Made by a program: the position numbers and the translations under genes. A stretch of DNA of 64,000 nt from Gammaproteobacteria bacterium (lineage in GTDB: Bacteria; Pseudomonadota; Gammaproteobacteria; GCA-002705445; GCA-002716945). Below the pieces are notes generated by a model. It saw only the letters and a program-made list of their open reading frames with translations. It made no database searches and was not told the origin of the DNA. Below, in pieces: positions 1 to 64,000 of this stretch (its first letter is position 1; each line of letters begins with the position of its first letter). The stretch lies in NCBI GenBank assembly GCA_018667355.1, contig JABIVC010000016.1, positions 1-64,000 of the forward strand, in the 5' to 3' direction.

Positions 1-22
1 ATGTTTTCTTTCTTGTGTAGAT

Positions 23-28
23 TATACT
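23..28 (+). promoter_or_regulatory. possible -10 box of the tRNA-Arg promoter
   Basis: TATACT lies 29 bp before the mature tRNA and matches TATAAT at five of six positions. The matching -35 element would fall at the very edge of the window, so only half of the promoter can be judged. Confidence 0.3.
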
Positions 29-57
29 AAAAGAAATAATAAATTCATCATAAATTT

Positions 58-131
58 GCGTCTGTAGCTCAGTTGGATAGAGCATTAGCTTCCGAAGCTA
101 AAGGTCAGAAGTTCGAATCTTCTCAGGCGCT
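58..131 (+). tRNA. tRNA-Arg (anticodon CCG)
   Basis: A full cloverleaf can be drawn. The acceptor stem GCGTCTG pairs with CAGGCGC, the D stem is GCTC/GAGC, and the anticodon arm TTAGC-TTCCGAA-GCTAA gives anticodon CCG. The T arm AGAAG-TTCGAAT-CTTCT closes the fold. No CCA is encoded, so it must be added after transcription. Base 73 reads T, which is unusual for a bacterial tRNA-Arg. The last bases of the gene coincide with the stop codon of convergent folD. Confidence 0.95.
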
Positions 132-978
132 AACCAATTCTTTCTGCTGCAATTATTGTATTCTCGATTAGAGCGCAGACAGTCATAGGCCCAACACCAC
201 CAGGTACCGGAGTTATAGCTGATGCTTTTTGTGATGCAGATTCAAAATCAACATCACCACATAGTTTCCCATCTATATTATGAATCCCAACATCAATAAC
301 AATACAGTTTTCAGGTATTTGATCACCATTAATAAATTTAGGTATTCCTACAGCAACTATTATAACATCTGCATCTGCCAATTTAGCATTTAGATCTTTT
401 GTGCGAGAATGGCACATTGTTACTGTGGCATTTTGCTGTAGACACAATATCGCCACAGGTTTACCAACAATATTTGATCTACCAACTACAGTAACATTTT
501 TACCGCTTAGATCTGTACCAGTCGATGCTAACATTTGCATTATTCCTTTTGGTGTACATGAAACTAATGTATCTTCACCTAAAAATAATTTTCCTACATT
601 TGTTGGCGTGAACCCATCAACATCTTTTGATGGATCAATTCTATTCAAAACTTTTGCGACAGCGATATGATCAGGTAATGGCAATTGGACTATAACTCCA
701 TGTATATTCTTATCAAGATTAATTTTATCTATTTGATTTAATACCTCTTCTTCTGTAACAGTTGCTTCAAATCTGAGTACATCAGATTGAATACCAGCTT
801 TAACAGCAAATTTTTCTTTTTGAGCAACATAACTAGCAGATGCTTTCATTTCACCCACTAATATAACAATTAACTTTGGTTTGATATTGTTCTTATTCAG
901 TTCTAATACTTTATTCTTAAGATCTGTTGATAATATATTTTCAGCAACTTCTCTTCCGCTTATTACTTTAGCGACCAT
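130..978 (-). CDS. folD: bifunctional methylenetetrahydrofolate dehydrogenase/cyclohydrolase FolD
   Basis: FolD interconverts 5,10-methylene-, methenyl- and 10-formyl-tetrahydrofolate in the cytoplasm, supplying one-carbon units for purines and fMet. The 282-aa length is normal. The substrate-site SYVAQK carries the catalytic lysine at residue 54. GVIVQLPLP, DVDGFTP, the NADP-binding GRSNIVGKP and the C-terminal PVPGGVGPMT follow in the family order. The ATG has a clear AGGAG upstream. The TAG stop overlaps the 3' end of tRNA-Arg on the other strand. It lies downstream of dsbA on the same strand with an 17-bp gap, so it may share that transcript. Confidence 0.97.
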   Translation of the reverse strand: MVAKVISGREVAENILSTDLKNKVLELNKNNIKPKLIVILVGEMKASASYVAQKEKFAVKAGIQSDVLRFEATVTEEEVLNQIDKINLDKNIHGVIVQLPLPDHIAVAKVLNRIDPSKDVDGFTPTNVGKLFLGEDTLVSCTPKGIMQMLASTGTDLSGKNVTVVGRSNIVGKPVAILCLQQNATVTMCHSRTKDLNAKLADADVIIVAVGIPKFINGDQIPENCIVIDVGIHNIDGKLCGDVDFESASQKASAITPVPGGVGPMTVCALIENTIIAAERIG

Positions 979-995
979 TTTTTTCTCCTATAAAA

Positions 996-1610
996 TCAGT
1001 TTAACCTTTCTTTATCCGTTAAAAGCTGGACAACATCATATAATTCTTGATATGAACTAACATGAGAACCGCTAGTTTTGTATTTACCATTTATAACTAA
1101 AGCTGGCACAGAGTTAATCTGGTATTGATTAGCCAATCTAGATGCTTTTTTAATACGAATTTCTGTACCAAATGATTCCAAAATACTAAGAAATTTATCA
1201 GCATCATAACCCTCATCTTTGATAAAATTATAAAGTTTTTCTTTTGTATCTAATCTATTACCATTAACATGTATTTCGGCAAAAACCTTCTCATGAAGAT
1301 TATCATCTAACTTCATCTGTTGTAGTGCATAGTATGCTTTAGCATGTAGCGCCCATGAATCCCTAAGCGCTACTGGAACCTTAATTAAAATTGTATCTTT
1401 GTCTAGATTTGACTCTATATCATTTATTGTTGGTTCAAGACTATAACAATGCGGGCAGCCGTACCAAAAAAACTCATATATAACAATCTTGTCACTTTCA
1501 GTTTGTTTTTGGTTAGAGATTTGAACGTACTTTTGTGAGGAGTCTGATGAAATAGCAAGGCTACTGATGGTTAATGCTAAAAAAATTGATATAAATGACA
1601 ATGTTCTCAT
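996..1610 (-). CDS. dsbA: periplasmic thiol:disulfide oxidoreductase DsbA
   Basis: DsbA introduces disulfide bonds into exported proteins. The 204-aa protein begins with a signal peptide (hydrophobic run at residues 4-20). The redox motif CPHC sits at residues 52-55 after FFWYG, as in the family. The cis-proline loop NSVPALVING appears near residue 165. Its ATG overlaps the stop of the cytochrome c4 gene by one base (TAATG), so translation is probably coupled. The c4-dsbA pairing is common in gammaproteobacteria and suits a shared periplasmic redox role. Confidence 0.93.
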   Translation of the reverse strand: MRTLSFISIFLALTISSLAISSDSSQKYVQISNQKQTESDKIVIYEFFWYGCPHCYSLEPTINDIESNLDKDTILIKVPVALRDSWALHAKAYYALQQMKLDDNLHEKVFAEIHVNGNRLDTKEKLYNFIKDEGYDADKFLSILESFGTEIRIKKASRLANQYQINSVPALVINGKYKTSGSHVSSYQELYDVVQLLTDKERLN

Positions 1611-2224
1611 TAATGTAATCCCTGAATATACTGTGCTACTGATTTCATTTCATTATCTGTCATACGATGAACTATATTCCTCATCATTTTATTTGAATCA
1701 TTTGATCGAATATCTTTTTGGAAATTTTTAAGCTGTAAATAGACATACTCAGCATGTTGACCAGATAAGACTGGTATAGCTGCTGGTCCATTACCATCTC
1801 CATTTGGTCCATGGCATGCAATACAAGCTTGAATTTTATATTCCATATTACCACCTCTGTAAATATTCTGGCCGAGCTTAAAAGATTTATCGGCTGTAGT
1901 CCCTATAGATTTACTAAGGGATGAATAATAAGCTGAAAGGTCATCAATATCTTCACTAGAAAGAGCAACCGATATACCATACATGATTGCATTATTTCTT
2001 TTGCCATCTGGGCCTTTTTTAAATTCATGTAATTGAGCTGATAAATATGACTCATGCTGACCTGCTAATTTTGGCCACACTGGACTAGGGCTAACTCCTG
2101 CTTCACCATGACAAGCCACACATGTTATGCTTTTCTCTTTGCCCTTTGCTATATCTCCTGCTTGAATATTGGCGGAAAATATGATTAAAAGTGATATTTT
2201 AGTATATAGCGATAATTTATTCAT
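1610..2224 (-). CDS. dihaem cytochrome c4
   Basis: This is a periplasmic electron carrier of the cytochrome c4 type, usually linking the bc1 complex to terminal oxidases. The 204-aa protein has a signal peptide (about residues 1-22) and two class I haem domains, with CVACH at 35-39 and CIACH at 134-138. The duplicated layout, including the AQLHEF/LQLKNF repeats, is typical of c4. It is followed by dsbA with a one-base overlap. A candidate promoter lies in the gap after polA, so the pair can be transcribed separately from polA. Confidence 0.93.
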   Translation of the reverse strand: MNKLSLYTKISLLIIFSANIQAGDIAKGKEKSITCVACHGEAGVSPSPVWPKLAGQHESYLSAQLHEFKKGPDGKRNNAIMYGISVALSSEDIDDLSAYYSSLSKSIGTTADKSFKLGQNIYRGGNMEYKIQACIACHGPNGDGNGPAAIPVLSGQHAEYVYLQLKNFQKDIRSNDSNKMMRNIVHRMTDNEMKSVAQYIQGLH

Positions 2225-2236
2225 AACTCAGCAAAC

Positions 2237-2264
2237 ATTATATAGCATCATAATGATACTTCAA
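2237..2264 (-). promoter_or_regulatory. sigma-70-type promoter for cytochrome c4-dsbA
   Basis: On the minus strand TTGAAG is followed by a 16-bp spacer and a perfect TATAAT, which ends 12 bp before the cytochrome c4 ATG. The position, between the polA stop and the c4 start, is what an internal promoter would need. It was judged by eye only. Confidence 0.45.
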
Positions 2265-2280
2265 ATCATCTCTTTGATTT
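2263..2280 (-). terminator. short inverted repeat at the end of polA
   Basis: AAATCA-TCTCTT-TGATTT forms a six-pair, AT-only stem with a 6-nt loop right at the polA stop. No convincing U-tract follows on the minus strand, so at most it is a weak pause or 3'-end structure. Confidence 0.2.
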
Positions 2281-4976
2281 TAATGTGCTTTATCCCAATT
2301 ATTCCCTATGCCAACATCAACTATTAGTGGAACAGCCAGTTTATAGCAGCTAGCCATTAGCTCGTTTATTTTGAGGCTAGCTTCATTTACAAAAGTATCC
2401 TCAACCTCAAATACCAGCTCATCATGTACTTGCATAATCATCTGTGCAGGGCAATCTGAATCATGAATCCATTTATCTATATTTATCATGGCAATTTTAA
2501 GTATATCTGCTGCCGTTCCTTGTATTGGTGCATTAATAGCTGTTCTTTCTGCTGCACTTCTAATTTGAAAATTATTATGGGTAATATTAGGGACATATAT
2601 TCGTCTACCTAGGGTTGTTGAAACATAACCATTCTTTTTAGCTTCAACTTTAAGTTTATCCATGAATTCTTTAATTCCCTCATATCTTAGAAAATATTTA
2701 TCTATGTAGTCTTTAGCAGAACCATTGTCCACCTTTAATTGTTTGCTTAAACCATATGAAGAGATTCCGTAAATCAAACCAAAGTTAATAGCTTTAGCTG
2801 CTCTTCTCTGCTCTTCACTTGGCTCACCTTTTAGAGAAAATACTTCTTTGGCTGTCGATGAATGTACATCTTCATTATTCATGAAACTCATAAGTAAATT
2901 TTTATCTTGCGAAAGATGCGCCATAACCCTTAACTCTATCTGAGAATAATCAGCTGAAATTATCTTATAACCCTTTTTAGCAATAAATGTTTTTCTAATA
3001 TTTCTACCATCATTTGTCTTGATTGGAATATTCTGAAGGTTAGGGTTAGACGATGATAGTCTTCCAGTAATAGTAATCGTTTGATTATATGATGTATGCA
3101 GCCTCTTAGTAATCTTATTAATTTGTTTACCTAGTTTATCCGTATAGGTATTCTTAAGTTTCATTAAATTTCTAAATTGTAAAATTAGTTTAGGAAGTTC
3201 ATGCATAAGAGATAACTCTTCCATTACTTCTTCATTTGTAGAAGGCTGCCCTTTAGGCGTTTTCTTAATCACTGGTAATTTTAAATCATTATAAAATATT
3301 TCTTGTATTTGCTTAGGTGAACTAATATTAAATTCTTTTTTGGCATGCTTATAAACATTTTTCTCGATCTCTTCAATTCTATTTGAGAGATTTCTACTTT
3401 GCCTATCAAGACTTTTTGCATCTATCATTACACCATTTTGCTCAATATTAGAAATAACTTTGACAAGAGGTAACTCTATCTCCTTATATAAATCAGACTG
3501 GTATTTAAGTGTTGAAAGCTTATTAGATAGATATAAATATAGTCTGAGTGTTATATCTGCGTCCTCACAAGCATACAATAATGCTTCATCCACGCTTACT
3601 TCAGAGAAGTTTTTTTGCTTAGCGCCAGAGCCTACAATATCCTTATATTTGACAGTTGTATGATCTAGATAACGCTCAGCTAGACTATCAAGATCATGCT
3701 TCCTTGAAGAATTATATATATAAGAAAGAATCATCGTATCTTCTATCTGACAATCAAAAATGATGCCATATTTATGCAGTACATTCATATCATATTTCAG
3801 GTTTTGACCTATAACTTTTATATCCCTAATAGAGAAAAGATCTTTAAGGTATTCATAAATCTTTTCTTTTCTCATCTTAATATTATTTTTAGAATCATCA
3901 TGGTTAATAGGTATGTAAAATGACTCTTGCTCCTTATAAGAAAATGATAAACCGACAACCTCAGCTTCTATTGAATCCAAAGATGTCGTTTCAGTATCGA
4001 ATGAAAATAGTTTAATCTTTTTTAAGTTATCAACTAGCTTGATAAAATCTTTCTCATTATTAATAAGATTATATGAGGATTTTTTATTCTCTTTTTTTTC
4101 ACTTTCTTTGATTGAAAAGTTATTAGCTATACTTTTAAGCTCATATTTTGAGGATATTTCAGATAGCATCTTCTCATCCCTATTACTAATAATATAACTA
4201 TTTAAATTCAACTCAATGTCAACATCCGTTTTTAGTTTAATTAATTTTTTAGCTAACCTTATTGTTTCAGATGAATTTCTTAAATTTTCTTGAACTTTAC
4301 CCTTAAGATCATCAATATTTTTAATGATTCCATCAATGGATTTATACTTGTCTAATAGTCTTGCAGCTGTTTTTGGCCCAACCTTATCTACGCCGGGTAT
4401 ATTATCGGATGTATCTCCTACTAACACTAAATAATCAAATATCTTTTTTGGGTGGACTCCAAATTTTTTTATAACTCCCTCGATGTCTAGTTTCTTTTCA
4501 TCCATGCTATTGATAAGTGTCACATTCTTATTTACCAATTGAGCTAAATCTTTATCGCCGGAAGAAATAATAACTTCCACTTTTTCTCCATAATCAACAT
4601 TGGCTAATGTACCTATTACATCATCTGCCTCAACATCAGGTACCTGTAAAATTTTGATGCCTAAGCTCTGAATAAACTGCATAATTGGTAAAACCTGTTC
4701 TGATAACTCTGCAGGCATTGAAGACCTATTTGCCTTATAACCTTCATAGATCTTATGCCTAAAATTCTTGCCTTTAGCATCAAATATTACACATAAATAT
4801 TTTGGGTTATGTAGTCTGATTAATTTAGAAAGCATGTTGGTGACACCATAAATAGCTCCAGTATGGTTACCTTTGGCATTTTTTAGGTGTGGTAAAGCAT
4901 AAAAAGCTCTATATATATATGATGAGCCGTCTACTAATACAAAATTATTTACATTTTTATCAACCAAAACACCCAA
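2280..4976 (-). CDS. polA: DNA polymerase I
   Basis: PolA fills gaps and removes RNA primers. The 898-aa protein has all three modules. The 5'-3' exonuclease comes first (residues 1-290; VEADDVIGTL, VGDTSDNIPGV). The 3'-5' exonuclease keeps its acidic residues (FDTETTSLD, GQNLKYDMNVL, YACEDADITLRL). The polymerase domain shows ADYSQIELRVMAHLS, RRAAKAINFGLIYGIS and MQVHDELVFEV. No ATG is available at the N-terminus. The start drawn here is TTG at 4976, and another TTG at 4967 would also keep VDGSSYIYRAFYAL intact. An in-frame stop lies only six codons upstream, so the start cannot be much earlier. Confidence 0.97.
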   Translation of the reverse strand: MGVLVDKNVNNFVLVDGSSYIYRAFYALPHLKNAKGNHTGAIYGVTNMLSKLIRLHNPKYLCVIFDAKGKNFRHKIYEGYKANRSSMPAELSEQVLPIMQFIQSLGIKILQVPDVEADDVIGTLANVDYGEKVEVIISSGDKDLAQLVNKNVTLINSMDEKKLDIEGVIKKFGVHPKKIFDYLVLVGDTSDNIPGVDKVGPKTAARLLDKYKSIDGIIKNIDDLKGKVQENLRNSSETIRLAKKLIKLKTDVDIELNLNSYIISNRDEKMLSEISSKYELKSIANNFSIKESEKKENKKSSYNLINNEKDFIKLVDNLKKIKLFSFDTETTSLDSIEAEVVGLSFSYKEQESFYIPINHDDSKNNIKMRKEKIYEYLKDLFSIRDIKVIGQNLKYDMNVLHKYGIIFDCQIEDTMILSYIYNSSRKHDLDSLAERYLDHTTVKYKDIVGSGAKQKNFSEVSVDEALLYACEDADITLRLYLYLSNKLSTLKYQSDLYKEIELPLVKVISNIEQNGVMIDAKSLDRQSRNLSNRIEEIEKNVYKHAKKEFNISSPKQIQEIFYNDLKLPVIKKTPKGQPSTNEEVMEELSLMHELPKLILQFRNLMKLKNTYTDKLGKQINKITKRLHTSYNQTITITGRLSSSNPNLQNIPIKTNDGRNIRKTFIAKKGYKIISADYSQIELRVMAHLSQDKNLLMSFMNNEDVHSSTAKEVFSLKGEPSEEQRRAAKAINFGLIYGISSYGLSKQLKVDNGSAKDYIDKYFLRYEGIKEFMDKLKVEAKKNGYVSTTLGRRIYVPNITHNNFQIRSAAERTAINAPIQGTAADILKIAMINIDKWIHDSDCPAQMIMQVHDELVFEVEDTFVNEASLKINELMASCYKLAVPLIVDVGIGNNWDKAH

Positions 4977-5032
4977 ACCTATGTTAAGTTTATTTCATTC
5001 AAAAGTTATAACTTAAAATAATTGAAATAGCT

Positions 5033-5968
5033 ATGTCTGTATATACTAAAATTACTGAAGATGAACTAACTAAGCACCTATTGAGGTATTCCATAGGGAC
5101 AGCAAGAAGTATTACTGGTATCTCTGATGGAATTGAAAACACTAACTACCTACTTAAAACTAATCAAAATGAGTTTATATTTACAATTTTTGAGAATATT
5201 AACGAAAAAGATGTAGATCAATATTTAAATTTTATGAACCATCTAAGCCAAAAGGGGTTGTTATGCCCAAATGTTTTGAAAACAAATAATAATGAATTAT
5301 CTTTATTAATTAATGGTAAACCATCCGCCATAATAGAAAAACTTAGTGGCAAATCTATAATAGATACCGATACAAATAGTTGTATGCTAATAGGCAGCTT
5401 ACTATCAAAATTTCACGTATATGGATTAGATTTTCCACAAAATATCAAAAATTCAAGAGGTATTCAATGGTGTAGAGATTCATATGGAAGATTAAAAACG
5501 GTTATAGAGAGTCATCAATCAGAACTAATTGAACAGGCAATTAGTATACAGGAGGAATTTTTAAGACAAGAGTTGCCAATGGGCACAATTCATGCAGATT
5601 TATTTAGAGATAATGTATTATTTAATAACAAAAATATTTCTGGAATGATAGACTTTTATTATTCTTGTCGTGGATTTTTAATATATGACCTAGCTGTTGT
5701 GATTAATGATTGGTGTACTGCTGCAGATGGAAAAATAATAACTGAAAAATATACTAAATTACTATCAGCATATATAAAAAATAGAAATATTTTAGATATA
5801 GAAAAAAAATACTGGGGCCATGCATTAGTATCATCAGCATTAAGATTCTATTTATCTAGACTTTTAGATTTACATTTTCCCAAGATTGGTGAGATGACAC
5901 ATATAAAAGACCCTGCAGTTTTTGAGAATATACTCAAAGATAGGATTAATACATCTTATCAAATTTAA
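5033..5968 (+). CDS. thrB: homoserine kinase, aminoglycoside-phosphotransferase-fold type
   Basis: This enzyme phosphorylates homoserine on the way to threonine. The 311-aa protein is the APH-fold ThrB found in many proteobacteria, not the GHMP-kinase type of E. coli. IENTNYLL near the N-terminus, the catalytic loop HADLFRDNVLF (about residue 186) and the metal site MIDFYYSC are all present, followed by YDLAVVINDWC. The start is ATG, divergent from polA across a 56-bp gap. The TRAP small permease gene begins 2 bp after its stop, so it may share a transcript with transport genes of no obvious relation. Confidence 0.9.
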   Translation: MSVYTKITEDELTKHLLRYSIGTARSITGISDGIENTNYLLKTNQNEFIFTIFENINEKDVDQYLNFMNHLSQKGLLCPNVLKTNNNELSLLINGKPSAIIEKLSGKSIIDTDTNSCMLIGSLLSKFHVYGLDFPQNIKNSRGIQWCRDSYGRLKTVIESHQSELIEQAISIQEEFLRQELPMGTIHADLFRDNVLFNNKNISGMIDFYYSCRGFLIYDLAVVINDWCTAADGKIITEKYTKLLSAYIKNRNILDIEKKYWGHALVSSALRFYLSRLLDLHFPKIGEMTHIKDPAVFENILKDRINTSYQI

Positions 5969-5970
5969 GT

Positions 5971-6465
5971 ATGACTAATTTCAATAAAATCATTGATAAT
6001 TTAATAGAGAATATTAGTAATTTACTAATAGTTCTTCTTCTCTCAATGATAATGATGATTTTTATAAGTGTACTATTTAGATCTTTTTTTAATATAAACT
6101 TTATAGCTCTTCAAGAATTAGTTATGTATTTTCATGCTGCAATATTTATGTTTGGAATAGGATTAGCTTTGCGAGAAGATGCACATGTTAAAATAGATGT
6201 TATATATAGTACTTTATCTAGACAAATAAAATATTATATTTCTTTGGCTGGTATAATTTTATTTATTATACCAATGTCTATTTTTTTAATTTATATAAGT
6301 ATGGATATGACTATTCAATCATGGTCTATATTAGAAGGATCAAGCGAAGCAGGCGGTCTAAATCTAGTCTTCATCTTAAAATCAATTATTCCATTAACTG
6401 GATTATTAATTCTACTACTATCAATATCTCAGTTATTAAAAATAAATAAAGAGCATAAAAAATGA
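5971..6465 (+). CDS. TRAP transporter small permease (DctQ type)
   Basis: This is the small membrane subunit of a tripartite ATP-independent periplasmic transporter. The 164-aa protein has four hydrophobic segments (about 15-37, 47-68, 88-110, 128-150). Conserved family features include FHAAIFMFGIGLALREDAHVKIDV between helices 2 and 3. The gene overlaps the large permease gene by 4 bp (ATGA), consistent with a QM membrane complex. It cannot be assigned a substrate by itself. Confidence 0.9.
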   Translation: MTNFNKIIDNLIENISNLLIVLLLSMIMMIFISVLFRSFFNINFIALQELVMYFHAAIFMFGIGLALREDAHVKIDVIYSTLSRQIKYYISLAGIILFIIPMSIFLIYISMDMTIQSWSILEGSSEAGGLNLVFILKSIIPLTGLLILLLSISQLLKINKEHKK

Positions 6466-7826
6466 GTATTGAAGTATTTGCAATATTATTCGTGCTCTTT
6501 ACATTTATTATACTTCTCTCAGGTATCCCTGTTGCGTTTGTTTTGTCTGGTAGTGCTCTAATATTCTCATCTATCGGGATAGTATTGGGGCTATTTGATT
6601 ATTCATTTCTACTTGCAATACCAAATAGGATTTTTGGTATAATGACAAACCAAAATTTACTAGCAGTTCCATTATTTATATTTATGGGCTTAGTCTTACA
6701 AAAAACTAAAATTGCTGAAGAGTTGCTAATTGCAATGAACTCGCTATATAGAAATACAAATGGGGGATTTGCCATCTCAGTTGTATTAGTTGGCGCATTA
6801 ATGGGTGCCAGTACTGGTATTGTTGGAGCAACAGTCATCACGTTAGGTTTACTCTCTCTTCCGATAATGATAAAAAATAATTATCCAAAAGAACTAGCCT
6901 GCGGTGTGATTTGTGCGTCTGGGACCTTAGGTCAAATAATTCCTCCTTCTTTAGTTTTGATATTATTAGCAGACGTTTTATCATCAGCTTATCAGCAGTC
7001 ACAATTGAATGCAGGAGTTTTTTCACCAGAAACTATAACTATTTCTGATTTATTTGCTGGTGCTATTTTACCAGGTTTACTGTTACCTACGATGTTTATA
7101 CTTTATATAAAATATGTGAATATTAATAATACTACTTCTTCAAATATCGAAAACAAAAGTGTTGGTGATATTAAATTTATTTCATCATTCCTGCCACCAT
7201 TGTTCTTAATAGTTATAGTCTTAGGTGCAATTATTTTTGGAGTTGCAACACCATCTGAGGCATCATCGATTGGCGCAATTGGGTCATTATTAATAGCCTT
7301 AACAAAAAGTAAGTTATCAATTAATATTATTAAGGAAACTTCAAGAGAAACAATTAAACTTACTAGCATGGTATTTCTAATACTTATTGGCGCAACATTT
7401 TTTTCATTAGTCTTTAGAGGCCTAGAAGGGGAAGAATTAATTCAAGGATTACTACATCATGGCCCTGAAGATAAATATACCTCGTTAATTATAACTCTAA
7501 GCATAATGTTCTTCCTGGGGTTTATTCTGGATTTTATAGAAATTATATTTATAATTATACCGCTGTTTGGGCCAGTACTTTTTTCTTTTGGCTTTGACCC
7601 TATTTGGGTTGGGATATTAATAGCAATGGTTTTACAAACTTCATTCTTGACACCTCCTTTTGGTTTCTCATTATTTTATTTGAGAGGGGTTGCCCCAAAA
7701 GAAATAGAAACTACCGATATATATAAAGGGGTTTTGCCATTTATAGTAATACAAATCATAGCAATTGTGCTAGTTTTTATATTCCCTGAGATTGCATTAC
7801 TTATCCCAGAATTAATCACAAAGTAG
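6462..7826 (+). CDS. TRAP transporter large permease (DctM type)
   Basis: This is the large permease of the TRAP system, carrying out ion-coupled solute import. The 454-aa protein consists almost entirely of membrane helices. It has the DctM signatures NQNLLAVPLFIFMG (about 62-75), GALMGASTGIVGATV and the ASGTLGQIIPPSLVLI stretch around residue 150, plus TPPFGFSLFYLRGV near the C-terminus. It ends one base before the end of the convergent binding-protein gene, so the three subunits face each other instead of forming one operon. Confidence 0.93.
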   Translation: MSIEVFAILFVLFTFIILLSGIPVAFVLSGSALIFSSIGIVLGLFDYSFLLAIPNRIFGIMTNQNLLAVPLFIFMGLVLQKTKIAEELLIAMNSLYRNTNGGFAISVVLVGALMGASTGIVGATVITLGLLSLPIMIKNNYPKELACGVICASGTLGQIIPPSLVLILLADVLSSAYQQSQLNAGVFSPETITISDLFAGAILPGLLLPTMFILYIKYVNINNTTSSNIENKSVGDIKFISSFLPPLFLIVIVLGAIIFGVATPSEASSIGAIGSLLIALTKSKLSINIIKETSRETIKLTSMVFLILIGATFFSLVFRGLEGEELIQGLLHHGPEDKYTSLIITLSIMFFLGFILDFIEIIFIIIPLFGPVLFSFGFDPIWVGILIAMVLQTSFLTPPFGFSLFYLRGVAPKEIETTDIYKGVLPFIVIQIIAIVLVFIFPEIALLIPELITK

Positions 7827-8903
7827 TTATCGTATATCTAAATAAGATTTATCTGAAATATCTGTCCAAGGAGTGACATTATCTTTAAACTTCATGTAAG
7901 AATTGTAAACTTCTTTTGTTATACTATCTGTTAAACTTATTTCTTTTAAAATTTCTTCAGATATTTTTTTTAGTGTAGATAAGACTTCATCTGGAAATCT
8001 TAAGATATTAATATTTTCTGATTTCAAAAACTGTAATGCAAGGTTATTTTTAGAAGTATAATCAGACAACATATCAAGATTAACTGCTTTACATGCAACA
8101 TCTATGATTAATTTTAAATCAGTTGGGAGACTATTATATTTATCTTTATTAATCATACACTCTATCGTTGGACCAGGCTCATGCCACCCAGGATAGTAAT
8201 AATATTTAGCTGCTTTGTGAAGTCCAAATGCCCTATCATTATAAGGCCCAACCCATTCTGTGGCATCTATCACACCAGTTTGTAGAGCAGTAAATATTTC
8301 TGATCCAGCAAGAGTAACGGGGGTTCCGCCAGCTCTTGAAAGAACCTCCCCGCCTAGCCCTGGTATTCTCATTTTGAGCCCCTTGAGATCATCTATTTTA
8401 TTAACTTTTCTGTTAAACCATCCTCCCATTTGCACGCCAGTGTTACCTGCTGGTCTAGGTATCAAGTTAAACTTGTTATATAATTTTTCCCATAGTTTAA
8501 TACCATCACCATAATAGAGCCATGCGTTCATTTCCTGAGAATTCATTCCAAACGGGACAGAGGAAAAGAATTGACAAGCTTGGCTTTTCCCTTTCCAGTA
8601 GTAAGCGCCTGAATGCCCTAGTTCTGCACCACCTTTAGATACAAAATCAAACACCTCAAGTGGAGGTACTAATTCATTAGCACCAAAAACTTTCACTGTT
8701 ATTCTATTATTAGATAGATTAGTAATAAGTTTAGCTAAATTTTCTGCTCCTACTCCTAAACCTGGAAAGTTTTTAGGCCAAGATGTAACCATCTTCCAAT
8801 TATATTCAGTTTTCTTTTTAGCATATGATGAATGGCTTGTAGCCAATAGTGATGTTAATGCTACTGTGCCTCCTAATGATTTTAAAAACTTTCTTCTTTT
8901 CAT
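7827..8903 (-). CDS. TRAP transporter substrate-binding protein, TakP-like (2-oxoacid/lactate type)
   Basis: This is the periplasmic solute receptor of the TRAP system. The 358-aa precursor starts with a twin-arginine-like signal (KRRKFLKSLGG, then a hydrophobic run and a cleavable SSYA). The mature part contains WKMVTSWPKNFPGLG, the binding-site block GGWFNRKV, KMRIPGLGGEV and TEWVGPYND, and PGWHEPG. These match my memory of the TakP-type receptors for 2-oxoacids or lactate; the exact ligand is inferred. The gene abuts dctM tail to tail with no spacer. ATG is the start, with no strong ribosome binding site. Confidence 0.88.
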   Translation of the reverse strand: MKRRKFLKSLGGTVALTSLLATSHSSYAKKKTEYNWKMVTSWPKNFPGLGVGAENLAKLITNLSNNRITVKVFGANELVPPLEVFDFVSKGGAELGHSGAYYWKGKSQACQFFSSVPFGMNSQEMNAWLYYGDGIKLWEKLYNKFNLIPRPAGNTGVQMGGWFNRKVNKIDDLKGLKMRIPGLGGEVLSRAGGTPVTLAGSEIFTALQTGVIDATEWVGPYNDRAFGLHKAAKYYYYPGWHEPGPTIECMINKDKYNSLPTDLKLIIDVACKAVNLDMLSDYTSKNNLALQFLKSENINILRFPDEVLSTLKKISEEILKEISLTDSITKEVYNSYMKFKDNVTPWTDISDKSYLDIR

Positions 8904-8921
8904 TTGTTTATTACTTTTATA

Positions 8922-11120
8922 TTATTTTAAAAAATCTAACTGTGCATAGGATAAAACAAGCCATTTTTTCCCATAGCTCTCGAAATTAATATGTAATTTT
9001 AAATCATCACTCTTGCCAGTATAACTAAGTATGACTCCATCCCCAAATTTCATATGACTAACACGCTGACCTATTTTTATATATGTATTTTCCTCTTGAG
9101 AATAATCATCTATTTCATTATCTTGCGAATAACCATTGAAATCCCTTTTTGTTTGAGGGTAACTACTATTTTTATTTATAATAGACTTATTATTATTTTT
9201 AATCGGTTCTAATAAATCATCGTCTATTTCATTTATAAACCGTGAAGGTATTAAGAAATTGCTACTACCATGCATATACCTCATGTTTGCATGCGTAATA
9301 TATAAAGTCTCCATGGCTCTGGTTACAGCTACATAACAAAGTCTTCTCTCTTCTTCTAAAAACCCTTTCTTTAGATTTCTATTCTCATTAGGAAATATAC
9401 CTTCTTCCATCCCAGTAAGAAATACAATAGGAAATTCTAAACCTTTTGCTGAGTGTATTGTCATTAGTTGCACGGGATCTTCATGAGTTTTTGACTGAAA
9501 TTCTCCAGCCTCTAATGAAGCATTATCTAAAAAATCTCCCAATATATTTTCACTGTCCATATTATTTTGATAAAATCTTTCAGCTGTCGATAATAGCTCT
9601 TCCAGATTTTCTTGTTTCGACAGTGACTCCTCATTTTTTTTAAGTTCGTAATATTGATTCAGAGTAGATAAATCTATAACTTTTTCAATTAAACTTTTAA
9701 GGTTAAGATCATTAAGTTTTTCAGTAATTTTTTTGATTATACTTATGTAACTAGATAAAGAATTAATAGCGCGTGTCCCAGTAATACCAATTTTATCTAT
9801 TTGGTTGATGCTATCCCACATTGAAAGGGAATGATCTTTTGCGTATTCTCTAATTATTTGTATTGTTTTCTCACCCAACCCTCTTGGTGGATTATTAACA
9901 GTTCTCTCAAAAGCAGAGTCATCAGATGAATTTACAGCTATTCTTAAATAGGCAATAACATCTTTAATCTCAGAGCGCTCAAAAAATCTAAAACCGCCAT
10001 ATATTTTATATGGGATACTTCTAGAGTTTAATTCTTCTTCTAGTCGTCTGGATAAGAAATTTGACCTATATAGTAGTGCAATATCTGATCTTTTATGTCC
10101 ATGTAAAACAAGCTCTTGTATCTTCTGAGCAATAAAACTAGATTCATCATCTCCATTATATGCTTCATATAAAAATACTGGGTCACCCGTAGTAGAATCT
10201 GTCCATAAATTTTTACCAAGTCTTTCTTTATTATTAGAAATTAAGCTATTTGCAACGGATAGTATATTATTTGTAGATCTATAATTTTGCTCAAGTTTGA
10301 ATATTTCTACGTTATTAAATTCATCTTTAAAAAATTGAATGTTGCGACTCCTAGCACCTCTCCAGCCATAAATTGACTGATCATCATCTCCGACCGCATA
10401 TAAAGATCCAGAGTCTCCATTAAGTAATTTTAATAAATTGAACTGAAGAGTATTTGTATCTTGAAACTCATCAACCATGATATTCTTAAATCTATTATTA
10501 TAATATCTGAGAATTCGAGAGTTACGTTTAAACATTTCATAGGTCAGCAATATTAAGTCAGCAAAATCTACAGAATTAGTCTGTTTACATGCATCATCAT
10601 AGTCTTTATATATCTCAATATATTTATCATCATCATTAGTGACATCTTTATATCTTTTTCCTTGATCCTTTTGGGTATTAATAAATGATTGTAATGCTTT
10701 AGGGTCATATAAATTATCATCTAAATTTTTTGATTTTATAACCCGTTTAATAATTCTTAATTGATCTTGAGAATCTAGAATAGTGAAATACTCAGATATC
10801 CCGGCTTCCTTCCAGTGGATTTTTAATAATCTCCTGCATATTCCATGAAACGTTCCAAACCATAAACCTTGTGAAGATATCCTGAGTATTTTTTCAAGTC
10901 TCTGCTTCATCTCATTAGATGCTTTGTTTGTAAACGTAAGAGCAAGGATATCGCTGGGCCTGACACCAAAAGTATTTATAAGTTTGGCAACTCGACATGT
11001 AAGTACGCGTGTTTTACCACTGCCAGCACCTGCCAATATGAGTTTATTTCCTAATAAGCAATTTACGGCTTCTAACTGCTGATCATTTAAGTCAGAAAAC
11101 ATTTCTTCTCTATCAACCAT
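8922..11120 (-). CDS. uvrD: DNA helicase II, UvrD
   Basis: This superfamily 1A 3'-5' helicase acts in mismatch and excision repair. The 732-aa length is close to E. coli UvrD (720). Motifs appear in order: LAGAGSGKTR (Walker A, about 31-40), TFTNKASNEM (Ia), VDEFQDTN (II), GDDDQSIYGWRGA (III), QNYRSTNN (IV), MTIHSAKGLEFPIVFL (V) and VAVTRAMETLYI (VI). FGTFHG and LDSQDQLRIIKR favour UvrD over Rep. The C-terminal VSHMKFGDGVIL block is the UvrD/PcrA Tudor-like tail. The ATG overlaps the ubiB stop by one base. Confidence 0.95.
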   Translation of the reverse strand: MVDREEMFSDLNDQQLEAVNCLLGNKLILAGAGSGKTRVLTCRVAKLINTFGVRPSDILALTFTNKASNEMKQRLEKILRISSQGLWFGTFHGICRRLLKIHWKEAGISEYFTILDSQDQLRIIKRVIKSKNLDDNLYDPKALQSFINTQKDQGKRYKDVTNDDDKYIEIYKDYDDACKQTNSVDFADLILLTYEMFKRNSRILRYYNNRFKNIMVDEFQDTNTLQFNLLKLLNGDSGSLYAVGDDDQSIYGWRGARSRNIQFFKDEFNNVEIFKLEQNYRSTNNILSVANSLISNNKERLGKNLWTDSTTGDPVFLYEAYNGDDESSFIAQKIQELVLHGHKRSDIALLYRSNFLSRRLEEELNSRSIPYKIYGGFRFFERSEIKDVIAYLRIAVNSSDDSAFERTVNNPPRGLGEKTIQIIREYAKDHSLSMWDSINQIDKIGITGTRAINSLSSYISIIKKITEKLNDLNLKSLIEKVIDLSTLNQYYELKKNEESLSKQENLEELLSTAERFYQNNMDSENILGDFLDNASLEAGEFQSKTHEDPVQLMTIHSAKGLEFPIVFLTGMEEGIFPNENRNLKKGFLEEERRLCYVAVTRAMETLYITHANMRYMHGSSNFLIPSRFINEIDDDLLEPIKNNNKSIINKNSSYPQTKRDFNGYSQDNEIDDYSQEENTYIKIGQRVSHMKFGDGVILSYTGKSDDLKLHINFESYGKKWLVLSYAQLDFLK

Positions 11121-12763
11121 TACTTCTTCCTAGGCCTCAGTAGAACTATAACTATGGTTAATATCAATATATACCAATAAATCGATTGATAATAAATATT
11201 ATTATGGATTAGATATGTCACAACAATTGCGAATAATGAAAAAATTAGAATCGCAGTCATCCAATAATTTCTTCTTGTGCTTTTAAAAATAGAATTTTCA
11301 ATATGTTCCAATTTTTTTATATTTCTATCTAAATTAAGTTGGTCATTATTGAGTAAATTAATGACTTTCCTTAATGATCCAGGTAACTCAGGTAAAAGAT
11401 CGATTATATCTGAATAATTATTTTTTAAGTTTTTCAAAGCTGAAGATAACCCTTTTTGTTTTTTCATCCACTTTTCTAGAATTGGTTTAGATGTTTTCCA
11501 TAAATCTAATTCAGGATAAAACTCTCTTCCTAAACCTTCCGTGTATAGTAGAGCTTTTTGCATGAGTATTAATTGAGGTTGTACTTCAAGTTTAAATTTT
11601 CTCGCTGTATCAAAAAGACCTAAAATAATATCACTTAGCGATACATCTTTAATAGACTTATCTAGCATAGACTCACAGTTATCTCTAATCGCTTTTTCCA
11701 ATAATGAGATATTTGTATCCTTGGGTACCCATTCACATTCTACGTGCAACCTAGCTACTTTCTCATAATCTCTATTGAAGAAAGCTACGAAATTTTCTGC
11801 CAAATACCTTTTATCAAACTTACTTAATGACCCCATAATACCAAAATCAACTAAAACAAATTGAACATCATCGCCGACTTTGTTTACAAAGATATTACCC
11901 GGATGCATATCTGCATGAAAAAAGTTATGCTCAAAAACTTGTATAAAAAAACTCTCAACAGCATTAGTGGCAAGTTTTTCAAAATTAATTCCTTGTCTCA
12001 CTAATTCTTTTTTATCATTAATTGGAATCGCAAAAGTTCTTTCCATGACTAAAATATTTTTTGTGACATAATCCCAATATATCTCTGGAATATAAATTAG
12101 TTTAGAATCTTTAAAATTGTCTTTTATTTTTTTTGCATTAGTTGACTCTTTTATTAAATCTGTCTCATCATAAACAAGCAGTTCATAATCATTTACAACT
12201 TCAATCAAATGCATTCGCTTGAAATCATCAGATAAAGATGTTAGAAATTCAGCGATTCGCTTCATTAATAGTAAGTCTTTTTCAATAGCTTTGTGAACAT
12301 CAGGTCTTACGACTTTTACAACAACATCTTCCCCATTTTTCAATTTTGCAGAATGAACTTGTGCTATTGATGCAGATGCTAAAGGTTCTGAGGTGAAATC
12401 ACTGAATATATTTGATATTTTATCACCCAACTCATTTTCAATAATTTTCATTGAAATATCTTTAGAAAAAGGTTTTACATGATCTTGTAATTTTGAAAGT
12501 TCATATGCTATATCATCAGACAATAAATCCTTTCTTGTTGATATAACTTGTCCTAACTTAACAAAGATGGGCCCTAATTCTTCAAACATCATCCTAATCT
12601 TTAGAGGGATATTATCTACATGTCTTTTTCTAAACCAATTCCATGGCAACATATAAAAATAGAATTTACATTTTCCGCTTCCGCAATTGACTAGCATTTT
12701 ATCTACATCATATTTGATGAAGAGGCGTGTAATTTGTAGTACCCTTAGAATATTATTAAACAT
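11120..12763 (-). CDS. ubiB: UbiB, ABC1/ADCK-family ubiquinone biosynthesis protein
   Basis: UbiB is an atypical kinase-like ATPase needed for ubiquinone synthesis. The 547-aa protein carries the KxGQ region (FVKLGQVISTRKDLL, about residues 70-84), the ASIAQVHSA loop that replaces the usual P-loop, and a kinase-like HADMHPGNIFV followed by VDFGIMG. Two hydrophobic helices at the C-terminus (about 498-540) anchor it in the membrane, as expected for the family. It overlaps ubiJ by 8 bp in the conserved order ubiE-ubiJ-ubiB. Confidence 0.95.
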   Translation of the reverse strand: MFNNILRVLQITRLFIKYDVDKMLVNCGSGKCKFYFYMLPWNWFRKRHVDNIPLKIRMMFEELGPIFVKLGQVISTRKDLLSDDIAYELSKLQDHVKPFSKDISMKIIENELGDKISNIFSDFTSEPLASASIAQVHSAKLKNGEDVVVKVVRPDVHKAIEKDLLLMKRIAEFLTSLSDDFKRMHLIEVVNDYELLVYDETDLIKESTNAKKIKDNFKDSKLIYIPEIYWDYVTKNILVMERTFAIPINDKKELVRQGINFEKLATNAVESFFIQVFEHNFFHADMHPGNIFVNKVGDDVQFVLVDFGIMGSLSKFDKRYLAENFVAFFNRDYEKVARLHVECEWVPKDTNISLLEKAIRDNCESMLDKSIKDVSLSDIILGLFDTARKFKLEVQPQLILMQKALLYTEGLGREFYPELDLWKTSKPILEKWMKKQKGLSSALKNLKNNYSDIIDLLPELPGSLRKVINLLNNDQLNLDRNIKKLEHIENSIFKSTRRNYWMTAILIFSLFAIVVTYLIHNNIYYQSIYWYILILTIVIVLLRPRKK

Positions 12764-13343
12764 TTTTATACTCTTGATATAATTTATCTGTTCTACTTTT
12801 CAAATCATCGACATCATCTAAGAATTTATTAATATCATTTTTTGTTGGGATCACATTTATGTCATCAACAAGTAAATCAACAATGTCACTGGCTGCGTCT
12901 TGAAAAATATTTTGGAATGAAGATGCTGCATTATCTAGTTTCTCCTCAAGAGTGACTGATAAGTTGTCACCTAAGATATGAGTTGCAAGCTCACGTAATT
13001 TTGTAGAACTACTAATGAACTGATTAAATTTATTAGCAGTATCAATATCCCCATTTATAGATATTTTACTAGAAAATTGCTCAGACCCTCTAGTTATTAC
13101 AAACATTCCAAGTACTACCATGCTGGCAATTAATTCAACATCAAATTTATCTTCATTATCTATTAAGGTTAAAGTGTTATCCTCAATCTTTATTGATATA
13201 TTAAAAGGAAGATCTTTTAGATTAATCTTTACAATTTTACCATCTATATTATTAAAGAAATTCTCTGGGATAGACTTTTTAAATACTTCACTCTTGAATA
13301 ATTTATTTATATAACGAGTTATTGATAATTCATTCTTTAACAT
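12756..13343 (-). CDS. ubiJ: UbiJ, SCP2-domain ubiquinone biosynthesis accessory factor
   Basis: UbiJ binds isoprenoid intermediates in the soluble Ubi complex. The 195-aa protein has an SCP2-like N-terminal half (ISIKIEDNTLTL, VELIASMVVLG, SSKISINGDIDTANKFNQF) and a helical C-terminal half. That is the known architecture of UbiJ, although the sequence itself is weakly conserved. The position between ubiE and ubiB, with 7- and 8-bp overlaps, makes the call firm. The start is ATG. Confidence 0.88.
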   Translation of the reverse strand: MLKNELSITRYINKLFKSEVFKKSIPENFFNNIDGKIVKINLKDLPFNISIKIEDNTLTLIDNEDKFDVELIASMVVLGMFVITRGSEQFSSKISINGDIDTANKFNQFISSSTKLRELATHILGDNLSVTLEEKLDNAASSFQNIFQDAASDIVDLLVDDINVIPTKNDINKFLDDVDDLKSRTDKLYQEYKNV

Positions 13344-14077
13344 TTGAACCCTATATGTATTGTAACCATGTTGCCGACTAATGTTTCATAACGTGTATTT
13401 ATGAATCCTGTCTCACTAAACATTTCAGTAACTTCTTCTGGAGAATAATATGTAGCTATTGATTCTGCTAAATATCTATAGCTATCATAATCATCAGCTA
13501 GTATTTTACCCATTCTTGGTATCATGAAGTGAGTATATTTTTCAAATATATTTTTAATTAATAAATTCTTAGGTGTTGTAAACTCCATTATAATAAGTCT
13601 TCCTCCTGGCAAGATAGAGTCATAAATATTTTTAAGTGCTTTAGAGTGATCCGTAAAATTCCTAAAACCAAATGCTACAGTAGCTAGTGAATAATTATTT
13701 TTAATAAGCTTAGCTGTTTCAGCTGGGCTTTTAATAAAAGTAATATTTTTAACAAATCCATTATCAATAAGTCTATTTTTACAGATATCGAGCATTTCTT
13801 GGTTTTCATCTAAACATGTGATATTAATCGAGGCTTTCTTCGATAAATATTTTAATGCTATATCTCCCGTACCTGTTGCTAAATCGAGGACATTATCCGT
13901 ATTTTTTAATTTTGATATATCATACATTCTTTCTTTCCATAACCTATGTAACCCAAGAGACATTGCGTCATTCATTAAGTCATATTTATTAGAAACGGAA
14001 CTAAAAATATCTGAAACTAATTTTATCTTTTTTGTTTTAAGAACCTTTGTTGAACCAAAATTAACTTTTTCACTCAT
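13337..14077 (-). CDS. ubiE: ubiquinone C-methyltransferase UbiE
   Basis: This SAM-dependent enzyme methylates the quinone ring during ubiquinone (and, where present, menaquinone) synthesis. The 246-aa protein has VSNKYDLMNDAMSLGLHRLWK at the N-terminus, the SAM motif VLDLATGTGDIAL (about 63-75), and NYSLATVAFGFRNFTDHSKAL. All are UbiE hallmarks. It lies 1 bp downstream of spoT on the same strand and leads the ubiE-J-B run, possibly co-transcribed with gmk-rpoZ-spoT. Confidence 0.95.
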   Translation of the reverse strand: MSEKVNFGSTKVLKTKKIKLVSDIFSSVSNKYDLMNDAMSLGLHRLWKERMYDISKLKNTDNVLDLATGTGDIALKYLSKKASINITCLDENQEMLDICKNRLIDNGFVKNITFIKSPAETAKLIKNNYSLATVAFGFRNFTDHSKALKNIYDSILPGGRLIIMEFTTPKNLLIKNIFEKYTHFMIPRMGKILADDYDSYRYLAESIATYYSPEEVTEMFSETGFINTRYETLVGNMVTIHIGFKC

Positions 14078-14078
14078 T

Positions 14079-16238
14079 TTAACTTTTTTTCCTTTCTATA
14101 TTTAGAACATGCTTATTTTTTTTAAGCTTATTGACTAGTTTTGTTAATATCTTAATATCTTGCACAGAAACTATAAATACCATTATATTATGCCCTGTCT
14201 CTTTTGTATCGTCATAAGTTACACTTTCTATGTTACAGTCATTTTGTGCGATTTGTGATGAAATTAGTGCTAAAACGCCTCTAACATTTTCAATTTCAAC
14301 TTTAATACATGCATTAAAACTGTCATCTATATTTTTATCCCATAACAAATCTAATGTTGTTTCCTGTGTTTTTTTAGTATGTCTTATACTTTTACAAGAT
14401 TGCCTATGCACTACAATGCCTTTTTCTTTACTTATATAGCCTATAATTGGATCACCAGGAATAGGAAAACAGCATTTAGCATAAGATACTACTAACCCCT
14501 CTGTTCCCCTAATTTGTATGCCACTAGATGGAGATGTATTCTGATTTACCATATCTGCTGGAGATATTCTCATTGCTACTAATTTGGCTATTCGATTGCC
14601 TAATCCAATCTCTGAATAAAGATCCTCAATAACATTGCATGAATATTCTTCTAAAACGATCTTTAATGTTTTTTTTGGAATCTCATCTAATTTAATATTG
14701 AAATCATCAAATGAAGATTTTAAAAGTTTTCTACCTAGCTCTATAGCATCATTATGCTTAATTAATTTTAATGAAGCTCTGATAGAATGTCTTGCTTTCT
14801 CTGTAACCACAAAACTAAGCCAGCCAGGATCAGGGCGTAAATTCTCTTTAGTATTTATTTTCACTCGCTGTCCATTTTTTAGTATAGTGTTTGGTGAAAC
14901 AGCTGAACCATCGACTTTTGCAGAGGCATAATTGTTACCTACATCTGTGTGCACAGCATATGCATAATCTATAATGGTTGACCTTTTAGGTAACTCTAAT
15001 ATATTTCCTTTGGGTGTAAAAACATATACTTTCCCAGGGTGTAAATCAGCCTTGATACTCTCTAAATACTCTTTTGGATTACCAGAATCTCTCTGAATGC
15101 TAAGTAAATTTGTAATCCACTGTTGTTCTTTAGTATAGTTTGCTAGTGATGGGACACCCTTACTTTTGTAAAACCAATGGGACGCAATTCCGGACTCAGC
15201 CAGAACATTCATATCTTTTGTTCTTATCTGCATTTCAATAGGTAAACCATGAGGACCTATGATTGAGGTATGCAATGACTGATACCCGTTAGATTTTGGT
15301 ATTGCAATATAATCCTTAAATCTTCCAGGAACCGGGGTATATAAATTGTGTAATATTCCAAGCGACCTATAACAATCATCTGTTGAAGTCGTAATTATAC
15401 GAACTCCAAAAACATCATTAATGTGAGAAAATTTAACTTCTTTGAGTTTCATTTTTTTATATAGCCCATAAACATGTTTCTCTCTAGCAATAACCTCTGT
15501 ATCCAAACCTTCCTCTTTAAATTTTTTTGCAATAACTTTTCTAATTTTATCCATTAACTCATGTCTATTTCCTCTAGATTTTTTAATTTCATTTTTGAGT
15601 GTTTTAAATCTTAGTGGATGTACTGTTTCAAATGCCAAATCTTCTAATTCCTTATTTAATGAATGAATACCAAGACGAAGAGCTATAGGCGCAAATATCT
15701 CAAGAGTCTCTTTCCCTATTTTTTTTCTTTGTTTATAATTAAGAGCATTAATAGTTTCTAAATTGTGACGTCTATCGGCAAGCTTAATCAGTATAACTCG
15801 GATATCCTGACTCATAGCCATAATCATCTTTCTTAGATTTGCTGCATCCGCCTCTTCTTTTGTCGAAAAACTTAATTTATCTAATTTACTAACACCATCT
15901 ACTAGCTCTGCAACTTTAACTCCAAAAGTATCCTTTAAGATACCCTTTTCAATTGTAGTATCCTCAATAACATCATGTAATATTGCTGCCATTATAGACT
16001 CATGATCTAGATGAAAATCTGCGAGTATTGATGCTGCTGAAAGTGGATGATGTATATATTCTTCTCCAGACTTTCTTAGTTGTCCTTTATGAGCTATGCG
16101 TGCTGTATTAAAAGCCTTTTCTATTTTTTTTATTTGATAAGGGTTTAAATATTTCTGAAGTTTTTTTTTAAAATCAGTATATATTTTACTAGATGTATTA
16201 AATTCGTCAAAATTCTTATTATTTGAATTTTTATCCAT
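14079..16238 (-). CDS. spoT: bifunctional (p)ppGpp synthetase/hydrolase SpoT
   Basis: SpoT makes and degrades the stringent-response alarmone. The 719-aa protein has an intact HD hydrolase domain (HHPLSAASIL, ILHDVIEDT; about residues 60-95). The synthetase domain follows (FGVRIITTS, RFKDYIAIPKSNGYQSLHT, EMQIRTK; about 265-370). A TGS domain (VYVFTPKGNILELPKRST), the zinc-finger-like CCFPIPGDPIIGY and a C-terminal ACT domain complete it. Both catalytic halves look complete. The order gmk-rpoZ-spoT matches E. coli. Confidence 0.96.
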   Translation of the reverse strand: MDKNSNNKNFDEFNTSSKIYTDFKKKLQKYLNPYQIKKIEKAFNTARIAHKGQLRKSGEEYIHHPLSAASILADFHLDHESIMAAILHDVIEDTTIEKGILKDTFGVKVAELVDGVSKLDKLSFSTKEEADAANLRKMIMAMSQDIRVILIKLADRRHNLETINALNYKQRKKIGKETLEIFAPIALRLGIHSLNKELEDLAFETVHPLRFKTLKNEIKKSRGNRHELMDKIRKVIAKKFKEEGLDTEVIAREKHVYGLYKKMKLKEVKFSHINDVFGVRIITTSTDDCYRSLGILHNLYTPVPGRFKDYIAIPKSNGYQSLHTSIIGPHGLPIEMQIRTKDMNVLAESGIASHWFYKSKGVPSLANYTKEQQWITNLLSIQRDSGNPKEYLESIKADLHPGKVYVFTPKGNILELPKRSTIIDYAYAVHTDVGNNYASAKVDGSAVSPNTILKNGQRVKINTKENLRPDPGWLSFVVTEKARHSIRASLKLIKHNDAIELGRKLLKSSFDDFNIKLDEIPKKTLKIVLEEYSCNVIEDLYSEIGLGNRIAKLVAMRISPADMVNQNTSPSSGIQIRGTEGLVVSYAKCCFPIPGDPIIGYISKEKGIVVHRQSCKSIRHTKKTQETTLDLLWDKNIDDSFNACIKVEIENVRGVLALISSQIAQNDCNIESVTYDDTKETGHNIMVFIVSVQDIKILTKLVNKLKKNKHVLNIERKKS

Positions 16239-16257
16239 TACTAATAATGGCCTATAA

Positions 16258-16686
16258 TTACTCTGATTTTATTTTGCTTGAATCTTCTATTGGTTCTTGG
16301 TTTTCCATAGATGTTACAGCCACTGCCTCATCTTGATCAGTAGTTGTTGTTTCGACTGGATCAGATTCATCCACAGTCTCGGCTGAGATAGCGGCTGGAG
16401 GTACATCTTCTAAATGTTCACTGAGCTCGCTTACAACTTCTTCTTCAGTAATGCCACTACCAAATAGTTGACTTTCAATTTTTTCTTTACTACTAATTTC
16501 AAAATAATCCATACCTATTTTTTCTTCAGCAATTTCTCTAAGGGCTATAACCGTAGGTTTATCATCACAATCAACTAGAGGCTCAGCACCAGCGGAAAGA
16601 TCTTTTGCTCTTCTTCCAGCTAATGAACATATATCAAATGCATTATCGATAACTTTTAAACAATCTTCTATTGTGACTCTTGCCAT
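16258..16686 (-). CDS. rpoZ: RNA polymerase omega subunit with an acidic C-terminal extension
   Basis: Omega helps assemble RNA polymerase. Residues 1-60 hold the family core (MARVTIEDCL, FDICSLAGRRAKDL, KPTVIALREIAE). The protein is 142 aa, against about 90 in E. coli. The extra C-terminal part, from about residue 85, is rich in Glu, Asp, Ser and Thr and looks disordered. The start is ATG. It sits between gmk (47-bp gap) and spoT (19-bp gap) in the usual gammaproteobacterial order. Confidence 0.94.
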   Translation of the reverse strand: MARVTIEDCLKVIDNAFDICSLAGRRAKDLSAGAEPLVDCDDKPTVIALREIAEEKIGMDYFEISSKEKIESQLFGSGITEEEVVSELSEHLEDVPPAAISAETVDESDPVETTTTDQDEAVAVTSMENQEPIEDSSKIKSE

Positions 16687-16733
16687 TATATTTCACCCAT
16701 ATTTAATCTAGATATTGTATCAGAATAATCTTT

Positions 16734-17348
16734 TTAAACAATCAGCTTATTAAATGAAGTAGTCAAAGATATATAGTCTTTTATAAGGTTTACTGGTATT
16801 TTTTTAAATAGAATAATGCCTATAAGTGAATTGAGTGCCAAAGAAAAATCATCGTTAATAAGAATATAATCAGCATATTTAGAGTATTCTAGCTCCTTTA
16901 GCGATGACCTCATTCTTTTCTGTATAACATTTTTGTCATCTTCAGCTCTATTTTCCAGTCTTTTCCTTAGTATCTCTATGCTTGGTGGAACTATATAAAT
17001 AGATATTGCTTCTGGGATAACTTTTTTTACAGCCAACATCCCTCTATAATCAATTTCTAAAATCACATCATGTCCTTGTTTTGAAATATGGCTAATTGAG
17101 TCTAAAGTTGTTCCATAAAGGTTTCCATAAACATTCTGATATTCTAAAAACTCACTTTTGCTGATTCTTTCTTCAAATTCTTTTTTATCTATGAAAAAGT
17201 AATCTTTTTTATCTTGCTCTGAATCCCTTATTTTTCTAGTGGTAAAAGAGACTGAGGGTCTAACAAAATCGAGAGTTTTGCATACCTTTTTTACTAAACT
17301 TGTTTTGCCTGCGCCTGAAGGAGCGCTTATTATAAATATTCTACTCAT
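16734..17348 (-). CDS. gmk: guanylate kinase
   Basis: Gmk phosphorylates GMP to GDP. The 204-aa protein has the P-loop SAPSGAGKTSL at residues 8-18. The GMP-binding region follows: SFTTRKIRDSE, KKDYFFIDKKEFE, YGNLYGTT and the DVILEIDYRG strand. The lid residues (RKRLENRAEDD) are also present. The start is ATG. It opens the minus-strand run gmk-rpoZ-spoT-ubiE-J-B-uvrD and is divergent from an unrecognised membrane-protein gene. Confidence 0.96.
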   Translation of the reverse strand: MSRIFIISAPSGAGKTSLVKKVCKTLDFVRPSVSFTTRKIRDSEQDKKDYFFIDKKEFEERISKSEFLEYQNVYGNLYGTTLDSISHISKQGHDVILEIDYRGMLAVKKVIPEAISIYIVPPSIEILRKRLENRAEDDKNVIQKRMRSSLKELEYSKYADYILINDDFSLALNSLIGIILFKKIPVNLIKDYISLTTSFNKLIV

Positions 17349-17362
17349 ATACTAATTAATTC

Positions 17363-17392
17363 TTAACCTAAGTTTATAAATTGGATTATAAT
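17363..17392 (+). promoter_or_regulatory. sigma-70-type promoter for the 145-aa membrane-protein gene
   Basis: TTAACC, an 18-bp spacer and a perfect TATAAT end 29 bp before the ATG. A GGAG ribosome binding site lies between. This supports the plus-strand reading of the region over the overlapping minus-strand ORF at 17352-17684. Confidence 0.4.
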
Positions 17393-17421
17393 ACAATAAG
17401 CGTAAAAACGGAGATAATATT

Positions 17422-17859
17422 ATGGGTGATCCTTGGAAGTCAATAAGTCCTGAAGGTGTCAGAGCATTTTCATATGGTGCATATACAGTAGGATTAACAT
17501 GGGTGTTTACCGAAGGATATCTAATCTTTGTAAATAACCTTCTAATGTCTATTGGTATCTCTGAACTATTAGCCAAATCTATATTAATAAGCACTGTAGT
17601 GTCTGTTGTGATAACGATGATATTATACGGATTGCATGGAAGATTACCAACGACACTGATGCTACAACATATGGCCTGGGTCAAAAACCCAGATAAATTT
17701 CTATTTTTCTTCTATATATGGATAAACTTTATAACGGCAGCTTTGCTGAATGTGATGAATTTAAATGCTTTTTATCAATTTGTTAGCCTTTTTGTAATAT
17801 TTTTAACTCCTTCTCTAGTATTAGGGCTTAGAATTCAAAAAAAAGGTGGCAATATTTAA
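17422..17859 (+). CDS. uncharacterised small membrane protein (145 aa)
   Basis: I do not recognise this family. The protein has about four hydrophobic stretches (roughly 27-45, 52-70, 92-112, 118-137). The soluble face includes LYGLHGRLPTTLMLQHMAW and a short basic tail. A GGAG sits 9 bp before the ATG and a candidate promoter lies upstream, so the gene looks real. It is convergent with the next unknown gene with no spacer. Nothing in the neighbourhood (gmk on one side, apaG on the other) indicates a role. Confidence 0.7.
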   Translation: MGDPWKSISPEGVRAFSYGAYTVGLTWVFTEGYLIFVNNLLMSIGISELLAKSILISTVVSVVITMILYGLHGRLPTTLMLQHMAWVKNPDKFLFFFYIWINFITAALLNVMNLNAFYQFVSLFVIFLTPSLVLGLRIQKKGGNI

Positions 17860-18198
17860 TTAATCCTTATAACTCTTGGGCAAGATATCAATACCTAGCT
17901 TCTTGCCAAGTTTTACAAGCAAAGGTATTGCGACCAACCCGCCAGGCAAAGCGAAAACACCTAAAAGACCTACATTTTTAATTAGGTCTGTAAATTGAGA
18001 ATTGGCCTTCTCCATGGTTGTCTTATCTATCTTTTCCCCTGCAGCATATTTCCTATATATCTCTAGCATCTCTGTTGTCTCTTTAGACTCTGAGGCAAGA
18101 ATATTTTTTAATTTATTAAGTGATTCGAGTACCTTATCTTTATTCGAAGTATACTTATTCATAACTGTCTTAAAAAAATCTAAATCATTAATATTCAT
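17860..18198 (-). CDS. uncharacterised helical protein with a LETM1-like C-terminal patch
   Basis: Function unknown. From the internal ATG at 18198 the product is 112 aa. The ORF track extends 18 residues further to another ATG at 18252, with a basic leader and no ribosome binding site at either. The first two thirds are charged helices (LKNILASESKETTEMLEIYRK). The end, GVFALPGGLVAIPLLVKLGKKLG, resembles the short glycine/proline-containing hydrophobic motif of LETM1-like proteins. That resemblance is from memory and weak. Confidence 0.6.
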   Translation of the reverse strand: MNINDLDFFKTVMNKYTSNKDKVLESLNKLKNILASESKETTEMLEIYRKYAAGEKIDKTTMEKANSQFTDLIKNVGLLGVFALPGGLVAIPLLVKLGKKLGIDILPKSYKD

Positions 18199-18306
18199 AA
18201 ATTTTACTTTTAATGTTAGTTTAAAATGTCTAAAATTAACTAGATATACCATGTTAACAGTAATTTAAAAAACAAATAGCTATTAATCGATTATTGAGTG
18301 CAACAT

Positions 18307-18687
18307 ATGTCAAAAGACAATAACGATATTTCAATATCCATAGATACTACATATCTTAAACAAGAGTCTGATCCTGAAAATAATAAATTCTATTTTTTAT
18401 ACACTGTCTCTATCATTAATAAAGGGAATATAGGTGCTAAATTATTATCGAGACACTGGGTTATTGAAGATGCCAATGGAAAAATACAAAATGTAAAAGG
18501 TGAAGGGGTAGTTGGTGATCAACCATATATGAACCCTGGAGATGAATATCAATATACTAGCGGTACAGTCTTAGAAACTTCTTTGGGGACAATGAAAGGT
18601 AGTTATCAAATGATAAATGATTCTGAAAATTACTTTGATGCAGAAATTCCTGAATTTATCTTAACAATACCAAGAGTTATACATTAA
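18307..18687 (+). CDS. apaG: ApaG-family protein
   Basis: ApaG is a small beta-sandwich protein of the DUF525 family with no firm biochemical role. The 126-aa reading from the ATG at 18307 is preferred over the GTG at 18298. The conserved core SRHWVIEDANGKIQNVKGEGVVG, QPYMNPGDEYQYTSG and GTMKGSYQM is complete. The 3' end overlaps convergent folA by 11 bp. Confidence 0.94.
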   Translation: MSKDNNDISISIDTTYLKQESDPENNKFYFLYTVSIINKGNIGAKLLSRHWVIEDANGKIQNVKGEGVVGDQPYMNPGDEYQYTSGTVLETSLGTMKGSYQMINDSENYFDAEIPEFILTIPRVIH

Positions 18688-19180
18688 TTTTATGGTATGT
18701 TTTTATTGTATATTCAGTATTTATATCACTATTTATAACCTTTTCACTATTAACCGTTTTCCATTGAGAATAATCAATTTCTGGGAACCACCTGTCTCCT
18801 GAATACTCTTTATTAATATGGGTAATATATAATTTAGAAGTAAAAGGAAATGCTATATTGTATATTTCAGAACCACCAATAATCATAATTTCATCTGATG
18901 CAGAGAAATCACTTATTATATCTAGAAAATTATTATAGATAGTAATATCATCTTTTTGATAAGAAGGGTTTGACGATAGCACTATATTTTGTCTACCATC
19001 TAAAACTCTACCAATGGATTCATGAGTTTTTCTGCCCATTATTATTGGCTTTCCCATGGTTATTTCCCTAAAACGTTTTAATTCACCAGGAATATACCAA
19101 GGGATTTTATTTTTATCTCCGATTAAATTATTTTTATCCATCGCAACTACTATAGATAATTTGGGATTATTTATATTCAT
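18677..19180 (-). CDS. folA: dihydrofolate reductase
   Basis: This enzyme reduces dihydrofolate produced by ThyA. The 167-aa protein has [21 protein letters not shown] at the N-terminus, [12 protein letters not shown] for NADPH, and [10 protein letters not shown]. Active-site acidic residue E33 lies in [10 protein letters not shown]. The start codon overlaps the thyA stop by 4 bp, so the two enzymes of the dTMP cycle are translationally coupled. Confidence 0.95.
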
Positions 19181-19971
19181 ACAGAAACTTTTGCTTTTAT
19201 GTGACTATGTGGATTATAATTCTCTAAAATTAAATCAGCATATGTATAATCATAAATAGTATCGATGCCTTTTTTAATGCTTAACATTGGCAAAGGTCTC
19301 AGGTCTCTTGCTAACTGTATCTCGACCTGGCTTATATGATCAGAATAAATATGAGCATCACCCAATGTATGAATAAACTCTCCATATCCAAGGCCACACT
19401 GATCTGCAATCATCATAGTTAACAAAGCATATGAGGCAATATTGAAAGGTACACCTAAGAAAATATCTGCACTTCTTTGATATAGTTGACATGATAACTT
19501 ATTATTAACAACATAAAATTGAAAAAGAATATGGCATGGTGGCAAATTCATATTATCTATTTCTCCGACATTCCATGCTGAGACAATATGTCTTCTAGAA
19601 TCAGGATTATTTTTGATACTTTCAATAACTAGTGTAACTTGATCAAACTTAACTCCACTTGATGAAACCCAGGACCTCCATTGATTACCATAGATTGGAC
19701 CAAGTTCACCATTATCGTCAGCCCATTCATCCCATATCTTTATATTATTTTCTTTTAAATATGAGATGTTTGTACTTCCCTTTAAAAACCATAATAGTTC
19801 ATGGGCCACAGACTTAAAATGAATTTTTTTAGTTGTCAGAAGAGGAAAACCGTTCTCTAAATTAAATCTCATTTGATATCCAAAAACTGATATAGTTCCA
19901 GTTCCTGTCCTATCTGATTTTTCTTGCCCTTGAGATAAAATATGTTTTAATAAATCATGATACTGCTTCAT
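19177..19971 (-). CDS. thyA: thymidylate synthase ThyA
   Basis: ThyA methylates dUMP using methylene-THF. The 264-aa length equals that of E. coli. DRTGTGT and FPLLTTKK bind phosphate and substrate. The catalytic Cys is in [12 protein letters not shown] (about residue 146), and [18 protein letters not shown] closes the site. It overlaps folA (4 bp) and lgt (4 bp), in the common order lgt-thyA-folA. Confidence 0.97.
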
Positions 19972-20756
19972 CTTTCTATTTTACCTTGAATCGATAAATA
20001 ATATATAACTAAACCAATTATAAACATTGGAATACTTAAAACCATTCCCATAGTTAACCAGTTTTCGTATAAGTATCCAATCTGAATATCTGGCACTCTC
20101 ACAAACTCAACTAAAAATCTAAAGAATGAGTAAAATATTAGGAATAGTGCGCTTAGTTTACCTGTCACTGGTTTATTATTATAAATAGTCTTTAATATTA
20201 TGAATAGAATTAAACCTTCTAATAGTGCCTCATATAACATTGATGGGTGCCTAGGGATTAAATCTATCTTTGTAAAAACTATACCCCAATCACTTTTAGT
20301 AGGCATCCCATATAGTTCAGAATTAATAAAATTACCTATCCTCCCAAGAAATAACCCTATAGGAACAAACACCACTATAAAATCAGATAATTTAAAAAAA
20401 TTAATTGTATTTTTTTTACTAATAAACAATATGCCAAATAAAATACCCAACAGAGCTCCATGAAATGACATTCCTCCTTCCCATATATAGAATGTCTTGA
20501 TGGGGTTATGATAGTAATAATCAAGATTATAAAATACTACGTAACCCAATCTCCCACCAATCAGAAGCGATAGTATTGAGATTAATAGTATTTTATCAAT
20601 AATTGCTATAGTAAAATCACAATTACCTAAAGCAATCTCTTTTTTCATAAAATAATCTAACAAGAGAAATGAGACTGCGTACATTGCTCCATACCAGTAT
20701 AAATCTATAAAACCTATAGAGAGTAAAATCGGATCTATATTGTGCGTATATATCAT
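19968..20756 (-). CDS. lgt: prolipoprotein diacylglyceryl transferase
   Basis: Lgt transfers diacylglycerol to the lipobox cysteine of prolipoproteins in the inner membrane. The 262-aa protein has about seven helices. The family signatures [22 protein letters not shown] and [13 protein letters not shown] (the Lgt signature, about 135-147) are all present, as is [13 protein letters not shown]. Its stop overlaps the thyA start by 4 bp. Confidence 0.96.
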
Positions 20757-20820
20757 TTATAAAAATTGAATTATGCTAGTAATTATAATAGCCTATGATT
20801 CTGTACTATAAAAACAAATA

Positions 20821-22824
20821 ATGAATAGATTAAAAAATGAAAAAAGTGAATATCTCCTGCAACATGCTGATAATCCTGTAGATTGGTATCCTTGGTCAAA
20901 TGAAGCATTCAAGAAGGCTGAGGAAGAGGATAAGGCAATAATATTGTCTATTGGTTATTCTGCTTGTCATTGGTGCCATGTTATGGCTCATGAGTCTTTT
21001 GAAGATGATAATACAGCAGAGTTAATGAACTCGAATTTTATAAATATCAAACTTGACAAAGAAGAAAGGCCTGATTTAGATAAAATTTATCAAATGTCCC
21101 AAACAATAATAACAGGTAAAACAGGTGGTTGGCCATTGACAGTTTTTATGACTCCAAAAAAGTTTCCATTTTTTGCAGGAACTTATTTCCCTGATACAGA
21201 AAGGCATGGGTTGCCAGGGTTTAGAGATATTTTACTAAGAGTTATGGATTTTTATAAAAATCAAAGGAATGATATTGATAAGCAAAATATACAAATTAAA
21301 AATATCTTTGAAACTCTCAATAAAGTTAAAGAAGATAAAAATATAATAGATCAGGATTTGTTAGATGGAGTTAAGAAAGAATTATTATCATCTATAGATA
21401 AAGTTCATGGCGGCTTTGGTTCAGCTCCGAAGTTTCCTCATGTTAATAACTTAGATTATTTAATAAAGACGATTGATAAAGATGATAAAAATACATTAGA
21501 TTTAATAGAGCTGACCTTGCATAGAATGACATGTGCTGGCATATATGACCATTTGAAAGGTGGTTTTTTTAGATATTCTGTTGATGAATTATGGATGATT
21601 CCACATTTTGAAAAAATGTTATATGATAATGGCCCAATGATAGATATTTTATGTAATGCCTATAAAGTCACTAACAATTCATTATATTTAGATAAAGTCA
21701 ACCAAACATGTCAGTGGGTAATAGAAGAAATGCAAGACAAGCAAGGTGGTTTCTATTCAACTATAGATGCTGATTCTGAGCATGTTGAAGGTAAATTTTA
21801 TGTATGGTCAGATGAAGAATTAAAAGATATATTAAACTCTAATGAACTCAAATTATTTAAAGAGATATTTGTAGTATATGATAAGACTAACTTTGAAGGA
21901 AAATATCATCTACATGTTACAAAAACTAATCAAGATAATTATATAAAAAATAAAGATACTGCAGACTTAATATGCTTAAAATTGTTAGAGGAGAGAAACA
22001 AAAGAGTTCGTCCTACCACGGATAAAAAAATACTTGTCTCATGGAATTCACTTCTAATGCCAGGATTGATTAATGCTTATAAAATTACTGGGAATCAAAG
22101 CTATTATGATTCTGCTAGAAAATGCTTCGATTTTATAAAGAGTAATATGTGGGTCAGTAATAAGTTATATGCATGTTATCATGATAAACCTTATTTTGAT
22201 GCCTACCTAGATGACTATGCTTTTCTTGCTAAAGTTTGTATTGAATTTTTGAAAGTAAATTGGAATGAAAAAGATTTTATACTTTTAGAGAAATTAACAG
22301 ATATTTTATTAAATAGTTTTCAAGATAAAAAGAGTGGTGGATTTTATTATACATCTGATATCCATGAAGAGTTAATTTATAGGCCTAAATCATATATGGA
22401 TGAATCATTACCTTCTGGTAATAGCATTGCTACTGAAGTTTTATTGGAACTATACGAATTGACTGGTCATAATAAATATATAAATGCTGTAGAAAAGTCC
22501 ATAAGATCTGCAGCAGATTCTATTAATAGATCTAAGTTCTCCCACTGTAGTCTATACTTGACTACTCCAAATATGAATGTATCTAGCAAACTTGTTATTA
22601 TTAGATGCGGTCAGGAGAAAATGGAAGAATATAAAAAAAATATTTATGGCTTAAATAACATCAATGACAATATATATTTTATACCTAATGATGCCAATAT
22701 AAACATAGATGGGATTAAAGATAAAAAAAGCCAAGGAGAGTTTACAGCATATATCTGTCAAAATAATACTTGCTCAGAAGCAATTAAGAGTTTTGATAGC
22801 TTACATGCAATTCTTTCATCATGA
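20821..22824 (+). CDS. thioredoxin-domain protein of the YyaL/DUF255 family
   Basis: The family pairs an N-terminal thioredoxin-like domain with an alpha/alpha toroid like those of N-acylglucosamine epimerases. The activity is not established. The 667-aa protein begins [21 protein letters not shown] and carries CHWC at residues 49-52, where thioredoxins have their redox pair. [12 protein letters not shown] and [10 protein letters not shown] follow, then the [18 protein letters not shown] segment and [11 protein letters not shown]. The length is normal. The next gene overlaps it by 4 bp. Confidence 0.9.
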
Positions 22825-23573
22825 AAATAATATATTTGTCCATTAGGCTCCCTCTAATTATCATCCATATAATAGCTGGCTTAATAATTTTAATATGTTT
22901 CCCCTCAACTATTGAAAAATTGAAACCCATCCATCATACAATTAGCCTTTATTGGATGAAGATACTAGTAATTTTATTTGGTTTAAAAATAATACTAAAA
23001 GGAAAAAAATCAGAAGAAGCCAATGCATTTGTATCAAACCACATAAGTTTTCTAGACATTATAGTTCTAAATTCTTTAATACCATCAAATTTCATAGCAA
23101 AATCTGAAATTAGAAATTGGCCAGTTATTGGACATTTGTCATCTAAAACAGGAACGATATTTATCAAAAGAGGTGATAAAGATGATATTGCCAATGTTAT
23201 TGAAATAATGAAAAATTACATAAAAAGAGATAAGAAATTAATCTTTTTCCCTGAGGGGAGAATAGGGAATGGGATAGATATAAGAAAATTTCACAGTAAG
23301 TTGTTTAATTGTGTCTCAGGTTCTAATTCTATGGTCCAGCCAATATTTATAAGATATCCACTAGATTACCCGATAAATATTAAGTCTGATGATAGTGTTT
23401 GCTGGGCAGATAAAACCCAAACACTTATAAAAATATCTCTAAGATGTTTAGGTAAATCTTCAACTGATGTGATGGTTCATTTTGAAAAACCAATTAATGC
23501 TTCTAACCTTAATTCTTATGAGTTAGCAAAGGAATCTACTAACTCAGTTTTAGAATCTATAAATAATATCTAA
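22821..23573 (+). CDS. 1-acyl-glycerol-3-phosphate acyltransferase-like protein (PlsC family)
   Basis: This is a membrane-associated acyltransferase of the PlsC/LPLAT superfamily, probably acting in phospholipid synthesis or remodelling. The 250-aa protein has an N-terminal helix (about 8-28). The catalytic NHISFLD (HX4D, about 73-79) and FFPEGR motif (about 140) are present, and GTIFIKRGD lies between them. It overlaps the thioredoxin-domain gene by an ATGA, so the pair is probably co-translated. Whether it is the main PlsC cannot be decided from this window. Confidence 0.85.
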
Positions 23574-23580
23574 GGTTTAT

Positions 23581-23931
23581 TTAGACCATTCCTCTTTTAT
23601 CGCCTTCAGTTCCAATAGCAACCTCAACTTCCATATCGCCACCTAGAGGATACCATTGGCAAGCTATTACCATACCACTCTTAGTTTCTTCTGGTGTTAG
23701 TAAAGTTGTTGGATCACAAGGACTAGATGGATAATGTCCTTTACCTGAAATAATTGTAGTTCTACAAGAGCCACAACTTCCTACCTTACATGAATGTGGC
23801 CATGCAATTTTAGCATTTATTGCAGCCTTCATTAGATTCATACCAGGTTCAACACTAAATGTTTCTCCTGAACCTTTAACTGTTACTTTAGTTGGCTCAG
23901 CTTTTTTGAATAAATCTCCGAAAAATCCCAT
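23581..23931 (-). CDS. plant-type [2Fe-2S] ferredoxin
   Basis: This is a soluble electron carrier. The 116-aa protein binds a [2Fe-2S] cluster through the CKVGSCGSC loop (C-x4-C-x2-C, about residues 48-56) plus a later Cys in VIACQWYP. The start has a clear AAGGAGAG ribosome binding site. An N-terminal GFFGDLFKKAEP leader precedes the fold, which begins at KVTVKGSGETF. The redox partner is unknown. The nearby rubredoxin gene is a second iron electron carrier but is not in the same operon. Confidence 0.9.
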   Translation of the reverse strand: MGFFGDLFKKAEPTKVTVKGSGETFSVEPGMNLMKAAINAKIAWPHSCKVGSCGSCRTTIISGKGHYPSSPCDPTTLLTPEETKSGMVIACQWYPLGGDMEVEVAIGTEGDKRGMV

Positions 23932-24023
23932 TTTACTCTCTCCTTATGTAGCTTAGATTAAAAAATATCCCTAAATATATCATAAATAGTCAGAAGTGTA
24001 AGCAGAATAAAATAATATGTAGA

Positions 24024-25349
24024 TTAGATATTTATAAATCTATCATTCTTCATATGGTTATATAAAGCAATAGCTAATAATAGGCTTCTGATTGTGAAAA
24101 ATATTAGAAAAGAAATCCATAAATTATCATTATTACCATCCATTAAAATAGCTTCTAGTATAAAAAATATTATTCCAGAGATAATCATTATATTTCTTAA
24201 TAACTTTGCCTTCAAAGAGCCAATAAATACACCATCAAGCCAGAAAGCAATCGTTGCTGAAATAAATATTAAATAAAGATAAATAATGTTAGACATAACA
24301 ATAAAATGTATATTTTCTAAATTTGTTACAAATTTAACAATCGATAAATCATATAAATTAAAAATAAAAAGATAAATCAAAGCAAGTATAAATGAAAATT
24401 TACCTGTCGAGTATATCGATTGTCTCAATAGTATCTGCTTTCTTTTACCAATTGCATTACCTACCAATACTTCAGCAGAATGAGCAAATCCATCAATGCC
24501 ATAAGAGAAAAGGAAGAAAAAGTTCAACAGTATTGTATTTGCAGCAAGAACTGAATCTCCATAACTTGCCCCTGTTCTCATAAAGTATATAAAAACAGTC
24601 ATTAATATAAAGGACCTTATAAACATGTCTATATTTATAAGTATTTTTTTCTTAATCATTATCCAATTAAATATTTCGCCAATCTTAATATTTATATTTT
24701 TAAATATACCTTCACTTCTAATAGCATACAAAGCAAATATTATTACTGAATATTCAGATATTAAAGAAGCTATCGCAACACCTTCGATACTATAATGCAA
24801 TATGTAAATGAAATAATAATCTAAAATAATATTTAATAAATTAACTGTAATACTTACAACTATTGCAGCCTTAATATTTTGTGTACCAATATAATAACCT
24901 ATTATAATATCTCTTAAAAAAATTGCAGGTATAGACCATATTCTATATTCTAAATAGATTTTACTATGGAGAAGTACCTCGTTAGAAGCATTCATAAAAT
25001 CCAGAGAGAGCATAATAATTTGTTCTCTAAAAATAATAATCAATAATGAAATAAAACCTGAAATTAATAGTAGATGACTGAGTAATAATATAATCTCTTT
25101 CTTACTATTGCTTCCGATATGTTGCGAGACAAATCCAGTAGTTAAAGATTTTATGAATCCAAAACTAAATAATATATAGCTTATGATGATTGATCCGACA
25201 CCAATGGCTCCAATGTATATAACAGAACCAATATGACCCATCATTGCATTATCTACGAAGCCTACGAGCGGAATAGTTATATTGGAAATAATTAAAGGTA
25301 TTGCAATTCTTAAGGTATTACTATCTAGCCTAGAGAAATTACTAAACAA
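24024..25349 (-). CDS. MATE-family efflux transporter (DinF-like)
   Basis: The 441-aa protein has about 12 hydrophobic helices in two repeated halves. MATE signatures include RIAIPLIISNITIPLVGFVDNAMMGHIG at the N-terminus and the second-repeat block GASYGDSVLAANTILLNFF. Such transporters export drugs or metabolites in exchange for Na+ or H+. The start drawn is TTG, 6 bp after the rubredoxin stop, with no ATG available before the first helix. The substrate cannot be predicted. Confidence 0.88.
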   Translation of the reverse strand: MFSNFSRLDSNTLRIAIPLIISNITIPLVGFVDNAMMGHIGSVIYIGAIGVGSIIISYILFSFGFIKSLTTGFVSQHIGSNSKKEIILLLSHLLLISGFISLLIIIFREQIIMLSLDFMNASNEVLLHSKIYLEYRIWSIPAIFLRDIIIGYYIGTQNIKAAIVVSITVNLLNIILDYYFIYILHYSIEGVAIASLISEYSVIIFALYAIRSEGIFKNINIKIGEIFNWIMIKKKILINIDMFIRSFILMTVFIYFMRTGASYGDSVLAANTILLNFFFLFSYGIDGFAHSAEVLVGNAIGKRKQILLRQSIYSTGKFSFILALIYLFIFNLYDLSIVKFVTNLENIHFIVMSNIIYLYLIFISATIAFWLDGVFIGSLKAKLLRNIMIISGIIFFILEAILMDGNNDNLWISFLIFFTIRSLLLAIALYNHMKNDRFINI

Positions 25350-25355
25350 CGTGAG

Positions 25356-25523
25356 CTACGTTATCTCTATCATGTCAAAATCTTCTTTAGAAGCACCACA
25401 ATCAGGGCATGCCCAGTTTTCTGGAATATCTTCCCATTTCGTGCCTGGCTTTATATCATCATCAGGCCAACCTAAACTTTCGTCATAAATTAGGCCACAA
25501 ATTAAACAAAGATATTTTTTCAT
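25356..25523 (-). CDS. rubredoxin
   Basis: This small electron carrier holds one iron on four cysteines. From the ATG at 25523 the product is 55 aa. It has the two knuckles CLICG and CPDCG and the aromatic core Y-(x)n-[18 protein letters not shown]. The longer ORF in the track begins at TTG with 15 extra residues not typical of the family, so I chose the shorter start. It is followed within 6 bp by the MATE gene. Confidence 0.92.
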
Positions 25524-25589
25524 AATTTTTATAGCTTGTAGTTTCGCATAATTATATGAAAAACCCAATTAATTTGTTATAAATAATTA

Positions 25590-26222
25590 ATGATAAATAA
25601 AAATATATTAAGAGGCATATATCCAATATGTCCAGATTCTATACAATCAGATTTAACATATTTAGAAAAAGTTGAAGAGGTTATAGCCTCTGGTATCAAT
25701 ATAATACAGTTTAGGAGTAAATACCTATCTGGAAGAAAAAAAAGATTCTTATTAAAAAGTATTCATAGGTTATGCATGAACTCTAATGTTTATTTAATAA
25801 TAAATGATGATTATCATATAATAAAAAATATGGATGGTTGCGGACTACATTTAGGTAAAAACGATAAAAGTTTATTAGAGGCCAGACAAAATCTTGGAGA
25901 TAGTATAGTGATAGGAAAATCTTGTTATGGATCGGTTGAGACTGCTAGATTATCAGAGGTAAGTGGTGCTAGTTATGTATCTTTTGGTGCCATGTATGAT
26001 TCTAATACAAAACATAATGCAATAGTTATTAATCATAAGATAATATCAGAGGCTCAAAAAAAACTGAATATTCCAATATGTGTAATAGGTGGCATAGATA
26101 AGTTAAACTTAATGGATGTAAAGAAATATAAACCTGATATGATTTCAATGATTTCTGGAATATTTGAATATGAAAATCCAGGTAGAGAAATAAAAGAAAT
26201 GATGAGGTTAATTGAAGAGTGA
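25590..26222 (+). CDS. thiE: thiamine-phosphate synthase
   Basis: ThiE joins the thiazole and pyrimidine moieties of thiamine. The 210-aa TIM-barrel protein has NIIQFRSKY, LIINDDYHI, GLHLGKNDKSL, GKSCYGSVETA and PICVIGGID in family order. A SFGAMYDSNTKH segment carries the loop that normally reads FGPxxxTxTK. The gene overlaps hemL by 4 bp. No TPP riboswitch fits in the 21-bp gap upstream. Confidence 0.93.
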   Translation: MINKNILRGIYPICPDSIQSDLTYLEKVEEVIASGINIIQFRSKYLSGRKKRFLLKSIHRLCMNSNVYLIINDDYHIIKNMDGCGLHLGKNDKSLLEARQNLGDSIVIGKSCYGSVETARLSEVSGASYVSFGAMYDSNTKHNAIVINHKIISEAQKKLNIPICVIGGIDKLNLMDVKKYKPDMISMISGIFEYENPGREIKEMMRLIEE

Positions 26223-27505
26223 AGAATTCGATCAAATTATTTAAACAGGCTCAAAAATATATACCCGGTGGAGTTAACTCACCAGTTAGAGCTTTTTCTT
26301 CTGTTGGAACAACACCTTTCTTTATAAAAAGGGCACAAGGACAATATCTAATAGATGAAGATAATAATCAATATATAGATTTTGTTGGGTCATGGGGAGC
26401 TCAGATTCTAGGTCATTCAGATAAAAGAATTATTAAAGAGATAAACAAAAAAATTAACTCAGGAATTACATATGGGGCACCATGCAAAGATGAAATAATG
26501 TTGGCAAGACAAATCACAAAGATCTTCCCTTCAATAGAAAAAATTAGAATGGTTAATTCTGGGACAGAGGCAACTATGAGTGCTATTCGTCTAGCAAGAG
26601 GTTTCACGAAGAAAGATAAAGTAATTAAATTTGATGGTTGCTATCATGGGCATGGGGATTCGTTTCTAATCAAAGCAGGTTCTGGAGCATCAACTTTTGG
26701 TTCTCCAAACTCACTTGGTGTTACAAAAGCAAATGCCAAAGATACTATCTCTCTACCATACAATAATATCACCAAAGTTGAGGAAGCAATAAAAAATAAT
26801 AATGTTGGATGTATAATAATTGAGCCTATTGCTGGAAATATGAATTTTATCAGGTCACAAAAAATATTTATTAAAAAATTGAGAACTTTGTGTGATAAAA
26901 ATCATATTATTTTAATATTTGATGAAGTTATGACGGGTTTGCGTGTAGCCAAAGGTGGAGCACAGAGTTTATATAAAGTTAGGCCTGACCTCACAACGTT
27001 AGGTAAAGTTTTAGGTGGAGGATTACCTGTTGGAGCTTTTGGTGGTAGAAAAGATATAATGGATAATTTAGCACCTCTCGGAGGAGTTTATCAGGCCGGC
27101 ACACTTTCAGGAAATCCATTGGCAATGGCAGCAGGTTTAAAAACTTTAGAAATCATCTCTAAACCCAGATATTTTAAAGAATTAAGTAATAAAGCTAAAT
27201 ATTTTATATCTGAAATTAATAGAATTTCTAAAAAATATAAAATTAATATGTCAGCAGATAGTCAGGGTGGGATGTTTGGAATTTATTTTACAAAAAAACG
27301 TGTGAATAATTATAATGATATCTTAAATACTCAAGAAGATAGGTTTGTAGATTTTTTCCAATACATGTTAAAGCATGGTGTATTTTTCGCACCATCAATG
27401 TTTGAAGCTGGTTTTATATCATCTAGTCATACAAAAAAAGACATAGATTATACAATAAAAATTTATGAAAAATGGGTTAAGAATACCTCTCTATCTGCTG
27501 ATTAA
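26219..27505 (+). CDS. hemL: glutamate-1-semialdehyde 2,1-aminomutase
   Basis: HemL makes 5-aminolevulinate for haem from glutamate semialdehyde (C5 pathway). The 428-aa PLP enzyme has IPGGVNSPVRAF at the start, MVNSGTEATMSAIRLARG, and the PLP-lysine motif LGKVLGGGLPVGAFGG (about residue 265). It starts with GTG inside the thiE stop (GTGA overlap). The C-terminus overlaps convergent glycerate kinase by 15 bp. Confidence 0.97.
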   Translation: MKNSIKLFKQAQKYIPGGVNSPVRAFSSVGTTPFFIKRAQGQYLIDEDNNQYIDFVGSWGAQILGHSDKRIIKEINKKINSGITYGAPCKDEIMLARQITKIFPSIEKIRMVNSGTEATMSAIRLARGFTKKDKVIKFDGCYHGHGDSFLIKAGSGASTFGSPNSLGVTKANAKDTISLPYNNITKVEEAIKNNNVGCIIIEPIAGNMNFIRSQKIFIKKLRTLCDKNHIILIFDEVMTGLRVAKGGAQSLYKVRPDLTTLGKVLGGGLPVGAFGGRKDIMDNLAPLGGVYQAGTLSGNPLAMAAGLKTLEIISKPRYFKELSNKAKYFISEINRISKKYKINMSADSQGGMFGIYFTKKRVNNYNDILNTQEDRFVDFFQYMLKHGVFFAPSMFEAGFISSSHTKKDIDYTIKIYEKWVKNTSLSAD

Positions 27506-28792
27506 TATAATCTGAATATCCGCAACATTAGTGCCAGATGGACCAGTTTTATAAAGCGCATTAATAGATTCTAGAAATGTATAAGAATCATTATTGTCTA
27601 AAAAATCATTAATGTCTAAAGTAGATTTTGATAGGGCTTCTATTGATGAATTATCTATAATCCCTCCAGCTGCATCAGTTGGTCCATCAATACCATCTGT
27701 TCCAATGGATAATAATAACCAATCAAGGGAAGAAGGAATTTTTTTTGCGTTAGCTAAAAAAGATAAGGCTAACTCTTGATTTCTACCACCTTTCCCAGAT
27801 CCAGTCATATTAACGACTGTTTCTCCACCAGATATTATAGCTAATTTATCATTTGGAAATTCATTAGATAGTTTAATAAGACTATCTATTAATGAAGAAG
27901 CTTCGTTTCTAGCTTCACCAATAAGGTCCTCATTAATAATGATAGGTTTATAACCTAATTTCTTAGAAGAAATTGACAACTGCTCTCTAAATATTTTATT
28001 ACTACATATAATTTGATTAGTTGAATTTTCAATCTTATTAGGTGATTCTTCAACCAAACCTGAAATACCATTATTCAAATGTTCAATTATTGATTTTGGT
28101 GTAAGGTTAATTAGATGATATTTGGCAAGTATGTCATAAGCATTCTGATAGGTTGTCTCGTCTTGGATTGTAGGTCCAGAAGCTATAGTGCTGATATCAT
28201 CATTAATTACATCTGATATTATTAAAGAGTAACAATGCGAAGGAAGTGCATGTTGTGCAAGTCTTCCGCCTTTTATACTAGACATATGTTTTCTGACAGC
28301 ATTCATTTCATTTATAGATGCTCCAGATTTAAGCAACATGTCTGTTAATTTGGTCTTGTCATCAAGAGAAATAGACTCTGCTGGTTTAGCTAGCAAAGAT
28401 GATCCGCCCCCACTTATTAAAAATATTACCAAATCATCTTTGGTGGATGAAGAAATATAGTTTAGTACTTTCTCTCCTGCCTCAATACTTTTATGGTCTG
28501 GAATTGGATGAGACGATAAATGAAGGTCGCCTTTATAAGACATCTTAAAATTAGATTCAGTTGATATTACTAAAGGTTGAGAGGCTATCTTAATATGGTT
28601 TAAATTTTCTATAAATTCTAAACAGCCATTCATCATTGTTATTGAAGCTTTACCAAAAGCAACGAGATATACTTTTTTATAATTTTTAAATAGATCTGGA
28701 TTATCTTTTAAATGAGCATAAACAGAAGCTGCTGGATCTAATTTGCTAAGACAAGATTTATATATGTTTCCAACATCTTCACGGAGTGACAT
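27491..28792 (-). CDS. glycerate 2-kinase, MOFRL/GckA-TtuD family
   Basis: This enzyme phosphorylates D-glycerate to 2-phosphoglycerate, feeding C2/C3 carbon into lower glycolysis. The 433-aa protein has FLISGGGSSLLA, RKHMSSIKGGRLA and SDVINDDISTIASGPT. The C-terminal MOFRL domain shows SGGETVV and GKGGRNQELAL with GTDGIDGPTDAAGG. It is third in the run sgaA-hydroxypyruvate reductase-glycerate kinase (10-bp gap), which gives the substrate assignment strong context support. Confidence 0.93.
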   Translation of the reverse strand: MSLREDVGNIYKSCLSKLDPAASVYAHLKDNPDLFKNYKKVYLVAFGKASITMMNGCLEFIENLNHIKIASQPLVISTESNFKMSYKGDLHLSSHPIPDHKSIEAGEKVLNYISSSTKDDLVIFLISGGGSSLLAKPAESISLDDKTKLTDMLLKSGASINEMNAVRKHMSSIKGGRLAQHALPSHCYSLIISDVINDDISTIASGPTIQDETTYQNAYDILAKYHLINLTPKSIIEHLNNGISGLVEESPNKIENSTNQIICSNKIFREQLSISSKKLGYKPIIINEDLIGEARNEASSLIDSLIKLSNEFPNDKLAIISGGETVVNMTGSGKGGRNQELALSFLANAKKIPSSLDWLLLSIGTDGIDGPTDAAGGIIDNSSIEALSKSTLDINDFLDNNDSYTFLESINALYKTGPSGTNVADIQIILISR

Positions 28793-28802
28793 CTCTAGTT
28801 AC

Positions 28803-29774
28803 TCAAACAACTTTATTTGGTAAATCAGTTCCTGCAAAAAAAGCTAGCGTATTATCGATAGCTGTATTTCCCATTGCTAATCTAGTTTCAATAGTTGCAC
28901 TCCCTAAATGTGGGAATGATACTACGTTCTCCATTGTTTTAAGTTCATTTGGAAGATTAGGTTCTGTTTCAAAAACATCCAAACCAGCTCCTGCAATTTC
29001 CTTATTGACTAAGGCCTGAACTAAAGCTTTTTCATCTATTATGTCGCCACGTGCTGTATTAATAACAAAAGCTGTGTTTTTCATCATTTTGAACCTCTCT
29101 TCATTCATTAGATGAAAAGTTTCTTTAGTTGCTGGACAGTTAATTGAAACAAAGTCACTTTCTTTACATATATCTTCAATAGTATCAAGCTTAGTTGCAT
29201 TAAAACTTTTTGTTACATCTGCAGGTATATCATATGGGTCCCAATATAATATTTCCATATCAAAACCAAAATGTGCTCTTTTAGCTACAGCTTGGCCAAT
29301 TCTTCCAAAGCCAATGATTCCCAGCTTTTTACCAGTTACTTTTGTACCAAGCAAATGCGTAGGCCTCCAACCTGTCCAATTCTCGGCTCTGAGCTCCCTT
29401 TCTCCTTCACCAACTCTTCTTGCAGCCATTAATAAAAGTGACATCGCTATGTCTGCTGTACAATCTGTAAGGACACTAGGCGTATTAGATACTGTAATAC
29501 CCAACTCTTTAGCTTTAGCAATATCAATATGATTAAAACCAACGCCAAAATTCCCAATCATATTTGCTCTTCTATTTTCAACTGATAAAACATCAGATGT
29601 AATTTTATCTGTAACAGTAGGCATGAGGACATCACAATTTTGAAGAGCTGACTTCAACTCATCTGCAGTAAAGGGTTTGTCTGATTCATTTAAAGTAACA
29701 TCGAATAGTTCCTTTAATCTATCCTCATTATCTTTTGGCCATTTTCTAGTAACAATTGCAACCGGTTTAGTCAT
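28803..29774 (-). CDS. hydroxypyruvate/glyoxylate reductase (D-2-hydroxyacid dehydrogenase)
   Basis: The enzyme reduces hydroxypyruvate to D-glycerate, and probably glyoxylate to glycolate. The 323-aa protein has the Rossmann motif GIIGFGRIGQAVAKRA, then a DP at the cofactor-specificity strand. Catalytic Arg is in INTARGDIID, Glu in AGLDVFETEP, and His in FPHLGSATIE. A strong AGGAG lies before the ATG, overlapping the end of sgaA 2 bp upstream. Context (SgaA before it, glycerate kinase after it) favours hydroxypyruvate as substrate. Confidence 0.93.
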   Translation of the reverse strand: MTKPVAIVTRKWPKDNEDRLKELFDVTLNESDKPFTADELKSALQNCDVLMPTVTDKITSDVLSVENRRANMIGNFGVGFNHIDIAKAKELGITVSNTPSVLTDCTADIAMSLLLMAARRVGEGERELRAENWTGWRPTHLLGTKVTGKKLGIIGFGRIGQAVAKRAHFGFDMEILYWDPYDIPADVTKSFNATKLDTIEDICKESDFVSINCPATKETFHLMNEERFKMMKNTAFVINTARGDIIDEKALVQALVNKEIAGAGLDVFETEPNLPNELKTMENVVSFPHLGSATIETRLAMGNTAIDNTLAFFAGTDLPNKVV

Positions 29775-29776
29775 TA

Positions 29777-30955
29777 TTATTCTCCTGATGGATTATCGAG
29801 CCAGTATTTAGACGCTGCTGCAATACCACTTCCTAATTCCACTTTAATCCCATTAGACATCATTGCCATTTCAGCACCAGCAATTGCACTACATAGCATT
29901 AGTTCGTTTAAATCACCTAGGTGACCAATTCTAAATACTTTTCCTGCTACTTTCGCAAGTCCTGCACCAAGTGCTAAGTTATAAGTATTGAAAGCAGTAC
30001 TTATTACTGGTACAGCATCTGCACCTTCTGGAACAACTATGGCGCTAACTGTATCTGAATACCATTTTTCTTCTTTAGCGCACAACTGCATACCCCATCC
30101 ATCCAATATAGCTCGTCTTGTTCCTTCAGCTAAACGATGGTGTCTTTTCCAAACATTTTCAAGCCCTTCATTAAGTAACATATCAAGAGCTACTCTCATG
30201 CCTCTTAATAAATTAACAGGTGGAGTGTAAGGAGTATATCCAGTCTCTAATTTTGCAATCATATCCTGAACATCAAAATAGCATGTTGGGTAAGTAGAAG
30301 ATTTCATAGCTTCTAGTGCTTTTGGGCTAACACCTAAAACACCTAAACCCGCTGGTAGCATTAAGCCTTTTTGAGACCCACTAACTACACAGTCAACTCC
30401 CCAGTCATCCATTCTAAATTCATAACTAGCTACAGAACTTACTCCATCTACCATTAACAGAGCAGGATGATTTAAATCATCTAGTACTTTTCTTATTGCT
30501 AGAACATCACTTTTAACTCCTGTAGCAGTTTCATTCTGACAAACCAAAACAGCTTTTATCTTATGACCTTTATCCTTTGATAGTTCTCTATGATAACTTT
30601 CTGGATTAGCTCCAGTTCCCCATTCTTCTTCCATAGTAATCGCATTAAATTGTAATCTTTTACACATATCTAGCCACAACATACTAAATTGACCAAAGCT
30701 CGCACCTAGAACAGAATCTCCTATATTGAGTGTGCTTTGTAGAGCAGCTTCCCAGCAACCAGTTCCAGAGGAAGGGAAAAAAACGACTTTTCCTTTTTCT
30801 GTAAGAACAATCTTCTTAAGATCTTCTACTAGCGGTGCAATTAAACCTGGGATGGTTGGATTTCTATGATCTTCCATAGGACAATGAATTGCTTGTTGAA
30901 CTGCAGCCGGAACGTTTGATGGTCCTGGCACGTATAAATGATGATTTCCTGACAT
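29777..30955 (-). CDS. sgaA: serine-glyoxylate aminotransferase
   Basis: SgaA transfers the amino group of serine to glyoxylate, giving hydroxypyruvate and glycine. It is a core step of the serine cycle and of photorespiratory salvage. The 392-aa PLP enzyme has HLYVPGPSNVP, FPSSGTGCWEAAL, VDGVSSVASYEF and the PLP lysine in SGSQKGLMLPAGL. The start has an AAGGA site. Codons are visibly richer in G/C than neighbours such as gckA, as expected of a highly expressed gene. Confidence 0.94.
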   Translation of the reverse strand: MSGNHHLYVPGPSNVPAAVQQAIHCPMEDHRNPTIPGLIAPLVEDLKKIVLTEKGKVVFFPSSGTGCWEAALQSTLNIGDSVLGASFGQFSMLWLDMCKRLQFNAITMEEEWGTGANPESYHRELSKDKGHKIKAVLVCQNETATGVKSDVLAIRKVLDDLNHPALLMVDGVSSVASYEFRMDDWGVDCVVSGSQKGLMLPAGLGVLGVSPKALEAMKSSTYPTCYFDVQDMIAKLETGYTPYTPPVNLLRGMRVALDMLLNEGLENVWKRHHRLAEGTRRAILDGWGMQLCAKEEKWYSDTVSAIVVPEGADAVPVISTAFNTYNLALGAGLAKVAGKVFRIGHLGDLNELMLCSAIAGAEMAMMSNGIKVELGSGIAAASKYWLDNPSGE

Positions 30956-31017
30956 GTGCTTTTTCCTTTTTAGTAATTAAAATGAATTAACTTATAAATT
31001 TAATTTCATATAGTATG

Positions 31018-31029
31018 CCACAATTGTGG
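31018..31029. promoter_or_regulatory. perfect 12-bp palindrome CCACAATTGTGG, possible operator
   Basis: It sits in the 116-bp divergent region between sgaA and the TSUP gene. A TATAAT follows at 31041-31046 on the plus strand, where a regulator bound at the palindrome would touch the TSUP promoter. No match to a named regulator is claimed. Confidence 0.35.
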
Positions 31030-31071
31030 ATATTTTAAACTATAATATATGACTTTTAGGAAGCTATGCTA

Positions 31072-31860
31072 ATGAGTATATATTGGTTATATCTAATCAC
31101 TGGAGCAATTGGAGGCTTCATTGGTGGTCTTTTGGGGCTAGGCGGAGGCATAATCTTTGTGCCTTTTCTATTCTTTATATTTAGTTTATATGACTTACAT
31201 CCAAGCCATGTAATGCAAAGCGCAGTCTGCACGTCATTAGTATGTGTAATTCTTTCAAGCTTATCTGCGGCAATTAAACATAATAAAAATAAATTAATTA
31301 ATTGGCGGCTAGTTAAGATAATGTTGCCCGGGTTAATATTGGGCTCAATTATTGGTGTCTCTGTAATCACAATATTAACTAGTGATGTTATAAAATTATA
31401 TTATGGGATACTTTTAATAATTATCTCTATATATCTGATAAATGAAAAAGAGAAAAATAATTATCATACAAATAGAGAGCATAAACATATAAATATATTT
31501 TCTTTTATCACAGGTTTTATTAGTAATATATTAGGTATTGGCGGTGGCACTCTGACAACACCATATTTTAAATTTAATGGTGAATCCATGAAGACGAGTA
31601 TAGCAACAGCAGCAGCTTGCGGTGTGCCAATAGCCTTATTAGGGATATTAGGAGTTTTGGTTATATCAACAATCTTCCCAATATTTGGAAAAACAGTCTT
31701 AGATTTTATTGACTTTCATGCTTTCTTTCTTATCTCAGTATCCACTCTCATATTTTCTTATATAGGAGCTGGAGTTACATATAAAACAAATACACAAATA
31801 TTGAAAAAGATATTTTGCATGACTCTTTTTCTAGTTGGGATAACAATACTTATCTACTGA
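31072..31860 (+). CDS. TSUP-family permease (TauE/SafE)
   Basis: This family exports sulfite, sulfoacetate or other organic anions. The protein has about eight hydrophobic helices and the duplicated signature GGFIGGLLGLGGGIIFVPFL (N-half) and GFISNILGIGGGTLTTPYF (C-half). Two in-frame ATGs exist, at 31066 and 31072. The second is better spaced from AGGA, so I use it (262 aa). It overlaps the convergent ubiI-like gene by 30 bp. The substrate is unknown, and being divergent from the glyoxylate operon does not settle it. Confidence 0.9.
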   Translation: MSIYWLYLITGAIGGFIGGLLGLGGGIIFVPFLFFIFSLYDLHPSHVMQSAVCTSLVCVILSSLSAAIKHNKNKLINWRLVKIMLPGLILGSIIGVSVITILTSDVIKLYYGILLIIISIYLINEKEKNNYHTNREHKHINIFSFITGFISNILGIGGGTLTTPYFKFNGESMKTSIATAAACGVPIALLGILGVLVISTIFPIFGKTVLDFIDFHAFFLISVSTLIFSYIGAGVTYKTNTQILKKIFCMTLFLVGITILIY

Positions 31861-33030
31861 TGTTCTTTTCAACACATCAATTCCAGTTGCAGACTCAATA
31901 GCTTTAATTTTCAAATACTTACTTTTGTTAAATATTCTTAATGATTGTGTTTTCAGATAATTAGGGATTAAGTTATCAGAGTAAAACTTTTTAAGAAAAT
32001 TAATTGCATTATAAGTCTTACTATTTTCTAAGATGCAAGAACTATTAAAGTTTTCTAAGACCTGATTCAAGTTATGATTATCAGAACTCATCTTTAAAAA
32101 TGAGTTTTCTAGCAAGTAAATATCTTGTATACCCATATTTAACCCGAGACCAGCCATAGGATGAACAGAGTGAGCTGCACCGCCTATAACTAATATATTA
32201 TTCGTTACATAAGATTCAACATGAAAACCAGACAATGGAAAAATAACTCTATCTGAAATACTTTTGATAGATCCAACCTTCTCTGAGAGATGACTATTTA
32301 AAACAGAGATAATATTTTTATCATCCTCATTTTTTAGATCGTCTAAAATATCATTGTTCACTGACCATATTAAATTATATTTATTCTGTGTAATTGGTAA
32401 TAACCCCAGAATCTGTCCATCCAAGAATTTTTGATAAGCAATATTAGAAACAGTGTTACCCTCGAGATGTAAATCTATTACCAAAGCATGTTGATTATAC
32501 TCAATGGACTTTTTATTTAACTCAAGAGAATTCAGCAAGAAGTCTATGCTATTATCTGATTTTATAATAAGATTCAAATTGATAGTTTTATCATCAGAAA
32601 GTGTAACTTTATGGCAATTATCATTGTAACTAATACTATTTATATCTGAGTCATCAATAATTTCAATATTATTTATTGCAGATAACTTTGCTGTCAAACT
32701 ATTAATAATTAAATCCTCTTTTATGATATATCCTAAGCTATCATATGAAATAGATGATGACTCAAATTTAACCTCCTCACCCATATTATCAGACCATGTT
32801 ATAATTTTATTATAGGGCCTGGATGTACTAATCATAATGTCATCCCAAATACCCATCTTCATGAAAAAATATTTTGATAAAAGATTAATAGAAAAATGTC
32901 TATTTATTTTGGATTCGCGATATTTTTTTTTACTATTCCTAACTAAATAAACATTTTCATATATATTAGATAAACTTATAGCAGAGAGCATTCCAATAAT
33001 GCCATCACCAATGATTAGTGAATTTTTCAT
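31831..33030 (-). CDS. ubiI: FAD-dependent ubiquinone hydroxylase, UbiI/VisC-like
   Basis: This is a UbiH/COQ6-family monooxygenase, probably the ring C5 hydroxylase. The 399-aa protein has a dinucleotide fold at the N-terminus (IIGDGIIGMLSAISLS) and the second FAD motif as GGAAHSVHPMAGLGLNMGI. The usual Asp of GDAAH is Gly here. It lies downstream of ubiH with a 4-bp overlap, in the place of visC in the ygfB-pepP-ubiH-visC order. Sequence is quite diverged, so the exact hydroxylation position is inferred from synteny. Confidence 0.8.
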   Translation of the reverse strand: MKNSLIIGDGIIGMLSAISLSNIYENVYLVRNSKKKYRESKINRHFSINLLSKYFFMKMGIWDDIMISTSRPYNKIITWSDNMGEEVKFESSSISYDSLGYIIKEDLIINSLTAKLSAINNIEIIDDSDINSISYNDNCHKVTLSDDKTINLNLIIKSDNSIDFLLNSLELNKKSIEYNQHALVIDLHLEGNTVSNIAYQKFLDGQILGLLPITQNKYNLIWSVNNDILDDLKNEDDKNIISVLNSHLSEKVGSIKSISDRVIFPLSGFHVESYVTNNILVIGGAAHSVHPMAGLGLNMGIQDIYLLENSFLKMSSDNHNLNQVLENFNSSCILENSKTYNAINFLKKFYSDNLIPNYLKTQSLRIFNKSKYLKIKAIESATGIDVLKRTSVDKYCYPN

Positions 33031-34217
33031 GAATCAGTACCAATATTAAGATAAGGATAATTATCAATGCCTAATATATTCTTCAAAAAGTTATTTTTCA
33101 TAACCTGAGATGATTTAATTGAATTCATTACAAAAAAACTTAACAGTTTAGATGGAAATTTATCTCCACCTAAGACATTTATTGCTAAATCAATGTTATT
33201 AAAAACAGAGTCACGCGATTCAGCAATTGCAGTAACTAAACCTTCAATATCTAGCTTTCCATTAACTAAATGATTAATTAGAGATTCAATATTACTAACA
33301 GCTAAGTTAAATCCCTGTGCTCCAACAGGGTGCAAAAGCTGCGAAGAATTACCTAATAACAATATATTGTCCTTAGATATTTCTTTAGATCTAGATGTTA
33401 TGAGGTCGTATTGACTGACTAATTTTAAGGTAGAAATCTCATTAGCATAATCTTTAAAAATATCTTTAATTAAATCAATGTTAATCTTATTCTTATCATT
33501 AAAGAAAACTGGGATATCTTTTTTATTAATTGTTAGTATAAAATTGATTTTATTATCTCCATATGGAATACCAGCAAAAATACCATATTTATTAAAAACC
33601 TGTATGGCATGAAATTTTTTAAATGATGCTGTGGAGTTGAATATAAAAGAAGTCTGAGCATAATCTATCACTAAAGATTGTATATTTAATTCATTTTTTA
33701 TTTTTGAACTAATTCCATCTGAAACTATTAAGTACTTAGCCTTAAGCGTCAACCCAGAAGATAGTTCCCCGGTCAATTTATAATTATTATCGTGATTCAT
33801 TTTAAACTTACTTATGGAATCTTGATCATATATTTTTATGTTAGGTTGTTTTTTTATTTGATTCAAAAATTCTTGAAGTAAGTTTCTTCTATCAATCACA
33901 TATCCCAAATCATTTAAATAAATATCTTTTGCATTAAATGAGAGTCTATTTAGACTATGATAGCTTTTAATATTGAGATTTCTAATCGGATACGTATAAG
34001 ATTGTATTTTATCCCATAGACCAAAACTTTTAAGTGCTAAATAGGATTTATAATTTAATGATAATGGAGAATAATTGTCAAATGATGGAATATTTTTAAT
34101 CTCATTTTTTTCAACCAAACAGCAGTTTAGGCCTAATTTAGCAAGTTGGATTGTTACTAAACAACCAACAAGACCTGCTCCACTTATAACAAAATCAAAT
34201 TCTTGATTATTAGTCAT
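33027..34217 (-). CDS. ubiH: ubiquinone biosynthesis hydroxylase UbiH
   Basis: UbiH hydroxylates the ubiquinone ring using FAD and O2. The 396-aa protein has FVISGAGLVGCLVTIQLAKLG for FAD-ADP binding and LLGNSSQLLHPVGAQGFNLAV. The latter matches the UbiH form GNAAQTLHPIAGQGFN, with two substitutions. It is flanked by pepP (8-bp overlap) and the ubiI-like gene (4-bp overlap), as in E. coli. With Coq7 at 40.8 kb it gives three O2-dependent hydroxylases in one window. Confidence 0.88.
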   Translation of the reverse strand: MTNNQEFDFVISGAGLVGCLVTIQLAKLGLNCCLVEKNEIKNIPSFDNYSPLSLNYKSYLALKSFGLWDKIQSYTYPIRNLNIKSYHSLNRLSFNAKDIYLNDLGYVIDRRNLLQEFLNQIKKQPNIKIYDQDSISKFKMNHDNNYKLTGELSSGLTLKAKYLIVSDGISSKIKNELNIQSLVIDYAQTSFIFNSTASFKKFHAIQVFNKYGIFAGIPYGDNKINFILTINKKDIPVFFNDKNKINIDLIKDIFKDYANEISTLKLVSQYDLITSRSKEISKDNILLLGNSSQLLHPVGAQGFNLAVSNIESLINHLVNGKLDIEGLVTAIAESRDSVFNNIDLAINVLGGDKFPSKLLSFFVMNSIKSSQVMKNNFLKNILGIDNYPYLNIGTDS

Positions 34218-35523
34218 TATTATATCTCATTAGATTTTCTATTTCATCCGAAGATTTTGGAACCTTGGATGTTAGGACTTCTGGGCCATTCTTTGTGACT
34301 AAAATATCATCTTCAATTCTTATTCCAATATCATGAAATTTTTTACTTATGGAGTTATCAGCTCTTATATAAAGACCTGGTTCTACAGTAAAAATCATTC
34401 CCGGTTTAAGTTTTACTGGTTTTTTATCTTCCTTATATTCCGATGGATCATGAACATCAAGACCTAGCCAGTGGCCGGTGTTATGCATATAATATTTTTT
34501 ATAGAGCTGATCTTTCATTGCTTCTTTGTAAGGTTTGCTAATCAAGCCTATCTTAATGAGCCCTCTGCAGATTACCTTAACTGCTATTGTATGAATATCC
34601 TGTAAAGTATTTCCGACAATACAGGCCTCTATAGCTTTTTCTTGAGCATCAAGAACAAGGTTATAAATTAATTTTTGCTCTTTTGTAAACTTACCATTAA
34701 TAGGGATAGTTCTAGTTATATCAGATGCATAATTTTTATATTCACAAGCAGCGTCAGTTAGCAAAAGTTGACCATTCTTGAGAGTTGATGAATTATCTAT
34801 GTAATGTAAAATACAAGCATTTTTGCCAGAAGCAACGATGGATGTATATGCCTCTGTTGCATTATTAGTATTAAAATTATAAAGTAAAACTGCTTCTAAT
34901 TCTCTCTCCGTTAACCCTGGCTTGCACTTCTTTATCATCTCAATATGAGCTTGTGCAGATATTTTACCTGCTGCACGTATAAGGCCAATTTCTTCTTTAT
35001 CTTTTATTAGCCTAAGTTTATGTAGTATTTTTTTTAATGAAAAGAATTCAGAAGGGAGCTCTGCTCCTGATCTATATTTTTTTTCAAGTTTACTGAGAGA
35101 CTTATTATAGATTAGTTTATTTATAGAATTCTCATCCCAATCATGATAAATGGTTTTATTGTTTTCAAGGTAAAGCTTAAGATGTTTCTCAAAATCACAT
35201 AAATAGTCACACTTATCAAAACCATATAATTTTTTAACCTTAGAAGAAGTAGCAAGCTTACCAGTCCATATTTCATCATGTATATTTGGTTTTTTTGTAA
35301 AGAAATGTGTTGTTAAAGTCTTATCTTCCTTTAAGATTATAAGTAATCCAGATGGCTTGTCATAACCAGTTAAGTAATAAAAATTACTGCATTGTCGATA
35401 TCTAAAAGTAGAGTCGTTATTTCTATATTTTTCCTGAGCAGCCTCAATCAGAACCATTGAGTTATTCTTCATTAGGTCAAATAATTTTTTTCTTCTTTTT
35501 TTATACATAATATTTTTAATCAT
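34210..35523 (-). CDS. pepP: Xaa-Pro aminopeptidase (aminopeptidase P)
   Basis: PepP removes N-terminal residues preceding proline. The 437-aa protein has the N-terminal creatinase-like domain and the dimetal pita-bread fold. Metal ligands are visible in LLTDAACEYKNYASDITRT (two Asp), HNTGHWLGLDVHD (His), FTVEPGLYI (Glu) and GIRIEDDILV (Glu). ATG at 35523 overlaps ygfB by 8 bp; a second ATG at 35508 is also possible. Confidence 0.95.
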   Translation of the reverse strand: MIKNIMYKKRRKKLFDLMKNNSMVLIEAAQEKYRNNDSTFRYRQCSNFYYLTGYDKPSGLLIILKEDKTLTTHFFTKKPNIHDEIWTGKLATSSKVKKLYGFDKCDYLCDFEKHLKLYLENNKTIYHDWDENSINKLIYNKSLSKLEKKYRSGAELPSEFFSLKKILHKLRLIKDKEEIGLIRAAGKISAQAHIEMIKKCKPGLTERELEAVLLYNFNTNNATEAYTSIVASGKNACILHYIDNSSTLKNGQLLLTDAACEYKNYASDITRTIPINGKFTKEQKLIYNLVLDAQEKAIEACIVGNTLQDIHTIAVKVICRGLIKIGLISKPYKEAMKDQLYKKYYMHNTGHWLGLDVHDPSEYKEDKKPVKLKPGMIFTVEPGLYIRADNSISKKFHDIGIRIEDDILVTKNGPEVLTSKVPKSSDEIENLMRYNND

Positions 35524-36055
35524 CAGCAGTAGTATCTTCTAAAGATGTTATATAAATATGATTCACGGCAGATACCACATAAGAACTAATCTCAATATAA
35601 TATTCATTAGTTTCTTCATTATCATTAATAGCATAATTCTGCCCAACTTTGCTAATTTCTGTTAAATCATGAATAATCTCCTGATAATCAAGTGTGTTTT
35701 TTAATAATTTATGCTGAATGAGATAATTAATACTTAGCAAGAAACTATTAGACCATTCACCCAATGCTATTAGCCTCTCCTGTACTGACTCCTGTACTGA
35801 AAAAGGAAAAAATAGTGATTCATTTCCAACGGTTTGTTTTATGAGCATAATATTATCTACAACTATCTTATAATCTGACATTTTTTTATTTAATTCTTGC
35901 TTATTAGAAAAGAATGTCTCTAATGCAGGAAAATAGGTGTCTACGGGCTGATTACTGGCTGCGAAACCAGTTAAGTAACCAAAAACTTCATTGATAGAAA
36001 AAGGGCTTTCTATATCTGATAAAAATTTTTTTAACTGTTTTTCTAATATATCCAT
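35516..36055 (-). CDS. ygfB: YgfB/YecA-family (UPF0149) protein
   Basis: The biochemical role of this family is not settled; in Pseudomonas it affects regulation of AmpDh3. The 179-aa acidic helical protein has the family opening SPFSINEVFGYLTGFAAS and the block ALGEWSNSFLLSINY. Its location, upstream of pepP-ubiH-ubiI and divergent from the zapA genes, is the conserved position of ygfB. The start is ATG. Confidence 0.88.
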   Translation of the reverse strand: MDILEKQLKKFLSDIESPFSINEVFGYLTGFAASNQPVDTYFPALETFFSNKQELNKKMSDYKIVVDNIMLIKQTVGNESLFFPFSVQESVQERLIALGEWSNSFLLSINYLIQHKLLKNTLDYQEIIHDLTEISKVGQNYAINDNEETNEYYIEISSYVVSAVNHIYITSLEDTTADD

Positions 36056-36141
36056 TGTTTCTTGCCAATTAGTTAGCTAGATTAATTATTATAGAAACAT
36101 TATAATATATGTCTGTAAATAAATGATTTTAAAATAACATT

Positions 36142-36348
36142 ATGTCGAAATTAAGCCAACAACTAGAAAGTCTAAAATTATCCATCAATAGTATTAAGGA
36201 TAAGATGCAGAAGATCAAAATAGAGAATGCCCTTTTGCTTAAGCAACAAACTGGACTGGTGGCAGAAAAATCAGAACTTATAAAAAAGAATGAATTGGCA
36301 AGAGAAGAAATTGAGGCCATATTAGAGAGAATTAGGAATATAGAGTAG
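36142..36348 (+). CDS. small coiled-coil protein (TIGR02449-like), upstream of zapA
   Basis: A 68-aa protein that is almost one continuous coiled coil, with leucines and isoleucines at heptad positions (LSQQLESLKLSINSIKDKM). A gene of this kind precedes zapA in many gammaproteobacteria and is listed, from memory, as TIGR02449. A ZapB-like structural role in division is plausible but inferred. It begins 86 bp from ygfB on the opposite strand and is followed by zapA after 2 bp. Confidence 0.82.
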   Translation: MSKLSQQLESLKLSINSIKDKMQKIKIENALLLKQQTGLVAEKSELIKKNELAREEIEAILERIRNIE

Positions 36349-36350
36349 TT

Positions 36351-36641
36351 ATGGAACAAGAGCAAATAACAGTAATAATCCAAGAACAAGAATATAAGAT
36401 TAAATGTGAACCAGCTCAGGTTGAATTATTACAAAAATCAGCCATGCATTTAGATATGAAAATGAGTGAAATTAAAACATTATCACCAAACATGGCTAAA
36501 GATAAAGTAGCAATCATGACAGCATTGAATATTGTTAGTAAATATTTAGGTCAAGAGGATCAAATAAAAGAATATTCTAATGCGTGTGATGATATAAGTA
36601 TGATGACTAATTCATTAAATGAATTTGGAACAGATAAATGA
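36351..36641 (+). CDS. zapA: cell division protein ZapA
   Basis: ZapA bundles FtsZ filaments at the Z ring. The 96-aa protein has ITVIIQEQEYKIKCEPAQ in the N-terminal head and AKDKVAIMTALNIVSKYL in the long helix, both family features. It sits after the coiled-coil gene and divergent from ygfB, the usual location. In E. coli zapA is followed by 6S RNA and ygfA; here an EVE-domain gene overlaps it by 4 bp instead, and I see no 6S-like sequence. Confidence 0.92.
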   Translation: MEQEQITVIIQEQEYKIKCEPAQVELLQKSAMHLDMKMSEIKTLSPNMAKDKVAIMTALNIVSKYLGQEDQIKEYSNACDDISMMTNSLNEFGTDK

Positions 36642-37096
36642 AGTACTGGCTCATGAAAAATGAACCGGACGACTATAACATAGATAATCTCAAAAAAGAC
36701 AAAATAGAACCATGGGATGGTATCAGAAATTATCAAGTTAGGAACATGATAAGAGATGATATGTGCATCGGCGATATTGCTTTTTTTTACCACTCAAACT
36801 GCGAGATTCCTGGAATATATGGAATTATGACTATAAATTCTAAACCATATCCAGACAGTACAGCATTCGACAAAAAAGCAAAATACTATGACAAAAAAAG
36901 TAACAAAGAAAAGCCAACATGGTTAATGGTTGATGTTAAATATAAGAGAAAATTACGGGCAGCAATAACACTAAAAGAATTAAAAAGTAAAAAAGAATTA
37001 TCAAGCATGAGAGTTGTTCAGAAAGGTAATAGATTATCAATTACAGAAGTAAATAAAAAAGAATGGGACTATATTTTGTCTCTAGAAAAAAAATAA
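36638..37096 (+). CDS. EVE-domain protein
   Basis: EVE domains are PUA-like folds that bind modified bases in DNA or RNA. The 152-aa protein is a stand-alone EVE of the thymocyte nuclear protein 1 type: YWLMKNEPDDYNIDNL, WDGIRNYQVRNMIRDDM and GDIAFFYHSNCEIPGIYGIM are diagnostic. It overlaps zapA by an ATGA. No modification-dependent nuclease gene is nearby, so a defence role is not indicated. Confidence 0.93.
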   Translation: MKYWLMKNEPDDYNIDNLKKDKIEPWDGIRNYQVRNMIRDDMCIGDIAFFYHSNCEIPGIYGIMTINSKPYPDSTAFDKKAKYYDKKSNKEKPTWLMVDVKYKRKLRAAITLKELKSKKELSSMRVVQKGNRLSITEVNKKEWDYILSLEKK

Positions 37097-37181
37097 TTGA
37101 TAAAAAAGATTAATAAAACAAAAAATATCCAAAAAAAGATAAAAAAATTGTATTTTTTTTAAAAAAAACATCGAAAAAAAC

Positions 37182-37210
37182 TTGTAATATGATTTTTATG
37201 TAAATAAACT
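37182..37210 (+). promoter_or_regulatory. candidate promoter of the H1-like gene
   Basis: TTGTAA, a 17-bp spacer and TAAACT lie 35 bp before the ATG, in a strongly A/T-rich stretch (37120-37180) that could act as an UP element. A CGGAGG ribosome binding site follows. The -10 match is only four of six. Confidence 0.35.
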
Positions 37211-37244
37211 AAAAATAACCACCAACACTGCGGAGGAAACAGTC

Positions 37245-37568
37245 ATGGTAGCAAAGAAAAAAGCAAAGGTTGCTAAAAGGAAAACTAAAGTAACAAAAAA
37301 GAAAGCATCTAAGAAAAAAGTTGCTAAGAGAAAAAAAGTTACAACAACTCGTAAGAAAGCAGCTAAGAAGAAAGTTGCTAAAAAGAAGAAGAAAGTAACT
37401 AAAAAGAAGAAGAAAGTAACTAAGAGAAAAGTTGCTAAAAAGAAAAAGAAAGTAACTAAAAAGAAGAAGAAAGTAGCTAAGAAAAAAGTTGCTAAGAAAA
37501 AGAAGAAAGTAACTAAGAGAAAAGTTGCTAAAAAGAAGAAAAAAGCTACGAAGCGTAAGAAAAGATAA
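37245..37568 (+). CDS. histone H1-like lysine-repeat protein (AlgP-type)
   Basis: A 107-aa protein made almost only of Lys, Arg, Val, Ala and Thr, in repeats of the type KKKVTKRKVAKKK. Bacterial proteins of this kind (histone H1-like, AlgP C-terminal type) bind DNA non-specifically through charge. It has a strong GGAGG site 8 bp before the ATG and its own terminator, so it is probably a monocistronic, well-expressed gene. No globular domain is present. The opposite-strand ORF over the same bases is a shadow. Confidence 0.9.
   Translation: MVAKKKAKVAKRKTKVTKKKASKKKVAKRKKVTTTRKKAAKKKVAKKKKKVTKKKKKVTKRKVAKKKKKVTKKKKKVAKKKVAKKKKKVTKRKVAKKKKKATKRKKR
37250..37562 (+). repeat. imperfect tandem repeats inside the H1-like gene
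   Basis: Units such as AAAGTTGCTAAAAAG and AAGAAGAAAGTAACTAAA recur through the gene in phase with the codons. They alternate blocks coding VAKKK and VTKKK or VTKRK. Such tracts are prone to in-frame gain or loss of units. Confidence 0.85.
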
Positions 37569-37621
37569 CAATATTTTTTCTAGTTGATCAAAAGGGGCAA
37601 CCCTTATTGAGTAAACGTATT

Positions 37622-37650
37622 AAAAGGCCCTTAATAGGGCCTTTTTTTTA
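37622..37650 (+). terminator. Rho-independent terminator, probably bidirectional
   Basis: AAAGGCCCT-TAAT-AGGGCCTTT forms a strong stem, followed by a run of eight T on the plus strand. It lies 53 bp after the H1-like stop. The minus-strand reading also ends in TTTT, so it can serve convergent ilvA as well. Confidence 0.88.
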
Positions 37651-39174
37651 ACTTAAAAATAGATTGTAAGCTTTGTTATAAGTTTCTTCGAAAAACTCAT
37701 ATTTAAGGGTATTTAAGTGCTCAAGAAGTGTCTTAATTTCATCCTGTTCAATCTGAATGCCTAAAAGGACTCTCCCAAAGTCAGCTCCATGGTTCCTATA
37801 GTGAAATAAACTTATATTCCATTTGCTACCAATTGCATTTAGAAAATTAAGTAGTTCTCCTGGTTTTTCTGGAAATATAAATCTGAATACTTTCTCATTT
37901 TTAATATTTTTAGATATTCCACCAACCATATACCGTATATGTAACTTAGCCATTTCATTGTCTGTAAAATCAATAACTTTATACTTATTTGACTTCAAGG
38001 TAGATAAAATCTTTTTTTTATCATCCATTCCATTATTAAGCTTAATGCCAGCGAATACATGCGCCTTACTATCATCAGAATACCTATAATTAAATTCTGT
38101 GATCGATCTTTTGCCAAGTAGTGAACAAAACTTTTTAAAACTACCGGGCTGCTCTTGGATAGTGACACCAATTAACATCTCATTTAATTCCCCTAGCTCA
38201 GATCGCTCAGAAACATGTCTTAATCTATCAAAATTCATATTTGCGCCACAGAAAATTGAAATAAGTTTTTTATTTTTAATATTATGGAGCTTAACAAATT
38301 TCTTTATACCAGCAATTGATAAAGCTCCAGCAGGTTCTGCTATAGTCCTGGTCTCCTCATATAAATCTTTAATACCAGCACAAATTTCGTCAGTATTAAC
38401 TAATACTGAAGAAAAAACTTCATCTTTTGTTAAGTCGAAAGTATGCTTACCTATTTGTTTCACAGCAACACCATCAGCAAAAATACCAATACTTTTTAGT
38501 TTGACCCTTTTTTTCATAGTAAAAGCTTGATTAAAACAATTTGAATCAACTGGTTCTACAGCGATAATTTTAGTTTTAGGGCTCTCATATTTTAAGTAAG
38601 AAACAATGCCAGCCAACAAACCTCCGCCGCCAACCGGAACAAAAATATAGTCTGGCTTGCCTTGTAGTTGGTCCATGATTTCTAGAGCAATGGTACCTTG
38701 TCCTGCAATAACATCTAAATCATCGTATGGATGAATAAATTCTAAACTTTCATTTTTAGATTTTTGTATTGCAAAATCATATGCATCATCATAGCTATCA
38801 CCTTCAAGAATTACCTGAGCACCTAGCGATTTCACAGCATTAACTTTAATCATTGGCGTAGTTTTAGGCATAACTATAATTGCCTTAATTCCAAGTTTTT
38901 TTGATGATAAAGCAACACCTTGGGCATGATTCCCTGCAGAAGCTGCAATCAGATATGATATATTTTTTGTCTTTTTTAAGTGAGATATTTTATTATATGC
39001 CCCTCTTAGTTTAAAAGAAAAAACAGGCTGTAAATCATCTCTTTTTATATAAATATTATTTCCTAGTCTTTTAGAGAGTGTTTTAGCATAATCCAGAGGT
39101 GTTTTTAATGCTATATCATAGACATTAGAATTTTTTATTTTTTTATAAACTAATTTTAACTTTTTTTCTGTCAT
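37648..39174 (-). CDS. ilvA: threonine ammonia-lyase, biosynthetic
   Basis: IlvA deaminates threonine to 2-oxobutanoate, the first step to isoleucine. The PLP domain has the lysine in SFKLRGAYNKI, ASAGNHAQGVA, and the PVGGGGLLAGI phosphate loop. Two ACT-like regulatory domains follow (about 325-508), as in the isoleucine-inhibited form. The track begins at a TTG; I prefer the ATG two codons later, giving 508 aa. Confidence 0.95.
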   Translation of the reverse strand: MTEKKLKLVYKKIKNSNVYDIALKTPLDYAKTLSKRLGNNIYIKRDDLQPVFSFKLRGAYNKISHLKKTKNISYLIAASAGNHAQGVALSSKKLGIKAIIVMPKTTPMIKVNAVKSLGAQVILEGDSYDDAYDFAIQKSKNESLEFIHPYDDLDVIAGQGTIALEIMDQLQGKPDYIFVPVGGGGLLAGIVSYLKYESPKTKIIAVEPVDSNCFNQAFTMKKRVKLKSIGIFADGVAVKQIGKHTFDLTKDEVFSSVLVNTDEICAGIKDLYEETRTIAEPAGALSIAGIKKFVKLHNIKNKKLISIFCGANMNFDRLRHVSERSELGELNEMLIGVTIQEQPGSFKKFCSLLGKRSITEFNYRYSDDSKAHVFAGIKLNNGMDDKKKILSTLKSNKYKVIDFTDNEMAKLHIRYMVGGISKNIKNEKVFRFIFPEKPGELLNFLNAIGSKWNISLFHYRNHGADFGRVLLGIQIEQDEIKTLLEHLNTLKYEFFEETYNKAYNLFLS

Positions 39175-39242
39175 CTTCAACCTACATATAATGTATAATA
39201 ACAGGATATATTAATATAATTTAACTATAAATACCGAATTAT

Positions 39243-39896
39243 ATGGATCAAGACGAAAAAAAAATTAAAGTTGCTGAAGCAGCACTAGAGTATATAGAGA
39301 ATAATGAAATATTAGGAATAGGTTCTGGTTCGACTGTAAATTGTTTTATTGAAATGTTGGACAAAGTTAAATCGAAGATAGAAGCAGTTGTTTCATCGTC
39401 AGAAAAAACGTCTCAACTCGTAAAATCAAAAAATATTAAAGTTATTGAATTAAGAGAGGCTGGCAAAATTTCTGTTTATATAGATGGCGCAGATGAATCT
39501 AATAAATTTAAACAGTTAATAAAAGGTGGTGGCGGTGCTCTAACAAGAGAAAAGATAGTTGCAAATTCAAGTTCAAAATTTATTTGTATGATAGACGATA
39601 GTAAATATGTTGGAGTTCTAGGGAAATTTCCTTTACCAATAGAAGTAATTAAAATGGCTCAAAGTTCAGTTGCCATGGAAATGATTAAATTAGGTGGAAG
39701 ACCTATTCTTAGAGAAAACTTTATAACTGATAATGGAAATATAATTCTTGACGTTCATGATCTAGAGATTAACGAGCCAATAAAACTTGAGAAGTTTCTC
39801 AATAATATTCCAGGGGTTGTAACGAATGGGCTTTTTGCAATTCGCTGTGCTGATAAGCTCTTAATAGCTGATGACAAAAATATCGAAGTGATATAA
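39243..39896 (+). CDS. rpiA: ribose-5-phosphate isomerase A
   Basis: RpiA interconverts ribose 5-phosphate and ribulose 5-phosphate. The 217-aa protein has GIGSGSTVNCFIE, VSSSEKTSQLV, VYIDGADESN and KGGGGALTREKI, carrying the catalytic Asp and Glu/Lys residues. It is divergent from ilvA (68-bp gap), the same neighbour as in many gammaproteobacteria. It ends one base before convergent rpsI. Confidence 0.96.
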   Translation: MDQDEKKIKVAEAALEYIENNEILGIGSGSTVNCFIEMLDKVKSKIEAVVSSSEKTSQLVKSKNIKVIELREAGKISVYIDGADESNKFKQLIKGGGGALTREKIVANSSSKFICMIDDSKYVGVLGKFPLPIEVIKMAQSSVAMEMIKLGGRPILRENFITDNGNIILDVHDLEINEPIKLEKFLNNIPGVVTNGLFAIRCADKLLIADDKNIEVI

Positions 39897-40283
39897 TTAT
39901 CTTTTTGAGAATTGTGTAGCTTTTCTAGCTTTTCTAAGGCCTACTTTCTTTCTCTCAACTTTTCTTGCGTCTCTTGTAACAAAACCTTCTCTCCTTAGAA
40001 TTGGCAATAAATCGCTTTGATACTTTATTAGTGCTCTAGTTACTCCATGAACCATGGCCCCTACTTGACCACTTGGTCCACCTCCACAAACACTGATTTT
40101 CAAGTCTACCTTATTTTCTAATTCTGATTTTTGTAATGGTGCCATTAAATATGACTTTAAGGCCTTTGATTGAACAAAATTGTCTACGTCACGAGAGTTG
40201 ATTGTTATCAAACCGGTCCCTTCGTTTAAGTAGACACGTGCTGTAGATGTTTTTCTTCTTCCTGTTCCGTATGTTTTATGCAT
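39897..40283 (-). CDS. rpsI: 30S ribosomal protein S9
   Basis: S9 sits in the head of the small subunit, with its basic tail reaching the P site. The 128-aa protein has GTGRRKTSTARV at the N-terminus, GGGPSGQVGAMVHGVTRALI, and the tail DARKVERKKVGLRKARKATQFSKR. The C-terminal KR expected of S9 is intact. It follows rplM by 1 bp, the universal rplM-rpsI operon. Confidence 0.98.
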   Translation of the reverse strand: MHKTYGTGRRKTSTARVYLNEGTGLITINSRDVDNFVQSKALKSYLMAPLQKSELENKVDLKISVCGGGPSGQVGAMVHGVTRALIKYQSDLLPILRREGFVTRDARKVERKKVGLRKARKATQFSKR

Positions 40284-40284
40284 G

Positions 40285-40713
40285 TTAAATCTCTAGCTTT
40301 TTAGGTTTTTGCGCATGGTGATCATGCTTTTCATTATTATAAATCTTTAATTTTTTGATCATGCTTCTTCCTAAAGGATTTTTAGGTAGCATTCCCTTAA
40401 CAGCATTCATGATAACAAAAGATGGATCTTTTTCCATGATTGCTGATAAATTAGGTTTTTTCATATTTCCAATATAACCCGTATGCTTATAATAAACTTT
40501 ATCTTCAAGTTTGTTGCCTGTTACGGTGAGGTTTTTAGCGTTAATAACAACTATATAGTCGCCATTATCGATATATGGTAGGTATGTAGGCTTATGCTTA
40601 CCTTTTAAGACACTGGCAATTTTCGAAGCAAGCCTCCCCAGAACTGCTGAATTTGCATCTATTATGTACCAGTCTTTTTTGATTGTATTGTCGTTCATAT
40701 TCACAGTATCCAT
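40285..40713 (-). CDS. rplM: 50S ribosomal protein L13
   Basis: L13 binds 23S rRNA early in assembly. The ORF in the track is 152 aa. I choose the internal ATG at 40713, which gives 142 aa and puts KKDW at the same positions as in E. coli L13. Landmarks are DWYIIDANSAVLGRLAS, LKGKHKPTY, GDYIVVINAKNLTVTGNK and MLPKNPLGR. The divergent gene is coq7. Confidence 0.97.
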   Translation of the reverse strand: MDTVNMNDNTIKKDWYIIDANSAVLGRLASKIASVLKGKHKPTYLPYIDNGDYIVVINAKNLTVTGNKLEDKVYYKHTGYIGNMKKPNLSAIMEKDPSFVIMNAVKGMLPKNPLGRSMIKKLKIYNNEKHDHHAQKPKKLEI

Positions 40714-40799
40714 GATTTTACGCACATCATTGCAGGTATACAAGAAATTTATACAAAAAGTTATTTATAGGAGAACATATTAATGTTTAAATATTATTA

Positions 40800-41429
40800 A
40801 TGATTAATCAAAAAAAACCATTAATTGACTCTTTTTTGAGCGAAATTCAATATGCTCTTGGTGCTATTTATGATAATAGTGTTCCCAAAGGCATAAATAA
40901 GGATGATATTGAGCTAAATAATGAACAAGCTGTTAAATCAACGAGAATAATGAGGATTAATCATATGGGTGAAGTTTGCGCTCAGGCTCTGTATCGAGGT
41001 CAGGCTGCTTTTACGAAAGATAAAAAAACAAAAGATCAATTATATAAAATGTGTGATGAAGAAAATGAGCATTTAAAACTATGTAATTTAAGATTGTCTG
41101 AATTAAATGGTAAAAAAAGCATACTCAACCCATTGTGGTATGCGGCATCATTTTCATTAGGAGCTATAGCAGGACTAAAAGAGGGTAAATGGAAACTTGG
41201 GTTTATTGAAGAAACAGAGAAACAAGTTAAAAATCATCTTGAGGAATCTATTACTTCCTTGCCAAAAGAAGATAGCAGAAGTAAATTATTTTTAGAAGAA
41301 ATCGCAAAAGATGAAGAAAAGCATAGAAATACAGTTAAAGAAATAGGTTCAACAGAAATTCCAGAATTAGTAAAAAATACTATGAATACATTATCAAAAG
41401 TAATGAAGAATATTACATACCATGTCTAA
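40800..41429 (+). CDS. coq7: ubiquinone hydroxylase Coq7 (di-iron)
   Basis: Coq7 performs the penultimate hydroxylation of ubiquinone synthesis and replaces UbiF in many proteobacteria. The 209-aa protein has the four-helix di-iron ligands: NHMGEVCAQALYRGQ, CDEENEHLKLC, and the later EETEKQVKNH and DEEKHRNTV. LWYAASFSLGAIAGL forms the membrane-facing helix. It is convergent with speD (9-bp gap), a pairing also known in Pseudomonas. Confidence 0.94.
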   Translation: MINQKKPLIDSFLSEIQYALGAIYDNSVPKGINKDDIELNNEQAVKSTRIMRINHMGEVCAQALYRGQAAFTKDKKTKDQLYKMCDEENEHLKLCNLRLSELNGKKSILNPLWYAASFSLGAIAGLKEGKWKLGFIEETEKQVKNHLEESITSLPKEDSRSKLFLEEIAKDEEKHRNTVKEIGSTEIPELVKNTMNTLSKVMKNITYHV

Positions 41430-41438
41430 TATATGTTG

Positions 41439-42182
41439 CTAGATAGACCCCACATCTATAGAATTACTCAACTGATATTCTTCCGCAAAACTTTTTAGTA
41501 AAAAACTTCTCAATGTTGATATTGTTTCTAATGATATAAAGTTATTTTCTAATTGATGCTTTTTAAGCATTGACTCCTCGTCAAGCAATAAAAGCGATGA
41601 CTTTGTAATATGGGAAACATTATTTAAAAATATGTCGTAACTAGGATTAATATTTATATCAAAAATATCAAAAGATTCGTTAATTATCAAATCTGAACTA
41701 TCTCCATATTTCGATCCTCTTCTTAAATAATCCACAGTAAATAGATTAGGAAATACTTTATTATCATCGTCTATACTTATTATCTCATAAAGTGATTCAA
41801 ATACATTTGAGTCCGAACATGAAGATATGTGAAACTCGAGTCTTATAACTAAAAAGTTGTCGAGTATATCTTCAATATATGTATGAAATGTAATATGGCT
41901 TTCTTTTAAGTGTAAACTAGCAGAATTATATAAACCCAAATCAGCTTGGAGAAGTAATGAACTACTATCGCCGAATGGTTTAAAGCTATGGCTTGACTCA
42001 TGTAGTATTTCCGTCTTTATGGTTTTTGATATTTGCCTAGCAATTTTTGTGAGTTTATGAGCGTCATATTTATTCAAAATATTTTGCTCAAGTTCTAATC
42101 TAGAATTATTATCATGAAAATAGAAACCTTCATAGCAATTAACTATTAATGTTGAACTAACATTGCTTATCTTTTTTAACAT
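41439..42182 (-). CDS. speD: divergent S-adenosylmethionine decarboxylase, E. coli-type proenzyme
   Basis: AdoMetDC makes decarboxylated SAM for spermidine. The 247-aa product is diverged but alignable to E. coli SpeD. ESHITFHTYIED places the self-cleaving Ser95-His96 of KSHICVHTYPES. SSCSDS gives the conserved Cys122, and FTVDYLRRG matches VTIDYRVRG. The site that would become the pyruvoyl group is therefore kept. Synteny agrees: trpG-D-C and coq7 flank speD in Pseudomonas too. It overlaps the VOC gene by one base. No spermidine synthase gene is in the window. Confidence 0.75.
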   Translation of the reverse strand: MLKKISNVSSTLIVNCYEGFYFHDNNSRLELEQNILNKYDAHKLTKIARQISKTIKTEILHESSHSFKPFGDSSSLLLQADLGLYNSASLHLKESHITFHTYIEDILDNFLVIRLEFHISSCSDSNVFESLYEIISIDDDNKVFPNLFTVDYLRRGSKYGDSSDLIINESFDIFDININPSYDIFLNNVSHITKSSLLLLDEESMLKKHQLENNFISLETISTLRSFLLKSFAEEYQLSNSIDVGSI

Positions 42183-42568
42183 TACTGATTAAGTTTCGGA
42201 TGCCATAGAAACTGGACAACATTGAGATCTGGATCATAACAATAAAAACTTCTTGAGTTATCTCGATGATCCCGAAGCTCTTTGTATATTGTTATTTTTT
42301 TTGAAGAGATGTATTTGAACCAATCGTCTACATCATCTTTATTTTTGAGCATTATGCCAAAATGATCCAGCCTATTGTCCTTACTCGTCAAATCTAGAGT
42401 TTCATCTAAGTGTAGTGCTAAATTATCTCTGCCATTAGTTAGATAAGCATTTTCATTGTCTGGCTTCCAATCTATGGTCATGCCTAATATTTTAGTGTAG
42501 AAATTTAAACAATCTTTAAAATTTTTTACCTTTAAAGCTATATGTTTAATACCTAGAGTTTCATTCAT
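42182..42568 (-). CDS. VOC-superfamily (glyoxalase-like) protein
   Basis: The 128-aa single-unit VOC protein begins with IKHIALKVKNFKDCLNFYTKILGM. A central HFGIML and the end SFYCYDPDLNVVQFLW supply the typical metal-side residues (His, His, Asp/Glu). The substrate is unknown, and a glyoxalase I role is not supported by any specific motif. It overlaps trpC by 8 bp and speD by 1 bp, so it is read as part of the trp transcript. Confidence 0.88.
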   Translation of the reverse strand: MNETLGIKHIALKVKNFKDCLNFYTKILGMTIDWKPDNENAYLTNGRDNLALHLDETLDLTSKDNRLDHFGIMLKNKDDVDDWFKYISSKKITIYKELRDHRDNSRSFYCYDPDLNVVQFLWHPKLNQ

Positions 42569-43349
42569 ATCGATTAACCAGTTTTTGAAGTAAAGAACCA
42601 GGGTTATTATTAATAATAAGGCTTTCGCCTATTAAAAAGGCATAAATATTACTTTCATTTAAAAATTTTATAGATTCCAAATCTTTAATTCCACTCTCGC
42701 TTATAATAATTATGTTATCGTCTAATATCTTTCTCTTAAGCTCTTTACTAGTATCAATAGAAACATCAAAGGTTTTGAGATTTCTATTGTTAATGCCAAT
42801 CATATCGCAGTTAAGGTCCAATGCCACATTTAACTCTTTCTCATCATGAACTTCGACCAAAACATCTAAATTAAGCGATTTACCAAAATCTAGCAATGAC
42901 TTAAATTTTTCTCTAGATAGGCAAGCAACGATTAAGAGTATACAATCAGCACCTATAATCTTTGACTCAATAATCTGAGATTCATCAATTATAAAATCTT
43001 TTCTCAAAATTGGCAAACTAGTGTTCTTTTTAGCTATTATCAAATCATCTTTTGATCCTTTGAAATATTTTTCATCTGTTAACACAGATATGCATGCAGC
43101 CCCAGACTTTTCATATAAAGATGTCATTGCCTTGATATCTAACTTTTCATTTAAATATCCTTTACTTGGCGAACATCTTTTGAGTTCAGCTATAATAGCA
43201 TTTTTCCCATTATTAATTCTTGCACGAAGGGAACTGCTAAAACTGTTTTCTGGCAAAGACATCTTAATAACATCCTCGGCAGTATACGCTTGATTGCTCT
43301 TAAGTTTTTCTACCTCTAGTATTTTATCCTTAATAATTTGATCTAACAT
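42561..43349 (-). CDS. trpC: indole-3-glycerol phosphate synthase
   Basis: TrpC closes the indole ring in tryptophan synthesis. The 262-aa TIM barrel has IIAELKRCSPSKG with the catalytic Lys, LPILRKDFIID, LVEVHDEKEL, GINNRNLKTFDV and SESGI. It is the stand-alone form, not fused to TrpF as in E. coli. It lies 3 bp after trpD. Confidence 0.96.
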   Translation of the reverse strand: MLDQIIKDKILEVEKLKSNQAYTAEDVIKMSLPENSFSSSLRARINNGKNAIIAELKRCSPSKGYLNEKLDIKAMTSLYEKSGAACISVLTDEKYFKGSKDDLIIAKKNTSLPILRKDFIIDESQIIESKIIGADCILLIVACLSREKFKSLLDFGKSLNLDVLVEVHDEKELNVALDLNCDMIGINNRNLKTFDVSIDTSKELKRKILDDNIIIISESGIKDLESIKFLNESNIYAFLIGESLIINNNPGSLLQKLVNRYE

Positions 43350-43352
43350 TTT

Positions 43353-44366
43353 TTAAAAACTATTCGTTAATTCTATTAGTTTATCTAATTTCTCATACAC
43401 ACTATTAGATTTAAGTGCTTGGGCACATATTTTAATTCCCTCATCTATGCTCTCAGCTTCACCGGATATATAAACTAGAGCAGCTGCATTAATTAATGAT
43501 ATCATCCTTGCTGGTGAGTCATAATTTTTTAAAACACCCAGCATCATCTCTAAACTTTGCTCTGCATCATTTGCTATAATAGATGACATTGTTGAGTTAC
43601 AAGAAAAATAATCATTTGGGTCAATAACATATCTCATTATCTTAGAATTATGAATTTCTATTACATAAGTTTTATCAAATATACTTACCTCATCCATTCC
43701 ATCATAAGAGTGTATAATCATTGCCCTATCGGTTCCAAGATTCATTAATGTTTCAGCTACCACTTCCATTAATGACTTATCGTAGACACCTATTAATTGT
43801 CTTCTTGCATTAGCTGGATTAGTAAGAGGGCCTAGTAAATTAAAGATTGTCTTGTCTGGAGCGATTGCACGTCTTGAATCTGCAACATGCTTCATTGATG
43901 AATGGTGTAATGGGGCAAACATAAATCCAAAGTTTAACTTTTCTAGGCACATTGATACCTGTTCAGGTGATAATTTAATATTAATTCCAGAAGATTCTAA
44001 AATATCTGCACTACCTGAATTGCTAGTAATAGCTTTATTTCCATGTTTCGCGACAGATACTCCCGAACAAGATGCTATCAACGATGCAGTAGTAGAAATA
44101 TTAAATGTTTTTAGACCATCTCCACCAGTGCCGCAATTATCAACGACATCGCCTTTATAAATAACCTTATTAGAAACCTCTCTCATAGCTTCTGCAAATC
44201 CTGTTAGTTCTTTTGCACAGAACCCTTTTTCATTTAATAACTTTAAAAATTCCGTTAAGATATTAGACTCAATATTACCCTGTAATACTGAATCAATAAA
44301 TTCCTTAGCTTCACCTTGAGACAGGTTCTTCTTAGATTTTAATTTATTAATTAGACTCTGATACAA
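43353..44366 (-). CDS. trpD: anthranilate phosphoribosyltransferase
   Basis: TrpD adds PRPP to anthranilate. The 337-aa protein has the PRPP motif VVDNCGTGGDGLKTFNIST (about 77-95), KHGNKAITSNSGSAD and RRAIAPDKTIFNLLGPLTNPA. The start is TTG, one base after the trpG stop, with no nearby ATG that keeps the N-terminal helix. Confidence 0.96.
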   Translation of the reverse strand: MYQSLINKLKSKKNLSQGEAKEFIDSVLQGNIESNILTEFLKLLNEKGFCAKELTGFAEAMREVSNKVIYKGDVVDNCGTGGDGLKTFNISTTASLIASCSGVSVAKHGNKAITSNSGSADILESSGINIKLSPEQVSMCLEKLNFGFMFAPLHHSSMKHVADSRRAIAPDKTIFNLLGPLTNPANARRQLIGVYDKSLMEVVAETLMNLGTDRAMIIHSYDGMDEVSIFDKTYVIEIHNSKIMRYVIDPNDYFSCNSTMSSIIANDAEQSLEMMLGVLKNYDSPARMISLINAAALVYISGEAESIDEGIKICAQALKSNSVYEKLDKLIELTNSF

Positions 44367-44367
44367 T

Positions 44368-44940
44368 TTATACTTCCAGAAAGTTTTTAAGTAATTGATG
44401 TCCTGAACTTGTTAATATTGATTCAGGATGAAACTGTAAACCATAAACAGGATACTCTTTATGGCAAATACCCATTATCTCAATTCCCTTTTCTTCATCA
44501 GACCAAGCAGTTATATTTAAACATTCTGGTAGTGATGATTGTTCAATTACTAGAGAGTGATACCTTGTTGCATCAAACGGACTAGATACCATATTGTATA
44601 TTTCGCTATTATTATGAAGTATAGGAGATGTCTTGCCATGCATGATTCTTTTGGAAGAAATTATCTTGCCACCAAAAGCCTGTCCAATACTCTGATGTCC
44701 TAGACAGATTCCCAGTATTGGTATTAATTTATAGAAGGTTTTAATTACATCTACTGAAATACCTGCTTCGGTGGGAGTACAGGGGCCAGGTGAAATAATA
44801 ATCTTCTCAGGTTTCAAAGATTTAATTTGATCAATTGTTATTTGATCATTTCTATAAACAACAGGTTCGGCTCCCAACTCACCTAGATACTGAACTATGT
44901 TGTAAGTGAAAGAGTCATAATTATCTATCATTAGTATCAT
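44368..44940 (-). CDS. trpG: anthranilate synthase, glutamine amidotransferase component
   Basis: TrpG releases ammonia from glutamine for TrpE. The 190-aa class I amidotransferase has [18 protein letters not shown], the nucleophile in [15 protein letters not shown], and the His-Glu pair in [11 protein letters not shown]. Its ATG overlaps the trpE stop by 4 bp. PabA function is also possible, since the two are often shared. Confidence 0.95.
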
Positions 44941-46415
44941 GCTTTTCTATTCCTTAAGTTTTTATATGCTTGTACGATAGCCCTGCCTTTGCTCATAGTT
45001 TCTTCCCATTCTAATTCTGCAATAGAATCGTTCACTATTCCAGCCCCACACTGTATATTAAGTCTTCCATCTTTAATAACGCATGTCCTAATAGCTATAG
45101 CTGTATCCATATTACCATTCCAGCCTAAATAACCAATGGCGCCCGCATAAATACCTCTTTTAATTGGTTCTAACTCATAAATGATATTAATAGCTCTTAT
45201 CTTTGGTGCACCTGACACTGTGCCCGCAGGAAAAGTTGCTTTTAGTACATCCATCATCCCAAGAGCATCCGAAATATTACCTGTTACATTTGAAACCATG
45301 TGCATGACATGAGAATATTTTTCTATAATCATTTTATGAGTCAACTTAATAGAACCAATCTGAGATACTTTGCCAGCATCATTTCTACCAAGATCAATAA
45401 GCATTAGATGTTCTGCTTTTTCCTTGGGATCATCTTTTAATTCTTTTTCAAGAATAATATCCTCGTCAAGGGTCTTACCTCTTGGTCTTGTCCCAGCTAT
45501 TGGTCTAACAGTGATCTGCTCATCTTCTAAGCGCACTAAGATTTCTGGGGAAGAACCTACGATATAATAATCACCCATGTTTAGATAATACATATATGGG
45601 GAAGGATTAAGGTCACGTAGTTCCCTATAAAAGTCTAAAGGTTCATTACTGAATTCCATTGACATTCTTTGAGAAAGAACAACCTGCATAACATCTCCAT
45701 CTATAATAAATTTTTTTATTTTACTAACAGATGAGATAAAATCATCTTTTTCAAAATGATACCTAATATTTAAATCATTAGCTCCATCATTAGATAGCTC
45801 ATGATTTCTACTTGTAATTTCAATATCTTCAGACAATGATTTTTCCAATCTTTCTATTTTTTCTTGAGATTTAATAAAACTATCTAAGTTATTATCTGCA
45901 TATACTATAATATGAATCTGATTATTAATTTTATCGAAAACTAGGAATTCCTTTGACACAATAAGGCAAATATCAGGTGTATCCATAGTATCTTCTTGGC
46001 TACTAGGCTTAATAGCTTGTTCAAAGTATTGAACTGTATCAAACCCAAAATAACCCACTAGCCCACCCTGGAACTGTGGGAGATCTGGATTACTTAAAAC
46101 TTTAAATTTCTTTTTAAAGTCCTCTATCCAACCAATTGGGTTATCTGTTTCAACTTCCTCTGCTAATACATCAGAAACAAAATATTTTATTTTATTATTT
46201 TTTAACTCAATATATTCTTTTGATGGCAGGCCTATAATTGTATATCTACTCCAATCTTTCTTACCCTCCAAAGATTCAAAAAGGTATGATTTTGGCATAT
46301 TCGATAGTTTTTGATAAACATCAATAGGATTTAGACCATTATTATTTAATGTTGATTTTAGAGGTATCAAATTATAACCTTGTTCAATATGCTTTTTGAA
46401 GTCTTGCTCTATCAT
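44937..46415 (-). CDS. trpE: anthranilate synthase component I
   Basis: TrpE converts chorismate and ammonia to anthranilate. The 492-aa protein has the N-terminal feedback domain (NLIPL..., YLFESLEG) and the catalytic region with [20 protein letters not shown] and [14 protein letters not shown], ending [12 protein letters not shown] and IQCGAGIV. The start is ATG, 16 bp after rpe. No attenuator peptide is visible in that gap. Confidence 0.96.
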
Positions 46416-46431
46416 TCAGTTATAAATCTTT

Positions 46432-47103
46432 CTATTTAATTTTACTCAGTACTTCTCTCATCGAAGTGATAGTCTTCTTATAATTATCTGAGTTAAAAAT
46501 CGCCGACCCAGCAACAAAAGTATCAGCGCCTGCTTTCGCTACTTTATCAATATTTTCTAAATTAATTCCTCCATCAACTTCAAGTCTAATTTCTCTTTCT
46601 GAATTATCTATTAGATGCCTAACTGATGAAATTTTTTCTAGAGTGCCATTAATGAATTTCTGTCCTGGGAATCCAGGATTAACAGACATTAAAAGAATCA
46701 TATCGAGATTACCTATACAGTGCTCTAAATAACTAACCGGAGTCGCAGGGTTCAAGACAATTCCTGGTTTGCAGCCATTATCTTTTATAAGATTTATCGT
46801 ACGATCCAAGTGATCGGTAGCTTCAGGGTGAAAAGTAATATAATTAGCCCCTGCTTTAGCAAAATCAGGAATTATTCTATCTACAGGTTTAATCATTAGA
46901 TGCACATCAATCATACTAGTAATTCCATATTTTCTGAGGGACTCACATATCATTGGACCAAATGTTAGGTTGGGCACATAATGATTATCCATTACATCAA
47001 AGTGAATCATATCTGCACCGGCATCTATGACTTTTTTAACATCCTCACCTAATCTTGAAAAATCAGCTGATAGTATGGAAGGAGCAATTTTATAATCTTT
47101 CAT
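46432..47103 (-). CDS. rpe: ribulose-phosphate 3-epimerase
   Basis: Rpe interconverts ribulose and xylulose 5-phosphate in the pentose phosphate or Calvin pathways. The 223-aa TIM barrel has [52 protein letters not shown] and EVDGGIN. It leads the trpE-G-D-C run; the phosphoglycolate phosphatase gene (gph) that often lies between rpe and trpE is absent here. Confidence 0.97.
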
Positions 47104-47208
47104 ATTAAATTTTTAATATATCTATTAGATGACTATATGTTAACAGAGTTATTAATTAAATTATAATTTTCATGATATTATATAGTGATAATTAATGGAG
47201 TAAGAATA

Positions 47209-47658
47209 ATGAATAAATTTAAGATATTAACCTTTTCTATATGTTTATTTCTGACAGGGAATGTATATTCAGCTCAATATGAAGTAAAAATGTTAAGTTC
47301 CCATAATGGTCAAATGATGGTATTTGAGCCACCAGTTATTAATATTCAACCAGGTGATAGTGTTAGATGGTTAAATGCTAATCCTGGTCATAATACCGCA
47401 TCAATTGATGGCATGTTGCCCAGTGGAGCTAAAGGCTGGGACGGTAAAATGAATGAGGAACTTGTTGTAGAATTTACGAAAGAAGGTGTTTACGGGTATA
47501 AGTGCACACCGCATTATATTTTAGGCATGGTAGGCCTCGTTGTAGTTGGCAACGCAGACTCGAACCTTGAAAAAACTAAAGCCTTTGCAAATGAGGAACA
47601 ATCTAAATTTGCAACAAATAAAGATAGGTTTTCAGAGTATTTTTCATTAATAAAATAA
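47209..47658 (+). CDS. pseudoazurin-like type I copper protein
   Basis: A small periplasmic blue copper electron carrier. From the ATG at 47209 (GGAG 9 bp upstream) the product is 149 aa, with a signal peptide ending near residue 22. Copper ligands are visible as His61 (PGHNT), Cys99, His102 (KCTPH) and Met107 (LGMVG). The C-terminal end is a helical extension, as in pseudoazurins. In denitrifiers such proteins donate to nitrite or nitrous oxide reductases; that role here is inferred. The track's longer start is a GTG. Confidence 0.9.
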   Translation: MNKFKILTFSICLFLTGNVYSAQYEVKMLSSHNGQMMVFEPPVINIQPGDSVRWLNANPGHNTASIDGMLPSGAKGWDGKMNEELVVEFTKEGVYGYKCTPHYILGMVGLVVVGNADSNLEKTKAFANEEQSKFATNKDRFSEYFSLIK

Positions 47659-47659
47659 T

Positions 47660-48517
47660 ATGGATAATTCATCTGATGTATTAAATAAATATAGTCTTTT
47701 ATTCAAAGGTAAAGTTAGAAATATTTATAACTATAGTAATGATAAATTATTAATATATACATCAGATAGAATTTCTGCATTCGATTATGTCTTTGAGGAT
47801 GAAATTAAAGGCAAAGGTTTACTATTAACTAAAATGGCCAAATTCTGGTTCAAAAAAACGAGTAATATAATTACAAATCATATTTCAGAAGAATTAATAG
47901 ATTTACCATCTCATATTAAAGATAGCTGTATGTTAGTAAAAAAAACCAAAGTTTTGCCAATAGAAGCGATTGTAAGAGGACATATAGCAGGGTCCGCATG
48001 GAGTGCGTATAAGAGCTCTCAAAAAATAAATGGATTAGTGTCTAAAAAAATATATAAAAAATATGATAAGTTTGATAAGCCTATTTTTACACCGTCAACA
48101 AAAGCTGAAATAGGTGGAAAGGATATAAATATTAGCATTGCAGAAATGCGAAAAATTATTGGGGGAGAGCTAACAGAAGAAATACAAAATATGAGTATCA
48201 AATTATATGATTTTGCATATAGTTTTGCAAAAGAAAGAGGTGTTATTATAGCTGATACAAAATTTGAATTTGGTTTAGACCCAGATAATAATTTAATATT
48301 AATAGACGAAATATTCACACCAGATTGTTCGAGATTTTGGCTATATGACAAAAAACTTAAAGAATTAAATCATGAGGCTTTTGATAAACAGTTTTTTAGA
48401 GATTACTTGATTGCTAGTAATTGGAATAAGGAACAAATTATGATACCCGATAATATTAAGGAAAAAATTATTTCTAAGTATAGAACTGCATATGATTTAA
48501 TTACATATGAAACGTAA
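47660..48517 (+). CDS. purC: phosphoribosylaminoimidazole-succinocarboxamide synthase
   Basis: PurC (SAICAR synthetase) acts in purine synthesis. The 285-aa protein is the longer form seen in some proteobacteria and yeast, not the roughly 237-aa E. coli form. LLFKGKVRNIY, YTSDRISAFDYVF, PIEAIVRGHIAGSAW, FTPSTKAEIGG and LIDEIFTPDCSRFW are conserved. It follows the copper-protein gene by 1 bp and overlaps bioD by 11 bp. Confidence 0.95.
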   Translation: MDNSSDVLNKYSLLFKGKVRNIYNYSNDKLLIYTSDRISAFDYVFEDEIKGKGLLLTKMAKFWFKKTSNIITNHISEELIDLPSHIKDSCMLVKKTKVLPIEAIVRGHIAGSAWSAYKSSQKINGLVSKKIYKKYDKFDKPIFTPSTKAEIGGKDINISIAEMRKIIGGELTEEIQNMSIKLYDFAYSFAKERGVIIADTKFEFGLDPDNNLILIDEIFTPDCSRFWLYDKKLKELNHEAFDKQFFRDYLIASNWNKEQIMIPDNIKEKIISKYRTAYDLITYET

Positions 48518-49178
48518 AAATATATTTATAAGTGGCACTAATACTGAAGTAGGGAAAACCTTTGTTACTCTAAATATTATTAAATTACTGGTGTTTAAGG
48601 GAACTAAAGTTAATCCTTATAAACCTATAGAAACTGGGTGTAAAGAGCAATTATCTGAGCTAATACCTCATGATTCAATGCTTTTTTATAAAGCTATCAA
48701 TAAGAGGATAAGTCTTAACCAAATAAACCCATATAGATTTCTAGAACCAATTTCTCCAGCAGCAGCAATCAAAAGATCAAGAAAAAAAATATATATAAAA
48801 GATTATAGGAAAAAACTAGAAGATTTACCAAGTGGAGACATTACACTTATTGAAGGTGCAGGGGGACTATGTTCTCCTTTAGCTCCTGATGGATACAATA
48901 TAGACTTAATAAAAAGAATAAATGCCCCAACTATATTAGTTGCTAAAGATGAAATAGGAGTGATTAATAATGTGATGTTAAGTATAAATATGCTCAATAA
49001 ATATAAAATAAAGATACTTGCTATAGTGTTGAATAGAAAAGCCAATAGTCAGCCAGTTGGAATGAATAACTATAAAGAAATCAAGTCTCTAACCAAGACT
49101 CCATTAATCCAGATTTTGAATAAGAAACACAATAATCAGAAAGAATTTAATAAGTTAATTAAATTAATTACTGCTTAA
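48507..49178 (+). CDS. bioD: dethiobiotin synthetase
   Basis: BioD closes the ureido ring of dethiobiotin with CO2 and ATP. The 223-aa protein has the P-loop-like GTNTEVGKTFV (about 10-20), YKPIETGC with the catalytic Lys, and EGAGGLCSPL. Its start lies inside purC, so translation is probably coupled. The 3' end overlaps convergent fba by 4 bp. The rest of the bio genes are not in this window. Confidence 0.94.
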   Translation: MKRKNIFISGTNTEVGKTFVTLNIIKLLVFKGTKVNPYKPIETGCKEQLSELIPHDSMLFYKAINKRISLNQINPYRFLEPISPAAAIKRSRKKIYIKDYRKKLEDLPSGDITLIEGAGGLCSPLAPDGYNIDLIKRINAPTILVAKDEIGVINNVMLSINMLNKYKIKILAIVLNRKANSQPVGMNNYKEIKSLTKTPLIQILNKKHNNQKEFNKLIKLITA

Positions 49179-50173
49179 ATATTACCAATTGAAGCCTCAG
49201 AACATAATTTTGCTCTTTCAGCTAAAATGGTTTGTGCTTTCTCGTGATTTTCATCTTTACCAGACCATGCATTAAGAGCAGATTGCTGGATGGCCCTTGC
49301 ATACGAGAATGTTACTCTCCATGGTAAATCATATGTGCCTGAGTTCATGATATTTAAATGATTAGTAGCTTCATCATTCGACTGACCGCCAGATAAAAAT
49401 GCTACTCCACCCAAATCTTTAGGACATACATCTTTTAAACATTTAGCAGTCATATCTGCAACTCTATCGTAATTTGCACGATTTGTATTTTTATCTCCAG
49501 AAATTACCATACTAGGTTTCAAAATCACGCCTGGAAAATATATATCAATTGAACTCAATTCATCAAATAAACATTTTAGAGTAGACCTTGTTATCTTATC
49601 GCACTCTTCGATGGAGTGTTCACCATTAATTAATACTTCAGGTTCTACAATTGGAACTAGATTATTTTCTTGACATAAAGATGCATATCTAGCAAGAGCA
49701 TTACAATTAGAACGAATACATGAGTTAGTAGGTATGCCTTCCCCAATTGTAATAACTGCTCGCCATTTACAAAATTTTGCACCCAGTGATTCATATTTGA
49801 CTAATCTATCTCTTAATCCATCCAGGCCTTCTGTTATTTTTTCATTAGGATGATTAGAAAAATCTTTGGCGCCTGCATCTACTTTAATACCTGGTAGGAT
49901 ACCAATATTCTTCAAATGGTCTCTAAATAAAATACCTGTACTCATTTTTTGATGAAAAGTTTCATCAAACAATATTGCGCCACTAATATAGCTTGAAAGA
50001 TTTGGAGTAGAAATAATTAACTCTCTATATCTAATTCTATTTTCTTCTGTTTCTGGAATACTTAAAGCTGCGAACCTTTTAGCACAAGTCGGCGAACTTT
50101 CATCCATTGCTAATAACCCTTTGGGTTTTTGCATCATTGCTTCCGCTATTGACTTAAGTTTCTCTTTGTTCAT
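49175..50173 (-). CDS. class I fructose-bisphosphate aldolase
   Basis: The enzyme splits or forms fructose 1,6-bisphosphate by a Schiff base. The family is recognised by GLLAMDESSPTCAKRF, the CKWRAVITIGEG block, IVEPEVLINGEHSIEEC and PGVILKPSMV, which carries the Schiff-base Lys. I start at the ATG at 50173, with GGAGTGA upstream, giving 332 aa. This animal/plant-type class I form is uncommon next to the usual class II enzyme of gammaproteobacteria. It ends the tkt-gap-pgk-pyk run. Confidence 0.93.
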   Translation of the reverse strand: MNKEKLKSIAEAMMQKPKGLLAMDESSPTCAKRFAALSIPETEENRIRYRELIISTPNLSSYISGAILFDETFHQKMSTGILFRDHLKNIGILPGIKVDAGAKDFSNHPNEKITEGLDGLRDRLVKYESLGAKFCKWRAVITIGEGIPTNSCIRSNCNALARYASLCQENNLVPIVEPEVLINGEHSIEECDKITRSTLKCLFDELSSIDIYFPGVILKPSMVISGDKNTNRANYDRVADMTAKCLKDVCPKDLGGVAFLSGGQSNDEATNHLNIMNSGTYDLPWRVTFSYARAIQQSALNAWSGKDENHEKAQTILAERAKLCSEASIGNI

Positions 50174-50220
50174 TTTCACTCCATTTTTCAATCAGTTTAT
50201 TCAAAATAGTGTATATAATA

Positions 50221-51657
50221 TTACACCTCTATTAAATTGCCAACCTCAACAATCTTTAATGCATTTGTGCCACCACTAGTTCCCATTAGGTCTCCTTTAG
50301 TGATTATTACATGGTCCCCTTTTTTAACTGCCCCTTTCTCCAACATAAGATCTATAACCTGTTTATTTGCTTTTGCATGAACATACTCAATATCATCTAG
50401 TTTCATAGAATAAACCCCTTTCAAGAGACATATTCTCCGGCTTGTTCTATCATTTTTAGTCATTGCATATATTGGGATAGTAGACTCAATTCTAGACATC
50501 CATAGTGGAGTAGATCCTGTTTCAGTGAGTGTTGCAATTGCTTTAATGTTTGACTTATCTGCGCAATAAACTGCTGCCATAGCAATTGTCTGATCTGTTT
50601 TGGCAAAGCTATTATCTTTTCTGGAAATTTTTAGGTTTTTTCTATTAGTTTTTTCAGCAACTTCACAAATCCTGCTAACCTCTTGAATAACATCTACGGG
50701 ATAACTTCCTATGGCAGTCTCAGCAGATAACATAACTGCGTCTACACCAGACGTGACAGCATTTGCAACATCAAATACTTCAGCCCTTGTAGGGACTCTA
50801 TTACTTATCATCGATTCCATCATTTGGGTTGCCACTATCACAATTTTATCAAATGAAATTGCTTTCCTTATCAACATATCTTGAACGGCTGGTAACTGTT
50901 CAATGCCAATCTCAACGCCAAGATCACCTCTAGCAACAAGTAAACCATCGCTTGCTTTTGCAATCTCATCTATATTTTCAAGCGCCTCGCTTCTTTCAAT
51001 TTTAGCAATAATGCCTATTTGTTTTTTACCAATAACTTTTTTAACTGATTTAATATCATTAGCATCTTTAACAAAAGAAACAGCTATATAATCAATATCT
51101 AGCTTTACAGCATTAGCCAAATCTTTTTTATCTTTATCTGTTATACCTTTTAACGATAAACCTCCACCTTTTTTATTTACACCTTGATAGGGTTTAAGTT
51201 TACCGCCACGAATAACCTTGGTATATATTTTGGATTTTACAATATTTGTAACTTCTAATTTTATTAGTGCATCACTTAATAGTAATTCATCTCCAATATC
51301 TAGTTGTTTAGGTAAATCTTTATATGTTAATCCTACGGATGTATCAGTGCCTTTATTATCTCCAAGAGCTGCATCTAAAATAAACTCGCTTTTCGTTTTT
51401 AGTAAAATATATTCTTTACTACCAAAACCCTTAATTCTTATTTTTTGACCCTGGAGATCGATTAAAGTAGCGACTGGTCTTTTTAGTTTCAATGAAGCAT
51501 CTTTCAGTATAGTGATAATTTTTTCTATTTCTGCAACATTGGCATGAGATAAATTTATTCTAAAAACATCAGTTCCCTCTTTGATTAAATTGGATATTGT
51601 TTTAGGAGATGATGAGGCCGGCCCTAGCGTTGCTATTATTTTTGTTCTTTTTCTCAT
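50221..51657 (-). CDS. pyk: pyruvate kinase
   Basis: Pyk converts PEP to pyruvate with ATP formation. The 478-aa protein has RTKIIATLGPASSS, FRINLSHA, the IIAKIERSEALENIDEI catalytic Lys region, LVARGDLGVEIG and MMESMISNRVPTRAEVFDVANAV. The C-terminal allosteric domain is present. It overlaps pgk by 4 bp and is followed by fba after 47 bp. Confidence 0.97.
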   Translation of the reverse strand: MRKRTKIIATLGPASSSPKTISNLIKEGTDVFRINLSHANVAEIEKIITILKDASLKLKRPVATLIDLQGQKIRIKGFGSKEYILLKTKSEFILDAALGDNKGTDTSVGLTYKDLPKQLDIGDELLLSDALIKLEVTNIVKSKIYTKVIRGGKLKPYQGVNKKGGGLSLKGITDKDKKDLANAVKLDIDYIAVSFVKDANDIKSVKKVIGKKQIGIIAKIERSEALENIDEIAKASDGLLVARGDLGVEIGIEQLPAVQDMLIRKAISFDKIVIVATQMMESMISNRVPTRAEVFDVANAVTSGVDAVMLSAETAIGSYPVDVIQEVSRICEVAEKTNRKNLKISRKDNSFAKTDQTIAMAAVYCADKSNIKAIATLTETGSTPLWMSRIESTIPIYAMTKNDRTSRRICLLKGVYSMKLDDIEYVHAKANKQVIDLMLEKGAVKKGDHVIITKGDLMGTSGGTNALKIVEVGNLIEV

Positions 51658-52814
51658 ATCCTATACATTCCGAGTTTATCTAAAATTGGCAAATCTTCAC
51701 CTTCAATAAATTTTAATAGTGACCCGCCGCCAGTAGAAAGACATGAGAATTTATCTTGGAGGTTTAACGCTTCAATGATTGGTATTGTATCTCCACCACC
51801 TACAACAGAATATGCACCAGACGACGCTATGGCTTTAGAAATCTTAATGGTACCGTTATCAAATGGTGACTTTTCTACATAACCTAAAGGGCCATTCCAA
51901 AAAATTGTTGATGATTCTGAAATTACTTTAATATAACGATTTATTGTTTTTTCACCTATGTCTAATATTTTATCATTAGATTGTACCATAGAAATGTCCC
52001 TGATTTCAGGGTTATCAAGACTTGTGTCAGAAGATACCATTACATCTAATGGCATTATAATTTTTTTAGAATCAGCGCAGTTCAATATTTCCTGTGCTTC
52101 TTCAATAAAACTTTTCTCAACAAGTGAATCTCCAATCTCATGACTCATTGCCATTAGGAATGTATTGAGTATCCCTCCTCCGAGAATAATATTATCAGAC
52201 TTAGATAATAGCTTTCTAATAAGGGTTAGTTTTGTGGATATCTTGGCCCCAGATATAATCGTAGTCATTGGTCTTTTTTCAGAAGATAAAAGTTTATTTG
52301 CATTCATGACTTCGTTTTTTAATAAATCACCAGAGAATGTTTGGAGATAATCAGAAATTCCATATGTTGATGCCTCTTTGCGATGAGAAACACCAAAAGC
52401 ATCAAAGACAAAAACATCTCCCAGGCAAGATATTTGTTTAGCTAATGATGGTAAATTTTCTTTTTCACCCTTTTGAAATCTCACATTTTCGCAGAGTACA
52501 ATATTATTGCCGTTAAAATTAACACCATTAACCCAATCTTTGGAAAAAGTAACTTTTTCCCCTAATAAATTTTCTAAATTATTGATAATTATTTTAAGAC
52601 TAAAAGATTCGTCATAAAGACCTTCTTTAGGTCTTCCAAAGTGGGATAATATTATGATTTTATTATTATTTTTTAAAAGATTTTTAATTGTGGGAATAGA
52701 TTTCAATATTCTAAAATCGCTCAGAATTTTTCCTTTGAATACTGGCACATTTAAATCTAAACGCAATAATACATTTTTATTCTTTATTTCAGACTGATTA
52801 GACTCTTTTATCAT
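51654..52814 (-). CDS. pgk: phosphoglycerate kinase
   Basis: Pgk interconverts 1,3-bisphosphoglycerate and 3-phosphoglycerate. The 386-aa protein has LLRLDLNVPVFKG, ILSHFGRP, FDAFGVSHRKEAS, the ATP side FWNGPLGYVE, and VGGGDTIPIIE. Its start overlaps the gap stop by one base (TAATG). Confidence 0.97.
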   Translation of the reverse strand: MIKESNQSEIKNKNVLLRLDLNVPVFKGKILSDFRILKSIPTIKNLLKNNNKIIILSHFGRPKEGLYDESFSLKIIINNLENLLGEKVTFSKDWVNGVNFNGNNIVLCENVRFQKGEKENLPSLAKQISCLGDVFVFDAFGVSHRKEASTYGISDYLQTFSGDLLKNEVMNANKLLSSEKRPMTTIISGAKISTKLTLIRKLLSKSDNIILGGGILNTFLMAMSHEIGDSLVEKSFIEEAQEILNCADSKKIIMPLDVMVSSDTSLDNPEIRDISMVQSNDKILDIGEKTINRYIKVISESSTIFWNGPLGYVEKSPFDNGTIKISKAIASSGAYSVVGGGDTIPIIEALNLQDKFSCLSTGGGSLLKFIEGEDLPILDKLGMYRI

Positions 52815-53824
52815 TAATTGTTAGCTAAAATCTTAGCTACATCTAGCATTCTATTTGAGAAACCCCACTCATTGTCATACCAAGAACAGATTTTGAAAAA
52901 CTTATTATTCATAACCCTAGATAGACTTTCATCATAAACAGATGAATAAGATGAATGATTAAAGTCAATTGACACCAATGGTTCTGAATTATAACCAAGT
53001 ATTCCTGAAAGTTCATTTTCTGATGCTTTTTTAATTATAGAATTAATTTCATCCAGAGATGATTCTTGTTTTACATTAATACATAGATCAACAAGAGACA
53101 CATTAATAGTCGGAACTCTGATAGCAAAACCGTCTAGCTTACCATTTAGTTCTGGAAGCACTAAGCCAACTGCAGACGCTGCACCAGTCTTTGCTGGTAT
53201 CATTGATTGAGTAGCTGATCTTGCTCTTCTTAAATCTGAATGATAGACGTCTGTCAATACTTGATCATTTGTATAAGAATGAATAGTTGTCATTATTCCA
53301 CTTTCAACGGTTAATTCTGCATGAATGTTTTTAATTAACGGAGCTAAACAATTAGTTGTACAAGAAGCATTCGAGACAATCTTATGAGAATCATTTAATA
53401 TTTCATGATTAACGCCATATACAATTGTTGCATCTACATTTGAGGCTGGAGCGGATATTAATACCTTTTTAGCACCAGCATCTATATGGCTCATTGACTT
53501 TTCTTTAGATGCAAAAAAACCAGTGCATTCCATTACTACGTCAATATTCAATTCCTTCCATGGTAACTTAGAAGGATCTCTTTCACTGAGAACAAGTACC
53601 TCGTCTTTATCGTCGATAATTATTTTATTATTCTTTATTTGAACGCTTTTCCCAAAAGGGCCATGTGCCGTATCGTATTTTAAAAGATGTGCGTTAATTT
53701 CTGTATCGCCTAAATCATTTATTGCAACAATATTTATTTCACTATTATTGCCACTCTCATAGTTGGCTCTAAAAACATTTCTGCCAATTCTTCCGAACCC
53801 ATTTATTGCTACATTTATAGTCAT
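52814..53824 (-). CDS. gap: glyceraldehyde-3-phosphate dehydrogenase
   Basis: The 336-aa enzyme has [14 protein letters not shown] for NAD(P), the catalytic [13 protein letters not shown] with Cys155, and [14 protein letters not shown] at the end. The residue after the second beta strand is Asp (INDLGD), which favours NAD. It follows tkt by 4 bp in a carbon operon of gluconeogenic or Calvin-type layout. Confidence 0.97.
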
Positions 53825-53828
53825 AGTG

Positions 53829-55823
53829 TCACCCGTTTTTTTTAATTAATTTTTTAGTTTGTTTTATAACATTAGATATTGTAAATCCAAAGTGTTTCAA
53901 TGCTTTATCTCCAGGAGCAGATACGCCAAAAGTATCCATTGTTATTTTTACACCTTTCTTGCCTATTAGTTTATCCCAACATACACCGATACCAGCTTCA
54001 ACTGCTAGAATGTTATCAAAGTCATCAGGGATCAATTTATTTTGATATGACTTAGGTTGAGATAAAAATTCTTCCAAACAAGGAACAGATACTACTCTGA
54101 TATTCAAACCATCTTTTGTTAATTTATTTGCAGCTTCAAGACATAAATGAGTCTCAGACCCAGATGACAGAAGTATCGCATCAATCTTATGACTACAATC
54201 TTGTAAAATATAACCACCTTTTTTAATAGATGTAATTTGAGCATTTGTCCTTTTTAACTCTGGTAAAGTTTGTCTTGTTAAAACTAGTGAGGAAGGTCCA
54301 TGTAATTTTTCTAAACTAGATTTCCAGGATATAGCTGTCTCTGTAACGTCTGCAGGTCTCCAGACACTCATTCCAGGTATTATCCGCAGTGAAGTTAATT
54401 GTTCTACAGCCTGATGTGTTGGACCATCTTCACCTAGACCAATAGAGTCATGTGTAAACACATTAATTATAGGTAGGTGCATCAAAGCAGACATTCTAAT
54501 GGCATTTTTAGCATATTCAGAAAATATTAAAAAGGTACTTCCATAAGGTCTAAAACCTCCATGTAAGAAGATACCGTTATTTATTGCACACATACCAAAT
54601 TCTCTTACACCATAATGAATATATTTCCCAGATGCATCTTTCTTGCTAAATGGTTTTGATTCTGGCCAAAAAACTAAATTTGATTCTTTAAGGTCTGCTG
54701 ATCCTCCAATGAGTTCAGGTAAAGATGGTCCAATATGTTCCAAGACCACTTGAGAAGACTTTCTCGTGGCCATAGATTTATCATTTTTTTCTATTAAGGA
54801 ATCTATTTTCTTCGTAAAACTAGATGGGAGTTTATTTTTTAGTCTTCTTTGTAACTCAGTATATAGTTTTGGGTATGATTTTTTATAAGAATTTAATTGT
54901 TTATTCCAATTTTGTTCTAAAGTTTTGCCAGATTTTTTTGCATCCCATTCTTTATAAATATATTTAGGTATATGGAATGGCTTAAATTCCCATCCTAGAT
55001 TTTTCCTCGTTAATAACACCTCTGATTCTCCTAGAGGTGCTCCATGTATGCCACTTGTACCTTGCTTATTAGGTGAACCACACCCAATAGTTGTTTTCAT
55101 ACAAATTATGGTTGGTTTTGATAATTCTCGTTTAGCTCTAGATATAGATTGCTCTATCGAGCCAAAATCATGACCATCAATATTATTTATAACATTCCAG
55201 CCATATGATTCGAACCTCTTTTCAATATTTTCTGTGAAGGCAATTGAAATATCTCCATCTATAGAGATATTATTCATATCATAAATTAAGATTAGTTTAT
55301 TGAGTCCTAAAGTACCTGCAAGTGAACATACCTCATGAGAAATACCCTCCATCAAACAACCATCACCGCTAAATACATAAGTATAGTGGTCAATCAAGTT
55401 ATGGCCTTTTTTATTAAATTCGCTAGCCAGAGATTTTTCAGCTATTGCCATTCCAACTGCATTTGCTAAGCCTTGTCCTAAAGGGCCGGTTGTAGTCTCA
55501 ACACCTGGAGTAATATCACATTCTGGGTGTCCTGGAGTAATAGACTTTAATTGTCTAAAATTTTTTATATCATCTATAGATAACTTATATCCAGTTAAAT
55601 GTAATAAAGAATATAGGAGCATCGAGCCATGACCATTTGATAATACAAACCTATCTCGGTTTATCCAGTTTGGATTACTAGGGTTATGTTTTAAGAATTT
55701 TTTCCATAAAACATATGCTATATCTGCCATGCCCATTGGAGCACCTGGATGACCAGATTTAGCTTTTTCTACGGCATCTAAACTTAAAAATCTTATAGCA
55801 TTTGAAAATTCTTTTTTATTCAT
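53829..55823 (-). CDS. tkt: transketolase
   Basis: Transketolase moves two-carbon units between sugar phosphates using thiamine diphosphate. The 664-aa protein has [31 protein letters not shown], the TPP motif [12 protein letters not shown], and [14 protein letters not shown]. It opens the run tkt-gap-pgk-pyk-fba, with 13 bp to the upstream redoxin gene. Confidence 0.97.
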
Positions 55824-55836
55824 ATTTTATAGTTAC

Positions 55837-56391
55837 TCAGCTTCTCCATTTAATTGAACAGCCAATGCTTGGTGTCTGTTCCAGTGGGCCTTTACCAGTT
55901 CTAGAAATCAAAAACATTGCTTTAAAAAGGTCGCTTTGATTTGGATTATTTGATGCTTCCCGCCCTCTATCATCAAATCTGCCACGGTATTGTAACTCAA
56001 GATTAGCATTATAACCAAAGAAATCAGGTGTACATACCGAGTTGTATTTTTTAGCTACTGATTGATCAGTATCAATGAGGTATGGAAAACCAAAACCGTT
56101 CTTTTTTGAAACTACTTTCATGTTATCAAATGAATCATCAGGAAAAGATATAAAATCGTTTGGGTTTATGGCAACACAACCAATCCCCTTCATAGCCAAA
56201 ACATCAGTTTCTACAACCAATTTTTCCAAAATAACTTTAACATACGGACAATGGTTGCAAATAAACATCACCAGCAATCCTTTAGGGCCAGCACAATTTT
56301 CCAGACTCCAGGTTTTATCATCTGTCCCTTTCAGGCTAAAATCATAGGCTTTTTGGTTGAAATCACATACTGGAGTAGATAATTCTGTCAT
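55837..56391 (-). CDS. thioredoxin-fold (AhpC/TSA-like) redoxin
   Basis: A 184-aa thioredoxin-fold protein with CNHCPYV (about residues 45-51) at the redox position, and the downstream GFPYLIDTDQSVAKKY and VCTPDFFGY typical of this family. A thiol peroxidase-like or reductase role is likely but unproven. It has no signal peptide, so it is cytoplasmic. It lies just upstream of tkt on the same strand. Confidence 0.85.
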   Translation of the reverse strand: MTELSTPVCDFNQKAYDFSLKGTDDKTWSLENCAGPKGLLVMFICNHCPYVKVILEKLVVETDVLAMKGIGCVAINPNDFISFPDDSFDNMKVVSKKNGFGFPYLIDTDQSVAKKYNSVCTPDFFGYNANLELQYRGRFDDRGREASNNPNQSDLFKAMFLISRTGKGPLEQTPSIGCSIKWRS

Positions 56392-56450
56392 GATAATTAA
56401 TTGAATAACCTCTAATGTAACCTTATTATATAAATAGTTAGTCTATTTAT

Positions 56451-56481
56451 TTGTTTAATACGAGAATATTGATGATATAAT
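56451..56481 (+). promoter_or_regulatory. candidate promoter of rpoD
   Basis: A perfect TATAAT ends 28 bp before the rpoD ATG. TTGTTT lies 19 bp upstream, which is a long spacer. TGATG-ATATAATA-CATCA around the -10 is an inverted repeat that could mark a regulator site. Confidence 0.3.
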
Positions 56482-56509
56482 ACATCATTTTCAGGCAACT
56501 TAGTATCTT

Positions 56510-58426
56510 ATGGCCAATTCAAATTTATCAAAGAGTAAACAAAAAGAGATTAAAGAATTAATCGAAATTGGGAGGAAACAGGGTTATTTAACTGTTTCTG
56601 CCATCAATGATTTATTACCAGATAATCTATTTGACACTGACCAGATTGGTCAAATTACGAAATTAATCACCGATCTTAAAATAAAAGTAGTTGAGTCAGC
56701 TAAAGATGCTGAGGAAGAAACCACTCTCAATGATGAAGAAGTAACAGATGATGAAGATACGGATATAAGCGAAGAAGAAGCCGTAGAAGTCTTATCTAGT
56801 CTAGATGAAGAGTTTGGAAGAACATCAGACCCAGTTAGAATGTACATGCGTGAAATGGGGACAGTGGAATTACTCAATAGAGCTGGAGAAATAGTAATTG
56901 CAAAAAAAATTGAAGCAGGTCAAAAATTAATAAATCAAGCAATCCAGAGATTCCCTGAATCAGCATCATTTTTTACACAAGTATTTACTGAAATAGAAGA
57001 TGAGGAAAAAATAGACTCTCTAATATCTGATTATATTTTAGATATAAAATCAGATGCCTCCGAAGAGTTTAAAACGGAACAGTTGCCACCTAATAGCCCA
57101 AATATTCTCAAGCAAGCAGAAGAAAAAGATGGTAAAGAAGTTGAGGTTGCTCAAATAACTGATGATGGTCAGGTAACGGATGATAATGAAGATGAAGAAG
57201 AGGAAGTAATAGATAATTCGCCAGATAAAGAATTAGTTATTACCGCAGTGAATGAGATTAATGGTTTATACCTAGAATATAGTACATACAAAAGTAAAAA
57301 AGATGATAGATATAAAGAAATATTTGATTCTATTAGAGATAAAACTTCGTGTTTTAAATTTTCAACTTTGTTTAAAGAAAAGCTTACTTCAAGAATTGAA
57401 AGTATCACTGCTTTAATTGCGAAATACGAAAAAGAAATTAGAAAGATTTGTATAGAAACTCTAAAGATACCCAAGAAAGTATTAATAACAAAATTTAAAG
57501 ATAGTAACTTTAGCAATCTTGAATTTACCGAAGAATACATCAATGAATCTAAAATGGATGATAATGAAAGGGAATTGACTAGAAATCAGCTGAAGAAATT
57601 CCAAAAGAAACTTCATGCGATCGAAGAAAATCAAGATGTGTCTATAAATGAAATTAAAATCATAAATAAAGATAGAAGAATTGGTGAAATAAAAGAAAAA
57701 AATGCTAAAAAAGAAATGGTTGAAGCTAATTTGAGACTAGTAATTTCTATTGCTAAAAAATATACAAATAGAGGATTGCAGTTCTTAGATTTAATTCAAG
57801 AGGGAAATATAGGTTTAATGAAAGCTGTTGATAAATTTGAATATAGAAGGGGTTATAAGTTTTCTACATATGCAACATGGTGGATTAGACAAGCAATTAC
57901 TAGATCTATTGCTGACCAAGCAAGAACAATAAGAATCCCTGTGCATATGATTGAAACAATAAATAAACTAAATAGAATCCAACGAAAACTGTTACAAGAG
58001 AATGGGAAAGAAGCAACACCAGAAGAGTTAGCTGAACATATGGAGATGCCAGAAGATAAGGTGAGAAGAGTCTTAAAAATTGCAAAAGAGCCGATCTCAA
58101 TGGAATCACCTGTAGGTGATGATGAAGACTCTCATTTAGGTGATTTTATCGAGGATGAACACGCACAAAAACCACTCGATGAAACTATTAATACTGGGCT
58201 AGCAGATTCAACAAGAGATATACTTGGGAGTTTGACACCAAGAGAGGCCAAAGTACTGAGGATGAGATTTGGAATTGATATGAATACTGATCATACTCTT
58301 GAAGAAGTAGGTAAACAATTTGATGTTACAAGGGAACGCATAAGACAGATAGAAGCAAAAGCATTAAGAAAACTTCGACATCCATCGAGAGCTCATAACT
58401 TGAAAAGTTTTTTAGACAATGACTGA
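56510..58426 (+). CDS. rpoD: RNA polymerase primary sigma factor RpoD (sigma-70)
   Basis: This is the main sigma factor. The 638-aa protein has region 1.1 at the N-terminus, a long acidic and non-conserved stretch (about 185-245), then region 2 ([47 protein letters not shown]), region 3 and region 4 ([23 protein letters not shown]). It is not preceded by rpsU-dnaG here, unlike in many gammaproteobacteria. The start is ATG. It overlaps msrA by 8 bp. Confidence 0.98.
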
Positions 58427-58889
58427 TAAAGCAATATTTGCAGCTGGATGTTTTTGGGGTATTGAAGATAAGTTTTCTACAGTAAAAGGTGTTGTAGAAA
58501 CAGAAGTTGGGTATATTGGTGGTAAGACTAAGAATCCAACATATGAGGAAATATGCCGAGGTGACACATTTCATGCCGAAGCAGTTAGAGTTTTTTATAA
58601 TAAAGAAATAATTACTTATGATCAGCTCTTGGACTTATTTTTTGAAATACATGATCCAACAACGCTGAATAGTCAAGGACCAGATTTTGGCACACAGTAT
58701 AGGTCAGCAATATTCTGTCAAAATGACTTTGAAATGCTTTCTAGTGAAAATAAAATAAAAGAATTGAATAGAAGCAAATTTAACAATAAGATAGTTACCA
58801 CAATTGAACTTAATGATGATTTTTGGATAGCTGAAGAATATCATCAAAAGTATTTAAAAAAGAAGAAATTTAATTTTTTTATTAAATAA
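58419..58889 (+). CDS. msrA: peptide methionine-(S)-S-oxide reductase
   Basis: MsrA repairs oxidised methionine. The 156-aa protein is the short form, with the catalytic Cys11 in [35 protein letters not shown] and [23 protein letters not shown]. The start overlaps the end of rpoD by 8 bp. A tRNA gene begins 2 bp after its stop, so rpoD-msrA-tRNA may be one transcript. Confidence 0.95.
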
Positions 58890-58891
58890 TC

Positions 58892-58965
58892 GGGCCTGTA
58901 GCTCAGTTGGTTAGAGCAGTGGACTCATAATCCATTGGTCGGAGGTTCGAGTCCTCCCGGGCCCA
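58892..58965 (+). tRNA. tRNA with anticodon CAT, probably tRNA-Ile2
   Basis: Acceptor GGGCCTG pairs with CGGGCCC, the anticodon arm is GTGGA-CTCATAA-TCCAT, and the T arm is GGAGG-TTCGAGT-CCTCC. The CAT anticodon fits Ile2 (read as AUA after lysidine modification) or elongator Met. The GGGCC acceptor resembles proteobacterial Ile2 more than Met. No CCA is encoded. Confidence 0.93.
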
Positions 58966-59041
58966 AGTAAAAGCACTTTCAGACATTCTCACAAGAGAAA
59001 TTGACCACCTCAAACACCATTATAACCCTTATTTGACTTGA

Positions 59042-59194
59042 CTTAAACAATCTAAAATAAAAGTTCAAGCTGCAATTCAAGGAGATAATATTAGGGTTTC
59101 TGGTAAAAAAAGAGATGAATTACAGCAGACCATTCGGCTTATAAAAGATAAAAAGTACAATATCCCAATCCAATTTGATAATTTTAGAGACTAA
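59042..59194 (+). pseudogene. C-terminal remnant of yajQ
   Basis: In frame from 59042 to a TAA at 59192-59194, the sequence reads [21 protein letters not shown] and ends PIQFDNFRD. This is the conserved C-terminus of the YajQ family (about 163 aa when whole). An in-frame TGA lies directly upstream and the N-terminal two thirds are absent. It is therefore a broken copy of about 50 codons, lying 76 bp after the tRNA. A complete yajQ may exist elsewhere in the genome. The interval 58966-59041 has no recognisable content, and 59195-59287 holds only the clpB upstream region. Confidence 0.85.
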
Positions 59195-59251
59195 TAAAAT
59201 TTGTTTCATTTTAGTCCCAATCAAATTTTTTAATATTTAATTTCATCTACT

Positions 59252-59277
59252 CTTGTAATTAATAAAATTGGACATAT
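59252..59277 (+). promoter_or_regulatory. weak sigma-32-like heat-shock promoter candidate for clpB
   Basis: CTTGTAA matches the -35 consensus at six of seven bases, and GGACATAT after 11 bp shares CATNT with the -10. The spacing is at the short limit. If real, transcription would begin almost at the start codon, so the ATG at 59288 would be used. Confidence 0.2.
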
Positions 59278-59287
59278 GTTATATAGT

Positions 59288-61873
59288 ATGAATATAAATA
59301 AATTAACCAAAAAATTTAGAGATATGTTAGCAGAAGCGCAACATATTGCCCATAATAATAATCAGCAGTTTGTTGAGGGATTACATTTATTGCAGGCATT
59401 TATCAGTGATGACTGTTTAGCTAAAAGAATATTGTTAAAACACCCTGGAAATTTTTATGAACTACAACATCAAGTAAATTCAGAAATTAAAAAATTACCA
59501 ACTGTTGAAGGGGATAATGCTGCGATGGAAATGTCAAAATCTATAGCGGACATCCTACAAAAATCTGAGATTTTAATGAAAGAATTATTTGACCAATATA
59601 TTGCTACGGATATAGGCTTGGCAGCTAGTTTAGAAAATGAGCATATCAGCAATATTTTAAGCAATTCTGGATATAACTTAGGAAAAATTAAATCATCAAT
59701 TAAAGAATCTAGAAAAAACATGAAAGTAGATTCTGAGGATTTTGAGGGAGAGAGTGAGGTTTTAAAAAAATACACAATTGATTTAACACAACTTGCAGAA
59801 ACCGGAAAGTTAGATCCAGTCATTGGGAGGGATACAGAGATAAGAAGAGTAATTCAAGTATTACAAAGAAGGACCAAGAATAATCCTGTTTTGATTGGTG
59901 ACCCTGGAGTAGGAAAAACTGCAATTGCTGAAGGTCTTGCACAAAGAATTATTAACAATGAAGTTCCAGAGGGATTAAAAAATAAAAAATTACTACAGTT
60001 GGATCTTAGCGCAATAGTAGCTGGTTCTAAATTCAGAGGGGAATTTGAAGAAAGGCTTAAGAATATCTTAAAAGAAATAACCAAACACCAAGATAAATTT
60101 ATTATATTTATCGATGAGCTACACACAATGGTTGGCGCTGGAAAAGCAGAAGGATCTATGGATGCAGGCAATATGCTAAAACCAGCATTAGCACGAGGAG
60201 AATTACATTGTATCGGAGCTACAACATTAGATGAATATAGAGAATATGTTGAAAAAGATGCAGCTCTTGAGAGAAGGTTTCAAAAAGTTTTAATCAATGA
60301 ACCAAGTACTGAAGATACAATCGCAATACTCAGAGGTTTAAAAGAAAGGTATGAAATACATCATGGTGTAACGGTAACTGATACTGCTCTTATTGCAGCT
60401 GTAAATCTCTCATCCAGATATATAACAGATAGGAATTTGCCAGACAAAGCAATAGATTTAATTGATGAAGCAGCAAGTCTAATACGGATGGAAATTGATT
60501 CTAAGCCTGAAAAAATGGATAGATTAGATCGAAAAATAATACAGTTTAAAATTGAGATAGAAGCTCTCAAAAAGGACTCAGATACAGAATCTAACAAAAG
60601 AAAATTGGGGTTAGAAAAAAATCTATCTGAATTGACAAAAAAATATCAAACTCTTGAAAAAGTATGGACCTCAGAAAAATCTATGGTAACGGGAGCTAAA
60701 AATCTAAAAAGTAAATTAGAAAAAACAAAACAAGATTTAGAAAATGCCAGAAGAAATAATGATTTCGCAAAAATGTCAGAACTTCAATATGGACTTATAC
60801 CAGAAATAGAAAATAAAATTAAATTATCTGATAAAAACAATTCTGGAGAATTAAAATTATTAAGAAATAAAGTAACTGATGATATAGTAGCGGATATTGT
60901 TTCAAGATGGACCGGTATACCTGTTAATACAATTTTACAAAGTGAGAAAGATAAATTATTAAAAATCGAAGAAAGTCTGTCTAAATTTGTAATAGGTCAA
61001 GAAAAAGCAATATCTTCAATAGCAAATGCTATTAGAAGATCTAGGTCAGGTATAGCAGACCCTAGTAAACCAATTGGCGTATTTCTGTTTTTAGGTCCTA
61101 CGGGAGTGGGGAAAACCGAACTAACCAAGCAATTGTCCAATTTTCTTTTTGATTCTAAAGATTCCTTGATACGAATTGATATGTCTGAATATACCGAAAA
61201 ACATAATGCATCTAGATTAGTGGGGGCTCCTCCTGGTTATGTTGGTTATGAACAAGGTGGCTGTTTAACGGAAACAATCAGAAGAAAACCTTATTCAGTA
61301 ATTCTCTTAGATGAAATTGAGAAAGCTCATCCAGAAGTCTTGAATTTATTACTACAAATTTTTGATGATGGACGACTAACAGATGGGCAAGGCCATATTG
61401 TAGACTTTAAAAATACAATTATTATTATGACTTCAAATATAGGTCATAAATCTTCAAATACAAATGATAGGCTAGATGACATAAGAAAAAATACCAAAGA
61501 TGAACTTGAGAATTACTTTAGACCTGAATTTCTAAATCGCATAGATGATATTGTCGCGTTCAATTCTCTTAATATAACTGATATTGAAAAAATTACAGAA
61601 TTACAAATAAATTTATTAAAAGATAGAATATGTGAAGTGACTAACCTAAAAGTTAGTGTCGATAAGAAAGTTATACAATTTATTGCAAAGCAAGGTTATA
61701 GTCCTATTTTTGGCGCACGACCAATTAAAAGAAAAATTCAAGCATTAATTGAAAATAAAATTTCAAAAAAAATGTTGAGTAACGAATTTAAAAATAAGAA
61801 ATATATAAATATTGAATTAGAAGGCAATGAAATATCTGTTATAAATAGTAGTAAGTTACAAGAAGTTTCATAG
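59288..61873 (+). CDS. clpB: ATP-dependent disaggregase ClpB
   Basis: ClpB rescues aggregated proteins with DnaK. Two AAA+ domains are complete: [15 protein letters not shown] and [14 protein letters not shown] (first), and [15 protein letters not shown] with [14 protein letters not shown] (second). The long coiled-coil M domain lies between (about 400-520). The start at the ATG 59288 ([10 protein letters not shown]) aligns with E. coli MRLDRLTNKF; the ATG at 59276 would add four residues. Length of 861 aa is normal. Confidence 0.96.
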
Positions 61874-61947
61874 CCAACCGAGCACGCCTTTAGCTGATGT
61901 GATTCAATATTAGATTTTATACGCTATATATCCTAGTATAATTAAGC

Positions 61948-62139
61948 ATGATCATTGAGTTATATTTAATTATATCAGGGATAATATTTGGACTTGTTTC
62001 CATTTTTCATTTATGCCGTGCTATAAAAAATTTACGATTAATGCTAGGCACCTGGGATACACCAGTGACGCTTTCATGGATTGTTGGGCTATTAACAGGA
62101 ATTATGAGCATTTATGCCTTTAGCTTTCTTCTTAACTGA
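61948..62139 (+). CDS. small two-helix membrane protein, unknown
   Basis: A 63-aa protein with a hydrophobic helix at each end (about 3-23 and 42-61) and a short basic loop. The LGTWDTPVTLSWIVGLL segment resembles small conserved proteobacterial membrane proteins I have seen, without a known function. TATAAT lies only 5 bp before the ATG, so transcripts would be nearly leaderless. No ribosome binding site is visible. Confidence 0.6.
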   Translation: MIIELYLIISGIIFGLVSIFHLCRAIKNLRLMLGTWDTPVTLSWIVGLLTGIMSIYAFSFLLN

Positions 62140-62376
62140 ATCTACATAGTCTTTTAAACTTTTATCTTTTTCATCTATTCTTTTTTCTTCTCTTTTTTTT
62201 CATCTTTATTCTTATTCATAGTATTAATCATAACAATATCCATGGCTATTTTGATAATATTTGGGATTAGAAGACTACTCTAGCCACACACTTTTCTTTT
62301 CAGATATATCATGAGCCGAGCTTTGCGAGGATCACATAATAAGGTTATCATTTTATAATAACATTTAGGAGGATAT
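62140..62376. other. 237-bp gap between small membrane-protein genes
   Basis: There is no intact gene here. A T-rich strip (62160-62210) corresponds on the minus strand to a lysine/glutamate-rich frame broken at a run of eight A. A promoter and ribosome binding site for the next gene lie at the right-hand end. Confidence 0.5.
62331..62359 (+). promoter_or_regulatory. candidate promoter of the 84-aa membrane-protein gene
   Basis: ATCACA, a 17-bp spacer and a perfect TATAAT lie 17 bp before the ATG, followed by AGGAGG. The -35 is weak at four of six. Confidence 0.35.
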
Positions 62377-62631
62377 ATGATAAATGTACGAGCATTGGCT
62401 TTAACTACTGGAATTTTTGGGGCTTTAACCATGTTTTTTCTTGCATGGTGGTTAATATTAATTGGAGATACACAAGGGCCACAAATTATATTTGAAAGAA
62501 TCTATCCAGGTTTTACTATTACTCCAATGGGTAGCCTCATAGGTGCGTTTTGGGGATTTATAGACTGGGGAATTGCTGGTGCTATTTTTGCCTGGATATA
62601 TAATTGGCTTAACTGCTATTTTAAAAAATAA
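62377..62631 (+). CDS. small membrane protein of a family often labelled holin-like
   Basis: An 84-aa protein with two helices (about 8-32 and 51-76) and the glycine-rich GSLIGAFWGFIDWGIAGAIFAWIYNW. Such proteins are often called bacteriophage holin in databases, but they also occur away from phages. There is no phage gene in this window. A strong AGGAGG lies 6 bp before the ATG. Its place just ahead of the nor genes is the only hint at a role. Confidence 0.75.
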   Translation: MINVRALALTTGIFGALTMFFLAWWLILIGDTQGPQIIFERIYPGFTITPMGSLIGAFWGFIDWGIAGAIFAWIYNWLNCYFKK

Positions 62632-62660
62632 TTCTGTTTTATGGGGAATAATTGGCTTTA

Positions 62661-62674
62661 TTGACACAAATCAA
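62661..62674 (+). promoter_or_regulatory. FNR/DNR-type binding site upstream of the nor genes
   Basis: TTGAC-ACAA-ATCAA matches the FNR/DNR/NNR consensus TTGAT-N4-ATCAA at nine of ten fixed positions. It is centred at 62667.5, some 34 bp before a TATTAT -10 box. That is close to the class II activator position (about -41.5 from the start of transcription). It lies inside the overlong ORF start at 62652, so it also argues for the ATG at 62742. Confidence 0.7.
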
Positions 62675-62698
62675 TGCTTTGGAAAAAAATGATGCGCA

Positions 62699-62704
62699 TA
62701 TTAT
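62699..62704 (+). promoter_or_regulatory. -10 box of the nor promoter
   Basis: TATTAT matches TATAAT at five of six bases and lies in the right place relative to the FNR-type site. No -35 element is expected at a class II activated promoter. Transcription would start near 62711, about 30 bp before the ATG of orf104. Confidence 0.5.
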
Positions 62705-62741
62705 ATTTAATAGGAAATTATCATTGAACGGAGTACATCTG

Positions 62742-63056
62742 ATGTCTTTAAATGAGATGATATTATCTAGTATATCAGCTGGATTTATTGTGATTTTTGC
62801 CGCAGGCTATGCTGTCTTTTATGCATTAAGTAAAATAAAAGAAAATCAAGGATTTTTGTATCTTGGCCATATGTGTTTTGGTTGTTTGATAATTTCCACA
62901 ATATTTTTAATCAATTTATTAAATCTCTCAGGAAGGTGGGAGGTCATTATGCTAGTAATGCTTCTCGGCTATTGGGCTATACCTAAAATGATTTGGTATC
63001 TGAGTGTTGAAGTTAACAATAAAATAATTGGTAAAGAGGAAAATAAAAATAAGTGA
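62742..63056 (+). CDS. uncharacterised three-helix membrane protein, first gene of the nor operon
   Basis: The product is 104 aa from the ATG at 62742, which has GGAG 8 bp upstream. The track's longer start at 62652 would run through the FNR-type site and is rejected. Three hydrophobic helices (about 11-31, 42-62, 67-85) precede a charged lysine-rich tail (GKEENKNK). I do not recognise a named family. It overlaps norC by 4 bp (GTGA), so it is probably translated with norCB. A role in assembly or stability of nitric oxide reductase is a guess from context. Confidence 0.75.
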   Translation: MSLNEMILSSISAGFIVIFAAGYAVFYALSKIKENQGFLYLGHMCFGCLIISTIFLINLLNLSGRWEVIMLVMLLGYWAIPKMIWYLSVEVNNKIIGKEENKNK

Positions 63057-63652
63057 TAAAAAAAGACAAAATTGTTTGGTGGGCCTCAGAAAATTTTTGG
63101 AAAAAATCAGCTATATTTGTAACTGGGTCGATGATTTTAGTTCTAGTACTTCTAACTTTTGATACGATCAATAAAATAACAGCTGGTTCCAAAAGAGTTC
63201 CTGCATACACAGTCATCAATAATCAGATTGACTATAAATACAATAAAACAAGAAATATGTTTGAACCGGTAATTGGCTCTGAGTCTCCTCTATTTGGAAA
63301 TATGCTAACTGCAGAGGAAGCAGAAAATCTCATAAATCTTGGTAAGTTAACGATTCAGGCTAAAAACTGTATGAATTGTCATACGTTGCTAGGCAACGGT
63401 GCTTACTACGCTCCAGATTTAACTAAAGCTTGGTTAGATCCAGGTTGGGGTGCGAAATCTGTCAGAGAGACATTGATGCTAAATTTCCTAATGGACCCTG
63501 AAAACAATGCAAGGACGTTTGGAACGAATAGAAAAATGCCAAATCTAGGACTCACAGAAGCTGAAGCCAAATCAATCATTGCATATTTGAAATGGATGTC
63601 ATCAATTGACACCAATGGCTTTCCTACTAATTTCCAGACAATAAAACAATGA
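63053..63652 (+). CDS. norC: nitric oxide reductase subunit C
   Basis: NorC is the membrane-anchored cytochrome c that passes electrons to NorB for reduction of NO to N2O. The 199-aa protein has one N-terminal anchor helix (about 19-37) and a class I haem domain with CMNCH at residues 106-110. GNGAYYAPDLTKAW, NARTFGTNRKMPN (Met ligand) and IIAYLKWM are family-specific. It starts with GTG inside the previous stop and overlaps norB by 4 bp. Confidence 0.95.
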   Translation: MIKKDKIVWWASENFWKKSAIFVTGSMILVLVLLTFDTINKITAGSKRVPAYTVINNQIDYKYNKTRNMFEPVIGSESPLFGNMLTAEEAENLINLGKLTIQAKNCMNCHTLLGNGAYYAPDLTKAWLDPGWGAKSVRETLMLNFLMDPENNARTFGTNRKMPNLGLTEAEAKSIIAYLKWMSSIDTNGFPTNFQTIKQ

Positions 63653-64000
63653 TTAACCTGCACGCTCTTAATACGATACATTTGAATTCGGGTCAAAAAA
63701 TCGCAATAAAATATTTTTCTATGGCTGTTGTAATATTTGTGGTTCAGATTGTTTTTGGTATATTAGCAGGCATACAATTTAACAATCCTGAATTTCTCTA
63801 CCAAATCATAGATTTTAATGTGAATCGTATGGTGCACATAAATGCCATGATTATTTGGTTATTATATGGTTTTATTGGGTCAGTTTATTGGTTGGTTGAA
63901 GACGAGGCTAAAACAGAATTGGTCGGTAAAAAACTAGCAAATTTTGGTTTTTGGGTCTTAACTATTGCTGTATTGATTGTAGTTCTTGTGTTCTTATTTA
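63649..64000 (+). CDS. norB: nitric oxide reductase subunit B, N-terminal part
   Basis: NorB is the haem-copper-oxidase-like catalytic subunit, with haem b, haem b3 and non-haem iron. Only the first 117 codons lie in the window. They read QKIAIKYFSMAVVIFVVQIVFG (helix 1) and NVNRMVHINAMIIWLLYGF (helix 2, with a haem-ligand His), then VYWLVEDEAKTELVG. All match NorB of the cNor type. No quinol-oxidising N-terminal extension is present, which agrees with a separate norC. The gene runs off the right edge; the ORF track omits it. Confidence 0.93.
   Translation, partial: MINLHALNTIHLNSGQKIAIKYFSMAVVIFVVQIVFGILAGIQFNNPEFLYQIIDFNVNRMVHINAMIIWLLYGFIGSVYWLVEDEAKTELVGKKLANFGFWVLTIAVLIVVLVFLF

Follow-up and report, generated by a model that had tools for sequence, protein, structure and literature searches.

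A NorH homologue encoded ahead of norC and norB in a gammaproteobacterial genome: probable third subunit of a NorQD-independent nitric oxide reductase

Two genes of a nitric oxide reductase, norC and norB, lie at the end of the window (the whole 64,000-nt stretch of DNA analysed), and a small gene lies directly ahead of them. What is its product, and what does it do for the enzyme? An earlier note had described a 104-aa three-helix gene heading an overlapped run (GTGA, then ATGA) that ends in norB. This arrangement was confirmed, with the small gene at 62742-63056 on the forward strand. The features of the locus are as follows.

62596..62741, forward strand: promoter region of a block common to MAG SP3089, 88% identical over 137 bp.
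62661..62674, forward strand: FNR/DNR-like inverted repeat TTGACACAAATCAA, 68 nt upstream of the norH start codon in what is presumed to be the promoter.
62742..63056, forward strand: norH, 104-aa protein with three TM helices and a Shine-Dalgarno GGAG, homologous to Thermus NorH, the third subunit of NorCBH-type nitric oxide reductase.
63053..63652, forward strand: norC, membrane-anchored cytochrome c subunit with a GTG start, a CxxCH heme site (Cytochrom_C Pfam match), and an additional periplasmic stretch of about 40 residues; its identity to classical NorC is under 38%.
63649..64000, running past the window end to contig position 65088, forward strand: start of norB, catalytic subunit of 479 aa, assigned by FeB ligands and identity to Thermus NorB.

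The norH gene starts with ATG, with GGAG 9-12 nt upstream. Its stop overlaps the norC GTG at 63053 ('aaGTGAtaa'), and the norC stop overlaps the norB ATG at 63649 ('caATGAtt'). The ORF is considered real because a 95% identical protein precedes norCB in another genus and some 30 genomes have a homologue next to their nor genes. A longer TTG-start ORF from 62652 is unlikely, as the FNR-like box (62661-62674) would then fall inside the gene, and homologues give the extension no support. Hydropathy gave three TM segments (11-29, 44-62, and 68-86). The AlphaFold model of the single protein, built on a shallow alignment without homologues from other genomes, had three helices (3-30, 36-63, and 66-102) at modest confidence (mean pLDDT 68, pTM 0.41). 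Both predictions describe a small three-helix integral membrane protein. No norQ, norD, norE, or norF was found 3' of norB; by ORF reading, the gene after norB is aldehyde dehydrogenase-like and lies on the opposite strand.

The NorH family had no match in Pfam, NCBIfam, or the PDB, so annotators will leave it hypothetical. The first indication of its identity came from the neighbouring subunits. The best plasmid matches of NorC were by far those of Thermus thermophilus (52% identity across 93% of the NorC length; all others below 38%), and the window NorB was 57% identical to Thermus NorB versus about 40% to classical cNorB. In Thermus, the gene after norC-norB is annotated as hypothetical and encodes 98 aa; its position identifies it as norH. 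PMC5748679 (citing Bricio 2014) and PMC5015936 describe Thermus thermophilus NorH as the third subunit of a heterotrimeric cNOR, NorCBH. Direct alignment of the window protein with Thermus NorH gave E 6e-5 at 23% pairwise identity, a distance over which functional equivalence is an assumption. Fifteen further clusters were obtained from class-level NorC matches, and a small membrane protein adjoined the nor genes in all of them. In a locus search, a profile of the Pseudomonadota proteins found Thermus NorH at its known place after norB with E 4e-11 (next noise 0.64). With hhalign, the Pseudomonadota profile without Thermus matched Thermus NorH with a probability of 97.1 and E 5.8e-11 over 83 columns. 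Two profiles that left out the window protein gave 40 bits for Thermus NorH and 72 and 58 bits for the window protein itself; among 400 shuffled sequences, the top score was 11 bits. By sequence comparison, the window protein is therefore a distant relative of NorH. The earlier statement that it matched no recognised protein is superseded by the profile-profile comparison, and the suggestion that it was lineage-specific does not hold, since the family is present in Gammaproteobacteria, a second Pseudomonadota class, and Deinococcota. The separation from NorE and NorF was borne out: the hhalign probability against one Thioclava sequence of each was below 1%. NorE and NorF resemble NorH in being small nor-operon membrane proteins but differ in position and size and have no profile similarity to it.

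Single-protein NorH searches found only 95% identical copies, and such queries drew nothing homologous from IMG/VR viral contigs or from plasmids. Matches of about 30% to 640-650 aa ORFs in relatives were rejected as compositional; these ORFs are NuoL-like, judged from the genome's own copy.

The distribution of NorH was investigated in two genome samples. Within the window organism's family, NorH was present in 2 of 25 genomes, the window's own and MAG SP3089 of another genus, with 95% identity. In the class sample (369 genomes), NorB of at least 53% identity occurred in 16 genomes, and exactly those 16 had NorH. Classical cNorB (37-42%) occurred in 61 genomes, including one (G039) that also has the NorH type; NorH was found in none of the other 60 and in no genome with only qNOR-like matches. 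As 13 of the 16 NorH genomes had contributed to the NorH profile, the phylum sample is the better test. In that sample, excluding the window's own genome, NorB of at least 68% occurred in 15 genomes and NorH in 15/15, versus 0/48 for genomes with classical-range NorB (34-43%). Fisher's test gave p 8e-15 for this out-of-sample co-occurrence, a value that ignores relatedness, 14 of the 15 genomes being from one family. Both samples together gave NorH in 31/31 genomes with Thermus-type NorB.

Adjacency was equally strict. NorH adjoined norC or norB in 29/29 clusters read, and none was found within about 5 kb of 12 loci chosen for a non-NorH NorB. The gene order was H-C-B in nearly all Pseudomonadota and C-B-H in Thermus and one gammaproteobacterium (G157); the window thus has an operon-like run with Thermus-type norC and norB in the order H-C-B instead of C-B-H. 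In an unrooted NorB tree, 28 NorH-type and 11 classical sequences were split with 100/100 support; a divergent NOR (L101, genome G708) was excluded from the second NorB tree. The expectation that the gene would co-occur with and adjoin norCB was therefore upheld, and no homologue away from nor genes and no match to an unrelated family was seen. One extra NorH fragment in the phylum sample lay at a contig end, where the neighbourhood could not be judged.

These results leave very little room for an unrelated small membrane protein, such as a holin, standing next to norC by chance. That idea draws on a sub-threshold Pfam match to Phage_holin_2 (18.7 bits versus a cut-off of 32), but the score is far below the cut-off and was seen in 2 of 15 family members, and the strict co-occurrence and adjacency in two samples and the homology to NorH argue against it. 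Other weak Pfam matches were below the cut-off and not common to family members.

The window NorB has the FeB ligands H208, E212, H259, and H260 and the active-site Glu (FSALEP), residues conserved in NorH-type and classical NorB alike. The active-site residue is Glu in cNOR versus Gln, Asn, or Asp in eNOR, sNOR, and gNOR (residue table, PMC8756737); the latter three identities are ruled out by the Glu. With three His and one Glu as FeB ligands, the active-site Glu, and a heme c motif in NorC, the catalytic core is that of a cNOR. In NorH-type NorC (L043-L057, L102-L111), about 40 extra periplasmic residues lie between the TM helix and the heme domain, a segment absent from classical NorC.

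This segment bears on one alternative, namely that the main task of NorH is to help electrons reach the enzyme; it might, for instance, hold a donor cytochrome or a quinol-oxidising partner against NorCB in the membrane. Bricio et al. are said to have suggested more efficient electron transport to cNor for NorH, which favours such a role, as does the extra segment. NorH has no cofactor-binding motif and hardly any periplasmic domain, and we consider electron delivery an unlikely main function compared with that of a third subunit.

Paracoccus cNOR cannot acquire its FeB without NorQ and NorD, NorB D220 and E222 are proposed as the NorD docking site, and mutation of position 222 in classical cNOR abolishes activity and lowers FeB (PMC9976466). 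In tblastn searches with Thioclava NorQ and NorD, both were adjacent to 9 of 11 classical clusters and to 0 of 29 NorH-type clusters. The CbbQ/NorQ Pfam family was absent from the window's genome and from G018, G157, G272, and G389; because the assembly of the window genome is a draft in 17 contigs with a completeness of about 94%, gene absences in it are not absolute. Many other NorH-type genomes carry NorQ-family genes, possibly CbbQ, elsewhere, away from the nor cluster. G039 carries both enzyme types, and there NorQ/NorD adjoin the classical norCB alone, whereas NorH adjoins the second norCB alone.

The docking residues followed the same division. With P. denitrificans numbering, D220 and E222 (motif VDRE) were both present in 11/11 classical NorB. 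In NorH-type NorB, position 222 was K, R, or V in 28/28 and never acidic, and position 220 was acidic in 7/28, including the window's, which has Asp at 220 and Arg at 222. Positions were numbered from FeB ligand E198, in a provisional register that depends on the usual 13-residue P. aeruginosa offset; a check supported this offset, but the FeB histidines H253/H254 of PMC9976466 do not fit it. The window enzyme does not have the marks of a classical cNOR with NorQ/NorD maturation, since no NorQ-family gene was found in its genome and the acidic 220/222 pair is incomplete.

The earlier proposal of a Nor assembly or stability factor can be judged against these data. Its core, membership in a nor operon, stood; "subunit" is better supported by the Thermus NorCBH literature, though both roles may apply. 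As a dedicated assembly factor, NorH would help NorB gain FeB or heme in place of NorQ/NorD and then leave. The mutual exclusion of NorH and NorQ/NorD at the cNOR loci read, the separate pairing in G039, and the loss of NorD-docking acids from NorB speak for this; the absence of an ATPase or evident metal-binding motif in NorH and the description of Thermus NorCBH as heterotrimeric in PMC5748679 and PMC5015936 speak against it. Moreover, qNOR is loaded with FeB without NorQD (PMC9976466), so the missing NorQD needs no replacement. A putative NorH replacement of NorQD is attractive but not required, and a dedicated assembly factor seems improbable.

The norH product is therefore best read, with a probability of roughly 0.87, as a small third membrane subunit of a NorQD-independent NorCBH-type cNOR, used here for NO removal. 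In the proposed mechanism, the genes, arranged norH-norC-norB, would be expressed under the FNR/DNR-like box. NorC would pass electrons from a soluble cytochrome c to NorB, which would reduce 2 NO to N2O at its heme b3/FeB site. The three TM helices of NorH may pack beside NorB/NorC, stabilise the complex, and permit FeB loading in the absence of NorQD; by analogy with Thermus, we infer physical binding to NorCB and a stabilising role in the window organism. The NorH-type lineage would attain an active FeB site without the NorQ/NorD machine. NO from outside would be reduced to N2O, giving NO removal in a reduced genome. The window's own genome had no match to nirS, nirK, or nosZ, which suggests detoxification or scavenging, and NO removal is most likely the function of this enzyme.

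The promoter and the three genes have moved together. Homology between the window's contig and MAG SP3089 (L021) covered 62596-65085, from the promoter to the norB end, with 96% identity in the coding part and unrelated flanks, versus 71% in a nuo region of the same two genomes. This indicates horizontal transfer of the promoter and three genes as a unit. The two norH copies differ by 7 synonymous and 5 amino-acid changes. The FNR/DNR-like box is kept as TTGACACAAGTCAA in MAG SP3089, and 0.02 of shuffled upstream regions reached an equal score. The two nor contigs of this MAG overlap and were read as strain duplicates within a single MAG rather than as gene duplication.

Several further observations were made around these loci. 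The window contains four FNR-like boxes (TTGAYNNNNRTCAA; 40198-40211, 46311-46324, 56062-56075, and 62661-62674) versus 0.86 expected, and no shuffle reached four. In MAG SP3089, a stretch of about 220 bp that contains a 63-aa ORF (L021:5765-5988) and is missing from the window separates the conserved box from norH. About 5 kb upstream of norHCB in this MAG, beside ccm-type genes, lies a regulator of the Crp/Fnr type whose N-terminal part has a CxxC cluster (L021:545-1237; by translation reading only). Just upstream of the window's norH promoter, 62377-62631 encodes an 84-aa membrane protein that scores 70.1 bits, with a cut-off of 70, against NCBIfam NF037947 'bacteriophage holin' (holin_4); it is mostly outside the block common to MAG SP3089, and no adjacent phage genes were seen. 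In G155, G295, and G033 (L055:3431-3592, L056:7073-7267, and L057), a conserved membrane protein of about 53-64 aa, 'PSFFGTLNRGPMTLTIFLH', directly follows norB. In G155 and G033 it is followed by cytochrome d1 genes, and it is possibly a further Nor/Nir-linked small protein.

NorH is known from Thermus and, reportedly from the 2014 work of Bricio, from Aquificales. Within the literature compared, which did not include the original description of NorH or a 2024 survey of NORs, several points are apparently new: that NorH occurs in Gammaproteobacteria and in another class of Pseudomonadota, that the gene order can be swapped, that the lineage pattern is strict, and that NorH goes together with missing NorQD and changed docking acids in NorB. 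The family marks a distinct cNOR lineage across Thermus, Gammaproteobacteria, and another Pseudomonadota class. The exclusivity of NorH and NorQ/NorD, together with the replaced docking acids, makes FeB insertion without NorQD directly testable, and norHCB is a compact three-gene NO reductase able to move between genomes. A broader and more doubtful possibility is that there are two cNOR lineages, a classical one with ATP-driven NorQ/NorD docked on acids at a NorB helix end and another in which NorH makes this machine unnecessary, norHCB then being a minimal, mobile, self-sufficient NO reductase.

Two known systems are suitable for comparison. The classical two-subunit cNOR with norQDEF (Pseudomonas aeruginosa 3o0r, Paracoccus denitrificans) has the same NorC/NorB architecture, FeB ligands, and active-site Glu. 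It differs from the window enzyme in NorB (about 40% identity), in having no NorH, in its usually adjacent NorQ/NorD, in its acidic VDRE docking residues, and in a shorter NorC. The Thermus norCBH cluster differs in the site of norH, which is after norB in Thermus and before norC in the window, in an additional N-terminal hydrophobic stretch of NorC, and in adjoining nirS, whereas the window genome had no nirS or nirK match. The two NorH proteins are alike in size (98 versus 104 aa), in three TM helices, and in significant profile-profile homology. The two clusters likewise have no NorQ/NorD beside them, and they share co-directional, overlapping nor genes and the same NorB lineage.
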